Source: an archaeon (GTDB lineage Archaea > Hydrothermarchaeota > Hydrothermarchaeia > Hydrothermarchaeales > BMS3B). From it: DNA of 34,332 bases. Numbering within the stretch: the stretch's first letter is position 1; each line of letters begins with the position of its first letter. Below the pieces are notes generated by a model. That model did not search any database. It was not told the origin of the DNA and saw nothing but the letters and a program-made list of their open reading frames with translations. This document shows, piece by piece, positions 1 through 34,332 of the stretch. The translations under genes and the position numbers were made by a program. Location: NCBI GenBank assembly GCA_026989875.1, contig JALSIP010000009.1, positions 1 through 34,332 of the forward strand. Reading direction: 5' to 3'.

Positions 1-81
1 CACCTGCCTGTGTGGGTACCACCCCGCCTTAGAGAAGGCTTTTGCGGCTTCCTTTCCGGAGATGACCGGCAGCTTTGGCAT
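1..81 (-). CDS. hicA: HicA-family mRNA interferase toxin, N-terminal part (cut by window edge)
   Basis: Twenty-seven codons on the minus strand begin MPKLPVISGKEAAKAF and continue to KAGWYPHRQV before the window ends. This matches the usual start of HicA, a small double-stranded-RNA-binding-fold RNase that cleaves mRNA. The catalytic His normally sits just after this point (G-S-H motif) and is outside the window, so activity cannot be judged. The ATG overlaps the TGA of the upstream hicB by one base (TGATG), indicating translational coupling. The antitoxin-first order occurs in part of the family. Confidence 0.8.
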   Translation of the reverse strand, partial: MPKLPVISGKEAAKAFSKAGWYPHRQV

Positions 82-299
82 CAAACCACAACTTCAACAA
101 CCTTAGAATGCGGTTTAGAAGCAGCTTCTTTCACGACATCTTCCGCCAGCGATTCAAGGCAAGCCTGAATAGCCTCCTTGATGTTCTCCAGGGCTTCCTC
201 TATGGTATCGCCCTGAGAGTGGCACCCCGGTAAAGCAGGGCAGCTAACCACGTAGCCCCCGACCTCTTTATCCTCCTCAATAACAACCTTGAACTTCAT
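81..299 (-). CDS. hicB: HicB-family antitoxin
   Basis: The 72-residue protein starts MKFKVVIEEDKEVGGYVVSC and carries the partial RNase-H-like HicB fold: a strand pair, then the P-A-L-P-G-C-H-S-Q-G-D-T turn, then a helix rich in Glu and Ala (EEALENIKEAIQACLE). HicB proteins bind and neutralise HicA and often repress their own promoter. I chose the ATG at 299 over an in-frame GTG at 329 because homologues start with this M-K-F/Y-x-V strand and a purine-rich stretch (GAGGGTAGGGGG) lies directly before it. No extra DNA-binding domain is present in this short version, so DNA binding by the antitoxin alone is uncertain. Confidence 0.85.
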   Translation of the reverse strand: MKFKVVIEEDKEVGGYVVSCPALPGCHSQGDTIEEALENIKEAIQACLESLAEDVVKEAASKPHSKVVEVVV

Positions 300-348
300 A
301 CCCCCTACCCTCAACTTTAACAATTTCACATGAAATGGAGAGGCGGCC

Positions 349-504
349 CTACTGCTGTTTGTTCCCTTTCAGCTCCACTATTATCTCCTTTATTACCAGC
401 TCTTTGATCTCCTGCACAAGCTTCTCCTTCTCGGAGAGCACGCCCGGGGGGTGTACCGTTTGTGGAGCAGGCTTGCTATCCTGAAATTGCCCATCTTCCC
501 TCAT
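349..504 (-). CDS. small charged protein of unknown function (51 aa)
   Basis: A 51-codon reading frame starts MREDGQFQDSKPAPQ and ends in a Lys/Glu/Val-rich predicted helix (KEKLVQEIKELVIKEIIVEL). Its ATG overlaps the TGA that ends the broken nucleotidyltransferase gene upstream (TGATGA), and AGGTG lies six bases before the ATG, so it has a plausible translation start. I do not recognise a family. It could be a small partner of the nucleotidyltransferase or a leftover gene end. The heptad-like helix would suit a protein-interaction role, but that is only inference. Confidence 0.45.
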   Translation of the reverse strand: MREDGQFQDSKPAPQTVHPPGVLSEKEKLVQEIKELVIKEIIVELKGNKQQ

Positions 505-805
505 CACACCTGAACCCCTTCAGTCTCCGCCCAGTAATATACAAAACCTGTTAATCCCTTGTATCTCTCAAAGGTTTCCTTATCCACAATCAGTATCTCT
601 GGTATGTTTTCACCTATAGCCAGAATTTATCTTCCAACTTTCTTTCCAGTTTATTTCCAGTTACCACCAGAATATCCCAGTCGCTTCCTTCAGAGTAGTC
701 TCCCCTTGCTCTCGAACCGAAGAGAATTATTCTCTCCACCTAAATCCCATATTTTTCCGCTGTTTTCAGAATTATCTCCCTTATCTTCTTCAGCTTTTCT
801 TCCAT
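504..805 (-). pseudogene. broken MNT-type minimal nucleotidyltransferase
   Basis: From the ATG at 805 the frame reads MEEKLKKIREIILKTAEKYGI, hits TAG at 742-740, then continues in the same frame with VERIILFGSRARGD and SDWDILVV. These are the G-S-x-A-R-G and S-D-x-D catalytic motifs of the minimal nucleotidyltransferase (MNT) family. After about residue 60 the frame closes. The C-terminal part resumes in another frame with IPEILIVDKETFERYKG and FVYYWAETEGVQV, ending at TGA 506-504. One nonsense codon plus one frameshift mean no intact protein is made. Intact relatives usually pair with a HEPN protein as toxin-antitoxin modules that AMPylate or otherwise modify the partner. No intact HEPN gene was found beside it. 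Confidence 0.8.
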
Positions 806-808
806 AGT

Positions 809-981
809 TTAAACACCCTCTACCTCAAGCTTTTCCGAGATAAACTTCCTTACTTTTTCTGCCATCTCTATATAAATAATGCCGCTCTGTTCACAGGAGT
901 TATGCCTGCTTTGATCTTTAAAACGTTAGAAAGCAGCATCCATTTGGAGTTCCTCAGATCCGGAATCAGAGGAGCTTCCAT
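809..981 (-). pseudogene. gene debris upstream of the broken nucleotidyltransferase
   Basis: Two short overlapping frames lie between a promoter-like site and the nucleotidyltransferase start. The first runs from ATG 981 to TAG 868 (37 codons, MEAPLIPDLRNSKWMLLSNV...). The second is another frame ending in CEQSGIIYIEMAEKV and KFISEKLEVEGV at TAA 811-809, two codons before the nucleotidyltransferase ATG. Together they look like the two ends of one degraded gene joined by a frameshift. Position suggests a lost HEPN-type partner, but I see no clear R-x4-6-H motif, so the identity is unknown. Confidence 0.4.
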
Positions 982-994
982 GTTTTTTCACCCA

Positions 995-1025
995 GGGAAG
1001 GGTTTATCCCTTCCCATATTTAAAT
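995..1025 (-). promoter_or_regulatory. TATA box with adjacent perfect inverted repeat (promoter/operator candidate)
   Basis: On the minus strand an ATTTAAATAT element at 1025-1016 is followed at once by an inverted repeat with 8-bp arms GGGAAGGG and CCCTTCCC around a 5-bp centre (995-1015). The first downstream ATG is at 981. With a normal archaeal TATA-to-start distance, transcription would begin at about 990-995, so the palindrome lies between the TATA box and the start site. That is a good position for repression, as expected of an autoregulated toxin-antitoxin operon. The arms are seen directly; function is inferred. Confidence 0.5.
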
Positions 1026-1185
1026 GTTGCGATTGGTCTTTAGTTAGTTTTGGATCGTGGGAATGATTCAGGTGTACTTTTGATGGAAAAGAAAATCTCT
1101 TGATAAACAATGAAAATGAGAGTGGATTATTACAAACTTTAATGGGGGGCTGACAAGGGGGTTATTTTTTATATTTTTTTATATT

Positions 1186-2037
1186 TCATAAAGCTTTAAT
1201 TTGTGGTATCCCTAAATCTACCATCCAGCTTTGTATCGCTTTTTTAACTGTGTTAGGATCATCAATATCAAACTCTTTCCAGATCTTTCCTAAAATATCT
1301 GCATTAATATTCTGAAATGTTTTTTCTTTTAGTAATAAAACTTTTTTGCCCTTTGCCATCATATAACCATACTCTAAAGCCACATTTGGATTCATCTCAT
1401 TATAATATAAGTTTTCCAATACAGCAATACCGTATCCACATCCATTTAAATAAATCTGGATATTATCCCACAAATATCCAGTATCTGAATAATCTTTTTC
1501 ATCTGCTCTAACAGCCTCTAAACCATATTTATCTAGTTCAAGTTTAATTGAAGTATACAAATTTTCTAATTTTTTATCTCTATCTGGATCACCACCAGAA
1601 AATTTCATCATTATAAATACTGTCTTTTCTGGTCTGTGTTCTTTTAAAAATTTTAGAAGACCTTTTTCTATTGATTTCGATAACGTAGAATCTTTTTTTA
1701 TTTTGAAATTGTTTTCATTTGTTTCATGCAACTCTTCTTTCACTTTTAACAAATTTCTCAGCGGGTCGTTTTCTTCAGTTAATTCATTTATGAATTCTTG
1801 AAGTAGACGTATCTTTTCTTTTTCATCTATCGGCTGTTCTCCGAGTGTCATAACCCAATCGTATATTTTTTGAGAGCGTGCAGAAGTAATTGTTTGATGT
1901 GGATGATAAGAAACGGGAAAATCAAAAATTGCCGTTGCTATACCATCTATTCTCTTAAGAGTTGTTTTGTCTTTTAATTCTTCCCCTAATTTAAAACCTA
2001 TTAATTTAAAATTAATTTTTTTATTATGCTCTGTCAT
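1186..2037 (-). CDS. protein with C-terminal TIR/nucleoside-deoxyribosyltransferase-like domain, probable defence effector
   Basis: The 283-residue protein has an N-terminal region of about 130 residues that I cannot assign (it includes HPHQTITSARSQKIYDWV near 46-62) and a C-terminal domain at about 137-245. That domain has strand KTVFIMMKF (138-146), a helix, GLEAVRADE (172-180), GCGYGIAVLENL (199-210) and NPNVALEYGYMMAKGKKVLLL (216-236). The final motif, with an acidic residue (Glu222) in a helix after N-P-N-V, matches the deoxyribosyltransferase/TIR-like fold used by NAD-cleaving or nucleotide-sensing effectors in prokaryotic immunity. The gene is far richer in A+T than the rest of the window and uses A/T-ending codons, which suggests recent transfer. 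It stands alone. The substrate cannot be read from sequence; a regulatory rather than catalytic domain is possible. Confidence 0.65.
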   Translation of the reverse strand: MTEHNKKINFKLIGFKLGEELKDKTTLKRIDGIATAIFDFPVSYHPHQTITSARSQKIYDWVMTLGEQPIDEKEKIRLLQEFINELTEENDPLRNLLKVKEELHETNENNFKIKKDSTLSKSIEKGLLKFLKEHRPEKTVFIMMKFSGGDPDRDKKLENLYTSIKLELDKYGLEAVRADEKDYSDTGYLWDNIQIYLNGCGYGIAVLENLYYNEMNPNVALEYGYMMAKGKKVLLLKEKTFQNINADILGKIWKEFDIDDPNTVKKAIQSWMVDLGIPQIKAL

Positions 2038-2368
2038 TATGTAGAATTTCTGATGCGGAGATATATATAAATTTTTTGAGCAAAAAGGTACAAAAACAAT
2101 TTGAAAATATCGGCCTTATTTTAATCTGAATTGTCCAGAAAGATTGCAAAACGTTAAGTAGTATAGTTTAAGGAATAAATCCCTCCTATTGGACCTATAC
2201 CCAAACCTGTAAACCTGTATAAACCATATCCCCACGCCTTCAGTATGGCGCCATGATAGCCTGAGCCACTCAACATAACTTTCATGCTGTAAAATTATTC
2301 CTGAAAATAAAGCATAAGTACCACTCACACCCAGATTTCTGTGGGGATGATTGATGCAGGGGGTGCGC
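2038..2368. other. intergenic region at the boundary between AT-rich island and respiratory cluster
   Basis: Apart from the TATA box at 2062-2071 I see no gene here. Composition changes from AT-rich to GC-rich between about 2150 and 2350. There is a tandem 8-bp repeat AAACCTGT at 2203-2218 followed by TATAAACCATAT, which could hold a promoter reading right towards the Bat-like gene, but it is far from that start. No integrase, tRNA or attachment site is visible at the boundary. Confidence 0.4.
2062..2071 (-). promoter_or_regulatory. TATA box of the TIR-like gene
   Basis: The minus strand reads TTTATATATA about 30 bases upstream of the ATG at 2037. This spacing puts the predicted transcription start at or within a few bases of the start codon, and no Shine-Dalgarno sequence is visible, so the mRNA is probably leaderless or nearly so. 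Confidence 0.6.
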
Positions 2369-3019
2369 ATGGACGATAACGGAGAGTTTCTGCGGGTTCT
2401 GCTGAGCATAGAATCTGAAGGCTGCGTCATCCACAGGCTTGCTGCCAGGCATCCCTGGGTTGAATTCAGGGTGGCAGAGAGGCACGTTCTCCCTGGCGGC
2501 GGAATGCTTGCAGGCATGGTTGTGCGGAGCGGTGAGGCTGTGCGGGAGTTTCTCGGTGAGCTTGCTGCCTGTGATGAGGTCAGGTTTCTTCAGCCTGTTT
2601 ACATTGCTGGCGGGTATCTCAGGCTCAGGCTGGAATTCAAGTGCGATTCCTGCGTGGTATGCAGAATAGCTGAGATGCTGCGCATCCCTCCAGAAGAAAT
2701 CTCGTGCAGCAATGGCAGAGTCGCAGCGGCGTTTATACTGAAGAACGGCGAAGAGCTGCGCACCATGGTGGCGCACCTGCGGGAGATGAGAGCAAACTTC
2801 AGGGTGCTTGAAGTCAGACGCGGATGCTTTAGCCCCCGGGAAGTGCAGCTCACCGATAGGCAGCTTGAGATTCTCAGGTATGCATACCGTGCGGGATACT
2901 TTGACCGTGACAGGAGAGTCAACCTGCAGCACATCGCCAGGCACTTCGGTCTGAGCCCTGCCACCATCGGCGTGCACATGAGGAGCGCCATCAAAAAGAT
3001 ACTTAAAAGGGTGATATAA
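2369..3019 (+). CDS. Bat-type (HTH_10) transcriptional regulator
   Basis: The last 55 or so residues of this 216-residue protein, LTDRQLEILRYAYRAGYFD followed by LQHIARHFGLSPATIGVHM, form the helix-turn-helix typical of bacterio-opsin activator (Bat/HTH_10, PF04967) proteins of archaea. The N-terminal 160 residues resemble the ligand or redox-sensing half found in short family members and contain a C-x2-C-x2-C cluster (CDSCVVC). I place the start at ATG 2369, six bases after CAGGGGG, rather than the in-frame TTG 2351 or ATG 2354. The gene ends nine bases before the heme O synthase gene, so the two are likely co-transcribed. Family members include oxygen- and light-responsive activators. Control of the oxidase cluster is inferred from position, and redox sensing through the Cys residues is a guess. 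Confidence 0.82.
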   Translation: MDDNGEFLRVLLSIESEGCVIHRLAARHPWVEFRVAERHVLPGGGMLAGMVVRSGEAVREFLGELAACDEVRFLQPVYIAGGYLRLRLEFKCDSCVVCRIAEMLRIPPEEISCSNGRVAAAFILKNGEELRTMVAHLREMRANFRVLEVRRGCFSPREVQLTDRQLEILRYAYRAGYFDRDRRVNLQHIARHFGLSPATIGVHMRSAIKKILKRVI

Positions 3020-3028
3020 GGTGAGGAC

Positions 3029-3883
3029 ATGAGAGAGTACCTGGGGATGTTCAAGCTCCGCATAGTTGCCCTGCTCGTGTTCGTCGCTATGGTGGCTGCA
3101 GCGGTTGGCTCGGGGGGCAGCCTCCAGGTTGAGCGGCTGCTACTGCTTTTTGCAGCAGGTGCTCTTGCATCAATGGGAGCAAGCGTGCTGAACCACTATT
3201 TTGACCGGGACATAGACGCGCTTGTCCCCAGAACCAGCAACAGACCACTTCCCTCAGGCAGGATTAAGCCCAGCACCGCATGCTGGCTCGGTGTTTTGCT
3301 GGTGGGTACCTCTCTGCTCCTGTCATCACGCCTGAACTACCTCACCACCATGTACATACTTGCTGGAGCGCTGGTTTACGTTCTGGTTTATACTGTGTGG
3401 CTCAAAAGGCGCAGCGCCCTGAACATAGTCATAGGGGGTCTCGCCGGTAGCTGTGCCGTACTTGCTGGATATGCGGCAATCCGTGGCGACACCACCCTGC
3501 TCGCCCTGCTGCTTGCCCTTCTGATATTCCTGTGGACTCCGCCCCACTTCTGGGCATTTGCCATAGCCAAGAGCTCTGACTACACCAGAGCTGGAGTGCC
3601 CATGCTGCCGGTGAAGTACGGGAATGACAGAGCAGCAAAGCTGATAGTCATGCACACCGTGCTGCTGGTTCAGGCGTCCCTGCTGCTCTACGCCTTCGGC
3701 TACTTCGGCGGATTGTATCTGGTGGTGGCGGTTGTTCTGGGGGTTTTGCTGCTGGCTTTCAATCTGAAGCTGCTCGCCACCAGAAGCACAGGCTGGGCAT
3801 GGAGAAGCTACAGGTTCTCAGGTATATATCTTATAGTCCTGTTCACAGCCATACTGCTGGATGCACTATTTAAACAGGCTTAA
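3029..3883 (+). CDS. ctaB: heme O synthase (protoheme IX farnesyltransferase)
   Basis: This 284-residue membrane protein belongs to the UbiA prenyltransferase superfamily and has the CtaB/CyoE signatures: the first Asp-rich motif NHYFDRDIDALVPRTSNRPL (55-74), TPPHFWAFAI in the middle, and DYTRAGVPMLPVKYG. Eight to nine hydrophobic segments are visible. It adds a farnesyl chain to heme b to give heme O, the high-spin heme (or heme A precursor) of heme-copper oxidases. No ctaA (heme A synthase) is nearby, so the final heme could be O-type or an As/Os-type heme. The start has a good GGTGAGG ribosome site. Linkage to the subunit genes from 3929 onward supports a dedicated role in maturing that enzyme. 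Confidence 0.95.
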   Translation: MREYLGMFKLRIVALLVFVAMVAAAVGSGGSLQVERLLLLFAAGALASMGASVLNHYFDRDIDALVPRTSNRPLPSGRIKPSTACWLGVLLVGTSLLLSSRLNYLTTMYILAGALVYVLVYTVWLKRRSALNIVIGGLAGSCAVLAGYAAIRGDTTLLALLLALLIFLWTPPHFWAFAIAKSSDYTRAGVPMLPVKYGNDRAAKLIVMHTVLLVQASLLLYAFGYFGGLYLVVAVVLGVLLLAFNLKLLATRSTGWAWRSYRFSGIYLIVLFTAILLDALFKQA

Positions 3884-3928
3884 TATTTTAATACAACCTT
3901 TAATTTCTATGTGTACATCCGTTAAATC

Positions 3929-4078
3929 ATGGTGGCTGATGGGGGTAATGAGGAAATTCCTTTCATGCAGAGGTTTCTGGACAACATGTGGTTGCTGCTG
4001 ATTCTGAGTTTTGCCATACTTGCGGTGTCCTACGTGGGATGGGGAATTCTGGAAGCACTTAACGTTCCCAGCAGGTGA
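3929..4078 (+). CDS. small single-span membrane protein of the oxidase cluster (49 aa)
   Basis: This 49-codon frame has a polar N-terminus (MVADGGNEEIPFMQRFLDN), one hydrophobic segment (about 20-40, MWLLLILSFAILAVSYVGWG) and a short tail. It ends 13 bases before the subunit II ATG, and GAAGGAGGTG between the two serves that next gene. Position and topology fit a small accessory subunit or assembly peptide. I find no named family. An AT-rich stretch at 3884-3910 upstream may contain a weak promoter. In-frame ATG codons downstream (for example the one encoding M13) could also start translation. Confidence 0.65.
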   Translation: MVADGGNEEIPFMQRFLDNMWLLLILSFAILAVSYVGWGILEALNVPSR

Positions 4079-4091
4079 AGGAGGTGCCGGG

Positions 4092-4622
4092 ATGAGTGTC
4101 GCTCCCCCTCAGGGTGTGTGGTGGAAGGAGAGGACGCCCAGGGAGGAGAAGCTCTGGGTTGCCATAGCCTTGGTGTGGGCGATTGTGATGTTTGTGATGA
4201 TGCCCCTGTGGCACATCTACGGCAAGCAGAACCCCTCCACAGAGACCTACAGGGTTTCACCGGAAGAATATGTGAGACTCACCCAGGAGTTCATAGAGAA
4301 GTATAAGGTGGGTGAGGAGAATGGCGTTCCCGTTGTGGAGCCGCCGCCGGGGAGCGATGTGTACCTGCTGGGCAGGCAGTTCAGCTGGGAGCCCATAATC
4401 AGGCTCAAAAAGGGTGAAACTTATCGCTTACACCTATCCTCGGCTGATGTGCTCCACGGCTTCTCGGTCTATCCAATGAACATCAACTTCATGGTGATAC
4501 CCGGCTACGACTACGTGCTCACCGTGACGCCAACCCAGGCGGGAGTTTACAGCGTGGTGTGCAACGAGTACTGCGGGTTGGGGCACCAGGTAATGGTTGG
4601 AAAGATTATAGTGGTGGAGTGA
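4092..4622 (+). CDS. coxB: heme-copper oxidase subunit II with CuA centre
   Basis: The 176-residue protein has one N-terminal membrane anchor (about 20-42, LWVAIALVWAIVMFVMMPLW) and a C-terminal cupredoxin domain. The CuA ligands are all visible: His in DVLHGFSV, then VCNEYCGLGHQVM giving Cys-x3-Cys-x3-His-x2-Met. A single anchor and a short cupredoxin domain are typical of B-type (ba3) enzymes. It should take electrons from a soluble donor on the outer face and pass them to subunit I. I chose ATG 4092, preceded by GGAGGTGCCGGG, over an upstream in-frame opening at 4011 that overlaps the small membrane gene. A functional CuA argues that the donor is a cytochrome c or cupredoxin, but none is encoded here. 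Confidence 0.93.
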   Translation: MSVAPPQGVWWKERTPREEKLWVAIALVWAIVMFVMMPLWHIYGKQNPSTETYRVSPEEYVRLTQEFIEKYKVGEENGVPVVEPPPGSDVYLLGRQFSWEPIIRLKKGETYRLHLSSADVLHGFSVYPMNINFMVIPGYDYVLTVTPTQAGVYSVVCNEYCGLGHQVMVGKIIVVE

Positions 4623-4631
4623 GGTGACGAT

Positions 4632-6146
4632 ATGAGCGATGATTTCAGGACCTGCCCTGTGACGGGATTTAAGGTGCATCTGCCTGCTGAGAGGCTCATC
4701 AAGGTCAACGCAGTTACGGCGGTGGTGGCGCTTCTTGTGGGGGCGATTATGGCGCTCTTAGTGGCGCTCACCAGGTGGGAGACCGTGCACCTGCTGCGCC
4801 CCTTAGACTACTACAAGTTCTTAACCCTGCACGGCTGGAACATGCTGGGATTCTGGATAATATTCTTTGAGGTGGCAGTGCTCTACTTCGCCGGCGCTAT
4901 AATGCTCAACTCCCGTCTTGCCTCGCCGAAGCTCGGCTGGCTGGCGTATGCGCTCATGCTGGTGGGTGCTGCTGGCACTAACATTACTGTTCTCATGAAT
5001 CCAGCGAAGAACGCGATAATGTTCACCTCCTACGTGCCTCTGAAGGCAACCCCCGGCTACTACCTCTCGGTAATCCTCTTCGCCGTTGGCGCACTGCTTG
5101 CGGTTTTCAACTTCCTGGCGACGCTGTACATTGCCAGGAAGGAGAGGACCTACCGGGGCTCTCTTCCCTTAGTGGTCTTCGGCGCCCTGACGGCGGCAAT
5201 AATAGCGGTGAGCACCCTGCTCTTCGGCGCCGCTGCGCTGGTTCCCACCCTCTTCTGGTCCATGGGCATATCCCCCACCTGGGATGCACTAACCTACAGG
5301 ATAGTCTTCTGGGCTTTCGGGCACCCCTCGCAGCAGATAAACGTGGCGGCAATGATAGCAATCTGGTACCTGCTCGCCTACCTCACCGTAGGGGGCACGA
5401 CGATAAGCGAGAAGTTCTCCCGTCTTGCGTTTCTCTTCTACATCCTCTTCATCAACATCGCCTCGGCGCACCACCTGCTGGTTGACCCTGGCGTAAGCTC
5501 CGCCTGGAAGATATGGAACACCAGCTATGCCATGTACTTAGCGGTGCTTGCGAGCATGATGCACGCTTTTGCTGTGCCTGCGGCGATAGAGGTGGCGCAG
5601 CGCAGGAAGGGCTTCAACCGCGGCTTATTTGAATGGCTGTGGAAGGCACCCTGGAAGAACCCCTCCTTCTCGGCGCTCATCCTCTCAATAGTAATCTTTG
5701 GCTTCCTGGGCGGGATAAGCGGCGTGATTCAGGGCACGGAGCAGCTCAACATAAGGTTCCACAACACCCTTGCGGTGCCCGGCCACTTCCACGGCACAGT
5801 CGCAGGTGGCACAACTCTGGCGTTCATGGGCATAACCTACTACGTGCTTCCGCTGATATTCAGGCGCGAGGTTGTGGGCAAGAGCCTGGCGGTGTACCAG
5901 CCCTGGATATTCGGCATAGGCATAGCTCTGGTCTCCATAGGCATGCAGGGCGCTGGTCTATACGGTGTGCCCAGGAGGCATGCGGACATAACCAGCTTCG
6001 GCGGCTCCGTCTTTGCCTTTGACTACGACCCCACCGCCTACTTCTGGCTTTCCCTGCTGGGCATTGGCGGCATCCTCGCCTTCACCGGAGCGCTGCTATT
6101 CGTTCTAATAGCTGTTGCCACGCTGATTAAGGGAAGGAGGCTCTGA
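4632..6146 (+). CDS. coxA: heme-copper oxidase/NO reductase superfamily subunit I, lacking the cross-linked Tyr
   Basis: A 504-residue protein with about 13 membrane spans. Heme and copper ligands are present: His67 (LTLHGWN) and His387 for the low-spin heme, His385 (PGHFHG) for the high-spin heme, His231 (FGHP) and His280-His281 (SAHHLL) for CuB. In oxygen-reducing A and B types the residue four after the first CuB His is a Tyr covalently linked to it (H-P-x-V-Y). Here the sequence is H-P-S-Q-Q, so residue 235 is Gln. Loss of this Tyr is a hallmark of NO reductases and of NOR families proposed to derive from B-type oxidases. It could therefore reduce NO rather than O2; this is inference. GAGGTGA precedes the ATG, and the stop lies two bases before the subunit IIa-like gene. 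Confidence 0.9.
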   Translation: MSDDFRTCPVTGFKVHLPAERLIKVNAVTAVVALLVGAIMALLVALTRWETVHLLRPLDYYKFLTLHGWNMLGFWIIFFEVAVLYFAGAIMLNSRLASPKLGWLAYALMLVGAAGTNITVLMNPAKNAIMFTSYVPLKATPGYYLSVILFAVGALLAVFNFLATLYIARKERTYRGSLPLVVFGALTAAIIAVSTLLFGAAALVPTLFWSMGISPTWDALTYRIVFWAFGHPSQQINVAAMIAIWYLLAYLTVGGTTISEKFSRLAFLFYILFINIASAHHLLVDPGVSSAWKIWNTSYAMYLAVLASMMHAFAVPAAIEVAQRRKGFNRGLFEWLWKAPWKNPSFSALILSIVIFGFLGGISGVIQGTEQLNIRFHNTLAVPGHFHGTVAGGTTLAFMGITYYVLPLIFRREVVGKSLAVYQPWIFGIGIALVSIGMQGAGLYGVPRRHADITSFGGSVFAFDYDPTAYFWLSLLGIGGILAFTGALLFVLIAVATLIKGRRL

Positions 6147-6148
6147 AG

Positions 6149-6268
6149 ATGGAGGAAGAGGTAAGACCGAAGGGCACTCTCGCGCTGGTGCTGCTCTTCT
6201 TCGTGGTGTTTGTGCTCTTCTACGTGGTCAACTGGATATGGCTCAGCGGTGTATGGGTGCTGAGGTAG
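6149..6268 (+). CDS. ba3-type oxidase subunit IIa-like peptide (39 aa)
   Basis: A 39-codon gene starting MEEEVRPKGTLALVLL with a single hydrophobic helix. It closely resembles in length and pattern the 34-residue subunit IIa of Thermus thermophilus ba3 oxidase, which also begins with M-E-E, a Lys-Pro/Pro-Lys-Gly turn and one membrane helix and replaces part of the second helix missing from subunit II. The ATG is two bases after the subunit I stop, and AAGGGAAGGAGG lies before it. It is too short for most gene callers. Its presence supports the view that the neighbouring subunit I is of B type in architecture, even though the active site is altered. Confidence 0.8.
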   Translation: MEEEVRPKGTLALVLLFFVVFVLFYVVNWIWLSGVWVLR

Positions 6269-6281
6269 CGGAGGAGCAGAG

Positions 6282-7541
6282 TTGAACAGCGCCCACCTCC
6301 ACCGCTGGCTCCTCTTTTCTGTTTTTTCACTTGTTTTTGCCGGCGTCTTTGCCTTCTTCGCCGCCATGGCGCGCACCCCTGCGGTCAGGCTCTTCCCTGT
6401 GGAGGAGCTCTTCAGGGTAGCGCTGGTGGTGCACGTTATCTTCGCCGTTGTCATCTGGTTTCTGGGCTTCAAGGCAGTGCTCTGGTGCTACTGCGCTGCC
6501 GGAAGGGGCTCAGCTGTCAGCCGCCTGTGGAGCTATGGACTGTATGCCGCCATCGCCGGTATGCTCATGGTGGCAGCCTCACCGCTCTTCAGCGCCAGGC
6601 CTCTGCTCATAGACTACATCCCTCTGCTGCTGCACCCCCTCTACTTCGGAGGGCTCATTCTCATTGCCCTGGGAATGAGCGCCGTTGCCCTGGCATACAT
6701 AAAGCACTCTACGGGTGTGAAGCTTGACCTGCCCTCCTACACGATGCTGCTTGCAGCCTTCGTGCTCTTCGTGACCTTCCTCAGCTTCTTCTCCTCCGCC
6801 TTTATCAACGGCACCGACTACCGCGCCCTCGTCTGGGGTCCGGGGCACATCTTCCAGGTAGCGAGCACCTTAGCGATGGCTGCTGCCTGGTTTATCCTGC
6901 TGCGGGAAACCCTGGGCAGGGACCTGGACTCCCCGCCGGTGAGGAGGCTTCTCCTCCTCTACCTTGCGGTGGCAATGCTCATGCCGGGCATCTACTTCTT
7001 CCCCCGCTCTGAGCAGTTCTGGCTGTTCACCCGGGCGATGATGTACGGGATAGCTCTTCCGAGCGTCTTCGTGGGGCTTCTGGTGCTCAGAGCCCTGGCG
7101 GAGCAGCCATCGCTGGAGCTGCGCAACCCTGAGGTGGCATCCTTAGTGTATTCCTCAGTTCTCTTCGGCACCGGCGGTGCCATGGGTTTCTTTGCCACGA
7201 GTGCTGACCTGCGCGTTCCGGCTCACTACCACGGTGTGCTCGGCGCGGTAACCCTCGCCTTTATGGGTGCCACCTACCTGCTCCTGAGGAAGCTGGACAT
7301 ACCCTACAGCCGCCGTGCTGCCATGCTCCAGCCCCACCTCTACGGAGCGGGTCTGCTGCTTATAATCTCAGGCCTCTTCTGGGCTGGGATGCAGAGCGCC
7401 CCTCGCAAGACGGTTGAGTATGCGGACTCTGCCACCAGACTTGCCATGAACCTCATGGGACTCGGCTCTGTTGTGGCGGTGGTGGGCGGCGCCGCCTTCG
7501 TGGGCGTTGTGCTCCTGGCGCTGCTCAGGGCTGGCAGGTGA
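6282..7541 (+). CDS. second, divergent heme-copper subunit I homologue lacking the CuB His pair
   Basis: The 419-residue protein has about 12 membrane spans. It aligns with subunit I at several points: His51 (VVHVIF) and His317 suit a low-spin heme, His315 (PAHYHG) a high-spin heme, and WGPGHIFQVAS (185-195) matches WAFGHPSQQIN around the first CuB His (His189). About 49 residues later, where the His-His CuB pair should be, the sequence reads YFFPRSEQFW with no His. CuB is therefore probably absent or replaced. The start is TTG 6282 behind GGAGG. The last 17 bases overlap the convergent ferredoxin gene. It may be a second subunit in one complex, an electron-transfer paralogue or a separate reductase; the sequence does not decide. 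Confidence 0.8.
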   Translation: MNSAHLHRWLLFSVFSLVFAGVFAFFAAMARTPAVRLFPVEELFRVALVVHVIFAVVIWFLGFKAVLWCYCAAGRGSAVSRLWSYGLYAAIAGMLMVAASPLFSARPLLIDYIPLLLHPLYFGGLILIALGMSAVALAYIKHSTGVKLDLPSYTMLLAAFVLFVTFLSFFSSAFINGTDYRALVWGPGHIFQVASTLAMAAAWFILLRETLGRDLDSPPVRRLLLLYLAVAMLMPGIYFFPRSEQFWLFTRAMMYGIALPSVFVGLLVLRALAEQPSLELRNPEVASLVYSSVLFGTGGAMGFFATSADLRVPAHYHGVLGAVTLAFMGATYLLLRKLDIPYSRRAAMLQPHLYGAGLLLIISGLFWAGMQSAPRKTVEYADSATRLAMNLMGLGSVVAVVGGAAFVGVVLLALLRAGR

Positions 7542-7878
7542 AGTTTATCGCATCCATGGGGCAGGCGTCTATGCAGGCTCTGCAGGGCTTCTCCGCATCG
7601 GGGTTTCTAACCCTCTCGCACCTGTTCATGTCCACCTCTACTGCAACACCCTCCCCTATGCGCATCACCATCCCCTCACCGCTTTCCCCCTTACCCCCTC
7701 CCACACCGCCCCTGAGGGCGTTCACGGGGCATGCAACCACGCAGTTGCCGCAGCCGTTGCACAGCTCTTCCAGCACCACCATCTTTATCCTCCTCTCCCC
7801 CCGCAGCACGGGCAGCAGCTTCAGGAGGAGCAGCAGGAAGAAGGCGGACAGCAGCAGGGCTACCGGCGTGGCATCCAT
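7525..7878 (-). CDS. membrane-anchored ferredoxin-type protein, two [4Fe-4S] clusters
   Basis: The 117-residue protein starts with one hydrophobic helix (about 5-25, PVALLLSAFFLLLLLKLLPVL) followed by a basic stretch, so the rest should be cytoplasmic. Two cluster motifs follow: CNGCGNCVVACP, and a second set with the first Cys in MNRCERV and then CRACIDACP near the C-terminus. A Gly-rich loop separates them. The ATG is immediately after the stop of the cytochrome b fusion (no gap), so the two genes form one operon and probably one complex. Its 3' end overlaps the end of the second subunit I gene by 17 bases. Confidence 0.85.
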   Translation of the reverse strand: MDATPVALLLSAFFLLLLLKLLPVLRGERRIKMVVLEELCNGCGNCVVACPVNALRGGVGGGKGESGEGMVMRIGEGVAVEVDMNRCERVRNPDAEKPCRACIDACPMDAINFTCQP

Positions 7879-9771
7879 TTACCCATCACCCAGGTGGAAC
7901 CTGCCCTTCTCAAATTTCAGGATGACCACCCTGCTCCTTTCAAACCTCACCCTCTCCACCAGTCTGTACCTGAATTCACCCTCCGCAGAGTCCCTTATTC
8001 TGACCTCTAAGGTGTGCTCTCCCGGCTCAACTTCTATTCTCTCGTAGGCATAGCTGGGCCCATCCCTCCACAGCCCCGAGGGCTGATAGCTCTTCCTGAG
8101 CACAGTTCTGCCATCTATCGCTAACACCACCTCCACTGGGGAGCGCTCCCTGGGGCAGGGAGTCAGGTTGCCAGCTCTGAGCTCCTCCACAGTTGGCTCC
8201 CTGCAGGGCACCAGCCGCTCCCCCGGGTGGCTCATGGTGAAGAGGAGCATCGCTTTATCTGCCTGCATCAGGGAGTAGGCGGGGGATGTGGAGAAGTAGC
8301 TCAGAGGTAGCGTGAAGAGGAGCAGCAGCATAAGTATGAGGTGCGGTGCTGGCTTCTCCCTGTCACACTTTCCTTCCTCCAGAGCGGATATGAGTTTCTT
8401 TTCTTCACCCGGCATTAGCCAGCACAACCTCACCCGACCCGCTTCAGGATGCTTCAGCACGGGAGCTCGTCTTCCAGATAGCCTGTCCTCTGTCCATAGG
8501 TTACCGAAGCGGTACCTGCAGTCTCCGTGTTTGCATCCCGCGATGACGAGCTTATTCACACCAGCATCAAGGGCATCCGCAACAGCCAAGGGATGAAGCA
8601 TCCCAATGCAGCGCAGGCTGAGCACCTTCACATTACTCTGCATGAGTCTGTCTGCTGCCTTACCACCCAGGCAGTGCCTGCAGATGACCACCAGAGTCTT
8701 ATCCCTCTCAGCCAGCGATTTTACCTCTTTCCTGAGCAATTCAAGCTCCGTATCTCCAAACTCTACAGCGTTGAAACTGCAGGAGCCGACGCATATCCCG
8801 CAGCCTGCACATCTGCTCCCTGATACGCTGGCGACCTTCTTTTCGCCATCTTTAAGCATACTTATAGCACCGTACGGACAGTCAGCATAACACAGCTCAC
8901 ATCCGGTGCAGGTTTCTCTACGAATTCTGGCGCTGAGCCATTCTTTCTGAAGTAGCCTGGGCACCGCAAGCAGGAATGCGGTGATGGCTATCAGCAGGAG
9001 CCAGCTCAGGCGTGGATGGCTCTGCATCAGCGGCAGGGGTAGCATGTAATACCAGTCCACAGGCACTTTGACCGGGATATCGTATGGCGTGGCTGGTGGA
9101 GCGCTGATTGCTGGCTTGAGCAGCGATAGGGTCAGCAGCACCGCCAGAAGCAGCACTGCAACACGCTCCGGTGGAAGCAACCTGACGCCGGATAGTCTGG
9201 AGAAATGAAGCAGCAGAAGTACTGATGAGAACAGGGGGAGTGCAAGATGAGTGAAAACCACCGCAAAGAAAAGCAGACTGGTCAGACTTTCTTCACCGGC
9301 AACCGACATGGCGAGGGGTTTTGGAAATACCGGGAGCTCATCCAGAAATTCAGTTATGCCAAGCGCCACAAGCTGCGCACGCTGATCCCACACCATCCAG
9401 TAGCCTGTGAGACCCTCTATCAGTACAGCACCAAATAAAAGAACCCCCGAGACCCACACCAGCCACCTGCTCTGCAGCAGCCTCCTGGTTATGAGGGTTC
9501 TGATACCGTGAAGAATAAGAACAATTATGAGGGCATCTGCAGAATACCTGTGAATACTGCGCATAATCCCGGCTATACGGTCTTCAGTTATATTATTTAC
9601 AGAGATGTATGCGTTCTGCGCGTTTATACTGTAAAAAGGCAGCACGTAAATGCCGCTAATTGCGGTTAACAGCAGCAGGAATATGGCAATCTGCCCCAGA
9701 TGCATAAAGGGGTTGTATCTGGATGTGAAGGCACGGTTTACCAGCAGCTCCATTCTGGAAAACAGGGTCAT
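7879..9771 (-). CDS. cytochrome b - 2[4Fe-4S] ferredoxin - MvhD-like fusion membrane protein
   Basis: Domains in order over 630 residues: a cytochrome b part (1-270) with two His pairs, His74/His88 and His175/His189, each spaced as in bc-complex cytochrome b, and PVDWYY (237-242) in the place of the PEWY quinol-site motif; a ferredoxin with C-x2-C-x2-C-x3-C at 288-298 and 321-331; an MvhD/FlpD-type [2Fe-2S] domain (about 360-455; Cys364, 367, 388, 413, 418; AGCKHGDCRYRFGN); one more membrane span (about 477-493); and a C-terminal beta-rich domain, probably outside. MvhD normally passes electrons between hydrogenase or dehydrogenase and heterodisulfide reductase. Such a fusion could connect a cytoplasmic flavin/FeS partner to a quinone pool. 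A Rieske protein is not encoded. The start ATG 9771 is supported by the N-terminal amphipathic helix; ATG 9753 is also possible. Confidence 0.85.
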   Translation of the reverse strand: MTLFSRMELLVNRAFTSRYNPFMHLGQIAIFLLLLTAISGIYVLPFYSINAQNAYISVNNITEDRIAGIMRSIHRYSADALIIVLILHGIRTLITRRLLQSRWLVWVSGVLLFGAVLIEGLTGYWMVWDQRAQLVALGITEFLDELPVFPKPLAMSVAGEESLTSLLFFAVVFTHLALPLFSSVLLLLHFSRLSGVRLLPPERVAVLLLAVLLTLSLLKPAISAPPATPYDIPVKVPVDWYYMLPLPLMQSHPRLSWLLLIAITAFLLAVPRLLQKEWLSARIRRETCTGCELCYADCPYGAISMLKDGEKKVASVSGSRCAGCGICVGSCSFNAVEFGDTELELLRKEVKSLAERDKTLVVICRHCLGGKAADRLMQSNVKVLSLRCIGMLHPLAVADALDAGVNKLVIAGCKHGDCRYRFGNLWTEDRLSGRRAPVLKHPEAGRVRLCWLMPGEEKKLISALEEGKCDREKPAPHLILMLLLLFTLPLSYFSTSPAYSLMQADKAMLLFTMSHPGERLVPCREPTVEELRAGNLTPCPRERSPVEVVLAIDGRTVLRKSYQPSGLWRDGPSYAYERIEVEPGEHTLEVRIRDSAEGEFRYRLVERVRFERSRVVILKFEKGRFHLGDG

Positions 9772-10006
9772 TACATGTATAATGTGCTCTCCGCGGGGTA
9801 ATAACTTTCTGCGAACATGTTACCATCGGACTTTTAACTGCCTGATAAGGCGATAACACCCCATGCCCCCCGGGCATGAGCATCCCAAGCCCGTGTTAGT
9901 CTGCTGTGGTGCCATCGGATGTGCATTATTGTGCAATTTCACGTGCATTATTTGTCCAATCCCTGGCGGTTGTGCAGTTATATGCTCATTCAATGCCGAT
10001 AAAAAA

Positions 10007-10016
10007 CTTTTTATAG
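10007..10016 (+). promoter_or_regulatory. distal TATA box of the molybdoenzyme operon
   Basis: CTTTTTATAG preceded by an A-run (possible BRE). It predicts transcription starting near 10035-10042, on or just after the palindrome at 10024-10036, so a protein bound there could block it. Confidence 0.4.
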
Positions 10017-10057
10017 GATGAGGTTCTACTGTAGAAGGTGCATGAGAGGACACGGGC

Positions 10058-10069
10058 AGTTTAAATACC
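10058..10069 (+). promoter_or_regulatory. proximal TATA box of the molybdoenzyme operon
   Basis: AGTTTAAATACC is a strong archaeal TATA match. It predicts a start near 10090 and a leader of about 20 bases containing the GGAGGTGA ribosome site before GTG 10109. Confidence 0.55.
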
Positions 10070-10108
10070 AGTCCCGGAGGCAGTACGGGAAGGTTGGAGG
10101 TGAAAGCT

Positions 10109-12604
10109 GTGGTAGTGTTGAGACGGATTTCGGAGTCCGTTAAGGACTACGACACCATCAGGTACACCACCTGCGACAACATGTGCGAGAGCGGCTGTGG
10201 AATGAAGGTGTACCTGAAGGATGGCAGAATAGTTGACATCTGGGGTGACGATGAGCACCCGCAGAACTACGGCTCCCTTTGCCCGAAGGGAACCGCAAAC
10301 TACCAGCATGTGTACAACCCCCTCAGGGCAAAATACCCCGTGATCAGGGAGGACAACGTTAACGGGAAGTTCAGGCGTGTAACCTGGGATGATGCGCTTG
10401 ACTTTGTTGCCGAGCGCCTGAAGTACATACGTGAGAAGTGGGGTGCCCACACCGTAGCCTGCCACCGCACAGGAAGGAGCAGCTACGGTAACAAGCTGGG
10501 TGGCTCCAGGTTCCTTGCCATGTACGGCACGCCCAACATCTACGGCCAGGGACCGCTCTGCTGCGAGTCCCCCGGAGCGAGGGGTCAGTACGTATTCGGT
10601 GCCAAGGAGTTTCTCCGCTTGATGAACCCCTGTCAGGATGCGATGAACAGCGACACCGTGTTCATCGCAGGTGCAAATGCAGCGGCGCTGGAAGTAATCA
10701 CCATGAAGTGGTTCATAGAGGCGCAGGAGCGCAATGGCGCCAAGATGATAGTCATAGACCCGCGCTTCAATGCCACGATGGCAAAGGCAGACCTGGCGCT
10801 GCGCCTCAGACCAACCACCGACGCCTACCTGGCGAACTCCTTGGCGCACGTGCTCATCTACGAGATAGATGGCATAGACAAGGAGTTCATAGCCAAGTGG
10901 ACGGTTGGCTTTGACAAGTATGCAGAGCTTGTCAAGGACTACACCCCTGAGAAGGCTGAGAACATCACCTGGGTTCCGGCTGAGGACATACGCAAGGCAG
11001 CCGAGTGGATAGCCTATCCCAGGAGGACGCACTTCACGGGCTGCTTAGGTACCGCGCAGCAGTACAATGCCGGCAACGGCAATGCCGCCTACCAGATACT
11101 GGTGGCGATCACAGGAAACGTGGGTGTTAAGGGTGGTGGCTGGAACTGGCTGCACAACTGCAGACCTGTGCTGAGCGCCGGCAAGGACCTGAAGGAGTAC
11201 GTGGCTAAGATAAAGGAGCCGCAGCTCTCTGACAAGATCATACCCTGGGGCGACACCTCAAGCGCCTGCACCATAAATCCTGGATACACCGGCAAGCCCT
11301 ACCCGGTGAAGGGGCTGATATGGAACGGCAACCACATAGTGCAGTGGCCCAACAACAACAAGGTGAGGGAGTACATGAAGAACCTGTACTGCGGTGTGCA
11401 CCTGAGCTTCCATCCCAACGAGACCATGAGCTGGATGCATGCAGCATTTCCGATAACCAGCTTCTTTGAGCACGAGGGCGTGGTGCACCACGGCAACAAC
11501 CGCCACGTGCAGTGGCACAACCAGATTATTGAGAGGCAGTGGGAGTGCAGGGCAGACATAGACTTCTGGGCAGGTCTGGCGAAGCGCTTTGAGTTCGCCG
11601 AGGCTTACTATGCGCCCGACGGTAAGAGCTGGTGGGCGAAGAAGGACGTCTTCGGCAACCCGCTGCCCGAGGACCCGAAGTACCCCGGCACCACCCACGA
11701 GATTGATGAGCGTGTCTGCCAGAACTGGTTCCACTCCCAGGAGCCCTTTGTGGCTGGCATAACCGCCGACCTCATGGACCCGGAGATGTCCCCCAAGGGC
11801 GGTGTGATGTGGCCTGCTGAAACCAAGGACGAGGCTATGATGTACTCCGACCCCGAGGCGACCATAAGAGGTGCCCAGTGGATAATGTACAAGGAGGGCG
11901 TCAACTACCCCGGCACCGACAAGCGCTTCCCCACACCCAGCGGCAAGGTGGAGATATACAGCAGGGCGCTGGAGCAGATAGGCTGGTATCCCATGCCCAT
12001 ACACATAGAGCCCAACAACGCACCAGTTGCGAGACCAGACCTGTGGGAGAAGTACCCGCTCATCCTGTGCACGGGTCGCTTGGTTGCGCACTTCCACGAG
12101 ATGGGTCACTGGTGGCCCTGGATGGTTGAGCTGGAGCCCCACAGATTCATCAACATCCACACCGACTTAGCCAAGGAGCTGGGCATACGCGACGGCGACA
12201 CCGTGGTCTGCGAGAACGACTACGGCAAGGTCATAGGTCCCGCCTGGGTCAATGAGATGGTTGACGTAGCCGAGGTCTGGGGACCAGAGGGCTTTGACAA
12301 GTACCAGCCCTTCTATCCCTACAGCAACATTAACGAGCTCGTGGATGACACCGTGAAGGACCCCTTCTACACGCAGGCGCAGTACAAGTGCAACCTCGTG
12401 CGTGTGTATCGCCTGGGCGATGACCCGGATAAGGCTGTGGAGAAGACCAAGGAGTTCTTAGCTAAGCACAAGCGCACACCCAAGGACTACCTGGACCCGG
12501 AGAAGGAGCCGAGCGTCAACCTGGGTACCTACACCAGACTCACCCAGGAGGGCAGCGGCATCTACTACGTAGGGGTGCCGCGTGAGAAGTGGGAGACCAA
12601 GTGA
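10109..12604 (+). CDS. molybdopterin oxidoreductase catalytic subunit (DMSO reductase superfamily)
   Basis: The 831-residue protein binds one [4Fe-4S] cluster near the N-terminus (Cys22, 26, 30 and 58: TCDNMCESGC then SLCPKG) and the bis-molybdopterin-guanine-dinucleotide cofactor (IDPRFNATMAKAD; the C-terminal PSGKVEIYS and LILCTGR region). A Cys pair in GPLCCESPGARG lies where many family members have the molybdenum ligand, which would place it nearer polysulfide/thiosulfate-reductase-like enzymes than Ser-ligated DMSO reductases. The substrate cannot be named. There is no Tat signal and no membrane partner, so it is probably cytoplasmic. I chose GTG 10109, five bases after GGAGGTGA, though the frame opens at TTG 10094. 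The two ferredoxin subunits and the TorD chaperone follow in the same operon. Confidence 0.88.
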   Translation: MVVLRRISESVKDYDTIRYTTCDNMCESGCGMKVYLKDGRIVDIWGDDEHPQNYGSLCPKGTANYQHVYNPLRAKYPVIREDNVNGKFRRVTWDDALDFVAERLKYIREKWGAHTVACHRTGRSSYGNKLGGSRFLAMYGTPNIYGQGPLCCESPGARGQYVFGAKEFLRLMNPCQDAMNSDTVFIAGANAAALEVITMKWFIEAQERNGAKMIVIDPRFNATMAKADLALRLRPTTDAYLANSLAHVLIYEIDGIDKEFIAKWTVGFDKYAELVKDYTPEKAENITWVPAEDIRKAAEWIAYPRRTHFTGCLGTAQQYNAGNGNAAYQILVAITGNVGVKGGGWNWLHNCRPVLSAGKDLKEYVAKIKEPQLSDKIIPWGDTSSACTINPGYTGKPYPVKGLIWNGNHIVQWPNNNKVREYMKNLYCGVHLSFHPNETMSWMHAAFPITSFFEHEGVVHHGNNRHVQWHNQIIERQWECRADIDFWAGLAKRFEFAEAYYAPDGKSWWAKKDVFGNPLPEDPKYPGTTHEIDERVCQNWFHSQEPFVAGITADLMDPEMSPKGGVMWPAETKDEAMMYSDPEATIRGAQWIMYKEGVNYPGTDKRFPTPSGKVEIYSRALEQIGWYPMPIHIEPNNAPVARPDLWEKYPLILCTGRLVAHFHEMGHWWPWMVELEPHRFINIHTDLAKELGIRDGDTVVCENDYGKVIGPAWVNEMVDVAEVWGPEGFDKYQPFYPYSNINELVDDTVKDPFYTQAQYKCNLVRVYRLGDDPDKAVEKTKEFLAKHKRTPKDYLDPEKEPSVNLGTYTRLTQEGSGIYYVGVPREKWETK

Positions 12605-12614
12605 GGTGGTGGAG

Positions 12615-13400
12615 ATGGATGAGGTCTTCTCAGACAAGGGCTACTGCCTCAACCTGGACCAGGAGACAGCACGCTCTGCCATGGAGCGCATAGAGAAGAT
12701 CGGGCTCAGAGAGGCGCAGGCTGCCAGTGTCTGGGGTATACCCCCAGACCACATTGCCATGTTCGTTGACCTGAAGCGCTGCATAGGCTGCTTCGCCTGC
12801 GAGACTGCCTGCAAGCTTGAGCATGACGACCCCATGGGTCCACGAAGGATGCGCGTGATTCAGGTGGGACCGAAGAAGGTGGGCAGGCACACCAAGGCGA
12901 TGTACATACCCATGAACTGCTTCATGTGCGGTCACGCCGCCTGCGTTGAGGCATGCCCCACCGGGGCGATGACCAAGCGCTCCAAGGACGGCATAGTGTT
13001 TGTGGACAGCGAGAAGTGCATAGGCTGCAAGCGCTGCATGCAGGCGTGCCCCTTCGGCGCACCACAGTACGACTCAAGGACGGGCAAGGTTATAAAGTGC
13101 GACTACTGCATGCACCGCATTGACCAGGGGCTGCAGCCTGCCTGCGTGACCAAGTGCTCCACTCACGCCCTCTACATCGGCAACCCTGCTGACATAATGA
13201 CCTACTTCCGTGAGAAAGACGCCATACGTCTGGCAAGAGTTTACTTTGACGACAGGGCAGACACCGACCTGCTGACCTCACCTGCCTACGCATTCCCGGA
13301 GCGGGCGCTCTTCATACCCAGAGTGCGCCTGAAGCCTGGCAAGCTTCCGGAGCGTGTCACAGAGGTTACAAAGCCCGTCTACAAGAAGGAGCAGCAGTAG
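12615..13400 (+). CDS. four-cluster [4Fe-4S] electron-transfer subunit 1 of the molybdoenzyme
   Basis: A 261-residue DmsB/PsrB/NrfC-type protein with sixteen ligand Cys in four sets: 56-59-62-66, 102-105-110-114, 135-138-141-145 and 162-165-177-181. An N-terminal extension of about 50 residues with no Cys-rich motif precedes the first cluster. It should carry electrons to or from the catalytic subunit encoded ten bases upstream. The ATG at 12615 follows GAGGTGGTGGAG. Residues about 121-157 are encoded by a 112-nt segment that is identical to the paralogue at 13693. No signal peptide is present, as for the catalytic subunit. With two such subunits in one operon the enzyme may form either a long FeS chain or two alternative complexes. 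Confidence 0.9.
   Translation: MDEVFSDKGYCLNLDQETARSAMERIEKIGLREAQAASVWGIPPDHIAMFVDLKRCIGCFACETACKLEHDDPMGPRRMRVIQVGPKKVGRHTKAMYIPMNCFMCGHAACVEACPTGAMTKRSKDGIVFVDSEKCIGCKRCMQACPFGAPQYDSRTGKVIKCDYCMHRIDQGLQPACVTKCSTHALYIGNPADIMTYFREKDAIRLARVYFDDRADTDLLTSPAYAFPERALFIPRVRLKPGKLPERVTEVTKPVYKKEQQ
12975..13086 (+). repeat. 112-nt identical patch, copy 1
   Basis: This segment is base-for-base identical to 13981-14092 in the paralogous ferredoxin gene, although flanking parts of the two genes have diverged in both sequence and synonymous positions. It spans the third cluster motif (CIGCKRCMQACP). Confidence 0.9.
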
Positions 13401-13414
13401 GGGCTCATCCCCCT
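13399..13414 (+). other. short stem-loop after the first ferredoxin gene
   Basis: AGGGG-CTCAT-CCCCT forms a five-base-pair stem right after the stop codon, followed by a T-rich stretch (CCCTTTTGATTTTTC) and then the AGGAGG of the next gene. It could reduce read-through or protect the upstream mRNA end; the operon clearly continues after it. Confidence 0.35.
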
Positions 13415-13443
13415 ACCCTTTTGATTTTTCAGGAGGATAAGAG

Positions 13444-13677
13444 GTGGCAAAGCCCAAGGGTTACCGGGGAGAGCTTGATGATGCTCTCAGGCAGGCGCTT
13501 GAGGGCGTGGTGCCTGAAAATCTTAAAAAGAGAGTCATGAAGAATCCTGACTGGATTTATGTGCTCACGATTATCAGGGAGATGAGAGCCCGTGAGCTCG
13601 GCAGCTACTACTTCGGCAGCGATGTTATGGTTTCTCCATGCTGCCCCATGCCAGAGCGTCTGGGCTATGAGGATTAA
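13444..13677 (+). CDS. small conserved-position protein of unknown function in the molybdoenzyme operon (77 aa)
   Basis: The frame starts at GTG 13444, seven bases after AGGAGG, and encodes a soluble, partly helical protein (LDDALRQALEGVVPENLKKR; DWIYVLTIIREMRARELGS) that ends with a Cys pair (VSPCCPMPERLGYED). I do not recognise the family. It lies between two ferredoxin subunit genes and has its own strong ribosome site, so it is very likely translated. Possible roles are a small structural subunit or an assembly factor for a metal centre (because of the C-C near the C-terminus), but neither is shown by sequence. Confidence 0.75.
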   Translation: MAKPKGYRGELDDALRQALEGVVPENLKKRVMKNPDWIYVLTIIREMRARELGSYYFGSDVMVSPCCPMPERLGYED

Positions 13678-13692
13678 CAGGAGGTCCTGGAA

Positions 13693-14505
13693 ATGCAGGT
13701 TCAGATATCTGAGCCCTTCAGGGAGGATGTGGTGCTGAAGGAGCCAAGGGACGGGGATGTGGTCATGCTCATTGACCTGAAGCGCTGCATAGGCTGCTTC
13801 TCCTGCGAAACCTCCTGCAAGCTGGAGCACGAGCTCGGCATGGGTCCCAGGCTGATAAGGGTGATTCAGGTGGGACCCAGGGAGGTGAGGGGCAGGATCA
13901 GAACCCTCTACATACCCATGCCCTGCTTCCACTGCTCACCAGCCGCCTGCGTTGAGGCATGCCCCACGGGAGCGATGCAGAAGCGCTCCAAGGACGGCAT
14001 AGTGTTTGTGGACAGCGAGAAGTGCATAGGCTGCAAGCGCTGCATGCAGGCGTGCCCCTTCGGCGCACCACAGTACGACTCAAGGACGGGCAGGGTTGTG
14101 AAGTGCAACTTCTGCATGCAGCGGGTTGACTACCGCAGAACCTACACCCGTGAGGAGCTTGAGAAGATATACCGGCACGTGCCCCAGAAGAGAATCTACC
14201 TGCCTGTTCATGACGAGGTGGGCAACATAAAGCGGGACAGCAAGGGCAGGCTGGTGGATGAGAAGGGTGAGCCGCTCTCCGGAAGAAAGCTCGCCGAGGC
14301 TGGTGAGATGCCAGAAAGCCTGAGCTACTCGGGGCTGTGGAGCGCCTGCGCCACCAAGTGCTCCACCGAGGCTATGACCTTCGGCTACTACAGGGACGTC
14401 AAAAAGCTCATAGAGCAGAAGGCAGAGAACAGGCAGATACACCGGGTGGGCAGCGTCTTCTATGCCCTGCCCCCTGAGGACTTTCCGCTTCCGCGCTCCA
14501 AGTAG
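13693..14505 (+). CDS. four-cluster [4Fe-4S] electron-transfer subunit 2 of the molybdoenzyme
   Basis: A 270-residue paralogue of the 12615 gene product. Ligand Cys sets are 32-35-38-42, 78-81-86-90, 111-114-117-121 and 138-141-219-223. The loop between the second and third Cys of the last set is 77 residues long (11 in the paralogue) and contains a charged hairpin-like stretch (HDEVGNIKRDSKGRLVDEKG). The N-terminal extension of the paralogue is missing. The ATG at 13693 follows CAGGAGGTCC. The long insert may shape a docking surface for a different partner. With no NrfD/PsrC-type membrane gene near, the electron donor or acceptor is probably soluble, such as ferredoxin, or the cytochrome b-ferredoxin-MvhD membrane protein encoded divergently upstream. 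Confidence 0.9.
   Translation: MQVQISEPFREDVVLKEPRDGDVVMLIDLKRCIGCFSCETSCKLEHELGMGPRLIRVIQVGPREVRGRIRTLYIPMPCFHCSPAACVEACPTGAMQKRSKDGIVFVDSEKCIGCKRCMQACPFGAPQYDSRTGRVVKCNFCMQRVDYRRTYTREELEKIYRHVPQKRIYLPVHDEVGNIKRDSKGRLVDEKGEPLSGRKLAEAGEMPESLSYSGLWSACATKCSTEAMTFGYYRDVKKLIEQKAENRQIHRVGSVFYALPPEDFPLPRSK
13981..14092 (+). repeat. 112-nt identical patch, copy 2
   Basis: Identical to 12975-13086. A second shorter shared block (GCCTGCGTTGAGGCATGCCC) lies just upstream of both copies. The pattern fits recent gene conversion between the two ferredoxin genes better than simple conservation. Confidence 0.9.
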
Positions 14506-14517
14506 CGCGGACCTACA

Positions 14518-14540
14518 GTTTTATTTTCAATTGTTTCCTT
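14518..14540 (+). terminator. T-rich stretch, possible terminator and/or TATA element before the chaperone gene
   Basis: GTTTTATTTTCAATTGTTTCC follows the second ferredoxin stop. Archaeal termination often uses such T-runs. The GTTTTATTTT part could equally serve as a TATA box for the chaperone-nurA-herA genes, predicting a start near 14548 and a short leader before TTG 14567. Confidence 0.35.
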
Positions 14541-14566
14541 AAAGCATCTGAGTAGAGGTGTTCAGC

Positions 14567-15634
14567 TTGCCGGAGTCTTCGGTGTTTGAGGAGAACAGGT
14601 ATGTTAAGTGGTTCATAGACCCTGAGCTGGCAAAGGACTGGAAGAACCTGCTAAAGAAGTACCCCTATCTCTTCTGGATACAGTCAATGAACGTGCGTGA
14701 CAGGAAGCAGTGGGCGGTGCTGGTGAGGAAGTACTCACCCGAGCTGCGCCCGCCGGTGAAGGTGCACGGAGCTGAGAGCTATGCCGAGCTCAGCGTTGCC
14801 AGAAGAGATGCCTGGTTCCAGCTTTTCAGATGCCTCACCGAGGTGTCCCTGAACCTTGTCAGGGAGTTTCAGAGCGGTGAGTTCGCGGATAAGCTGAGAT
14901 GCAGCTTCGGCAGGCTGCTTGGAGAGAGGGAGGTGGAGACGTACCTGGAGCAGCTTGAGCGTGTTAGGCTGGAATTTGAACACCTCCGTGCCGAGAAGCT
15001 GCAGCGGGAGCTTGAGGCAGAGCGCTTCACCATATTTGACGATGACCTGATGCCGTACCTGTCAGCCCACGAGTCGGTGTACAGGAGTGAGAAGCAGCTC
15101 ATGGGCGACCTGACAGCGCAGGTTAAGGAGCTTTACCGGCGTGCCGGCTATGTGGTTGACAAGTCCAGAGGGAACCTGCCCCCGGATGAGGCAAAGCTTG
15201 AGGTGGAGTTTGCATATCGCCTGATAGAGGATGAGATTCAGGCGTGGAGAAGGGGGGAGAATGAGAGAGCCATGGAGCTTCTTCAGCTTCAGAGGGAGTT
15301 CATCCAGCAGCACGCTGCGCTCTGGCTTCCCTACATGTTCGCAGACCTGGCAAGCAGGGAGTTCAGAATAGGGATAGCCAGGAAGTACCACGGGGATGTG
15401 CGGGATGAGGAGCTCTACGCCCGTGAGGGTGCGGTGGTGGAGATGGACTTTCTTCAGGTTATAGCGGGGCTGGGCAGGATGCTGGTGGAGCAGGAGTACC
15501 TGCAGGTTGAGGAGATGCTGCAGGCTGCAGGCAAGATTTCTGCAGGGGAGCTTGCAGCCGCCTTCAGCGGGGTTGTGCCGCTCCCGACTGCGGGCGAAAA
15601 CACCTACCTGCTGAGGGCAGGGCAAAATGCTTGA
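14567..15634 (+). CDS. TorD/DmsD-family chaperone for the molybdoenzyme
   Basis: The C-terminal two-thirds of this 355-residue, all-helical protein has the TorD (redox enzyme maturation protein) pattern: MPYLSAHESVYRSEKQLMGD, PPDEAKLEVEFAYRLIEDE and HAALWLPYMFADLA. Such chaperones bind the apo-catalytic subunit and hold it for cofactor insertion. At the N-terminus it has an extra segment of about 150 residues (FIDPELAKDWKNLLKKYP...), making it longer than the usual 200 residues. The start is probably TTG 14567, six bases after GAGGTG; an in-frame GTG at 14558 is the alternative. Its stop overlaps the nurA start by eight bases (ATGCTTGA), an unexpected coupling of a redox chaperone to DNA-repair genes. 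Confidence 0.82.
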   Translation: MPESSVFEENRYVKWFIDPELAKDWKNLLKKYPYLFWIQSMNVRDRKQWAVLVRKYSPELRPPVKVHGAESYAELSVARRDAWFQLFRCLTEVSLNLVREFQSGEFADKLRCSFGRLLGEREVETYLEQLERVRLEFEHLRAEKLQRELEAERFTIFDDDLMPYLSAHESVYRSEKQLMGDLTAQVKELYRRAGYVVDKSRGNLPPDEAKLEVEFAYRLIEDEIQAWRRGENERAMELLQLQREFIQQHAALWLPYMFADLASREFRIGIARKYHGDVRDEELYAREGAVVEMDFLQVIAGLGRMLVEQEYLQVEEMLQAAGKISAGELAAAFSGVVPLPTAGENTYLLRAGQNA

Positions 15635-16613
15635 GAAGGTGTATGAGGAGCTGGCTCTCAAGCGCATGCAGCTCAGGCAGAGGTTTGAGGAGTGGGCGGA
15701 GAGGGGGCGCATTGAGAGGTTTGCCTCAGGCTGGCGCAGCTTTGCTCCCGAGCCTGTGCACGAACCCTGTGCGGGGGTGGACGGCAGCTTCAACTGCTGC
15801 CAGTACAGGAGCGCCGTGCTTTATGCGGTGAATGCCTGCGCATGTGTGCATGCAGGCGGGAAGCTCACGGAGCACCCCCGTGCCGAGGTTGACCTGCTCC
15901 CGCCTGCCTTTGCCAAGGAAATACTGGAGCTGCGCATGGCAAGGATGGAGCTTCAGTGCGCCCTTGATGCGGCTGAAGAGGTGGAGCTGGTGATGCTTGA
16001 CGGCTCCCTGCACAGCGCCCTCTCAGCCCCCAGAAACTGGTGGCGCTTCATCCCCGTCAGAAGGGCGGAGGAGCTGGCTGAGCAGGTGGAGCGGGATGGG
16101 CTGCATCTGCACGGGACTGAGAGCGACGAGGAGCGGCTCCTCTTGGAGTACATAGCCTACCTCCAGACGCTGCAGGAGCTGCTGGAGCGGGCGGGTGTTG
16201 AGAAGCTGGTTTGCATCTCCAAGAGCTCCACAGAAAGCACCCTCCTGAAGGGCGTCCCGGACCAGGCTGTGTATGAGGCGCTGTCCACCTCTCCGGGATA
16301 TTCACGCCCCCGGGAGAAGCTGCTGCACCACAGGTTCCCGGTGCACGAGCAGCTCTTCAGGAGCATAGTGTTCACCACCTTCTACGCCAGACTGGAGCCC
16401 GGCAGAGCCGTGCTCAGGGTGGAGCTGCCCAGGGAGGCGGATGAGGCTGAGCTCAGGAGGCTGCTGCGCATGCTCTCCTCGATGTGCGTGGAGGGCTATC
16501 CGTACCTGCTGAGGAAGGCTCACGCCAGGGTTGTGGTCACCAAGGGGGACATGGCAATGGTTTCGGCGGCTGTTGGAATAACCGAGAGAACGGGCAGGGA
16601 GGTGCTGGGATGA
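15627..16613 (+). CDS. nurA: NurA 5'-3' nuclease
   Basis: The 328-residue protein has the NurA RNase-H-like fold markers: AGVDGSFN (first catalytic Asp), VMLDGSLHSAL (second acidic motif) and, near the C-terminus, a His/Arg-rich end segment (HARVVVTKGDMAMV). NurA works with the HerA hexamer and Mre11-Rad50 to resect double-strand break ends. It overlaps the upstream chaperone gene by eight bases, and its TGA overlaps the herA ATG (ATGA). It is encoded without mre11/rad50 in this window. The start ATG 15627 is the only one that preserves the N-terminal helix ahead of the first acidic motif. Confidence 0.88.
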   Translation: MLEKVYEELALKRMQLRQRFEEWAERGRIERFASGWRSFAPEPVHEPCAGVDGSFNCCQYRSAVLYAVNACACVHAGGKLTEHPRAEVDLLPPAFAKEILELRMARMELQCALDAAEEVELVMLDGSLHSALSAPRNWWRFIPVRRAEELAEQVERDGLHLHGTESDEERLLLEYIAYLQTLQELLERAGVEKLVCISKSSTESTLLKGVPDQAVYEALSTSPGYSRPREKLLHHRFPVHEQLFRSIVFTTFYARLEPGRAVLRVELPREADEAELRRLLRMLSSMCVEGYPYLLRKAHARVVVTKGDMAMVSAAVGITERTGREVLG

Positions 16614-18085
16614 GCCCGGATAGAATGGGGCTGTGCGTGGGCGAGGCTGACACTAAGCATGTGAGCATCATAGCCAAGCGCATGCCGGAGGTTGGGGAGT
16701 ATGCGGTGATTGAGTACGACGGGCACAGGGTGCTGGCGGTGGTGGAGGAGGTCACCAGGGGCAGCGCCACCATCTCCGAGAAGCTGCTCTCGGCAGAGAC
16801 TGTTGAGCGGATAGTGCGCATAGAGGGTGCGGGAGAGCAGTACATCCGCGCCAGGCTTCGGCTTCTCGGAGAGGTGGAGAGCCTTGGCATGGTCAAGCTT
16901 CCGCCGCCTCCAGGTGCACCTGTTTACCGTGCAGACCCCGGAACCCTGCGCAGAATCTTCAGCTCCGGCAACATAAAGCTGGGCACGCTGCTCAGCCATC
17001 CCGAGGTTGAGGTTTACATAGACGCCAACCGCATGGTTACCAGGCACTTAGCGGTGCTGGCGATAACGGGGGCGGGGAAGAGCAACACCGTGAGTGTGCT
17101 CATAGACGGGCTGCTCAGGCTGGGCGGCATGCCGGTGGTGTTTGACATGCACTCCGAGTATGCGGAGGCGGAGTTCTCCGGCGAGGTCAGGGTGCTCAAG
17201 CCGAAGCTCAACCCCAGGTACATGCTATACGCCGAGCTCAGAAGGCTGGTGAACATTGACGACAAGGCTTACATTCAGGAGAGGTACCTGAGAGAGGCAC
17301 ACCGGCATGCGCTGTCTCATGGCAGAGGCAGCATGATAGACGTGATGCTGGCTTACTTGGAGGAGGTTTACTCGGGAGAGGAGCTCACCGCCACCGAGAA
17401 GAACTCAGTTTCCGGGGTGATGAACAAGCTCCAGGACTTCAGGGAAAGGTACGGCGAGATTCTGGATGAGCACGCCCCGGAGATGGTGGAGCTTCTAACA
17501 CCAGGTGCCCTCAATGTGGTTGACCTGGGCGAGGTGGACGAGGACTACGCTGATGTGATAGTGAGCCACCTGCTCAGGAAGCTGCTGCTCAGGCGAAAGC
17601 GCAGGGAGGTTGCACCAGCCTTCTGCATCTTAGAGGAGGCGCACATTCTCGCCCCGGCGCACCGCTCCACCCTCTCCAAGTACTGGATAGACCGCATAGC
17701 CAGGGAGGGCAGGAAGTTCGGGATAGGGCTGTGCTTAGTGAGCCAGCGCCCCAAGAGCCTGGACCCCAACTCCCTGAGCCAGGCTAACAACGCCATAATA
17801 ATGCGCTTAGTTGAGCCCAGCGACCAGAGGCACGTGCAGCAGGCGAGCGAGCGCCTCAGCGACGAGCTGCTGGCGCAGCTCAGCTCCCTCAACACAGGCG
17901 AGGCTGTGGTGCTGGGGCTGATGACCCGCCTCCCGGCGCTGGTTAAGGTGATGAAGTTCAGGGGGAAGCTTGCAGGCGGCGACCCTGACGTGGTGGCGGA
18001 GTGGCAGCAGATGGCTGAAAAAGAAAGGGAGGAGGGAGAGAGGCTCAGGAGGGAGGTTGACGAGCTGTACTCAGGGCTGGATTAG
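16610..18085 (+). CDS. herA: HerA DNA translocase/helicase
   Basis: A 491-residue FtsK/HerA-type ATPase. An N-terminal HAS-barrel-like beta domain (about 1-100) is followed by the RecA-like core with Walker A AITGAGKSNT (151-160), Walker B in APAFCILEEAHIL, and the sensor/arginine region (ISRQRPK-like: LCLVSQRPKSLDPNSLSQ). It pumps DNA into the NurA nuclease during end resection. I start it at ATG 16610, overlapping the nurA stop by four bases; the longer frame to 16484 lies inside nurA and lacks support. The 3' end overlaps the convergent phosphatase gene by 15 bases. Confidence 0.92.
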   Translation: MSPDRMGLCVGEADTKHVSIIAKRMPEVGEYAVIEYDGHRVLAVVEEVTRGSATISEKLLSAETVERIVRIEGAGEQYIRARLRLLGEVESLGMVKLPPPPGAPVYRADPGTLRRIFSSGNIKLGTLLSHPEVEVYIDANRMVTRHLAVLAITGAGKSNTVSVLIDGLLRLGGMPVVFDMHSEYAEAEFSGEVRVLKPKLNPRYMLYAELRRLVNIDDKAYIQERYLREAHRHALSHGRGSMIDVMLAYLEEVYSGEELTATEKNSVSGVMNKLQDFRERYGEILDEHAPEMVELLTPGALNVVDLGEVDEDYADVIVSHLLRKLLLRRKRREVAPAFCILEEAHILAPAHRSTLSKYWIDRIAREGRKFGIGLCLVSQRPKSLDPNSLSQANNAIIMRLVEPSDQRHVQQASERLSDELLAQLSSLNTGEAVVLGLMTRLPALVKVMKFRGKLAGGDPDVVAEWQQMAEKEREEGERLRREVDELYSGLD

Positions 18086-18802
18086 CCTGCGCAGCTCATC
18101 CTCCATGCCGCTGCAGCAGGCGAGCACGCTGAGCCTCTCAATCCTGCCGAGCCCGGCGCCGTCCACGCTCACGTGCCCCCCGGCTTCCCGCACTATCCTC
18201 AGGGCGGCGGCAACGTCAACGTTGCGCAGGTAGCCGCGGAGGTCAATGAATGCCTGAAAGTCGCCCTTTGCCAGGTGGCAGAGCTCAAGCGCTGCGGAGC
18301 CGAAGGTGCGCACACGCTTCACACCCGAAACCAGCCGCTCAAGCCTGCGAAAGCCCGGGGGCGAGCAGTAGGTAACTATGCAGGAGTGCTCAAGCTTCCT
18401 GCGCCTGCATGCTATTCGCCTCCGGTTTAACCTGGCACCCCGCCCCGCCTCTGCTTCAAACTCGTCACCCGTGTGGAGGTTGAGCACATAGCCGGTGTGC
18501 ACGTCCTGCACTCTTGCCTCAGGTGAGCGGTCTGCAAAGCCTATGGAGAGGGCGTAAAAGGGTATCCCGTGCACCGCGTTGAAGCTGCCGTCCACGGGGT
18601 CAATCACCGCTATGTACTCGGGCTCGTCTCCGAGAGTCAGAGCACCCCTCTCCTCGGTGAGCACGAAGAACTCCCCTGAATCCCGCAGCACCTCAAGCAC
18701 AAGCTTCTCGGCAAGCAGGTCCATCCTGGAGCTGCTCGCAAGCTCCGGCATGCGCTCCCGGAGCTCTCTGCCCGCACGCCTCGCCACCGCAAGAAGGTTC
18801 AT
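18071..18802 (-). CDS. inositol monophosphatase/fructose-1,6-bisphosphatase family protein
   Basis: The 243-residue protein carries the family metal-binding motifs: EE within LTEERGAL (about 49-55), IDPVDGSFNAVHGIP (67-81, the D-P-x-D-G-[ST] signature) and NVDVAAALRIVREAGG (C-terminal Asp motif, with N-V-D in place of the usual W-D). Archaeal members hydrolyse fructose-1,6-bisphosphate and/or inositol-1-phosphate; which one cannot be read here. It is shorter at the N-terminus than typical members (usually 250-270 residues), so helix 1 is trimmed. The start overlaps the larE stop by four bases (ATGA), so both are in one operon. Confidence 0.85.
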   Translation of the reverse strand: MNLLAVARRAGRELRERMPELASSSRMDLLAEKLVLEVLRDSGEFFVLTEERGALTLGDEPEYIAVIDPVDGSFNAVHGIPFYALSIGFADRSPEARVQDVHTGYVLNLHTGDEFEAEAGRGARLNRRRIACRRRKLEHSCIVTYCSPPGFRRLERLVSGVKRVRTFGSAALELCHLAKGDFQAFIDLRGYLRNVDVAAALRIVREAGGHVSVDGAGLGRIERLSVLACCSGMEDELRRLIQP

Positions 18803-19608
18803 CCCTCAAGCACCTCGTCCATGCTTCCCGCACGGTAGCCCAGCAGGTCAAGGGTGATGTACCTGAAGCCCAGGCTGCGAAGGTGCTGCGTGAGCTCCTC
18901 ACGAAGCTCCAGCACCCTGCCAAGCTCCTCCTGCTCCACCTCTATCCTGGCGAGGGTGCCGCCGGCGTGCAGCCTGACCCTGACGTTTCTGAAGCCCCGC
19001 TCAAAAAGGTAATCCTCGGCAAGCTCCACCTTCCTGAGCTTCTCTCTGGTTATCCTCTCACCGTAGGGTATGCGGGAGGCTAAGCACGCCATCGCCGGCT
19101 TGGTGCTCACAGACAGCCCTAAGTGAGCTGCCACCTCCCTGACGTCCTGCTTGTGCATGTTGAGCTCCAGCAGCGGACTCCTGATGCCGTGCTCCCTCAG
19201 AGCCTTCAATCCAGGGCGGTGCTCGCCGAGGTCGCTGGCGTTGGCGCCGTCGGCTATGAGCTCATAGCCCTCCTGCTCTGCAATTCTGCGAAGTGCCAGC
19301 GCAAGCTTTGAGCGGCAGTAGTAGCACCTGTTCTCGGGGTTCATGCAGAAGCGCTCGTCCTCAAGCTCGTCCTCCTTTATTATCCTGTGCTTTATGCCGA
19401 TCTCCGCCGCAACCCTCTTAGCGTGCTCAAGCTCCCGCCTGGGCATGGTGCTGGAGTCTGCGGTAACCGCAAGGGCTCTGCCGCCAAGCACCATCTTCGC
19501 AGCCGCTGCAACCACGGCGCTGTCAACTCCGCCGGAGAAGGCGATGAGGGCGCTGCTGTAGCTCCTGAACCACTCCAGCAGAGCTTCAAGCTTCTGCTCC
19601 GCCTGCAT
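18799..19608 (-). CDS. larE: LarE-type ATP-dependent sulfur transferase (three-Cys type)
   Basis: A PP-loop protein with AFSGGVDSAVV near residues 23-33 (ATP pyrophosphatase loop), then NRCYYCRSKL and PAMACLASRIPYGERIT. LarE provides sulfur for the nickel-pincer cofactor of lactate racemase-type enzymes. Versions with a single Cys sacrifice that sulfur; versions with three Cys, as here (C-Y-Y-C plus a later Cys), are reported to bind a [4Fe-4S] cluster and act catalytically. No larB or larC is nearby, so another thiolation role is possible. I prefer ATG 19608 (MQAEQKLEALLEW); an in-frame GTG at 19635 would add nine residues. Confidence 0.87.
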   Translation of the reverse strand: MQAEQKLEALLEWFRSYSSALIAFSGGVDSAVVAAAAKMVLGGRALAVTADSSTMPRRELEHAKRVAAEIGIKHRIIKEDELEDERFCMNPENRCYYCRSKLALALRRIAEQEGYELIADGANASDLGEHRPGLKALREHGIRSPLLELNMHKQDVREVAAHLGLSVSTKPAMACLASRIPYGERITREKLRKVELAEDYLFERGFRNVRVRLHAGGTLARIEVEQEELGRVLELREELTQHLRSLGFRYITLDLLGYRAGSMDEVLEG

Positions 19609-19673
19609 GGCTTTAGGCGTGCACCTTCCCGTCACATACCTTTTTCCAACGGGAAGGCTGCGGGTGTGTTAAA

Positions 19674-20762
19674 ATGGACGTTGCAGATAGAATACGGGAG
19701 ATTGAGGAGGAGCTCAGGCGCACCCCCTACAACAAAGCCACGCAGCACCACATAGGCAGGCTGAAGGCAAAGCTTGCCAGGCTCAGGCAGGAGGCGGAGC
19801 AGCGACGGGGCGGCGGAGGCAGGGGATATGCGGTGCCGAAGGAGGGGGATGCCACCGTCGTGATGGCAGGCTTTCCGAGCGTGGGGAAGTCAACGCTGCT
19901 AAACGCGCTCACCAGCGCGGAAAGCCAGGTGGCAGACTACGCCTTCACCACCCTTGAGGTGGTGCCGGGCATGCTCCACTACAACGGCGCCAGAATCCAG
20001 GTGCTGGATGTTCCCGGGATAATTGAGGGCGCGGCTGAGGGCAGGGGCAGGGGTAGGGAGGTGCTGTCGGTGATGCGGAGCGCTGACCTGGTGCTGGTGG
20101 TGGTTGATGCCGCTGAGCCGGAGCAGCGCATGGCTGTGGAGAGGGAGCTGCACAGGGCTGGAATCAGGCTGAACACCACGCCGCCGAGGCTGAAGATAGT
20201 GAAGAAGGACAGGGGCGGGATAAGGGTGAGCTCAACCGTCAGGCTGACGGAGCTCAGCCAGGAGACGGTTAAGGCTGTGCTCGCCGAGTACAGGATTCAC
20301 AACGCCGAGGTGGTGATTCATGAGAACCTAAGCTTGGACAGGCTGATTGATGCCCTCGCTGGAAACAGGGTGTACGTCAGAGCGCTGACGGTGGTGAACA
20401 AAGCAGACCTGCTCGGCAGGAATGAGCTGGAGAGGCTGAGGAATGAGATGAAGAATGCTGTGTTCGTGTCTGCCAAGCATGGCACGGGAGTTGAGGAGCT
20501 CAAGCGCAGGATTTACGATGAGCTCGGGCTCATGAGGGTGTTTCTCAAACCCCCGGGTAGGGAGGCGGACATGAGCGAGCCCATGGTTCTTCCGCCAGGG
20601 GCAACGGTCAGGGACGTGTGCACCAGGCTCCACAAGGACTTCCTGCGGAAGTTCAGGCACGCAAAGGTGTGGGGGAAGAGTGTGCGCTTCCAGGGGCAGA
20701 AGGTGGGGCTGGAGCACAGGCTCGCCGACGGGGATGTGGTGAGCATAGCGCTTGAGAGGTAG
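19674..20762 (+). CDS. drg: DRG-family GTPase with TGS domain
   Basis: The 362-residue protein has an N-terminal helical region (REIEEELRRTPYNKATQHH, typical of DRG), G1 GFPSVGKST (about 66-74), G3 DVPGIIEGA, G4 NKAD, and a C-terminal TGS domain (about 285-362, EPMVLPPGATVRDVC ... VWGKSVRFQGQKVG). DRG proteins are universal in archaea and eukaryotes and act in translation, probably on stalled ribosomes. It diverges from larE, and only 65 bases separate the two start codons, so promoters for both are packed there. Sequence is complete and all G motifs are intact. Confidence 0.94.
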   Translation: MDVADRIREIEEELRRTPYNKATQHHIGRLKAKLARLRQEAEQRRGGGGRGYAVPKEGDATVVMAGFPSVGKSTLLNALTSAESQVADYAFTTLEVVPGMLHYNGARIQVLDVPGIIEGAAEGRGRGREVLSVMRSADLVLVVVDAAEPEQRMAVERELHRAGIRLNTTPPRLKIVKKDRGGIRVSSTVRLTELSQETVKAVLAEYRIHNAEVVIHENLSLDRLIDALAGNRVYVRALTVVNKADLLGRNELERLRNEMKNAVFVSAKHGTGVEELKRRIYDELGLMRVFLKPPGREADMSEPMVLPPGATVRDVCTRLHKDFLRKFRHAKVWGKSVRFQGQKVGLEHRLADGDVVSIALER

Positions 20763-20771
20763 ATTTATAAG
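20762..20771 (+). promoter_or_regulatory. TATA box of the ferredoxin gene
   Basis: GATTTATAAG begins inside the DRG stop codon. It predicts transcription from about 20792, just before AGGAGGTA, so the ferredoxin and downstream genes have their own promoter. Confidence 0.6.
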
Positions 20772-20809
20772 CCACCGCACACCTAAGTGGTAATTCAGGA
20801 GGTATAGCC

Positions 20810-21022
20810 ATGGGTGACGTGAGGGAGTTCAAGGCAGAGGTGACGATAAAGATTGACTATGAGAAGTGCAAGGGGCATGGGGAGTGTGTGGATGTGTGCC
20901 CCGCTGATGTTTACGAGCTGGTTGATGGCAAAAGCACCGCCCCCAGGGTGGCTGACTGCATAGAGTGCTGCGCATGCGTGGAGGCGTGCCCGGAAGGAGC
21001 CATTGAGCACAGCTCGTGCTGA
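20810..21022 (+). CDS. 2[4Fe-4S] ferredoxin
   Basis: A 70-residue ferredoxin with two motifs: CKGHGECVDVCP (C-x5-C-x3-C, a variant first motif in which GHG replaces the usual second-Cys region) and CIECCACVEACP (C-x2-C-x2-C-x3-C). The first set has only three Cys in the CP-type arrangement, which is seen in archaeal ferredoxins where the remaining position is Asp/His or the cluster is [3Fe-4S]; His in KGHGEC is a candidate. It is a general low-potential electron carrier. The ribosome site AGGAGGTA lies seven bases before ATG 20810. Confidence 0.85.
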   Translation: MGDVREFKAEVTIKIDYEKCKGHGECVDVCPADVYELVDGKSTAPRVADCIECCACVEACPEGAIEHSSC

Positions 21023-21710
21023 GGAGGGTTGGAAGATAAGGCTGCTTGCCATTGAAAATGCAAAAGGTGAGCATCTGGGCTATTTTGAGCAGCTTGCCGA
21101 AGAGCAGGGAGTGAGGGTGGAGTACCGCAGGCTGTGGAAGGGAGATGGGCTGAGCGGTGCCTTGGAGTATGATGCGCTTGTTCTCTTGGGCGGCGGGATG
21201 AGCGTGAATGACGAGGCTGAGTACCCCTACCTGGTGGAGGAGAAGCAGCTCGTGAGGGAGGCGCTGGCTGCGGGCAAGCCTCTGCTGGGCATCTGCCTGG
21301 GGGCACAGCTCATCGCAAATGCTCTGGGGGCAAGGGTGTACCCGGGCGAGAGAAAGGAGCTGGGATGGGGCGAGGTGGTGCTGACTCAGGAAGCCAGAAG
21401 GGATGAGGTTTTTTCAGCCTTCCCGGAGAGGCATGAGGTATTCCACTGGCACGGTGAGACCTTTGAGCTTCCAGCCAGAGCCGTGCTGCTGAGCAGCTCG
21501 GAGCTCTACCCGCATCAGGCGTTCCGCATAGGCTCAGGCTATGGTTTGCAGTACCACATAGAGATGACAGCTGAGCTGGTGAGGAGCTGGGTGAGGGAGG
21601 TGCCGGAGGTGGAGGAGCAGGTGCTTGACAGGCTGGAGGAGAGGATTGAGGAGCTGAATCGCCTGGCAGAGGTGTTCTTCAGGCGCTGGCTGGCTCTGGC
21701 GGGTGTGTGA
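21003..21710 (+). CDS. class I glutamine amidotransferase (GMP synthase-like subunit family)
   Basis: A stand-alone amidotransferase of about 225-235 residues with nucleophile Cys in LLGICLGAQLIANALG and His/Glu in LQYHIEMT, plus an oxyanion stretch VLLGGGMSVND. Relatives act in GMP synthesis or cleave gamma-glutamyl bonds; the exact partner is unknown because no synthetase gene is adjacent. The start is unclear: TTG 21003 lies inside the ferredoxin gene with AAGGAG only three bases before it, while a better-placed GAGGAGGG (21021-21028) points to an ATA codon at 21036, exactly where homologues begin (IRLLAIEN). Confidence 0.82.
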   Translation: MSTARAEEGWKIRLLAIENAKGEHLGYFEQLAEEQGVRVEYRRLWKGDGLSGALEYDALVLLGGGMSVNDEAEYPYLVEEKQLVREALAAGKPLLGICLGAQLIANALGARVYPGERKELGWGEVVLTQEARRDEVFSAFPERHEVFHWHGETFELPARAVLLSSSELYPHQAFRIGSGYGLQYHIEMTAELVRSWVREVPEVEEQVLDRLEERIEELNRLAEVFFRRWLALAGV

Positions 21711-22175
21711 ATGGAGGAGATTTTTGAGAGCGAGCTTCCAGGTGTGGGAAAGAAGTACACGGTGAGGCTGGAGGAGGGAACGCTCACGCTGCTCCTGCAT
21801 GAAGATGGCAGGAGGGAGGTGGTCTACGAGAGGGAGGGCGAGGAGCCTGTGATAATAACGCTGAGTGATGAGCTTGCCAGAAAGATTGCACTGATTCTTG
21901 CGGGCGCCTACTTCACCCCGGCACCCCTGGAGGCGATTGGCTCGGTTATCTCGGGAAGGGTGCGCTTAGAGTGGGTGCGCACGGGCAGGGCTGCCGGAAG
22001 GACGCTGGGCGAGCTGGATGTGAGAAACCGCACAGGGGCGAGCGTGATCGCTGTTGCCAGAGGAGACAGGGTGATCCCGAACCCGGGGGCTGATTTCAGG
22101 CTTGAGCAGGGGGACGTGCTCATCGCAGCAGGCAGGGAGGAGGAGCTGAGAAGGCTCAGGGAGCTCGTTGAGTGA
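21711..22175 (+). CDS. KhtT-like K+/H+ antiporter regulatory subunit (RCK_C domain)
   Basis: The 154-residue soluble protein has an N-terminal beta-rich domain (GVGKKYTVRLEEGTLTLLLHEDG) and a C-terminal RCK_C/TrkA_C domain at about 82-154 (GRTLGELDVRNRTGASVIAVARG ... LEQGDVLIAAG). This is the arrangement of KhtT, which regulates the KhtU antiporter in response to ligand or pH. The ATG directly follows the amidotransferase TGA, and the antiporter gene starts one base after its own stop, so the pair is translationally linked. Confidence 0.88.
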   Translation: MEEIFESELPGVGKKYTVRLEEGTLTLLLHEDGRREVVYEREGEEPVIITLSDELARKIALILAGAYFTPAPLEAIGSVISGRVRLEWVRTGRAAGRTLGELDVRNRTGASVIAVARGDRVIPNPGADFRLEQGDVLIAAGREEELRRLRELVE

Positions 22176-22176
22176 G

Positions 22177-24120
22177 ATGCTGCGTGACCTGGCGGTAGTG
22201 CTGCTGCTGTCACTCGCCTCAGGAGCGGTGCTGCGCTACCTGAGGCTGCCGCCCAGCCTGGGGTACATCATCGCCGGCATACTCGCGGGTCCCTACGCCA
22301 TGGAGATGGTGGAGGACTTAGACGCAGTTTCGGAGTTTGCAGACATCGGGCTGATTCTGCTGATGTTCACCTTGGGGCTGGAGTTCAACCTGCGCAGGCT
22401 GCGCAGCGCAGGGGTGCTGGCGATTGCAGCGTCTCTCTCGGGTACGCTGCTCCTGCTGGGAACCGGCTACGCCGCAGGAATGGCAATGGGACTTGAAAGC
22501 ATGGATGCGGTGTTCCTGGGTGCTGCCCTCTCCATAGGCAGCACGGCAATTGTGCTGAGGATGCTGAGAGACCTGGCAATGCTGCACACCAGGCAGGCGG
22601 AGATGATGATAGCCATACTGGTGGTGGAGGATATCAGCGCGGTGGTGCTGCTGACGCTGCTGTCGGGTATATCCATGCTCACACCCTCCATCGGAGCCCT
22701 GGCAGAGGTGGTGCTCAGGATAGCCGGCTTCTTCACCCTCGTGTACCTGCTGGGCGTCAAGGCGGTGCCGGTGCTGATGCGCAGGCTGAATGCCCTGGGG
22801 GGAGAGGAGATGCTGTTCGTGGCGTCGCTGGCGATGTGCTTCTCCTTAGCCTTCTTCGCCCAGAAGCTCGGACTGTCGCTGGCGCTCGGCGCCTTCGTGA
22901 TGGGTGCGGTGATAGCGGAGAGCAGGCTCTCGGAGCAGGTGCTCAGAAACATCGCCCCGGTGAGAGACCTGTTTGTCATGCTCTTCTTCGTGAGCATAGG
23001 GATGCTGATTGACCTGAGGGCGGCGATTGGCTTCCTGCCGCAGGCGCTGGCGCTTCTGCTGATGCTGGCAGGACTGAAGCTGCTCACCAGAGGCGGACTG
23101 TGCTTCCTCGGTGGAATGCGGGGAAAGGAGGCTGTCGCGGTAGGGCTGGGGCTGCTGCCCATGGGCGAGTTCTCGCTGGCAATGGTGAAGCTGGGCTATG
23201 ACCAGGGCGTGGTGTCCCAGAAGCTCTACCCGCTGCTGGGCGCACTGGTGGTGCTGAGCGTTTTCTCCACACCGCTGCTGCTGAAGCGCTCAGACAGCCT
23301 GGCTGGTGTGCTGGCAAAGCTGGCTCCGGCTTCGCTGAAGGAGGCAGCCGCATACATGAGCTCGCTGTTCTCTGAGCCAGGGGGCACACGGGAGCGCGGG
23401 GAGGTAAGGAGAAAGATGCTGTACCTGGTGGTGTGCTCGGGTGCGCTTTTCGGTGCCCTCAGGCTCGCAACGGCGCTGAGCCGGGGTATGGAGCCGGAGC
23501 TGAGGGCGGCGGTTGCGCTGCTTTTTGCGGCGCCGGTGCTCTGGCTGATGCTCAGCCAGCTTTCGGGCGTGGCAGAGCTGCTTACGGAGGCGGCGGGCAG
23601 GAGATTCCTGCCGGGAGAGAGGGAGGCGGCAAGGGAGGCGCTGAGGAGGATGCTCCTCCTGACCCTGCTCGCCTTCCTGAGCCTGTTCATGATGCCAACG
23701 CTGGCTGGCTACTTCCCGGAGCTTTCGGATGCCGTGCCTGTGCTGGTGCTTCTGCTACTGCTCCTGCTCAGCATGCTGTACTGGCAGACCCTCATCAGCC
23801 TGCACGAGAGGATATACAGGCTGTTGCAGAGCCTCAGGGGTGGAGAGAAGCCCGCAAGCCTGCTGGCAGAGCTGGCGGCAGGGGGAAGCATAGGTGAGGT
23901 GGTGGTGGAGGAGGGAAGCGATGCCTGTGGCAGGAGCATTGCAGAGCTCAGGATAAGGGAGCTCACCGGCGCAACGGTGCTGGCGGTGGTGAGGGGCGAG
24001 AGAACCATCACAAACCCGAGCCCCGAGGAGAGGCTCATGGCAGGTGATGTGCTGCTGGTGTTCGGCTCGGCAGAGGCGAGGAGGAGACTCGGAAGGCTGG
24101 TGAGCAGGCAGAGGGGGTAA
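22177..24120 (+). CDS. CPA2/KefB-type cation:proton antiporter with own RCK_C domain
   Basis: A 647-residue membrane protein. Residues 1-375 form the CPA2 transport core (LGYIIAGILAGP; SIGSTAIVLRML; VVEDISAVVLL with the conserved Asp; LSLALGAFVMGAVIAES). A further part of about 400-560 has three or four additional hydrophobic segments (MLYLVVCSGALFGALRLA; LLFAAPVLWLML; LVLLLLLLLSMLYW), and the C-terminus (about 575-647) is a second RCK_C domain similar to that of the preceding gene (IRELTGATVLAVVRGERTI). The function should be K+ or Na+ efflux coupled to H+ uptake. I start at ATG 22177; TTG 22168 is in frame but inside the upstream gene. Confidence 0.88.
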   Translation: MLRDLAVVLLLSLASGAVLRYLRLPPSLGYIIAGILAGPYAMEMVEDLDAVSEFADIGLILLMFTLGLEFNLRRLRSAGVLAIAASLSGTLLLLGTGYAAGMAMGLESMDAVFLGAALSIGSTAIVLRMLRDLAMLHTRQAEMMIAILVVEDISAVVLLTLLSGISMLTPSIGALAEVVLRIAGFFTLVYLLGVKAVPVLMRRLNALGGEEMLFVASLAMCFSLAFFAQKLGLSLALGAFVMGAVIAESRLSEQVLRNIAPVRDLFVMLFFVSIGMLIDLRAAIGFLPQALALLLMLAGLKLLTRGGLCFLGGMRGKEAVAVGLGLLPMGEFSLAMVKLGYDQGVVSQKLYPLLGALVVLSVFSTPLLLKRSDSLAGVLAKLAPASLKEAAAYMSSLFSEPGGTRERGEVRRKMLYLVVCSGALFGALRLATALSRGMEPELRAAVALLFAAPVLWLMLSQLSGVAELLTEAAGRRFLPGEREAAREALRRMLLLTLLAFLSLFMMPTLAGYFPELSDAVPVLVLLLLLLLSMLYWQTLISLHERIYRLLQSLRGGEKPASLLAELAAGGSIGEVVVEEGSDACGRSIAELRIRELTGATVLAVVRGERTITNPSPEERLMAGDVLLVFGSAEARRRLGRLVSRQRG

Positions 24121-24130
24121 AGGTTTTTAG

Positions 24131-25066
24131 ATGGCGAGGACAATAATCCATGCGATGCGGGTGGAGTTCGCGGGCAGGGACCTGGTGTCAATGCGGGAGC
24201 TCTCACGTCAGGAGATTGAGCACATACTCAACACCGCCGAGCGCACCGAGTTCTCAGGGGATGTGCTGAAGGGCAGGCTGATGTGCTCGCTGTTCTTTGA
24301 GCCCAGCACCAGGACCAGGCTGAGCTTTGAGACTGCAATGAAGAGGCTTGGAGGAGAGGTGGTGGGGTTTGCAAAGCCGGGAGCGGCGTCCCTGAGCAAG
24401 GGTGAGAACCTCACCGACACCATAAAGACAGTCTCCTGCTATTCTGATGTAATAGTGCTCAGACACCCCCGCGAGGGCGCAGCAAGGCTTGCAGCGGAGG
24501 TGAGCGATGTCCCGGTTATAAACGCCGGCGACGGCTCAAATCAGCACCCCACGCAGGCGCTGACAGACCTCTACACCATACGCAGGGAGCACGGCAGGCT
24601 GAAGGTGAGGGTTGCCATGGTGGGGGACCTGAAGTACGCCAGAACCGTGCGCTCCTTAGGGCAGGGGCTGGCAAAGTTCGGCGCAAGGCTTCTGCTGAGC
24701 TCACCCCCGGGGCTTGAGATGTCCGAAGAGCTGTGCGCGGAGCTGGAGAGCATGGGCGCCAGGCTGGAGGTGTGCACCAGCATTGAGGAGGCTGTGGAGA
24801 GGGCGGATGTGCTGTACGTTACCAGAATCCAGAAGGAGCGCTTCCCGGACCCCGAGGAGTACAGGAAGGTGCAGGGGGCGTACAGGATAACTCCAGAGCT
24901 GCTTGAAATCGCCAGCTCCAGAATGATCGTGCTGCACCCCCTGCCGAGGGTTGATGAGATATCGCCGGAGGTTGACCACACCGACAGGGCGAGGTACTTC
25001 CATCAGGTGCGAAACAGCATCCCCGTGAGGATGGCGGTTCTCAGCTTGCTGCTCGGGGTGGTGTAG
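24131..25066 (+). CDS. pyrB: aspartate carbamoyltransferase catalytic subunit
   Basis: The 311-residue protein contains all ATCase signatures: FEPSTRTRLSFE (carbamoyl phosphate site), DGSNQHPTQALTDLYT (HPxQ) and VLHPLPRVDEI. It catalyses the second committed step of pyrimidine synthesis in the cytoplasm. Length is normal. The ATG at 24131 (or the in-frame ATG nine codons later, MRVEFAGRD) is uncertain; homologues usually begin near the second. The regulatory subunit gene starts one base after its stop, so both form the usual pyrBI operon. Confidence 0.96.
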   Translation: MARTIIHAMRVEFAGRDLVSMRELSRQEIEHILNTAERTEFSGDVLKGRLMCSLFFEPSTRTRLSFETAMKRLGGEVVGFAKPGAASLSKGENLTDTIKTVSCYSDVIVLRHPREGAARLAAEVSDVPVINAGDGSNQHPTQALTDLYTIRREHGRLKVRVAMVGDLKYARTVRSLGQGLAKFGARLLLSSPPGLEMSEELCAELESMGARLEVCTSIEEAVERADVLYVTRIQKERFPDPEEYRKVQGAYRITPELLEIASSRMIVLHPLPRVDEISPEVDHTDRARYFHQVRNSIPVRMAVLSLLLGVV

Positions 25067-25067
25067 A

Positions 25068-25526
25068 ATGGAGCGGGATATAAGGGTGAGGAAGATTAAG
25101 GATGGCACGGTGATAGACCACATAACCGCAGGTCAGGCGCTGAACGTGCTGCGAATACTCAACCTGCCCTCCAGCTCGGGCGCCACGGTAACGGTGGCGA
25201 TGAACGTGCCCTCACGGAAGGCGGGCGTGAAGGACATAGTGAAGGTGGAGGGGCGAGAGTTGAGAAGCGAGGAGGTGGACAGGATAGCGCTGCTCGCCCC
25301 GGAGGCTACGATAAACATAGTGCGAAACTACCGGGTGGTGGAGAAGAAGAAGGTTGCCATACCCCAGATGGTGGAGGGGGTGCTGGGATGCGCCAACCCC
25401 AACTGCATAACCCACTTTGAGCCCGTGAAGCCACGCTTCACCGTGGAGAGCAGAAAGCCCATAAGGCTGAGATGCCACTACTGCGAGCGAATCATGTGCG
25501 AGGCTGAGATTGCCAAGCAGTTTTAG
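25068..25526 (+). CDS. pyrI: aspartate carbamoyltransferase regulatory subunit
   Basis: The 152-residue protein has the allosteric nucleotide-binding domain (IRKIKDGTVIDHITAGQ in the N-terminal 20 residues) and the C-terminal zinc domain with four Cys in the standard arrangement: CANPNC (C-x4-C) and CHYCERIM (C-x2-C). It joins PyrB to give the ATP/CTP-regulated holoenzyme. The start is one base after pyrB, and it ends two bases before the methyltransferase gene. Confidence 0.96.
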   Translation: MERDIRVRKIKDGTVIDHITAGQALNVLRILNLPSSSGATVTVAMNVPSRKAGVKDIVKVEGRELRSEEVDRIALLAPEATINIVRNYRVVEKKKVAIPQMVEGVLGCANPNCITHFEPVKPRFTVESRKPIRLRCHYCERIMCEAEIAKQF

Positions 25527-25528
25527 CC

Positions 25529-26461
25529 ATGAAGGGCGAGGAAGCCAGAAGGGTGCTGAGGGAGATAAACAGGAAGTTCGTGGAGAGGTACGAGAGGATA
25601 GACCCCAGCGATGAGTTCTTCATCTACACCGCACGCAGGCTGAGGCAGAGCATCAGGGTGAACACCCTGAAGGCAGAGCTTGAGCTGGCGGTGGAGAACC
25701 TGAGCAGAAGGTTTGAGCTTGAGCAGGTGCCCTGGTGCAGGGAGGGCTTCTGGGTGAGCGGTGGCAGGGTGAGCACCACCGCAGAGCATGCCCTGGGCGT
25801 GGTGTTCATCCAGGAGGCGGCGTCAATGCTGCCTGTGGTGGCTCTTGAGGTTGAGCCGGAGATGAAGGTGCTGGACATGGCTGCCTCGCCAGGGGGCAAG
25901 AGCACGCAGATTGCCCAGTACATGGAGAATCGCGGGTGCTTGGTGGCGAATGAGCCGAGGGTTAAGAGGCTCTCGGTGCTTGCGGCAAACCTGCAGAGGT
26001 GCGGGGTGCTAATAGCCAGGGTTACCAGGATGGATGGCAGGAGGTTCTCGGAGTTCCCGGAGCGCTTTGACAGGGTGCTGCTTGATGCGCCGTGCAGCAA
26101 CGCGGGCATGGTGAGGAAGAGCTACAGGTACCTGCAGGTGTGGGGGAGGAGACGGGCTAAGAAGCTGTCCAGGCTGCAGAAGGAGCTGATTCTCGCAGCA
26201 TACCGGGCTCTTAAGCCGGGAGGCGTGCTGGTGTACTCCACCTGCACCCTTGACCCCATAGAGAATGAGGAGGTGGTGGACCACCTGCTCAGGTGCACGG
26301 AGGCTGAGGTGGAGGGGATTGAGCTGCCGCTGAGGAGGCATGAGCCCTTTACGGAGTTTGAGGGAAAAAGCTACTCCAGTGAGGTGAGGAAGTGTCTGAG
26401 AATACACCCCCAGGACAACGACACCGAGGGGTTCTTTGTGGCGAGGCTGAGGAAGCCGTAG
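25529..26461 (+). CDS. RNA cytosine-C5 methyltransferase (NOP2/NSUN family)
   Basis: The 310-residue protein has an N-terminal RNA-binding ferredoxin-like part (about 1-95, IRVNTLKA) and a Rossmann methyltransferase domain with the SAM site DMAASPGGKSTQIAQ, motif IV DAPCSNAGM and motif VI VYSTCTLDPIENE. The two Cys in motifs IV and VI are the general-base/nucleophile pair of m5C methyltransferases. It ends with IHPQDNDTEGFFVARL, the usual family end. The target may be tRNA or rRNA. The C-terminal PUA-like part that many relatives carry in one chain is encoded by the next gene, which overlaps by one base (TAGTG). Confidence 0.93.
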   Translation: MKGEEARRVLREINRKFVERYERIDPSDEFFIYTARRLRQSIRVNTLKAELELAVENLSRRFELEQVPWCREGFWVSGGRVSTTAEHALGVVFIQEAASMLPVVALEVEPEMKVLDMAASPGGKSTQIAQYMENRGCLVANEPRVKRLSVLAANLQRCGVLIARVTRMDGRRFSEFPERFDRVLLDAPCSNAGMVRKSYRYLQVWGRRRAKKLSRLQKELILAAYRALKPGGVLVYSTCTLDPIENEEVVDHLLRCTEAEVEGIELPLRRHEPFTEFEGKSYSSEVRKCLRIHPQDNDTEGFFVARLRKP

Positions 26462-26868
26462 TGCTTGAGATGCTTGAGAGGCAGTTCGGAGTGAGCAGCC
26501 TGAAGCTCAGGCTCAAACAGGGCGGCGGTGGCAGGTGGTACGTGCGCGTGGAGTGCGAGCAGGAGCTTGAGGCGGCTCATCCAGGGCTGTACTTCGGAAC
26601 CCTGGAGAGGGATGGCTTCAGGCTGTCGGTGGAGGGGAGCCACATAGTGGGAAGGCTCGCCTCAAAGGGCGTGGTGGAGCTTGAGAGGGAGCAGGCACTG
26701 CGCTGGATGATGGGTGAGGATGTTGAGGCTGAGGCGCCGGAGGGGTACGTGATACTCAGGTATGCGGGCTACTTCCTGGGCTGCGGAAGAGCCAAGGGAG
26801 GGGTGGTGAGGAACTTCCTGTCAGCGAATCGCAGGCTTCCGCCTGAGGCTGCCAAGGCTCTGCCCTGA
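26461..26868 (+). CDS. PUA-like RNA-binding partner of the m5C methyltransferase
   Basis: About 135 residues, soluble. The C-terminal half (EGYVILRYAGYFLGCGRAKGG, FLSANRRLPPEAAKAL) is the pattern of the PUA-like C-terminal domain of NOP2/Sun and RsmF-type methyltransferases. GTG 26461 overlaps the TAG of the upstream gene; ATG 26470 is an alternative. As a separate chain it probably assists the enzyme in binding its RNA. The last 48 bases overlap the convergent mptA gene, so the end of each gene is antisense to the other. Confidence 0.75.
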   Translation: MLEMLERQFGVSSLKLRLKQGGGGRWYVRVECEQELEAAHPGLYFGTLERDGFRLSVEGSHIVGRLASKGVVELEREQALRWMMGEDVEAEAPEGYVILRYAGYFLGCGRAKGGVVRNFLSANRRLPPEAAKALP

Positions 26869-27651
26869 GGTCACGGTGGTGCGCAGGTTGAGCAGGGGCT
26901 CGGTGGAGGTGCAGCGGGCGGTTACCAGGGCGCTGTCGGGTAGCTCTGAAAACCTGCCGGCAATGCCGCCGAGCACAGCCTCAACCACCTCCACGGGAGA
27001 GGCGGGGGAGGCGCACACTCCATGCAGAACCTCTGCCTCCTCGCCTGAGGTGAGGCTGGAGTGGGCTCTCGCTCCAACAGAGGACTCCAGCACCTCTATC
27101 AGCTCCTCTATCCTCACGCCCTCCACGCCCTCGCTCTCAACCTCGGCACGAACCGTTACCTGCTGTATGCACCCCTGCCCGCCCCTGCGCGTGGCTATTA
27201 TGCCCCTGAGCTCGGCGCCTATGCGTGTCCTCACGCCTCCGCCACGCTCCGCACGGGCGCTGGCGAAGAGCCGAACGAAGTCCTGAACCTGCCTGCCTGC
27301 CGGAGACCTGCGGGGCAGCATCAGCGTGCTCTCCATGCTGACCTCGCTCATGCTGGCGTAGCCGTGCCTCTCCAGCACCCTGAGCACAATCTTGCCGCAG
27401 AGCTCCTCCAGGCTGTGGGCAGGCTTTGAGGAAACCTCCTCTATGACCTCGTTTATCGCCTCAAGGTTCCTGGACATGTGGGTGCCCTTCTGAAAGCTGG
27501 GCAGGTCAACGTAGCACTCAAAGGTGGCGGAGAGTATGACCTCCCTTCCTGCACCGCTCCTGATGCGCAGGAGCTTGCGCACGTTGCTGACACCAGCCCT
27601 GGAGATGGGCATTCTTATCTCGGGCGCCCTGACCTGAACGTCCGGCAGCAT
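26821..27651 (-). CDS. mptA: GTP cyclohydrolase MptA (Fe(II)-dependent, FolE2 superfamily)
   Basis: The 276-residue protein starts MLPDVQVRAPEIRMPISRAG and contains YVDLPSFQKGTHMSRNLEAIN, the T-H-M-S-R signature of the FolE2/MptA family, with later metal and active-site segments (HGYASMSEVSM, RGGQGCIQQV, CTSTEPLLNLRT). MptA turns GTP into dihydroneopterin-2',3'-cyclic phosphate, the first step to tetrahydromethanopterin, so the organism very probably uses this C1 carrier. I prefer ATG 27651; the open frame to GTG 27693 adds 14 residues that homologues lack. Confidence 0.92.
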   Translation of the reverse strand: MLPDVQVRAPEIRMPISRAGVSNVRKLLRIRSGAGREVILSATFECYVDLPSFQKGTHMSRNLEAINEVIEEVSSKPAHSLEELCGKIVLRVLERHGYASMSEVSMESTLMLPRRSPAGRQVQDFVRLFASARAERGGGVRTRIGAELRGIIATRRGGQGCIQQVTVRAEVESEGVEGVRIEELIEVLESSVGARAHSSLTSGEEAEVLHGVCASPASPVEVVEAVLGGIAGRFSELPDSALVTARCTSTEPLLNLRTTVTSGQSLGSLRRKPAIR

Positions 27652-27710
27652 GTTACCACTTACTTTTATCTTGTCAGCTCTCGGGGATTGCACGCAGGTG
27701 CAAGGTTAAC

Positions 27711-27720
27711 AATATAAAAG
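27711..27720 (-). promoter_or_regulatory. TATA box of mptA
   Basis: CTTTTATATT on the minus strand predicts transcription near 27690 and a leader of about 40 bases before ATG 27651. Read on the plus strand the same site is only about 15 bases from the NapH-like ATG, too close to drive it normally. Confidence 0.5.
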
Positions 27721-27729
27721 GCGGGGAGC

Positions 27730-28398
27730 ATGCTGCAGGACGCGAGAAGGCTGTTTCTTAGTGCGGTGTTTGTAGTTTCTGTGATGTACGTCACCGGGGG
27801 CTTCGCAATCGCCGGCTACAGCTTCAGCGATGTGTTCGGGGTGAGTGAGGGGTTCTTCAGAATCTACCTGCCGGAGATTGAGCTGCTGCTCCTGCTGTCG
27901 GTTTTCTTGGGGATGAGCTTTGGCAGGCTCTTCTGCGGCTGGCTGTGCCCGCTGAGCGCCATCTTCGGCTTTGTTGAGCCGCTGGGAAAGAAGCGCAGGT
28001 GGCACGGAAAAGTGTGGTTCAGGCTGAAGTATGCAAGCCTGGCTGCGGGGCTGGCACTGCTCTACTATGCCATGACCGCAGGCGTGCCGGTGCCGGTGGA
28101 GCTGGCAGCCTACGCCGGTATGGGGCTGCTGGGTGCGCTGGTGGTGCTGGAGGTCGCCTACCCCAGGCTCTTCTGCACCTCACTCTGCCCCGTCGGAGGG
28201 TTCTTCAGCGCGGTGGCAAAGCTGGCGGTGTTCAGGCTGCACGTGGATGATGAATGCACCGCCTGCGGCAGGTGCAGCAGGGTGTGCGAGATGAATGTGG
28301 ATATATGCGGCAGGAAGAGGCTCAATGAGTGCTCCTTCTGTCTCGCGTGCATTGAGGAGTGCCCGTACAGGAGCATCAGCGTCAGGTGCTCCGCTTAG
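27730..28398 (+). CDS. NapH-like membrane protein with cytoplasmic ferredoxin domain
   Basis: The 222-residue protein has four or so membrane spans, two C-x3-CP motifs at the ends of helices (FCGWLCPLSAIFG and FCTSLCPVGGFF) and a C-terminal 2[4Fe-4S] domain (CTACGRCSRVCEMNVDICGRK, CSFCLACIEECP). This layout is that of NapH/NosR/MauN-type electron-transfer proteins, which shuttle electrons between quinols or ferredoxin and periplasmic or membrane reductases. No reductase gene is adjacent. The heme-copper cluster or the molybdoenzyme in this window are possible partners. It ends 17 bases inside the convergent MFS gene. Start ATG 27730 is chosen for its purine-rich upstream GGCGGGGAGC. Confidence 0.85.
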   Translation: MLQDARRLFLSAVFVVSVMYVTGGFAIAGYSFSDVFGVSEGFFRIYLPEIELLLLLSVFLGMSFGRLFCGWLCPLSAIFGFVEPLGKKRRWHGKVWFRLKYASLAAGLALLYYAMTAGVPVPVELAAYAGMGLLGALVVLEVAYPRLFCTSLCPVGGFFSAVAKLAVFRLHVDDECTACGRCSRVCEMNVDICGRKRLNECSFCLACIEECPYRSISVRCSA

Positions 28399-29479
28399 AC
28401 CACCACAGGTGGAAGATGAGCGCAAGCAGGGTTATGCCGGAGGCGAAGTACATGGTGGCGGTGTAGCCGAGGGCGTGGGAGATGGCGCCTCCGAGCAGGG
28501 GACCGAGAACCATGGAGATGCTGGTGAAGGAGCCGAGGAGACCCACACTGGTGGCGGCTTCGGTGTTGTTCTCCAGCAGGTACCTGAGGGAGCCCACGTA
28601 GAGCATTGAGTAGGAGAGCGCCAGGAAGAGCTGAACCGGGAGGATGCCGAGGTAGCTGTCCAGAAGGGCGTAGCTGAGGAAGACCAGCATGCTGAGCACC
28701 AGCCCGAGACGCAGGTGGAGCAGGGGCTTGCCGGTGTTGAGGTGGCGCATTATTATGAACTGGGAGAAGGTGTTGGCGAAGTATATCACGCCTATCCAGA
28801 GCTTGCTGGCTCCCAGGGCTGCCAAGTAGAGGGGGAAGATGAGCCAGACCGCAAAGGCGCCGGTGTGCCTGAGCAGGCTGGGAAGGTAAATGTGGAGGTT
28901 GCGCTTCATGAGATGCACCGGAAACAGGGGGGTGCGGACCCTGAGGAATTCAAGCTCTGCCATGCGGAGGGAGAGCGCAAGGGCGGGGAGCATGAGCAGG
29001 AAGCACACCAGAAACACCAGCCAGTACGCTTCAAGCTCGCCAAGGCTCTCGCCCCCGGTGGCGAAGATGCCCGCGAGAAGGCTTCCCGCCGCCCAGCCGA
29101 GGGAGCCGAAGGATGCCAGCGTACCCAAGGGTTCGCCGGTTTCGCGGCTCCTGGCAAGCAGAGGGGGTGTGAGCGCACCCATGCCAAGACCGGCAAGGGC
29201 TCTGACGCCAACGAGGGCGGCGCTGCTCTGGGCGGGTATGTGGAGCAGGTAGGCAACTGCAGACACCGCAACTCCCGCAATTACAAATACACGCCTCCCG
29301 GTGAAGTCGGAGGCTCTGCCAACTAAGTAGGAGGAGAGGAGCACTGCCAGACCGTAGGCGGTGCCTATTATGCCTATCTCAAATCTCCCAGCCCCGAGAG
29401 CGCTGGCATAGTTGGGTATGAAGATGGTGCTCATCATCGCAGCCGCATAGCTCAGAAACAGAATACCTCTGGCATGCAT
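28382..29479 (-). CDS. major facilitator superfamily transporter
   Basis: A 365-residue protein with 11-12 hydrophobic segments and the MFS loop 2-3 signature (YLVGRASDFTGRRVFVIAG, equivalent to G-x3-D-R-x-G-R-R) after the second helix. The substrate is unknown. I place the start at ATG 29479 (MHARGILFLSYAAAMM) because the preceding open frame to 29632 has no membrane character, and a TTTATCTC TATA element lies 28 bases upstream, predicting a leaderless mRNA. It is slightly shorter than common MFS proteins (400). Confidence 0.85.
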   Translation of the reverse strand: MHARGILFLSYAAAMMSTIFIPNYASALGAGRFEIGIIGTAYGLAVLLSSYLVGRASDFTGRRVFVIAGVAVSAVAYLLHIPAQSSAALVGVRALAGLGMGALTPPLLARSRETGEPLGTLASFGSLGWAAGSLLAGIFATGGESLGELEAYWLVFLVCFLLMLPALALSLRMAELEFLRVRTPLFPVHLMKRNLHIYLPSLLRHTGAFAVWLIFPLYLAALGASKLWIGVIYFANTFSQFIIMRHLNTGKPLLHLRLGLVLSMLVFLSYALLDSYLGILPVQLFLALSYSMLYVGSLRYLLENNTEAATSVGLLGSFTSISMVLGPLLGGAISHALGYTATMYFASGITLLALIFHLWWSKRST

Positions 29480-29502
29480 CGTGCACAGGTAGCAGCAGGG
29501 GA

Positions 29503-29510
29503 GAGATAAA
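29503..29510 (-). promoter_or_regulatory. TATA box of the MFS gene
   Basis: TTTATCTC on the minus strand, centred 28 bases before ATG 29479. The distance fits transcription starting at the start codon, and no ribosome-binding sequence is present. Confidence 0.5.
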
Positions 29511-29691
29511 CCCTTCGCTGCAGAAAAAGAGTGGAGAGGAGGAGGCAGTAGGAGTGTCACCCCTCCCCTGCTGACCTCACGGGTTCCGCTATACTGCTTG
29601 ACCGCACCCGCAATAAAGGTTTTCTTTCGCATGCTGAAACAATATCCGCAAGTTGTATTGTGTTGTTAAAACCCGCCCACTGAGTGGGGTG

Positions 29692-30870
29692 ATGCCACTG
29701 AGATACTATCGCTGCGGTCTCAGACATGCAAGGACATACCTCCCGGAAGCCTTTGTCTGCTGCTTTAATACAAATATTGACCTGATAAAGCACCCCGCCC
29801 CGGGTGAGCTTGATTCTCTTGAGTTGGAGCTCAGAGATGAGCTTGAGAGGTGCGCGCGCACGGGGAAGCAGATGGAGGTGCCGGTGGACAGGGAGACGCT
29901 TGAAGCGCTGATGCGGGAGCTGGGCTGGGATGAGGTGGCGCCGGGCGGGCAGGCGGGGCAGATGGCGCTCACCGCCGCCAGGCTGGGTGTGAGGTGCTAT
30001 CTTCATTCTGAGCCGGGCAGAAGGCTGGGGGAGCTGTTCGGGGGCCTGGAGGTGCTGGTGGGTGAGAGCAGGGGCTTCGTGCGGGTGGATGAGGCTGAGG
30101 CTGAGGGCGAGCTGCCGGTGCACTACGTGATAGAGCTCAGAGCTGGAGATGTGCACTTTGGGGTGCGCGTACCCGAGAACACGCGCTTCATCGCCTCCCA
30201 CGACACTGCAGCGTTTGAGCTGAGGATTAACCCGCACTACATGGAGCATGTGTCGGCGGTGATGGAGAGGGTGGAGAAGGCGTGTGTGTCCGGGTTTCAT
30301 CTGGTTGACGGGGAGCATGCTTCAAGGGTGCGGGTGGCTGCGAGGCTGATGGAGGAGTGGAGGGAGGAGAATCCCAGGCTATTCATCCACACCGAGCTGG
30401 GAGAGTTCTGCAGCAGGAGAACGCTGGAGATGTTCAGGAGGTATGTGCTGCCCTCAGTGGATTCGGCGGGCTTGAATGAGGTTGAGCTGAGGCAGCTCAC
30501 GGGGGAGCAGAGGCTTGAGGAGGCTCTCCTGAGCGTGAGCCAGGAGGTGGAGCGGCTGGTTTTTCACACCTCCAGGTATGCGCTGGGTGTGGCGTCGCCT
30601 CATGACCATCCCAGGCAGTTCAGGGCGGCGCTGCAGTTCGGCACGCTGCTGGCTGCCTACAGGGCGGTGCACGGCACGCCTCCTGCCATGGAGGAGCTGG
30701 AGCGCTTTGAGCCGCCGAAGCCGGATGCGGGCGCGCTGCAGGTTTACAGGAGGCTGCGCAGAGCACTGGGGGAGAGGCTGTGCTTTGTTCCCGCGCTTAC
30801 GGCGCTGCACCCGAAGCACACGGTGGGTCTGGGCGATACCTTTGCAGCAGGCTTCGTGCTGGTGGTGTAG
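29692..30870 (+). CDS. ADP-dependent sugar kinase (glucokinase/phosphofructokinase family)
   Basis: The 392-residue protein belongs to the ADP-dependent kinase family of archaeal modified glycolysis: FNTNIDLIKHPAPGEL near residues 25-40, PGGQAGQMALTAARLG (sugar-site Gly-rich stretch) and a C-terminal HTVGLGDTFAAGFVLVV containing the catalytic base Asp in G-D-T. It phosphorylates glucose or fructose-6-phosphate with ADP as donor; the substrate cannot be assigned. It is shorter than the usual 450-480 residues and ends right after the last helix of the core. ATG 29692 is preceded by GTGGGGTG; longer in-frame starts back to TTG 29653 are possible. Confidence 0.82.
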   Translation: MPLRYYRCGLRHARTYLPEAFVCCFNTNIDLIKHPAPGELDSLELELRDELERCARTGKQMEVPVDRETLEALMRELGWDEVAPGGQAGQMALTAARLGVRCYLHSEPGRRLGELFGGLEVLVGESRGFVRVDEAEAEGELPVHYVIELRAGDVHFGVRVPENTRFIASHDTAAFELRINPHYMEHVSAVMERVEKACVSGFHLVDGEHASRVRVAARLMEEWREENPRLFIHTELGEFCSRRTLEMFRRYVLPSVDSAGLNEVELRQLTGEQRLEEALLSVSQEVERLVFHTSRYALGVASPHDHPRQFRAALQFGTLLAAYRAVHGTPPAMEELERFEPPKPDAGALQVYRRLRRALGERLCFVPALTALHPKHTVGLGDTFAAGFVLVV

Positions 30871-30919
30871 TTTTTGCCGCAAGCTTGACATGCCCGCAGC
30901 GCATAGCAGGTGGTGAGGG

Positions 30920-32533
30920 GTGAATGCTGTGAGGAGAAGGATAGGCTTCAGGGAGGCGCTGAGCATTGGCATAGGGGGAATGGTGGGGGGCGGGATATTT
31001 GCGGTGCTCGGGCTGAGTGTGCAGCTCTCGGGGGGTGCCGCGCCGGTGGCTTTTATGATAGCCGGCACGGTGGCGCTGGCTACAGCCTACTCTTATGCCA
31101 GGCTCTCGGTCAGGTTCCCGAGCAGAGGCGGTACCATAGAGTTCTTAGTGCGCGGGTTTGGGACAGGCGTGCTCTCCGGCACGCTCAACCTGCTGCTGCT
31201 GGCGAGCTATGTGGTGATGGTGGCGCTCTACGCCTACGCTTTCGGAAGCTATGGCGCAAGCCTGCTCGGCTCCGCATCCCAGGCTGCCAGACACCTGCTG
31301 GCTGCCGCTGTTGTGGCTGTATTCACGGCTGTGAATGCCTTGGGGGCGCTGGTAAGCGGGAGAACCGAGGATGCCTTAGTCGCGGTGAAGATGCTTATAC
31401 TGCTGCTGGTGACTGCCGCCAGTCTAAGCTATGTGGATGCGGCGCGCCTGTCTCCAGCCACCTGGGCAGACCCCGTGAGCGTTGTGGCGGGTGGAATGGT
31501 GATATTCTTAGCTTACGAGGGGTTTGAGCTCATAGCCAACACGGCAGGGGAGGTGGAGAGCCCGTCGGTGCTGCCGCGGGCGTACTATGCATCCGTGCTT
31601 ATAGTTGTGGCAGTCTACGTGATGGTGGCGGCTGTTACCGTGGGCACGCTGCCCTTTGAGAAGATTGTGCTGGCAAGGGACTACGCGCTGGCGGCGGCTG
31701 CAGAGCCGGCGCTGGGTAGAGCGGGGTTCCTGCTCGTGACGCTTGCAGCTCTGCTGTCCACGAGTTCGGCGATAAATGCAACCCTCTACGGTACGGCAAG
31801 AGCCAGCTACGTGGTGGCGAAGTACGGGCAGCTCCCGGAGGCTGTGGAGAAGCCGGTGTGGGGGCAGGCGTACGAGGGGCTGCTGGTGATAAGCCTGCTC
31901 TCAATAGCACTGGCGAGCACGGCAAGCCTTGAGTCCATATCCATAGCCGGGAGCGGCGGTTTCCTGCTGGTTTTTACCTTCGTGAATCTCGCAGCACTGA
32001 GGCTGAGGAGCTGCCTGAAGATAAATCCGCTGGTGCCGGCGGCTGGCGCGGTGATGTCATCCGCCGCCTTGGTGCTGCTGGTTTACAGGATGGCAGCCGA
32101 GGAGCCGGTGAGCTTGGGGGTTTTTGCAGGCATGCTCGCGGGAGCCCTCGCCGGCGAGCTCGCATACAGGCGGCTGAAGGGCAGGAGGCTGGGGGAGTAC
32201 GTGGATGCATGCCTGTGCAGAAGGGAGGAGTGCGTGAGGGGCTGGGAGGGCTGGCTGCACAGGGCTGCCGGGAGTGTCAGGAGGCTGTACGCGGATGCGG
32301 AGGTGTACCTGGTGGGGAGCGTGGCGAGGGGCGAGCTCTCCAGAGCCGGTGATGTGGACCTGCTGGTGATTACCGAGCATCCGCCGTCCGCAGAAGAGAG
32401 GAGCAGGGTGCTGGAAATAATCAAGCGCCAGGCACGCCTCAAACCAGAGCACGGGATTCACCTGCACTTCGCACCGAGTGTTGAGAGGGAGAAGGCACTG
32501 AAACGGGCAGGACGGTTCGTGAGGGTTGGATGA
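30920..32533 (+). CDS. APC-family permease fused to a C-terminal minimal nucleotidyltransferase domain
   Basis: Residues about 1-425 of 537 are an amino acid/polyamine (APC) transporter: IGIGGMVGGGIFAVLG at the first helix, FLAYEGFELIANTAGEVESP in helix 6, and about 12 hydrophobic helices. After a basic link (YRRLKGRRLGEYV) and a short Cys-containing region (DACLCRREEC), the C-terminus (about 450-537) is an MNT-type nucleotidyltransferase: EVYLVGSVARGELSRAGDVDLLVIT with Gly466-Ser467 and Asp478/Asp480. The third acidic position appears as H-L-H (IHLHF), so activity is uncertain. I do not know this fusion from any characterised protein. GTG 30920 follows GGTGAGGG closely; GTG 30929 is an alternative. 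It might modify a cargo or regulator, or sense nucleotides. Confidence 0.85.
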   Translation: MNAVRRRIGFREALSIGIGGMVGGGIFAVLGLSVQLSGGAAPVAFMIAGTVALATAYSYARLSVRFPSRGGTIEFLVRGFGTGVLSGTLNLLLLASYVVMVALYAYAFGSYGASLLGSASQAARHLLAAAVVAVFTAVNALGALVSGRTEDALVAVKMLILLLVTAASLSYVDAARLSPATWADPVSVVAGGMVIFLAYEGFELIANTAGEVESPSVLPRAYYASVLIVVAVYVMVAAVTVGTLPFEKIVLARDYALAAAAEPALGRAGFLLVTLAALLSTSSAINATLYGTARASYVVAKYGQLPEAVEKPVWGQAYEGLLVISLLSIALASTASLESISIAGSGGFLLVFTFVNLAALRLRSCLKINPLVPAAGAVMSSAALVLLVYRMAAEEPVSLGVFAGMLAGALAGELAYRRLKGRRLGEYVDACLCRREECVRGWEGWLHRAAGSVRRLYADAEVYLVGSVARGELSRAGDVDLLVITEHPPSAEERSRVLEIIKRQARLKPEHGIHLHFAPSVEREKALKRAGRFVRVG

Positions 32534-32644
32534 TTCTGGATTGTCAAGAGCAGAGCAATCAGCGCAGAACAGGAGTGGCTTCAGGCTCACACATAAGATG
32601 CCTCCCATTATTCTTGCGGTACGTTAGGCAGGCTTCTGTTAGAC

Positions 32645-33424
32645 ATGCATCTAACCGAGGAGAGTGAACGCGGGTATGTGCTCAAGCCTGAGGCTGAGCT
32701 GGCACGCGTACTCTCTGACCCCACCAGACTGAAAATCCTTGAGCTCCTTGAAAGGCAGGGCGAGGCAAACACCACACAGCTCGCTGAAGCGCTTGGCGTT
32801 TCAAAAGCCACGGTGAGCCACCACATGAAGCTCCTGCAGAGGGCGGGAATTGTCAGGATTGCGAGGCTTGAGGGCGGCAGCGGCATCCCGAGAAAGTATT
32901 ACGCCCTGAAGGTTGGCATGATAGAGAAGCGCAGCACGGAGGAGCACGCAGACCTAGAAAAGCTCATAGGAGGAAGCAGGCTGAGGCGCACCTTAGGCGA
33001 TGAGGTCAGCCTGCAATTTCTTCGCCTCTACACCAGTGCGCTGCTGCATGCCGGCATAGATGCTGACAGCCTGCTCTACGACACCGGCTACTGGCTCGGC
33101 AGCCGGGTTATGGCTGAGAAAGTAGAGGGTCAGAGCTTTGAGGAGGTTCTCCACTCCATGGCAGAGCTCTGGAAGAGGCTGAAGCTCGGCGTGGTAACGG
33201 TGGAGGTCACAGCAGAGGGGGCGAAGCTCAGGGTAAAGGAGTGCTACCAGTGCATGCACATGCCCGCCGTTGGAAAGCCCCTCTGCAGCACGGACGGCGG
33301 GATTATCGCCGGGGTGCTGGAGAAAAAGCTGAGCAGACGGTACAGCGTCAGGGAAACTAAGTGCTGGGGAACTGGAGAGGAGATGTGCGAGTTTGAAATC
33401 AGAGAAATAAAAGAAGATGGTTAG
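32645..33424 (+). CDS. ArsR-type HTH regulator with C-terminal V4R ligand-binding domain
   Basis: The 259-residue protein begins with a winged helix-turn-helix (about 14-85; LSDPTRLKILELLERQG, SKATVSHHMKLLQRAGIV) and ends with a V4R (4-vinyl reductase-like) domain (about 110-257) that includes CYQCMHMPAVGKPLCSTDGG and CWGTGEEMCEFEI. V4R domains bind small hydrophobic or tetrapyrrole-type ligands. The several Cys could bind a metal or cluster. It is probably a ligand-responsive repressor; target genes are unknown. ATG 32645 has no Shine-Dalgarno upstream, consistent with a leaderless mRNA. Its TAG and the TAA of the convergent DUF1858 gene overlap by four bases. Confidence 0.88.
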   Translation: MHLTEESERGYVLKPEAELARVLSDPTRLKILELLERQGEANTTQLAEALGVSKATVSHHMKLLQRAGIVRIARLEGGSGIPRKYYALKVGMIEKRSTEEHADLEKLIGGSRLRRTLGDEVSLQFLRLYTSALLHAGIDADSLLYDTGYWLGSRVMAEKVEGQSFEEVLHSMAELWKRLKLGVVTVEVTAEGAKLRVKECYQCMHMPAVGKPLCSTDGGIIAGVLEKKLSRRYSVRETKCWGTGEEMCEFEIREIKEDG

Positions 33425-33606
33425 ATTCTGGAGTTCAGCTCCTTCAGCAGCTTCTCAAGGTCAAGCCCCCGCTCTTCTGCAACCTCCCGCAGGGTTCGCT
33501 TCATTGTGGCGAAGTCGCACTCGCAGATGTTGTTCTCCAGCAGATAGTCTATGGCTCTCGGGTAGTTTCTGAATACCTCCTCCACTCTGGTCTCGGGGGT
33601 TATCAT
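33421..33606 (-). CDS. DUF1858-family small protein
   Basis: A 61-residue protein ITPETRVEEVFRNYPRAIDYL, then NNICECDFATMKRTLREVAEE and a helical end, matching the DUF1858 domain found alone or at the N-terminus of some hybrid-cluster and ScdA-like proteins. Two Cys in I-C-E-C lie where the family has its conserved Cys pair. Function is unproven; a link to repair or nitrosative stress has been suggested for relatives. It is translationally coupled to the universal stress protein gene upstream (ATGA overlap). Confidence 0.82.
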   Translation of the reverse strand: MITPETRVEEVFRNYPRAIDYLLENNICECDFATMKRTLREVAEERGLDLEKLLKELNSRI

Positions 33607-34058
33607 CTCGCCACGAGCACGCTCCTTGAGCAGCGCTCAACCACCTCTCTGCCAACGCTGCCCATCACCAAGCTCTTGCGCTCGGAATGGGGACCCACCA
33701 CCACTATATCGGCGTCCACCTCTTCGGCGGTCTTTATTATCTCCTCGGCGGGATGCCCGAGCTTCACTATCTGCTCCACCTCCAGGTTGTAGTCTGCAAG
33801 GGCAGCACTGGCTGACTGCAGCACCTTTTTGCCGGTCTCTGAGAGCAGGTCCGGCAGGTCCTTACCCTCCCTCTTCAGGGTTTCAAGAACCTCCCTGAAC
33901 TCCGTCTCGCCTATGAGGTCCCTGAAGTGGGCATCCCCGATGTGAGAGACGTACACAAGAGACAGCTTAGCACCAAGCCTGCTGGCAAGCTCGGCTCCAA
34001 CCTTGAGAGCCTTCATGGAATCATCACTACCGTCAAACGCCACAAGTATGCTTTTCAC
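33603..34058 (-). CDS. universal stress protein UspA family
   Basis: The 151-residue protein has the Usp fold: SILVAFDGSDDSMKALKVG at the N-terminus and DADIVVVGPHSERKSLVMGSVGREVVERCSRSVLV at the C-terminus (given in two parts: the strand DADIVVVG and the G-S-V-G-x-x-V loop). The G-x2-G-x9-G-S/T ATP motif is only partly kept, because P-H replaces the usual residues after the first Gly, so ATP binding is uncertain. GTG 34058 is supported by AGGAGG (34073-34068). It forms an operon with the DUF1858 gene, and both may respond to stress. Confidence 0.88.
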   Translation of the reverse strand: MKSILVAFDGSDDSMKALKVGAELASRLGAKLSLVYVSHIGDAHFRDLIGETEFREVLETLKREGKDLPDLLSETGKKVLQSASAALADYNLEVEQIVKLGHPAEEIIKTAEEVDADIVVVGPHSERKSLVMGSVGREVVERCSRSVLVAR

Positions 34059-34124
34059 GCCTCAAACACCTCCTAAAATATTTAAAAGGGGGACGCAGGG
34101 GCTCAGAGCCCGCGTCTCACTCTG

Positions 34125-34332
34125 TCAGAGTCCACCGTAGCTCAGACCGTAGCCGCCGCCGTAGCCACCGCCGTAGCCGCCACCGTAGCCACCGCCGTAG
34201 CCGCCACCGTAGCCACCGCCGTAACCGCCGCCGTAGCCAGCGCCCGCGCCGCCTACCGCGCCGCCAAGGGTAACCTGCTCACCCTTGGAGAAGCTGTATC
34301 CGACGATGAAGCTCAGCGCCATCGCCACAACA
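34125..34332 (-). CDS. C-terminal part of a protein with membrane segment and Gly/Tyr tandem repeat (cut by window edge)
   Basis: The frame is open past the right edge. It reads VVAMALSFIVGYSFSKGEQ (a likely membrane or signal segment), then TLGGAVGGAGAGYGGGY and a run of about seven Y-G-G-G units, ending LSYGGL. I do not know the family. Gly/Tyr-rich tails of this kind occur in surface, adhesive and phase-separating proteins. If the hydrophobic part is a transmembrane helix, the repeat would be exposed to one side. An inverted repeat GGGCT/AGCCC (34099-34111) follows the gene end. Confidence 0.6.
   Translation of the reverse strand, partial: VVAMALSFIVGYSFSKGEQVTLGGAVGGAGAGYGGGYGGGYGGGYGGGYGGGYGGGYGGGYGLSYGGL
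34147..34242 (-). repeat. 12-bp tandem repeat encoding Tyr-Gly-Gly-Gly
   Basis: Eight 12-base units with the plus-strand form CCGTAGCCGCCA/G or CCGTAGCCACCG. Units alternate at the seventh to twelfth bases, so neighbouring pairs are more alike at 24-bp spacing, which suggests expansion by 24-bp steps. Copy number is likely to vary between strains. Confidence 0.9.

Follow-up and report, generated by a model that had tools for sequence, protein, structure and literature searches.

An archaeal eNOR operon encodes a copper-free paralogue of oxidase subunit I that may act in heme maturation

We lean toward the view that IB, a subunit I paralogue without CuB encoded at the end of an archaeal eNOR operon, serves as a maturation factor that would bind, handle, and insert heme, and not as the second half of a respiratory enzyme. 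IB is read as acting on heme because its gene lies mostly beside genes that make heme O or heme A or that attach heme, because it is found with two classes of oxidase as well as in cytochrome c loci, and because it looks like a subunit I able to hold hemes yet incapable of binuclear-site chemistry.

The operon was analyzed within a stretch of 34,332 nucleotides, referred to here as the window, from a Candidatus Hydrothermarchaeota MAG. This genome is 1.44 Mb in size and 99.96% complete, and MAGs of this group are its closest matches in public records. The relevant features are as follows.

2351..3019, + strand: HTH_10 regulator, the probable operon regulator (Pfam HTH_10, 2.2e-18)
3029..3883, + strand: CtaB, heme O synthase (TIGR01473, 263 bits; cut-off 210)
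3929..4078, + strand: p49, a small eNOR peptide with one helix, encoded ahead of CuA
4092..4622, + strand: CuA-bearing subunit II (Pfam COX2; sequence motifs CNEYCGLGHQVM and DVLHGF)
4632..6146, + strand: eI, eNOR-type catalytic subunit I (Pfam COX1, 231.6 bits; cut-off 34.8)
6149..6268, + strand: p39, detached C-terminal helix of eNOR subunit I (p39 profile matches)
6282..7541, + strand, TTG start: IB, CuB-less subunit I paralogue (Pfam COX1, 53.6 bits; cut-off 34.8)
7525..7878, - strand: small 2x[4Fe-4S] ferredoxin-like protein (Pfam Fer4)
7879..9771, - strand: cytochrome b / 2x[4Fe-4S] / FlpD fusion (Pfam Cytochrome_B, Fer4, FlpD)

The order p49-CuA-eI-p39-IB between positions 3929 and 7541, with gaps of 2–13 bases as given in the initial annotation, is confirmed by the open reading frames and Pfam matches. 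The operon itself starts further upstream than p49, at ctaB, and the successive gaps from CtaB through p49, CuA, eI, and p39 to IB are 45, 13, 9, 2, and 13 nt. In relatives whose contig reaches that far ctaB holds the same position, and the HTH_10 regulator is retained upstream of it in L025/L035, L027/L037, L034, and L151. The gene for the ferredoxin-like protein is convergent with IB, overlaps its end by 17 nt, and is kept beside it in 5 of 5 relatives. Relatives of the cytochrome b/FeS/FlpD fusion are found in the eNOR clusters of Burkholderiales and Aquificota, and this protein is a candidate for the electron-input module of the eNOR cluster. Open reading frames were called mechanically throughout, and in GC-rich genomes they are often over-extended at the start.

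Within the Hydrothermarchaeota phylum, IB is present in 6 of 23 genomes; a seventh match (G020) was set aside as being nearer to a catalytic subunit I. The five-gene order is conserved in this phylum, being complete on a single contig in four of the six IB-bearing genomes, while in the other two the contig starts inside eI and continues with p39 and IB. The two large subunits had been suggested to be made together, and joint expression is indeed likely because eI and IB are co-directional, 135 nt apart with p39 alone between them, and adjacent in all six genomes. In the accessible part of an earlier study, the cox genes of one Hydrothermarchaeota subgroup are set aside as possible contamination (PMC6759336). 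Contamination of the MAG is unlikely here, because the same contig carries genes for NurA, HerA, a Drg-type GTPase, PyrI, and the GTP cyclohydrolase folE2, and because the cluster is common to six genomes.

The signature of eNOR, according to the accessible text of PMC8756737, consists of Gln in place of Tyr, intact CuB histidines, and, immediately upstream, a gene for a cupredoxin subunit II. The window's unit has the same features. Helix VI of eI reads GH231-PSQ-Q235, with Gln occupying the position of the active-site Tyr as the initial annotation had recognized; the CuB histidines H231, H280, and H281 and the heme ligands H67, H385, and H387 are all kept; and the gene for the cupredoxin CuA subunit II lies directly upstream, 9 nt before eI. 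Because Gln235 is the criterion given in that accessible text (PMC8756737), eI and CuA are assigned by sequence to eNOR, as a newly recognized representative of an established family, and the predicted activity is the reduction of NO to N2O. Gln is found at the active-site position in 24 of 26 eI proteins and Tyr in the other two (L046 and L141). The biochemistry of eNOR is reportedly the subject of a 2024 paper in PNAS. The small peptide p49, which obtained no name from Pfam or NCBIfam, precedes CuA in the eNOR loci of Hydrothermarchaeota, Aquificota, and Burkholderiales and is presumably a subunit; in Burkholderiales it diverges nearly as fast as IB.

Where the Hydrothermarchaeota differ from the known eNOR is that the C-terminal helix is encoded separately. 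The protein p39 had been described as subunit IIa-like, but its profile instead matches the fused C-terminus of 39 of the 44 eI proteins examined, near residues 525–650. These matches lie at an i-Evalue of 1.4e-7 or better in 38 of the 39 cases, with G384 at 0.002. In Hydrothermarchaeota p39 is a separate gene 2–13 nt after eI, and most of the bacterial homologues examined are fused. The profile matches identify p39 as the C-terminal helix of eNOR subunit I, here given a gene of its own, and the fused helix in 39 of 44 eI proteins rules out a ba3-type subunit IIa, that is, a separate small subunit. The conservation of p39 equals that of eI (median identity 87 each in Hydrothermarchaeota).

The second subunit I had been noted to be without the CuB pair, and this is correct: helix VII of IB has no His-His, and of the three CuB/FeB histidines only H189 is retained. 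In an alignment of 130 rows (129 distinct IB sequences and the reference), the CuB His-His of helix VII occurs in 0/130 rows, and H315, Y316, H317, R375, and K376 occur in 130/130. H51 is present in 126/126 filled rows, and H189 and Q192 are each present in 128/129. The residue four after the helix VI His (n = 54) is Phe in 44, Val in 6, Tyr in 2, Ile in 1, and Leu in 1. Within the pockets, H51 is paired with H317, and H315 is paired with H189 on the distal side; the propionate-binding Arg/Lys (R375, K376) are retained. The AlphaFold (AF2) model of IB (pLDDT 93.2, pTM 0.93) matches many subunits I with Z of 33–36 over 393–413 residues at 11–22% identity, and as modeled IB has the full oxidase fold. 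Ligand conservation, together with this predicted fold, argues that two heme pockets are kept and that there is no CuB. IB is a relative of subunit I without copper and probably with two hemes, heme binding being suggested by the retained ligands. In the model it shares the whole fold and the heme ligands with heme-copper oxidase subunit I, both B-type (such as Thermus ba3) and A-type, but it differs in having neither the helix VII His-His of CuB nor the active-site Tyr/Gln, and it is ∼80 residues shorter than eI.

In the tree the IB proteins group together as one clade (SH-aLRT 100), which falls on the side of the eNOR and B-type proteins. Those linked to eNOR are deepest, and those from loci with A-type oxidases and ctaA-ctaB form a nested clade (98); long branches leave the details unsure, and a second tree, from the 130-row alignment, was built with FastTree only. 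These sequences define IB as a separate family without a name, apparently descended from a subunit I. NCBIfam gives no family name to the IB of the window, and among five other IB proteins it yields one match alone, to a TPR region. A search of PDB sequences with the IB profile found no IB-family chain, the matches being B-type catalytic subunits I only, and the plasmid sequences searched gave no match. A decaying pseudogene was considered and rejected because residues are conserved across domains and a stop occurs in just a few copies in other genomes.

The link of IB to genes for heme O/A synthesis is also seen where no oxidase gene is near. When the archaeal IB alignment was run against 84,980 species genomes, 41 IB loci were recovered, from archaea, Betaproteobacteria, Aquificota, Nitrospirota, Anaerolineales, and others. 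Gene context was taken from 77 distinct IB genes flanked by 4 kb of sequence on each side. In this context set, whose proportions carry some bias because IB or eI guided part of the sampling, ctaA and/or ctaB lie within 4 kb of IB in 49/77 cases and resB/ccsA in 8/77. Neither is within 4 kb in 20/77, with ctaB 4.1–5.8 kb off in 9 of those 20. There is no subunit I match within 9 kb of IB in 35/77 cases; ctaA/ctaB within 4 kb is combined with this absence of subunit I in 19/77, and neither heme genes nor subunit I are near in 8/77. Neighbors were labeled by phmmer/hmmsearch with few seed proteins, and Pfam checks covered ten proteins (seven IB neighbors, one additional ctaA) plus ten from the L165/L166 loci.

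The arrangements themselves vary by lineage. Aquificota loci read COX3-Sco-CuA-COX1-CtaA-CtaB-IB-DUF420, or CtaA-CtaB-IB alone; in Hydrogenobacter (G395) and Thermocrinis (G396), ctaA-ctaB-IB is on one contig and the sole catalytic COX1 on another. At four Aquificota eNOR loci, IB comes directly after eI with no CtaA/CtaB near. Burkholderiales eNOR clusters run p49-CuA-eI(+helix)-CtaB-Sco-cytochrome b/FeS genes-IB, and CtaA often adjoins IB or sits at the other end. In other Pseudomonadota, IB adjoins or diverges from CtaA with no oxidase nearby, an arrangement checked with Pfam, and at the Anaerolineales locus L046 it is adjacent to eI and co-directional. The only recognized oxidase at some IB loci is an A-type aa3 enzyme. 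A further group of 13 loci has the order multiheme cytochrome (mhc)-ResB-CcsA-IB, with IB mostly at least 530 residues long and fused to TPR in the two Pfam-checked cases; in L166, genes for an ABC ATPase, CcmB, CcmC, CcmE, CcmF, and a redoxin come after IB. The synteny of IB fits an accessory subunit as well.

The least steered tests of these associations are the whole-phylum count in Aquificota and the eI-first search in Burkholderiales. Among 136 Aquificota genomes, IB is present in 55 and CtaA in 53, with 53 genomes having both, 2 IB only, 0 CtaA only, and 81 neither (Fisher p = 7e-36, without correction for kinship). In the two genomes with IB only, it lies on contigs of 3.2 and 3.4 kb. 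This pattern ties IB to heme A enzymes rather than to a mechanism, because an aa3 oxidase would co-occur with CtaA likewise. SURF1 scores over the cut-off in 0/136 of these genomes. IB adjoins an eNOR subunit I in 6 of the 55 genomes and lies elsewhere in 13 of the 19 eNOR-bearing genomes counted, the figure of 19 being a reading of weaker, longer frames, with seven of these genomes confirmed.

Burkholderiales chosen by eI have eNOR in 33/399 genomes, and 31 of the 33 have IB, on the same contig at 1.8–9.0 kb in 28 and split over contigs in 3. As to the remaining two, the cluster of G849 runs off its contig, and G922 has no IB on its 30.5-kb contig. IB was found in 0/20 eNOR-less Burkholderiales (20 of 366 such genomes tested). 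Because IB tracks eNOR here (31/33 versus 0/20), it is not a general heme A factor in this group. A Pseudomonadota sample contains IB in 57/398 genomes. The archaea searched outside Hydrothermarchaeota gave one strong eI relative, G384 (a Tyr variant), without IB. No CtaA was found in the window's own IB-bearing genome, and heme A or CtaA therefore cannot be the only client of IB.

The initial annotation had suggested that eI and IB may belong to one complex, for instance a heterodimer with IB supplying eI with electrons or protons, and a structural second large subunit of this kind would account for several of the observations above. IB is adjacent to and co-directional with eI in 6/6 Hydrothermarchaeota, in L046, and in the four Aquificota eNOR loci; the tie is tightest at eNOR loci, as in the 31 Burkholderiales genomes; the heme ligands are retained; and the deep branches of the tree are the eNOR-linked proteins. 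Outside the Hydrothermarchaeota, however, the linkage is mostly lost and the proposal is not supported: the two subunit I genes generally occur apart, as in Aquificota and Burkholderiales, an outcome that the initial annotation had itself named as one that would refute it, and at many eNOR loci IB is unlinked or absent. The nested IB clade goes with A-type oxidases, the TPR-fused proteins sit in cytochrome c maturation loci, and the PDB sequences contain no chain of this family. Finally, the conservation of IB falls well short of that of eI and CuA, and IB diverges much as maturation and peripheral genes do. Median pairwise identities at the four Aquificota eNOR loci are eI 94, CuA 89, p49 88, IB 65, and Sco 64. 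In four Hydrothermarchaeota they are eI 87, p39 87, CuA 81, CtaB 70, p49 70, ferredoxin-like protein 61, IB 60, and cytochrome b/FeS 52. In 13 Burkholderiales the values are eI 89, CuA 85, CtaB 81 (10 loci), p49 74, IB 73, Sco 64, cytochrome b/FeS 63, and CtaA 46, with the CtaA values lowered by over-long open reading frames. We regard the heterodimer as unlikely.

A less likely explanation still is that IB is a membrane redox enzyme, similar to a quinol-heme oxidoreductase, that keeps heme (or CtaA/CcsA) reduced and does not carry it. Both heme pockets are kept, with the distal His and Gln invariant or nearly so, and the position of IB beside CtaA, CtaB, or ResB/CcsA in archaea and bacteria alike would suit such an enzyme; the occurrence of IB without CtaA in the window's genome, however, means that CtaA is not its sole client. 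A sensor or scavenger of NO or O2 tied to respiratory and heme gene clusters is highly improbable, for although a CuB-less heme site could bind NO and IB is found in eNOR clusters, it is most strongly associated with genes for making and attaching heme, and it shows no output domain save TPR in one subfamily.

If IB is a heme-handling maturation factor, the operon would make eNOR (CuA, eI with p39, and p49) along with its maturation proteins. IB, a copper-free descendant of subunit I that has lost CuB and the active-site Tyr/Gln and kept both heme pockets, would receive heme O or heme A upon its release from CtaB/CtaA, hold or redox-poise it inside the subunit I-like fold, and then hand it to the nascent catalytic subunit. 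Beside ResB/CcsA, the paralogue fused to TPR would play a similar part in the maturation of cytochrome c. In this scheme we infer heme binding by IB, the direction of transfer, and any contact with CtaB, CtaA, or eI.

The genes among which IB is found include ctaA, ctaB, sco, and DUF420, and in this it resembles the maturation factors SURF1, CtaM/DUF420, Sco, and CtaG. CtaM, a DUF420 protein, is required for oxidase activity according to the accessible part of PMC9145763, but none of the factors named there is described as an oxidase-fold protein. The TPR-fused paralogues share with ResB-CcsA and CcmC/CcmF their setting, being encoded directly after ResB-CcsA, but they consist of COX1 and TPR and have no Pfam cytochrome c assembly domain. 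Published eNOR descriptions, in the portions covered here, make no mention of IB. A CuB-less subunit I paralogue beside ctaA/ctaB is likewise unmentioned in the accessible portions of PMC8756737, PMC8239418, PMC9145763, PMC12808453, PMC3879981, PMC3512248, PMC6759336, and PMC8114936. The novelty of the IB family holds within the openly accessible literature searched.

For genome surveys, these results caution against taking Pfam COX1 matches next to ctaA/ctaB for terminal oxidases or NO reductases. The IB branch spans Archaea, Aquificota, Pseudomonadota, Nitrospirota, Chloroflexota, and Myxococcota, and it is a plausible though tentative idea, which we hold at slightly below even, that this widespread branch of the heme-copper superfamily gave up catalysis for membrane heme chaperoning, with the TPR-fused form a second recruitment to cytochrome c maturation. 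A duplicate of subunit I would in that case have become the template on which its own cofactor is loaded. Except in organisms with SURF1, little is understood of how subunit I receives heme O/A from CtaB/CtaA. IB is a concrete, testable candidate for this transfer step in many genomes and, if the proposal is true, would take the place of SURF1 in lineages without it, such as Aquificota.

As electron donor, a fusion protein encoded in the window is a better candidate than IB, the subunit I paralogue that lacks CuB:

7879-9771, minus strand: cytochrome b/2x[4Fe-4S]/FlpD fusion, with relatives in eNOR clusters

Proteins related to this fusion are found in eNOR clusters from Hydrothermarchaeota as well as from Burkholderiales and Aquificota, and three Aquificota eNOR clusters without IB still encode one. 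Elsewhere, IB paralogues that are TPR-fused or long lie directly 3' of multiheme cytochrome, ResB and CcsA genes, in cytochrome c maturation loci (L165, L166, L202-L204, L206-L212 and L225).

Comparison of window positions 6282-9771 with locus L023 of G006, a genome from a different genus, gives 94% identity for IB and 90% for the ferredoxin, but just 64% for the cytochrome b/FeS protein. In three of the four remaining relatives, IB is only 68-72% identical to that of the window. These disparities in sequence identity hint at local gene exchange.

The window also carries a set of DMSO-reductase family genes, for which an NCBIfam search returned no equivalog above cut-off:

10094-15634, plus strand: molybdopterin oxidoreductase, two [4Fe-4S] subunits and a TorD/NarJ-like chaperone

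The genome holding the window also has genes for a ba3-like subunit I, for a CcoN-like one with a cytochrome c gene after it, and for two more proteins matching the COX1 profile, which, as a guess, may be NnrS-like (loci L029-L032; contigs C104, C51, C25 and C42).

Residue comparison shows that in two eNOR-like catalytic subunits I (L046 and L141) Tyr occupies the Gln position. Both retain a Gln one residue ahead of it, which is otherwise found in eNOR-type subunit I and IB and is absent from the A-type COX1 proteins compared; the two are possible intermediates between oxidases and eNOR. In all seven Aquificota eNOR subunits I (L121-L127), the His-Phe-His motif of helix X has Lys in place of its second His (GHFKG), the position of the low-spin heme ligand, and from this substitution an unusual His/Lys heme is predicted for these enzymes.

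Follow-up and report, generated by a model that had tools for sequence, protein, structure and literature searches.

The window, as we call the whole 34,332-nucleotide stretch of DNA analysed here, carries the genes of a heme-copper enzyme, with a gene for heme O synthase upstream and genes for a second oxidase-like protein and for candidate electron-transfer proteins downstream. The features on which the analysis draws are the following.

2351-3019, + strand: HTH_10/DmsR_N-type archaeal regulator, a candidate regulator of the cluster (Pfam HTH_10, 2e-18; DmsR_N, 1e-5)
3029-3883, + strand: CyoE/CtaB heme O synthase of the UbiA family (Pfam UbiA, 8e-58)
3929-4078, + strand: subunit IIa peptide, 49 aa, one transmembrane helix (identified by positional homologues)
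4092-4622, + strand: CuA subunit II, with a full CuA site and Glu19 at the K-channel entry position
4632-6146, + strand: subunit I, assigned to eNOR, 504 aa (Pfam COX1, 2e-68)
5334-5336, + strand: codon of Gln235, equivalent to ba3 Tyr237 (counted from the reading-frame start at 4632)
6282-7541, + strand: S2, heme-copper-oxidase-like protein, 419 aa (Pfam COX1, 2e-14)
7525-7878, - strand: [4Fe-4S] ferredoxin-like protein, 117 aa, found next to eNOR only in the archaeal copies
7879-9771, - strand: fusion of cytochrome b, two [4Fe-4S] and FlpD (MvhD) domains, 630 aa (Pfam)

The regulator gene stops 9 bp ahead of cyoE, and a 44% homologue lies directly upstream of cyoE in another eNOR locus (L032). 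An earlier reading of this DNA from its sequence only had placed a CuA subunit and a ba3-type IIa peptide beside subunit I, and both hold up. The IIa peptide is genuine, with homologous small open reading frames at the same place in loci of Hydrothermarchaeota, Thermus, Thermomicrobium and Nitrospirota. The adjoining subunit II, which probably starts at 4092 rather than at 4011, has a complete CuA site (H122, C157, E159, C161, H165 and M168), and these ligands and Glu19 are invariant in 81/81 homologues. An Rfam search of the window gave no match.

Other genes of the window lie outside this cluster. Positions 10094-15634 encode a molybdopterin oxidoreductase (836 aa), two [4Fe-4S] proteins and a TorD/NarJ-type chaperone, for which no NCBIfam model matched at its cut-off. 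A 283-aa protein (1186-2037, - strand) has a weak match to the CAP12/Pycsar TIR domain (5e-4, below the cut-off) and is possibly a defence effector, and at 30920-32533 a C-terminal nucleotidyltransferase domain is fused to an amino acid permease.

The active site of subunit I

All six heme and CuB ligands claimed for subunit I are present in the translated reading frame (H67, H231, H280, H281, H385 and H387). By sequence, its closest solved structures are the ba3 oxidases of T. thermophilus (28-29% identity), and its AlphaFold2 model (mean pLDDT 82.5) has the same fold (TM 0.87 to ba3). In the alignment of the two, GHPSQQ stands opposite GHPIVY: H231-P-S-Q-Q235 in the window enzyme against H233-P-I-V-Y237 in ba3. 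The mark of B-type oxygen reductases, a Tyr at the fourth residue past the CuB His of helix VI and cross-linked to it, is therefore absent, and Gln235 is in its place, as the sequence-only reading had it. The two enzymes otherwise share the heme and CuB His, the CuA site, the IIa subunit and a Glu at the K-channel entry.

When 85,000 species genomes were scanned with subunit I, at least 527 relatives were returned, of which 80 were kept. The clade, with 85 sequences, spans Ca. Hydrothermarchaeota, Thermus, Chloroflexi, Nitrospirota and many Proteobacteria. Both Q234 and Q235 are invariant in the 85 clade members examined, each of which carries the site motif [SA]QQ[IV]N (QQIN in the window copy). 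Given this invariance, and the agreement of same-genus and same-family copies, Gln235 is neither a chance substitution nor a sequencing error. The His ligands are likewise invariant among the 85 sequences, save for Lys in place of His387 in two Thermus copies. The Thermus thermophilus plasmid eNORs (L027, L028 and L031) read GHFK, with Lys at this low-spin heme position, where the 83 other eNORs all have His.

An oxygen reductase in which some other radical donor replaces the Tyr is very improbable. Cbb3 oxidases work in this way, their catalytic Tyr being on helix VII at the sixth residue ahead of the His-His pair, and a Tyr so placed had been named at the outset as what would overturn the NO reductase reading. 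Such an enzyme would fit the retained metal ligands, the CuA site, the K-channel-like path and the ba3-like fold, as well as the presence on helix VII of an invariant Tyr270, which, from its place in the alignment, may be a distant radical site. Tyr270, however, lies one helical turn beyond the cbb3 position, which is occupied by Ile274 in the window enzyme and by Leu or Ile in 85/85 sequences.

Placement within the eNOR family

The reading frame at 4632-6146 very probably encodes the catalytic subunit of eNOR, a CuA-containing NO reductase descended from B-type (ba3-like) oxygen reductases; homology and genomic context are the grounds on which this function would be assigned. The family is attributed to Hemp and Gennis (2008), and the main paper on it is that of Murali et al. 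(PNAS, 2024). In a maximum-likelihood tree of 78 rows, in which the Thermus, Thermomicrobium and Chloroflexi copies stand for published eNOR references, the eNOR clade (95/95) is separate from the Tyr-bearing B oxidases, including the one encoded by the same archaeal genome, and the window copy is sister to the Thermus eNORs (100/99). In the published scheme (PMC8756737), eNOR is diagnosed by a Gln in place of the cross-linked Tyr, at alignment position 323, and it is by clade position together with this Gln that we assign the window copy to eNOR, one of four NOR families counted as biochemically characterised (PMC11388526). The sequence-only reading had offered a CuA-dependent NO reductase or a new branch. 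The former is favoured by the position inside the eNOR clade, the diagnostic Gln and a NirS in the same genome, all of which point to NO reduction.

The latter, a Tyr-less branch outside eNOR that lost its Tyr independently, is refuted by the tree, and we give it next to no credence. The archaeal host is far from the bacterial eNORs and the C-terminus falls short of that of Thermus and proteobacterial eNORs by about 60-75 residues, as might be expected of a separate branch, but the window copy is nested among bacterial eNORs, is 50-68% identical to members from Thermus, Thermomicrobium, Nitrospirota and Proteobacteria (66-68% for the Nitrospirota copies), and has the same QQIN signature and partner genes. 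With the family it shares the Gln at the Tyr position, the CuA subunit II, the B-type-like fold, and heme O synthase and IIa genes nearby; it differs in its archaeal host and in the S2 gene directly downstream. The window enzyme is thus a further member of the known eNOR family, in an archaeal host.

Other NO reductases (cNOR/qNOR, sNOR, gNOR and bNOR, or CuANOR) are also Tyr-less heme-copper enzymes, and bNOR, sNOR and gNOR are B-related as well, but they have Glu, Asn or Asp at this site, not Gln (PMC8756737, Table A4). The marks of cNOR and qNOR are absent from the window enzyme, which has Gln where theirs is the active-site Glu, and a CuA subunit where they have a cytochrome c subunit or a fused quinol module.

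On plasmids of Thermus thermophilus, Defluviimonas and Thermomicrobium lie genes 50-55% identical to subunit I, with annotations that name cbb3- or ba3-type oxidases. Haloarchaeal plasmid matches at 31-33% were rejected as eNORs, being ordinary Tyr-bearing B oxidases. A Deinococcus psychrotolerans plasmid (L117, 1300-3033) encodes a Tyr-less, B-like heme-copper enzyme with the motif GHPEKK, possibly from another NOR family.

Conserved neighbours of eNOR

The gene for the CuA subunit is present at 80/80 eNOR loci, and a cyoE homologue is near eNOR at 48 of the 80. Where full flanks were available (46 loci), the cytochrome b/FeS/FlpD gene was found at all 46, SCO at 45, IIa at 41 and cyoE at 26. 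Most of the cytochrome b matches also span the Fer4 (60/67) and FlpD (55/67) parts. The cytochrome b part of the window protein has four His in two pairs 14 residues apart (H74/H88 and H175/H189), the usual pattern of a two-heme cytochrome b, and beyond a further transmembrane helix the fusion has an additional C-terminal domain. Within the relatives, the whole-length fusion occurs in eNOR genomes only, a co-occurrence that is not independent evidence because neighbouring genes are co-inherited. The fusion is probably the electron-input partner of eNOR, and the gene order suggests that electrons from quinol or FeS proteins would enter through it. Upstream of several deltaproteobacterial eNOR clusters lies a protein of about 130-150 aa that matches only the C-terminal part of COX1 (L042, 4895-5338; L046, 1-246; L055, 653-1054; all - strand).

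A second oxidase-like protein

Directly 3' of eNOR in Hydrothermarchaeota, Nitrospirota and deltaproteobacterial loci lies the gene for S2, and five related genomes share the eNOR-S2 pair. S2 keeps H51, H189, Q192, H315 and H317, and the helix-VII His-His pair is missing from it in 9/9 aligned copies, so that of the three CuB His of subunit I the helix-VI H189 is kept and the other two are gone. With the heme-ligand His kept and the His-His pair missing, S2 could hold two hemes and no ordinary CuB. Its AlphaFold2 model (pLDDT 86.6) resembles ba3 (TM 0.78), although by sequence an S2 profile found no match among PDB chains.

Across 148 Nitrospirota genomes, S2 was found in 14/14 that carry eNOR and in 6/134 that do not (Fisher p = 3e-15, with bit-score cut-offs of 440 for eNOR and 250 for S2 chosen post hoc, and with genomes that are not independent). 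Five of these 14 genomes have eNOR and S2 far from each other or on separate contigs. A search of plasmids for S2 gave no match.

The nearest named family is that of the cytochrome c oxidase subunit I paralogues, with which S2 shares the COX1 match, the ba3-like fold and the heme-ligand His, and from which it differs in having neither the helix-VII His-His pair nor a match to any NCBIfam model. A relationship to NnrS was considered and rejected, as COX1 was the sole relevant Pfam match up to E 1. We found no published description of S2 in the literature searched, which omits most subscription journals, and the protein appears to be undescribed. Possible roles are those of a partner subunit, an NO-binding protein or an assembly factor. 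Our fuller proposal is tentative and could well be wrong: S2 would represent an undescribed family of CuB-less heme-copper-oxidase paralogues dedicated to eNOR as partners, perhaps by serving as a second membrane subunit with two hemes that passes electrons on or binds NO. Whereas the eNOR described so far has two subunits, eNOR with S2 and the cytochrome b/ferredoxin/FlpD fusion would form a larger complex for NO respiration.

NirS and the host

The host is an uncultured deep-sea archaeon, its closest named relative among the matches listed being a Ca. Hydrothermarchaeota contig with a 94% identical gene. Bacterial contamination was considered and rejected: the window contains an ADP-dependent sugar kinase and, by eye, an aIF2-beta-like open reading frame, the nirS of this genome is beside archaeal-type ribosomal genes, and the eNOR-S2 pair recurs in the five related genomes.

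Another contig of the genome (C34) encodes a complete NirS, the cytochrome cd1 type of nitrite reductase, and there nirS stands beside archaeal-type rpS13 and rpS4 (by eye). The protein (585 aa) has a cytochrome c domain (heme c, CxxCH) and a Cytochrom_D1 domain, and matches P. aeruginosa NirS at 2e-175 over 511 residues. In locus L032, nirS (4492-6156) sits inside the eNOR cluster, with cyoE on one side and IIa on the other; the same junction in the window is a 45-bp gap (3884-3928) without nirS. The two genes are also adjacent in the sister genomes G006 and G009 and on a Thermus plasmid. Six genomes of the relatives searched carry eNOR; five of them encode a full NirS, and the sixth (G001) is 62% complete. 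One genome (G002) has NirS without eNOR. This linkage of the cluster to nirS argues further against an oxygen reductase, as does the separate, canonical B-type oxidase (HPLVY) of the same genome, which indicates that O2 has its own enzyme.

The host most likely has a pathway from nitrite through NO to N2O. The search of its genome for NosZ matched only two CuA subunits, and none was found for NirK. For NirJ, which would speak for heme d1 synthesis, the best match scored under the curated cut-off, and since its model finds matches in 14/14 control genomes as well, it is uninformative. Earlier work reported a nitric oxide reductase, but neither NirS nor NirK, in its Hydrothermarchaeota MAGs (PMC6759336), and nirS in Hydrothermarchaeota has already been listed (PMC10999283).

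Proposed mechanism

In this superfamily, electrons are established to flow from CuA to the low-spin heme and on to the heme/CuB site. In the window enzyme they would, by homology, pass from CuA of subunit II to the low-spin heme (H67/H387) and then to a binuclear site formed by the high-spin heme (H385) and CuB (H231, H280 and H281). Further upstream, quinol or FeS-protein electrons would probably arrive through the neighbouring cytochrome b/FeS/FlpD protein. At the binuclear site, two NO, supplied by the organism's own NirS, would be reduced to N2O, an activity to which family and context point and with which the NirS context agrees. Gln235 occupies the Tyr position, where a Tyr radical would be dispensable because NO reduction needs no O-O bond cleavage. 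As a homologue of O2 reductases, the enzyme could also act on O2 to some extent.

Protons would probably be taken up along a K-channel-like path through Glu19 of subunit II and Y246, S308 and H311 of subunit I. The last three are invariant and aligned with ba3 Y248, S309 and T312, which are K-channel positions; an invariant His311 thus replaces Thr312. If these residues conduct protons, they would fit the single proton channel listed for eNOR (PMC8756737), and proton uptake along such a path means that turnover may conserve energy.

Alternatively, NO may be reduced for detoxification only, without energy conservation. This is compatible with the eNOR assignment, has been suggested for eNOR carriers (PMC8114936), and would suit a genome in which neither NosZ nor NirK was found. 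We consider it rather unlikely, since the organism's own NirS would yield stoichiometric NO, and the conserved K-channel-like residues and the cytochrome b partner fit respiration.

Implications

The range of eNOR, with a complete nirS, is here extended to Ca. Hydrothermarchaeota, which would give these uncultured subseafloor archaea a concrete denitrification step, from nitrite through NO to N2O. The nirS-eNOR linkage joins the separate reports of Nor (PMC6759336) and nirS (PMC10999283) in these archaea. Public records label such genes as cbb3- or ba3-type oxidases, and a genome with an eNOR may for that reason be mistaken for that of an aerobe. Should S2 and the cytochrome b/FeS/FlpD protein prove to be true partners of eNOR, its electron route and energy yield would become testable.

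Follow-up and report, generated by a model that had tools for sequence, protein, structure and literature searches.

A CuB-less paralogue of heme-copper oxidoreductase subunit I in Hydrothermarchaeota and several bacterial phyla, a candidate heme-handling maturation factor

A gene encoded in a Hydrothermarchaeota genome raises the question of what function can be served by a homologue of subunit I of the heme-copper oxidoreductases (HCO) that keeps its heme ligands and has no copper site. The protein, for which the label PAR is used in the current report, is encoded at positions 6282-7541 of the window, the whole stretch of 34,332 nucleotides considered in the analysis, and follows a first subunit I (4632-6146). 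How subunit I receives its hemes is still unsettled in HCO biogenesis, particularly in organisms that have no Surf1.

Fold of PAR and the residues kept and lost

The PAR gene lies on the forward strand, starts with TTG at 6282, ends with a stop codon at 7539-7541 and encodes 419 residues with 12 trans-membrane helices. Residues 9-390 match the Pfam family COX1 (PF00115) with 53.6 bits (cut-off 34.8). This is the sole Pfam match of the protein and no SURF1 homology is found. BLASTP comparison with the first subunit I gives an E-value of 8e-20, and the coordinates, the Pfam match and this similarity bear out the first-pass annotation of the reading frame as a subunit I homologue. The AlphaFold2 model, predicted from a family alignment of 30 sequences, has 12 helices (pLDDT 93, pTM 0.93) and matches the fold of A-, B- and C-type subunits I and of NO reductase (NOR) over about 400 residues (VIA Z 33-35). 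PAR thus has both the 12-helix subunit I fold and the profile (PF00115) of the HCO superfamily. A sequence search of the PDB with PAR gave no match, the plasmid search for PAR found none, and no NCBIfam family covers PAR-type sequences.

Homologues were collected by a genome-wide motif scan and by profile searches. The first 41 loci were selected for one of two motifs, WGPGHxxQ or LRVPAHYH, and the motif used at each locus is therefore subject to ascertainment; the unbiased checks, namely the motif not used and those members recovered only through profile searches (L092-L103, L118, L119), agree with the pattern described below.

His51 (codon 6432-6434), at a low-spin heme ligand position, and His315 and His317 (7224-7232, in the motif PAHYH), at the high-spin and low-spin positions, correspond in the alignment to His67, His385 and His387, which bind heme in the first subunit I. 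His51 is present in 51 of 51 aligned PAR sequences and the other two in 52 of 52. The three-histidine ligand set for two hemes is therefore complete and invariant, as the proposal that these residues suit two hemes had anticipated. The heme-propionate pair is Arg375-Lys376 (7404-7409; each residue 52/52), where HCO subunits I have Arg-Arg. Trp185 and Trp203 are also invariant among the 52 sequences.

The helix-VI CuB-type histidine is retained as His189, followed by the invariant Gln192 (6846-6857; each 52/52). The segment GPGH189-I-F-Q192 aligns with GH231-P-S-Q234-Q235 of the first subunit I, with the shared Gln at +3 that had been pointed out earlier, and this Gln is common to PAR and all 29 eNOR-like subunits compared. 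At +4, PAR mostly has Phe, Val or Ile and not Tyr or the Gln of eNOR. The His-His pair is found at the CuB columns of 29/29 eNOR-like, 6/6 ba3 and 11/11 aa3 subunits and in 0/52 PAR. The spacing of 49 residues between His231 and His280, applied from His189 onward, leads to Tyr238-Phe239 within YFFPRSEQFW, and the alignment register places the pair at Ile237/Tyr238 (Ile237-Tyr238-Phe239, 6990-6998); neither register has His, Cys or Asp. The loss of the pair noted in the first-pass annotation is thus upheld throughout the family, with His189, a retention that the annotation had not described, as the sole survivor of the three-histidine CuB/FeB site. A single His or Cys occurs near the CuB region of some members (SVEH in Burkholderiales), never a pair, and since no further His is conserved family-wide the alignment gives no indication that other histidines fill the CuB position. 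PAR has further lost Lys293, Glu80 and Glu320, the propionate-loop residues His377-Asn378 together with a portion of that loop, and a number of polar residues that eNOR-like subunits conserve.

Two occupants had been suggested for such a protein. That the protein holds two hemes and no copper is the reading that follows most naturally, given invariant heme ligands, an invariant propionate Arg and a CuB pair that is absent family-wide. Another metal held by Glu/Gln ligands is rejected, because the PAR alignment has no acidic residue near the former CuB site that is conserved family-wide; Glu244 is present in most PAR of Hydrothermarchaeota and Burkholderiales and absent in those of Aquificota, and Gln192 stands at +3, not +4.

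Descent and distribution of the family

PAR sequences are monophyletic (ultrafast bootstrap 100; FastTree 0.97). Their sister is a subunit I of Anaerolineales with the His-His pair and the motif GHTLQY (92), and the eNOR-like clade comes next (100). This grouping is separate from ba3 and aa3 and is placed in the B-family, in a tree whose reference set is small and comprises no C-type and no cNOR or qNOR sequences. PAR is likely to have originated by a single duplication of an eNOR-like B-family subunit. It is an HCO by fold and descent, yet one without the defining binuclear centre. The Anaerolineales sequence itself (L036:4076-5737) keeps the CuB pair and combines Gln at +3 with Tyr at +4, and its active site may stand between those of oxygen reductases and eNOR.

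Homologues have been identified in Archaea, Aquificota, Burkholderiales and other Betaproteobacteria, Nitrospirota, Chloroflexota, a deltaproteobacterial lineage and a Bdellovibrionales MAG, and the idea of a lineage-specific oddity is therefore rejected. Six Hydrothermarchaeota genomes encode full-length orthologues (52-95% identity), each adjoining an eNOR-like subunit I or its contig-end fragment. A divergent member from a Proteobacteria MAG (L062:9872-11224) has no cox or cta neighbours, and the Bdellovibrionales PAR (L063:2450-3768) runs across two overlapping reading frames, an apparent frameshift. A published HCO classifier drops sequences without six His ligands by rule (PMC3084760), and exclusion of this kind may explain why PAR-type sequences were overlooked. 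Our literature searches found no description of a CuB-less HCO homologue; work of 2024 on NOR diversity lay outside their coverage, so that a prior mention is possible.

Gene neighbourhood and co-occurrence

All genes between 2351 and 7541 of the window that are described here are on the forward strand. A gene for an HTH_10/DmsR-like protein (2351-3019), which may control the NO/O2 respiration cluster, lies directly upstream of ctaB, which encodes a CtaB/CyoE heme O synthase (3029-3883; TIGR01473, E-value 3.8e-78, above the cut-off). A subunit II with the CuA motif CNEYCGLGH (4095-4622; PF00116) precedes the first subunit I, which is of the B-family and eNOR-like. This partner of PAR has a complete CuB site (His231, His280, His281), and in its motif GHPSQQ the active-site Tyr is replaced by Gln235, as in 29 of 29 members of its clade, a feature not remarked upon in the first-pass annotation. 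Gln at this position is diagnostic of eNOR (PMC8756737, Table A4), a B-family NO reductase defined by that replacement (Hemp & Gennis 2008; PMC8756737). The 39-residue single-helix reading frame between the partner and PAR (6149-6268) resembles subunit IIa by size and position; IIa of the Aquifex aeolicus ba3 oxidase has 41 residues (PMC3128077).

On the reverse strand follow a two-cluster 4Fe-4S ferredoxin-like membrane protein (7525-7878), found beside PAR also in L016-L019, and the adjoining cytochrome b/4Fe-4S/FlpD fusion (7879-9771). The fusion, a candidate electron donor module, recurs beside eNOR-like clusters and eNOR-PAR loci of Hydrothermarchaeota, Burkholderiales and Aquificota. Farther along, the forward strand carries a molybdopterin oxidoreductase operon (10094-15634) with a catalytic subunit, two Fe-S subunits and a TorD/NarJ-like chaperone.

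Two related genomes (G007 and G009; L016:8826-10517, L017:10778-12448) have nirS, the gene of cytochrome cd1 nitrite reductase, placed between ctaB and subunit II. In the genome of the window nirS is on another contig (G000:C34) and not at 3883-4095, and it is found in all near-complete PAR-bearing Hydrothermarchaeota genomes. NO reduction by the locus of the partner subunit is therefore likely, judged from its eNOR-type Gln235 and, circumstantially, from the nirS linkage. An earlier paper on Ca. Hydrothermarchaeota states that NirS/K was not found, and sets cox genes aside as possible contamination (PMC6759336). From its genes, the present locus indicates that these archaea carry nirS and a putative eNOR-like NO reductase.

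Across lineages PAR occurs in two arrangements. The first, subunit II-subunit I-PAR with ctaB or ctaA, SCO, nirS and the cytochrome b fusion nearby, is seen in Hydrothermarchaeota, Burkholderiales and some Aquificota. The second, ctaA-ctaB-PAR with or without DUF420, is seen in Aquificota, Nitrospirota and one deltaproteobacterium; DUF420/CtaM lies downstream of PAR in many loci. The distance from the ctaB stop to the PAR start is -4 to +4 nt in 16 of 16 measured ctaA-ctaB-PAR loci, and in the three loci of Burkholderiales type that were measured PAR either overlaps ctaA or directly adjoins it. PAR follows the heme-modifying genes so closely that its translation is probably coupled to theirs. 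These ties to ctaA/ctaB, eNOR and nirS had escaped the first-pass annotation. No dedicated subunit II accompanies PAR in the ctaA-ctaB loci, and in Hydrogenobacter it stands away from any cox genes. One genome (G080) has two PAR copies, one with ctaA-ctaB and the other within subunit II-subunit I-PAR-SCO-nirS; another (G097) has a subunit II-subunit I-SCO-nirS cluster without PAR, which is encoded in a ctaA-ctaB operon instead.

The co-occurrence counts are not phylogenetically independent and no weight is therefore placed on Fisher p-values. Among 121 Aquificota genomes, all 46 that encode CtaA encode PAR as well, many with only other COX1-family proteins encode neither, and Surf1 is above the cut-off in none. 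PAR without CtaA is seen in two of them (G164, G172), each time near a contig end; a 27-residue fragment in G086 is left out of the count. Among 349 Burkholderiales genomes, scored with at most four candidates per genome so that absences are soft, PAR is found in 29, the eNOR-like subunit in 27 and both in 26, with one genome having eNOR without PAR. The partner of PAR thus differs by lineage, being eNOR in Burkholderiales, with ctaA-ctaB linkage in Aquificota. In Chloroflexota PAR occurs in 3 of 201 genomes, each time adjoining subunit I; most of their genomes with an eNOR-like subunit have no PAR, which is accordingly not generally required. CtaA is recognised in none of 23 Hydrothermarchaeota genomes (G000-G022), though several have ba3-type subunits I, so that in this phylum PAR is linked to CtaB and eNOR only; these archaea may depend on heme O/B, or may have a heme A synthase that escaped detection. 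A canonical subunit I accompanies PAR in all nine genomes examined for COX1, which answers the pairing question posed in the first-pass annotation, and two of these genomes (G061, G062) have no COX1-family members besides PAR and one canonical subunit.

Role of PAR and comparison with known systems

PAR is proposed to be a dedicated maturation factor, a CuB-less diheme protein of HCO fold engaged in handling or inserting hemes as HCO enzymes are assembled, and this proposal is given an even chance of being correct. The wider statement, that a monophyletic HCO subfamily spread over several phyla, having lost copper and catalysis, serves as diheme maturation factor for its catalytic relatives and fills the place of Surf1 in bacteria and archaea that lack it, is put a shade below even; the diheme state of such a factor is possibly bis-His/bis-His. 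PAR would be a catalytically retired subunit I that still holds two membrane hemes, one between His51 and His317 and the second bound to His315; His189 would lie opposite His315 on that heme and, CuB being gone, possibly serve as sixth ligand. Heme O, replaced by heme A in organisms with CtaA, would pass from CtaB or CtaA to PAR, be kept in a pocket shaped like that of subunit I and then be transferred, or templated, into the true subunit I. The clients would be eNOR-like in Hydrothermarchaeota and Burkholderiales and aa3-type in Aquificota and Nitrospirota.

The HCO shape, the intact heme sites, the missing copper site and the fixed place beside ctaA/ctaB make PAR a direct candidate for heme insertion. 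The heme-holding parts are kept and the parts that reduce substrate and move protons are lost, which is counted in favour of a maturation role, as are the joint occurrence of PAR and CtaA in Surf1-less Aquificota, the distance of PAR from cox genes in Hydrogenobacter and its faster evolution relative to subunit I. Its relatives stand beside heme-modifying enzymes and working oxidases or NO reductases in several phyla, which suggests that PAR is probably an assembly helper and not an enzyme. The absence of an own subunit II, the tightness to ctaB/ctaA, the varied HCO partners and the duplication in G080 are facts that a maturation factor joins best. A factor for NO reductases only is rejected, ctaA-ctaB-PAR adjoining aa3 oxidases in Aquificota and related loci; one for heme A only is likewise rejected, Hydrothermarchaeota being without CtaA.

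Against a maturation factor stand the missing CtaA of Hydrothermarchaeota, the Chloroflexota genomes with an eNOR-like subunit and no PAR, and the phylogenetic dependence of the co-occurrence counts; moreover, the gene clustering fits a structural subunit equally, and two strictly conserved heme sites also suit electron transfer. The main rival is an electron-transferring structural subunit, in which a CuB-less diheme PAR would form an I-I' heterodimer with eNOR or aa3 and receive electrons from quinol or the cytochrome b/FlpD complex. The placement of PAR directly after subunit I in Hydrothermarchaeota, Chloroflexota and some Aquificota, the co-occurrence with eNOR in Burkholderiales, the retention of every heme ligand and the adjoining fusion gene speak for this reading, which is nevertheless considered unlikely, at about one chance in a few. 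Aquificota have PAR next to ctaA-ctaB, in some loci distant from any cox gene (L049, L093-L103), the nitrite reductase-linked cluster of G097 does without it, and the purified A. aeolicus ba3 oxidase is described as consisting of I, II and IIa only (PMC3128077), an argument which assumes that the strain studied carries PAR as the Aquifex MAG (L040) does.

PAR could also be a partner of CtaA/CtaB themselves, presenting heme or donating electrons, for example for heme O hydroxylation. Its presence in every CtaA-bearing Aquificota genome and the near-zero distances to ctaB or ctaA would fit, but the PAR-bearing Hydrothermarchaeota lack CtaA. Heme A synthase is common in Burkholderiales, and about 320 of the sampled genomes of that order have no PAR; such a partnership is thus regarded as improbable. 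Still more doubtful is a reductase or NO-handling enzyme with a mononuclear heme site on His315 and His189/Gln192 as distal residues. These two residues, conserved in 52/52 and positioned over the former active site, and the link to NO metabolism through nirS are in its favour, but the ctaA-ctaB loci have no subunit II or other dedicated donor and the proton-path and propionate-loop residues are gone. A functionless, decaying duplicate, for which the lost CuB ligands might be cited, is rejected as next to impossible in view of the full-length reading frames, a residue set invariant across phyla and a dN/dS of 0.10-0.20, which marks faster evolution than that of the partner subunit I (0.04-0.06).

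Several known systems are close to PAR, among them eNOR. Besides the near relationship in the tree and the neighbouring eNOR-like gene, both have Gln at +3 and Trp at +14 after the helix-VI His; PAR differs in having no CuB His pair, no Gln at +4 and no subunit II of its own, and is shorter (about 420 residues). The B-family ba3 oxygen reductases of Thermus (1ehk) and Aquifex (7deg) share the fold (Foldseek TM 0.76-0.84, about 17-21% identity) and the heme ligands, whereas PAR has no CuB site, cross-linked Tyr or His/Asn propionate loop. NorQ/NorD, the FeB insertion factors of cNOR, resemble PAR in its proposed role as accessory genes dedicated to NO reductase maturation (PMC9976466), but are AAA+/VWA proteins that insert non-heme iron. 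Surf1, a heme A-binding assembly factor with two trans-membrane helices and a periplasmic domain, is of unrelated fold, and the likeness lies in the proposed role only, in which heme A/O would be held beside CtaA and handed to subunit I. Surf1 paralogues are also dedicated to different oxidases, and the paired Surf1c and Surf1q of Paracoccus (PMC9145763) may be compared with the two PAR copies of G080.
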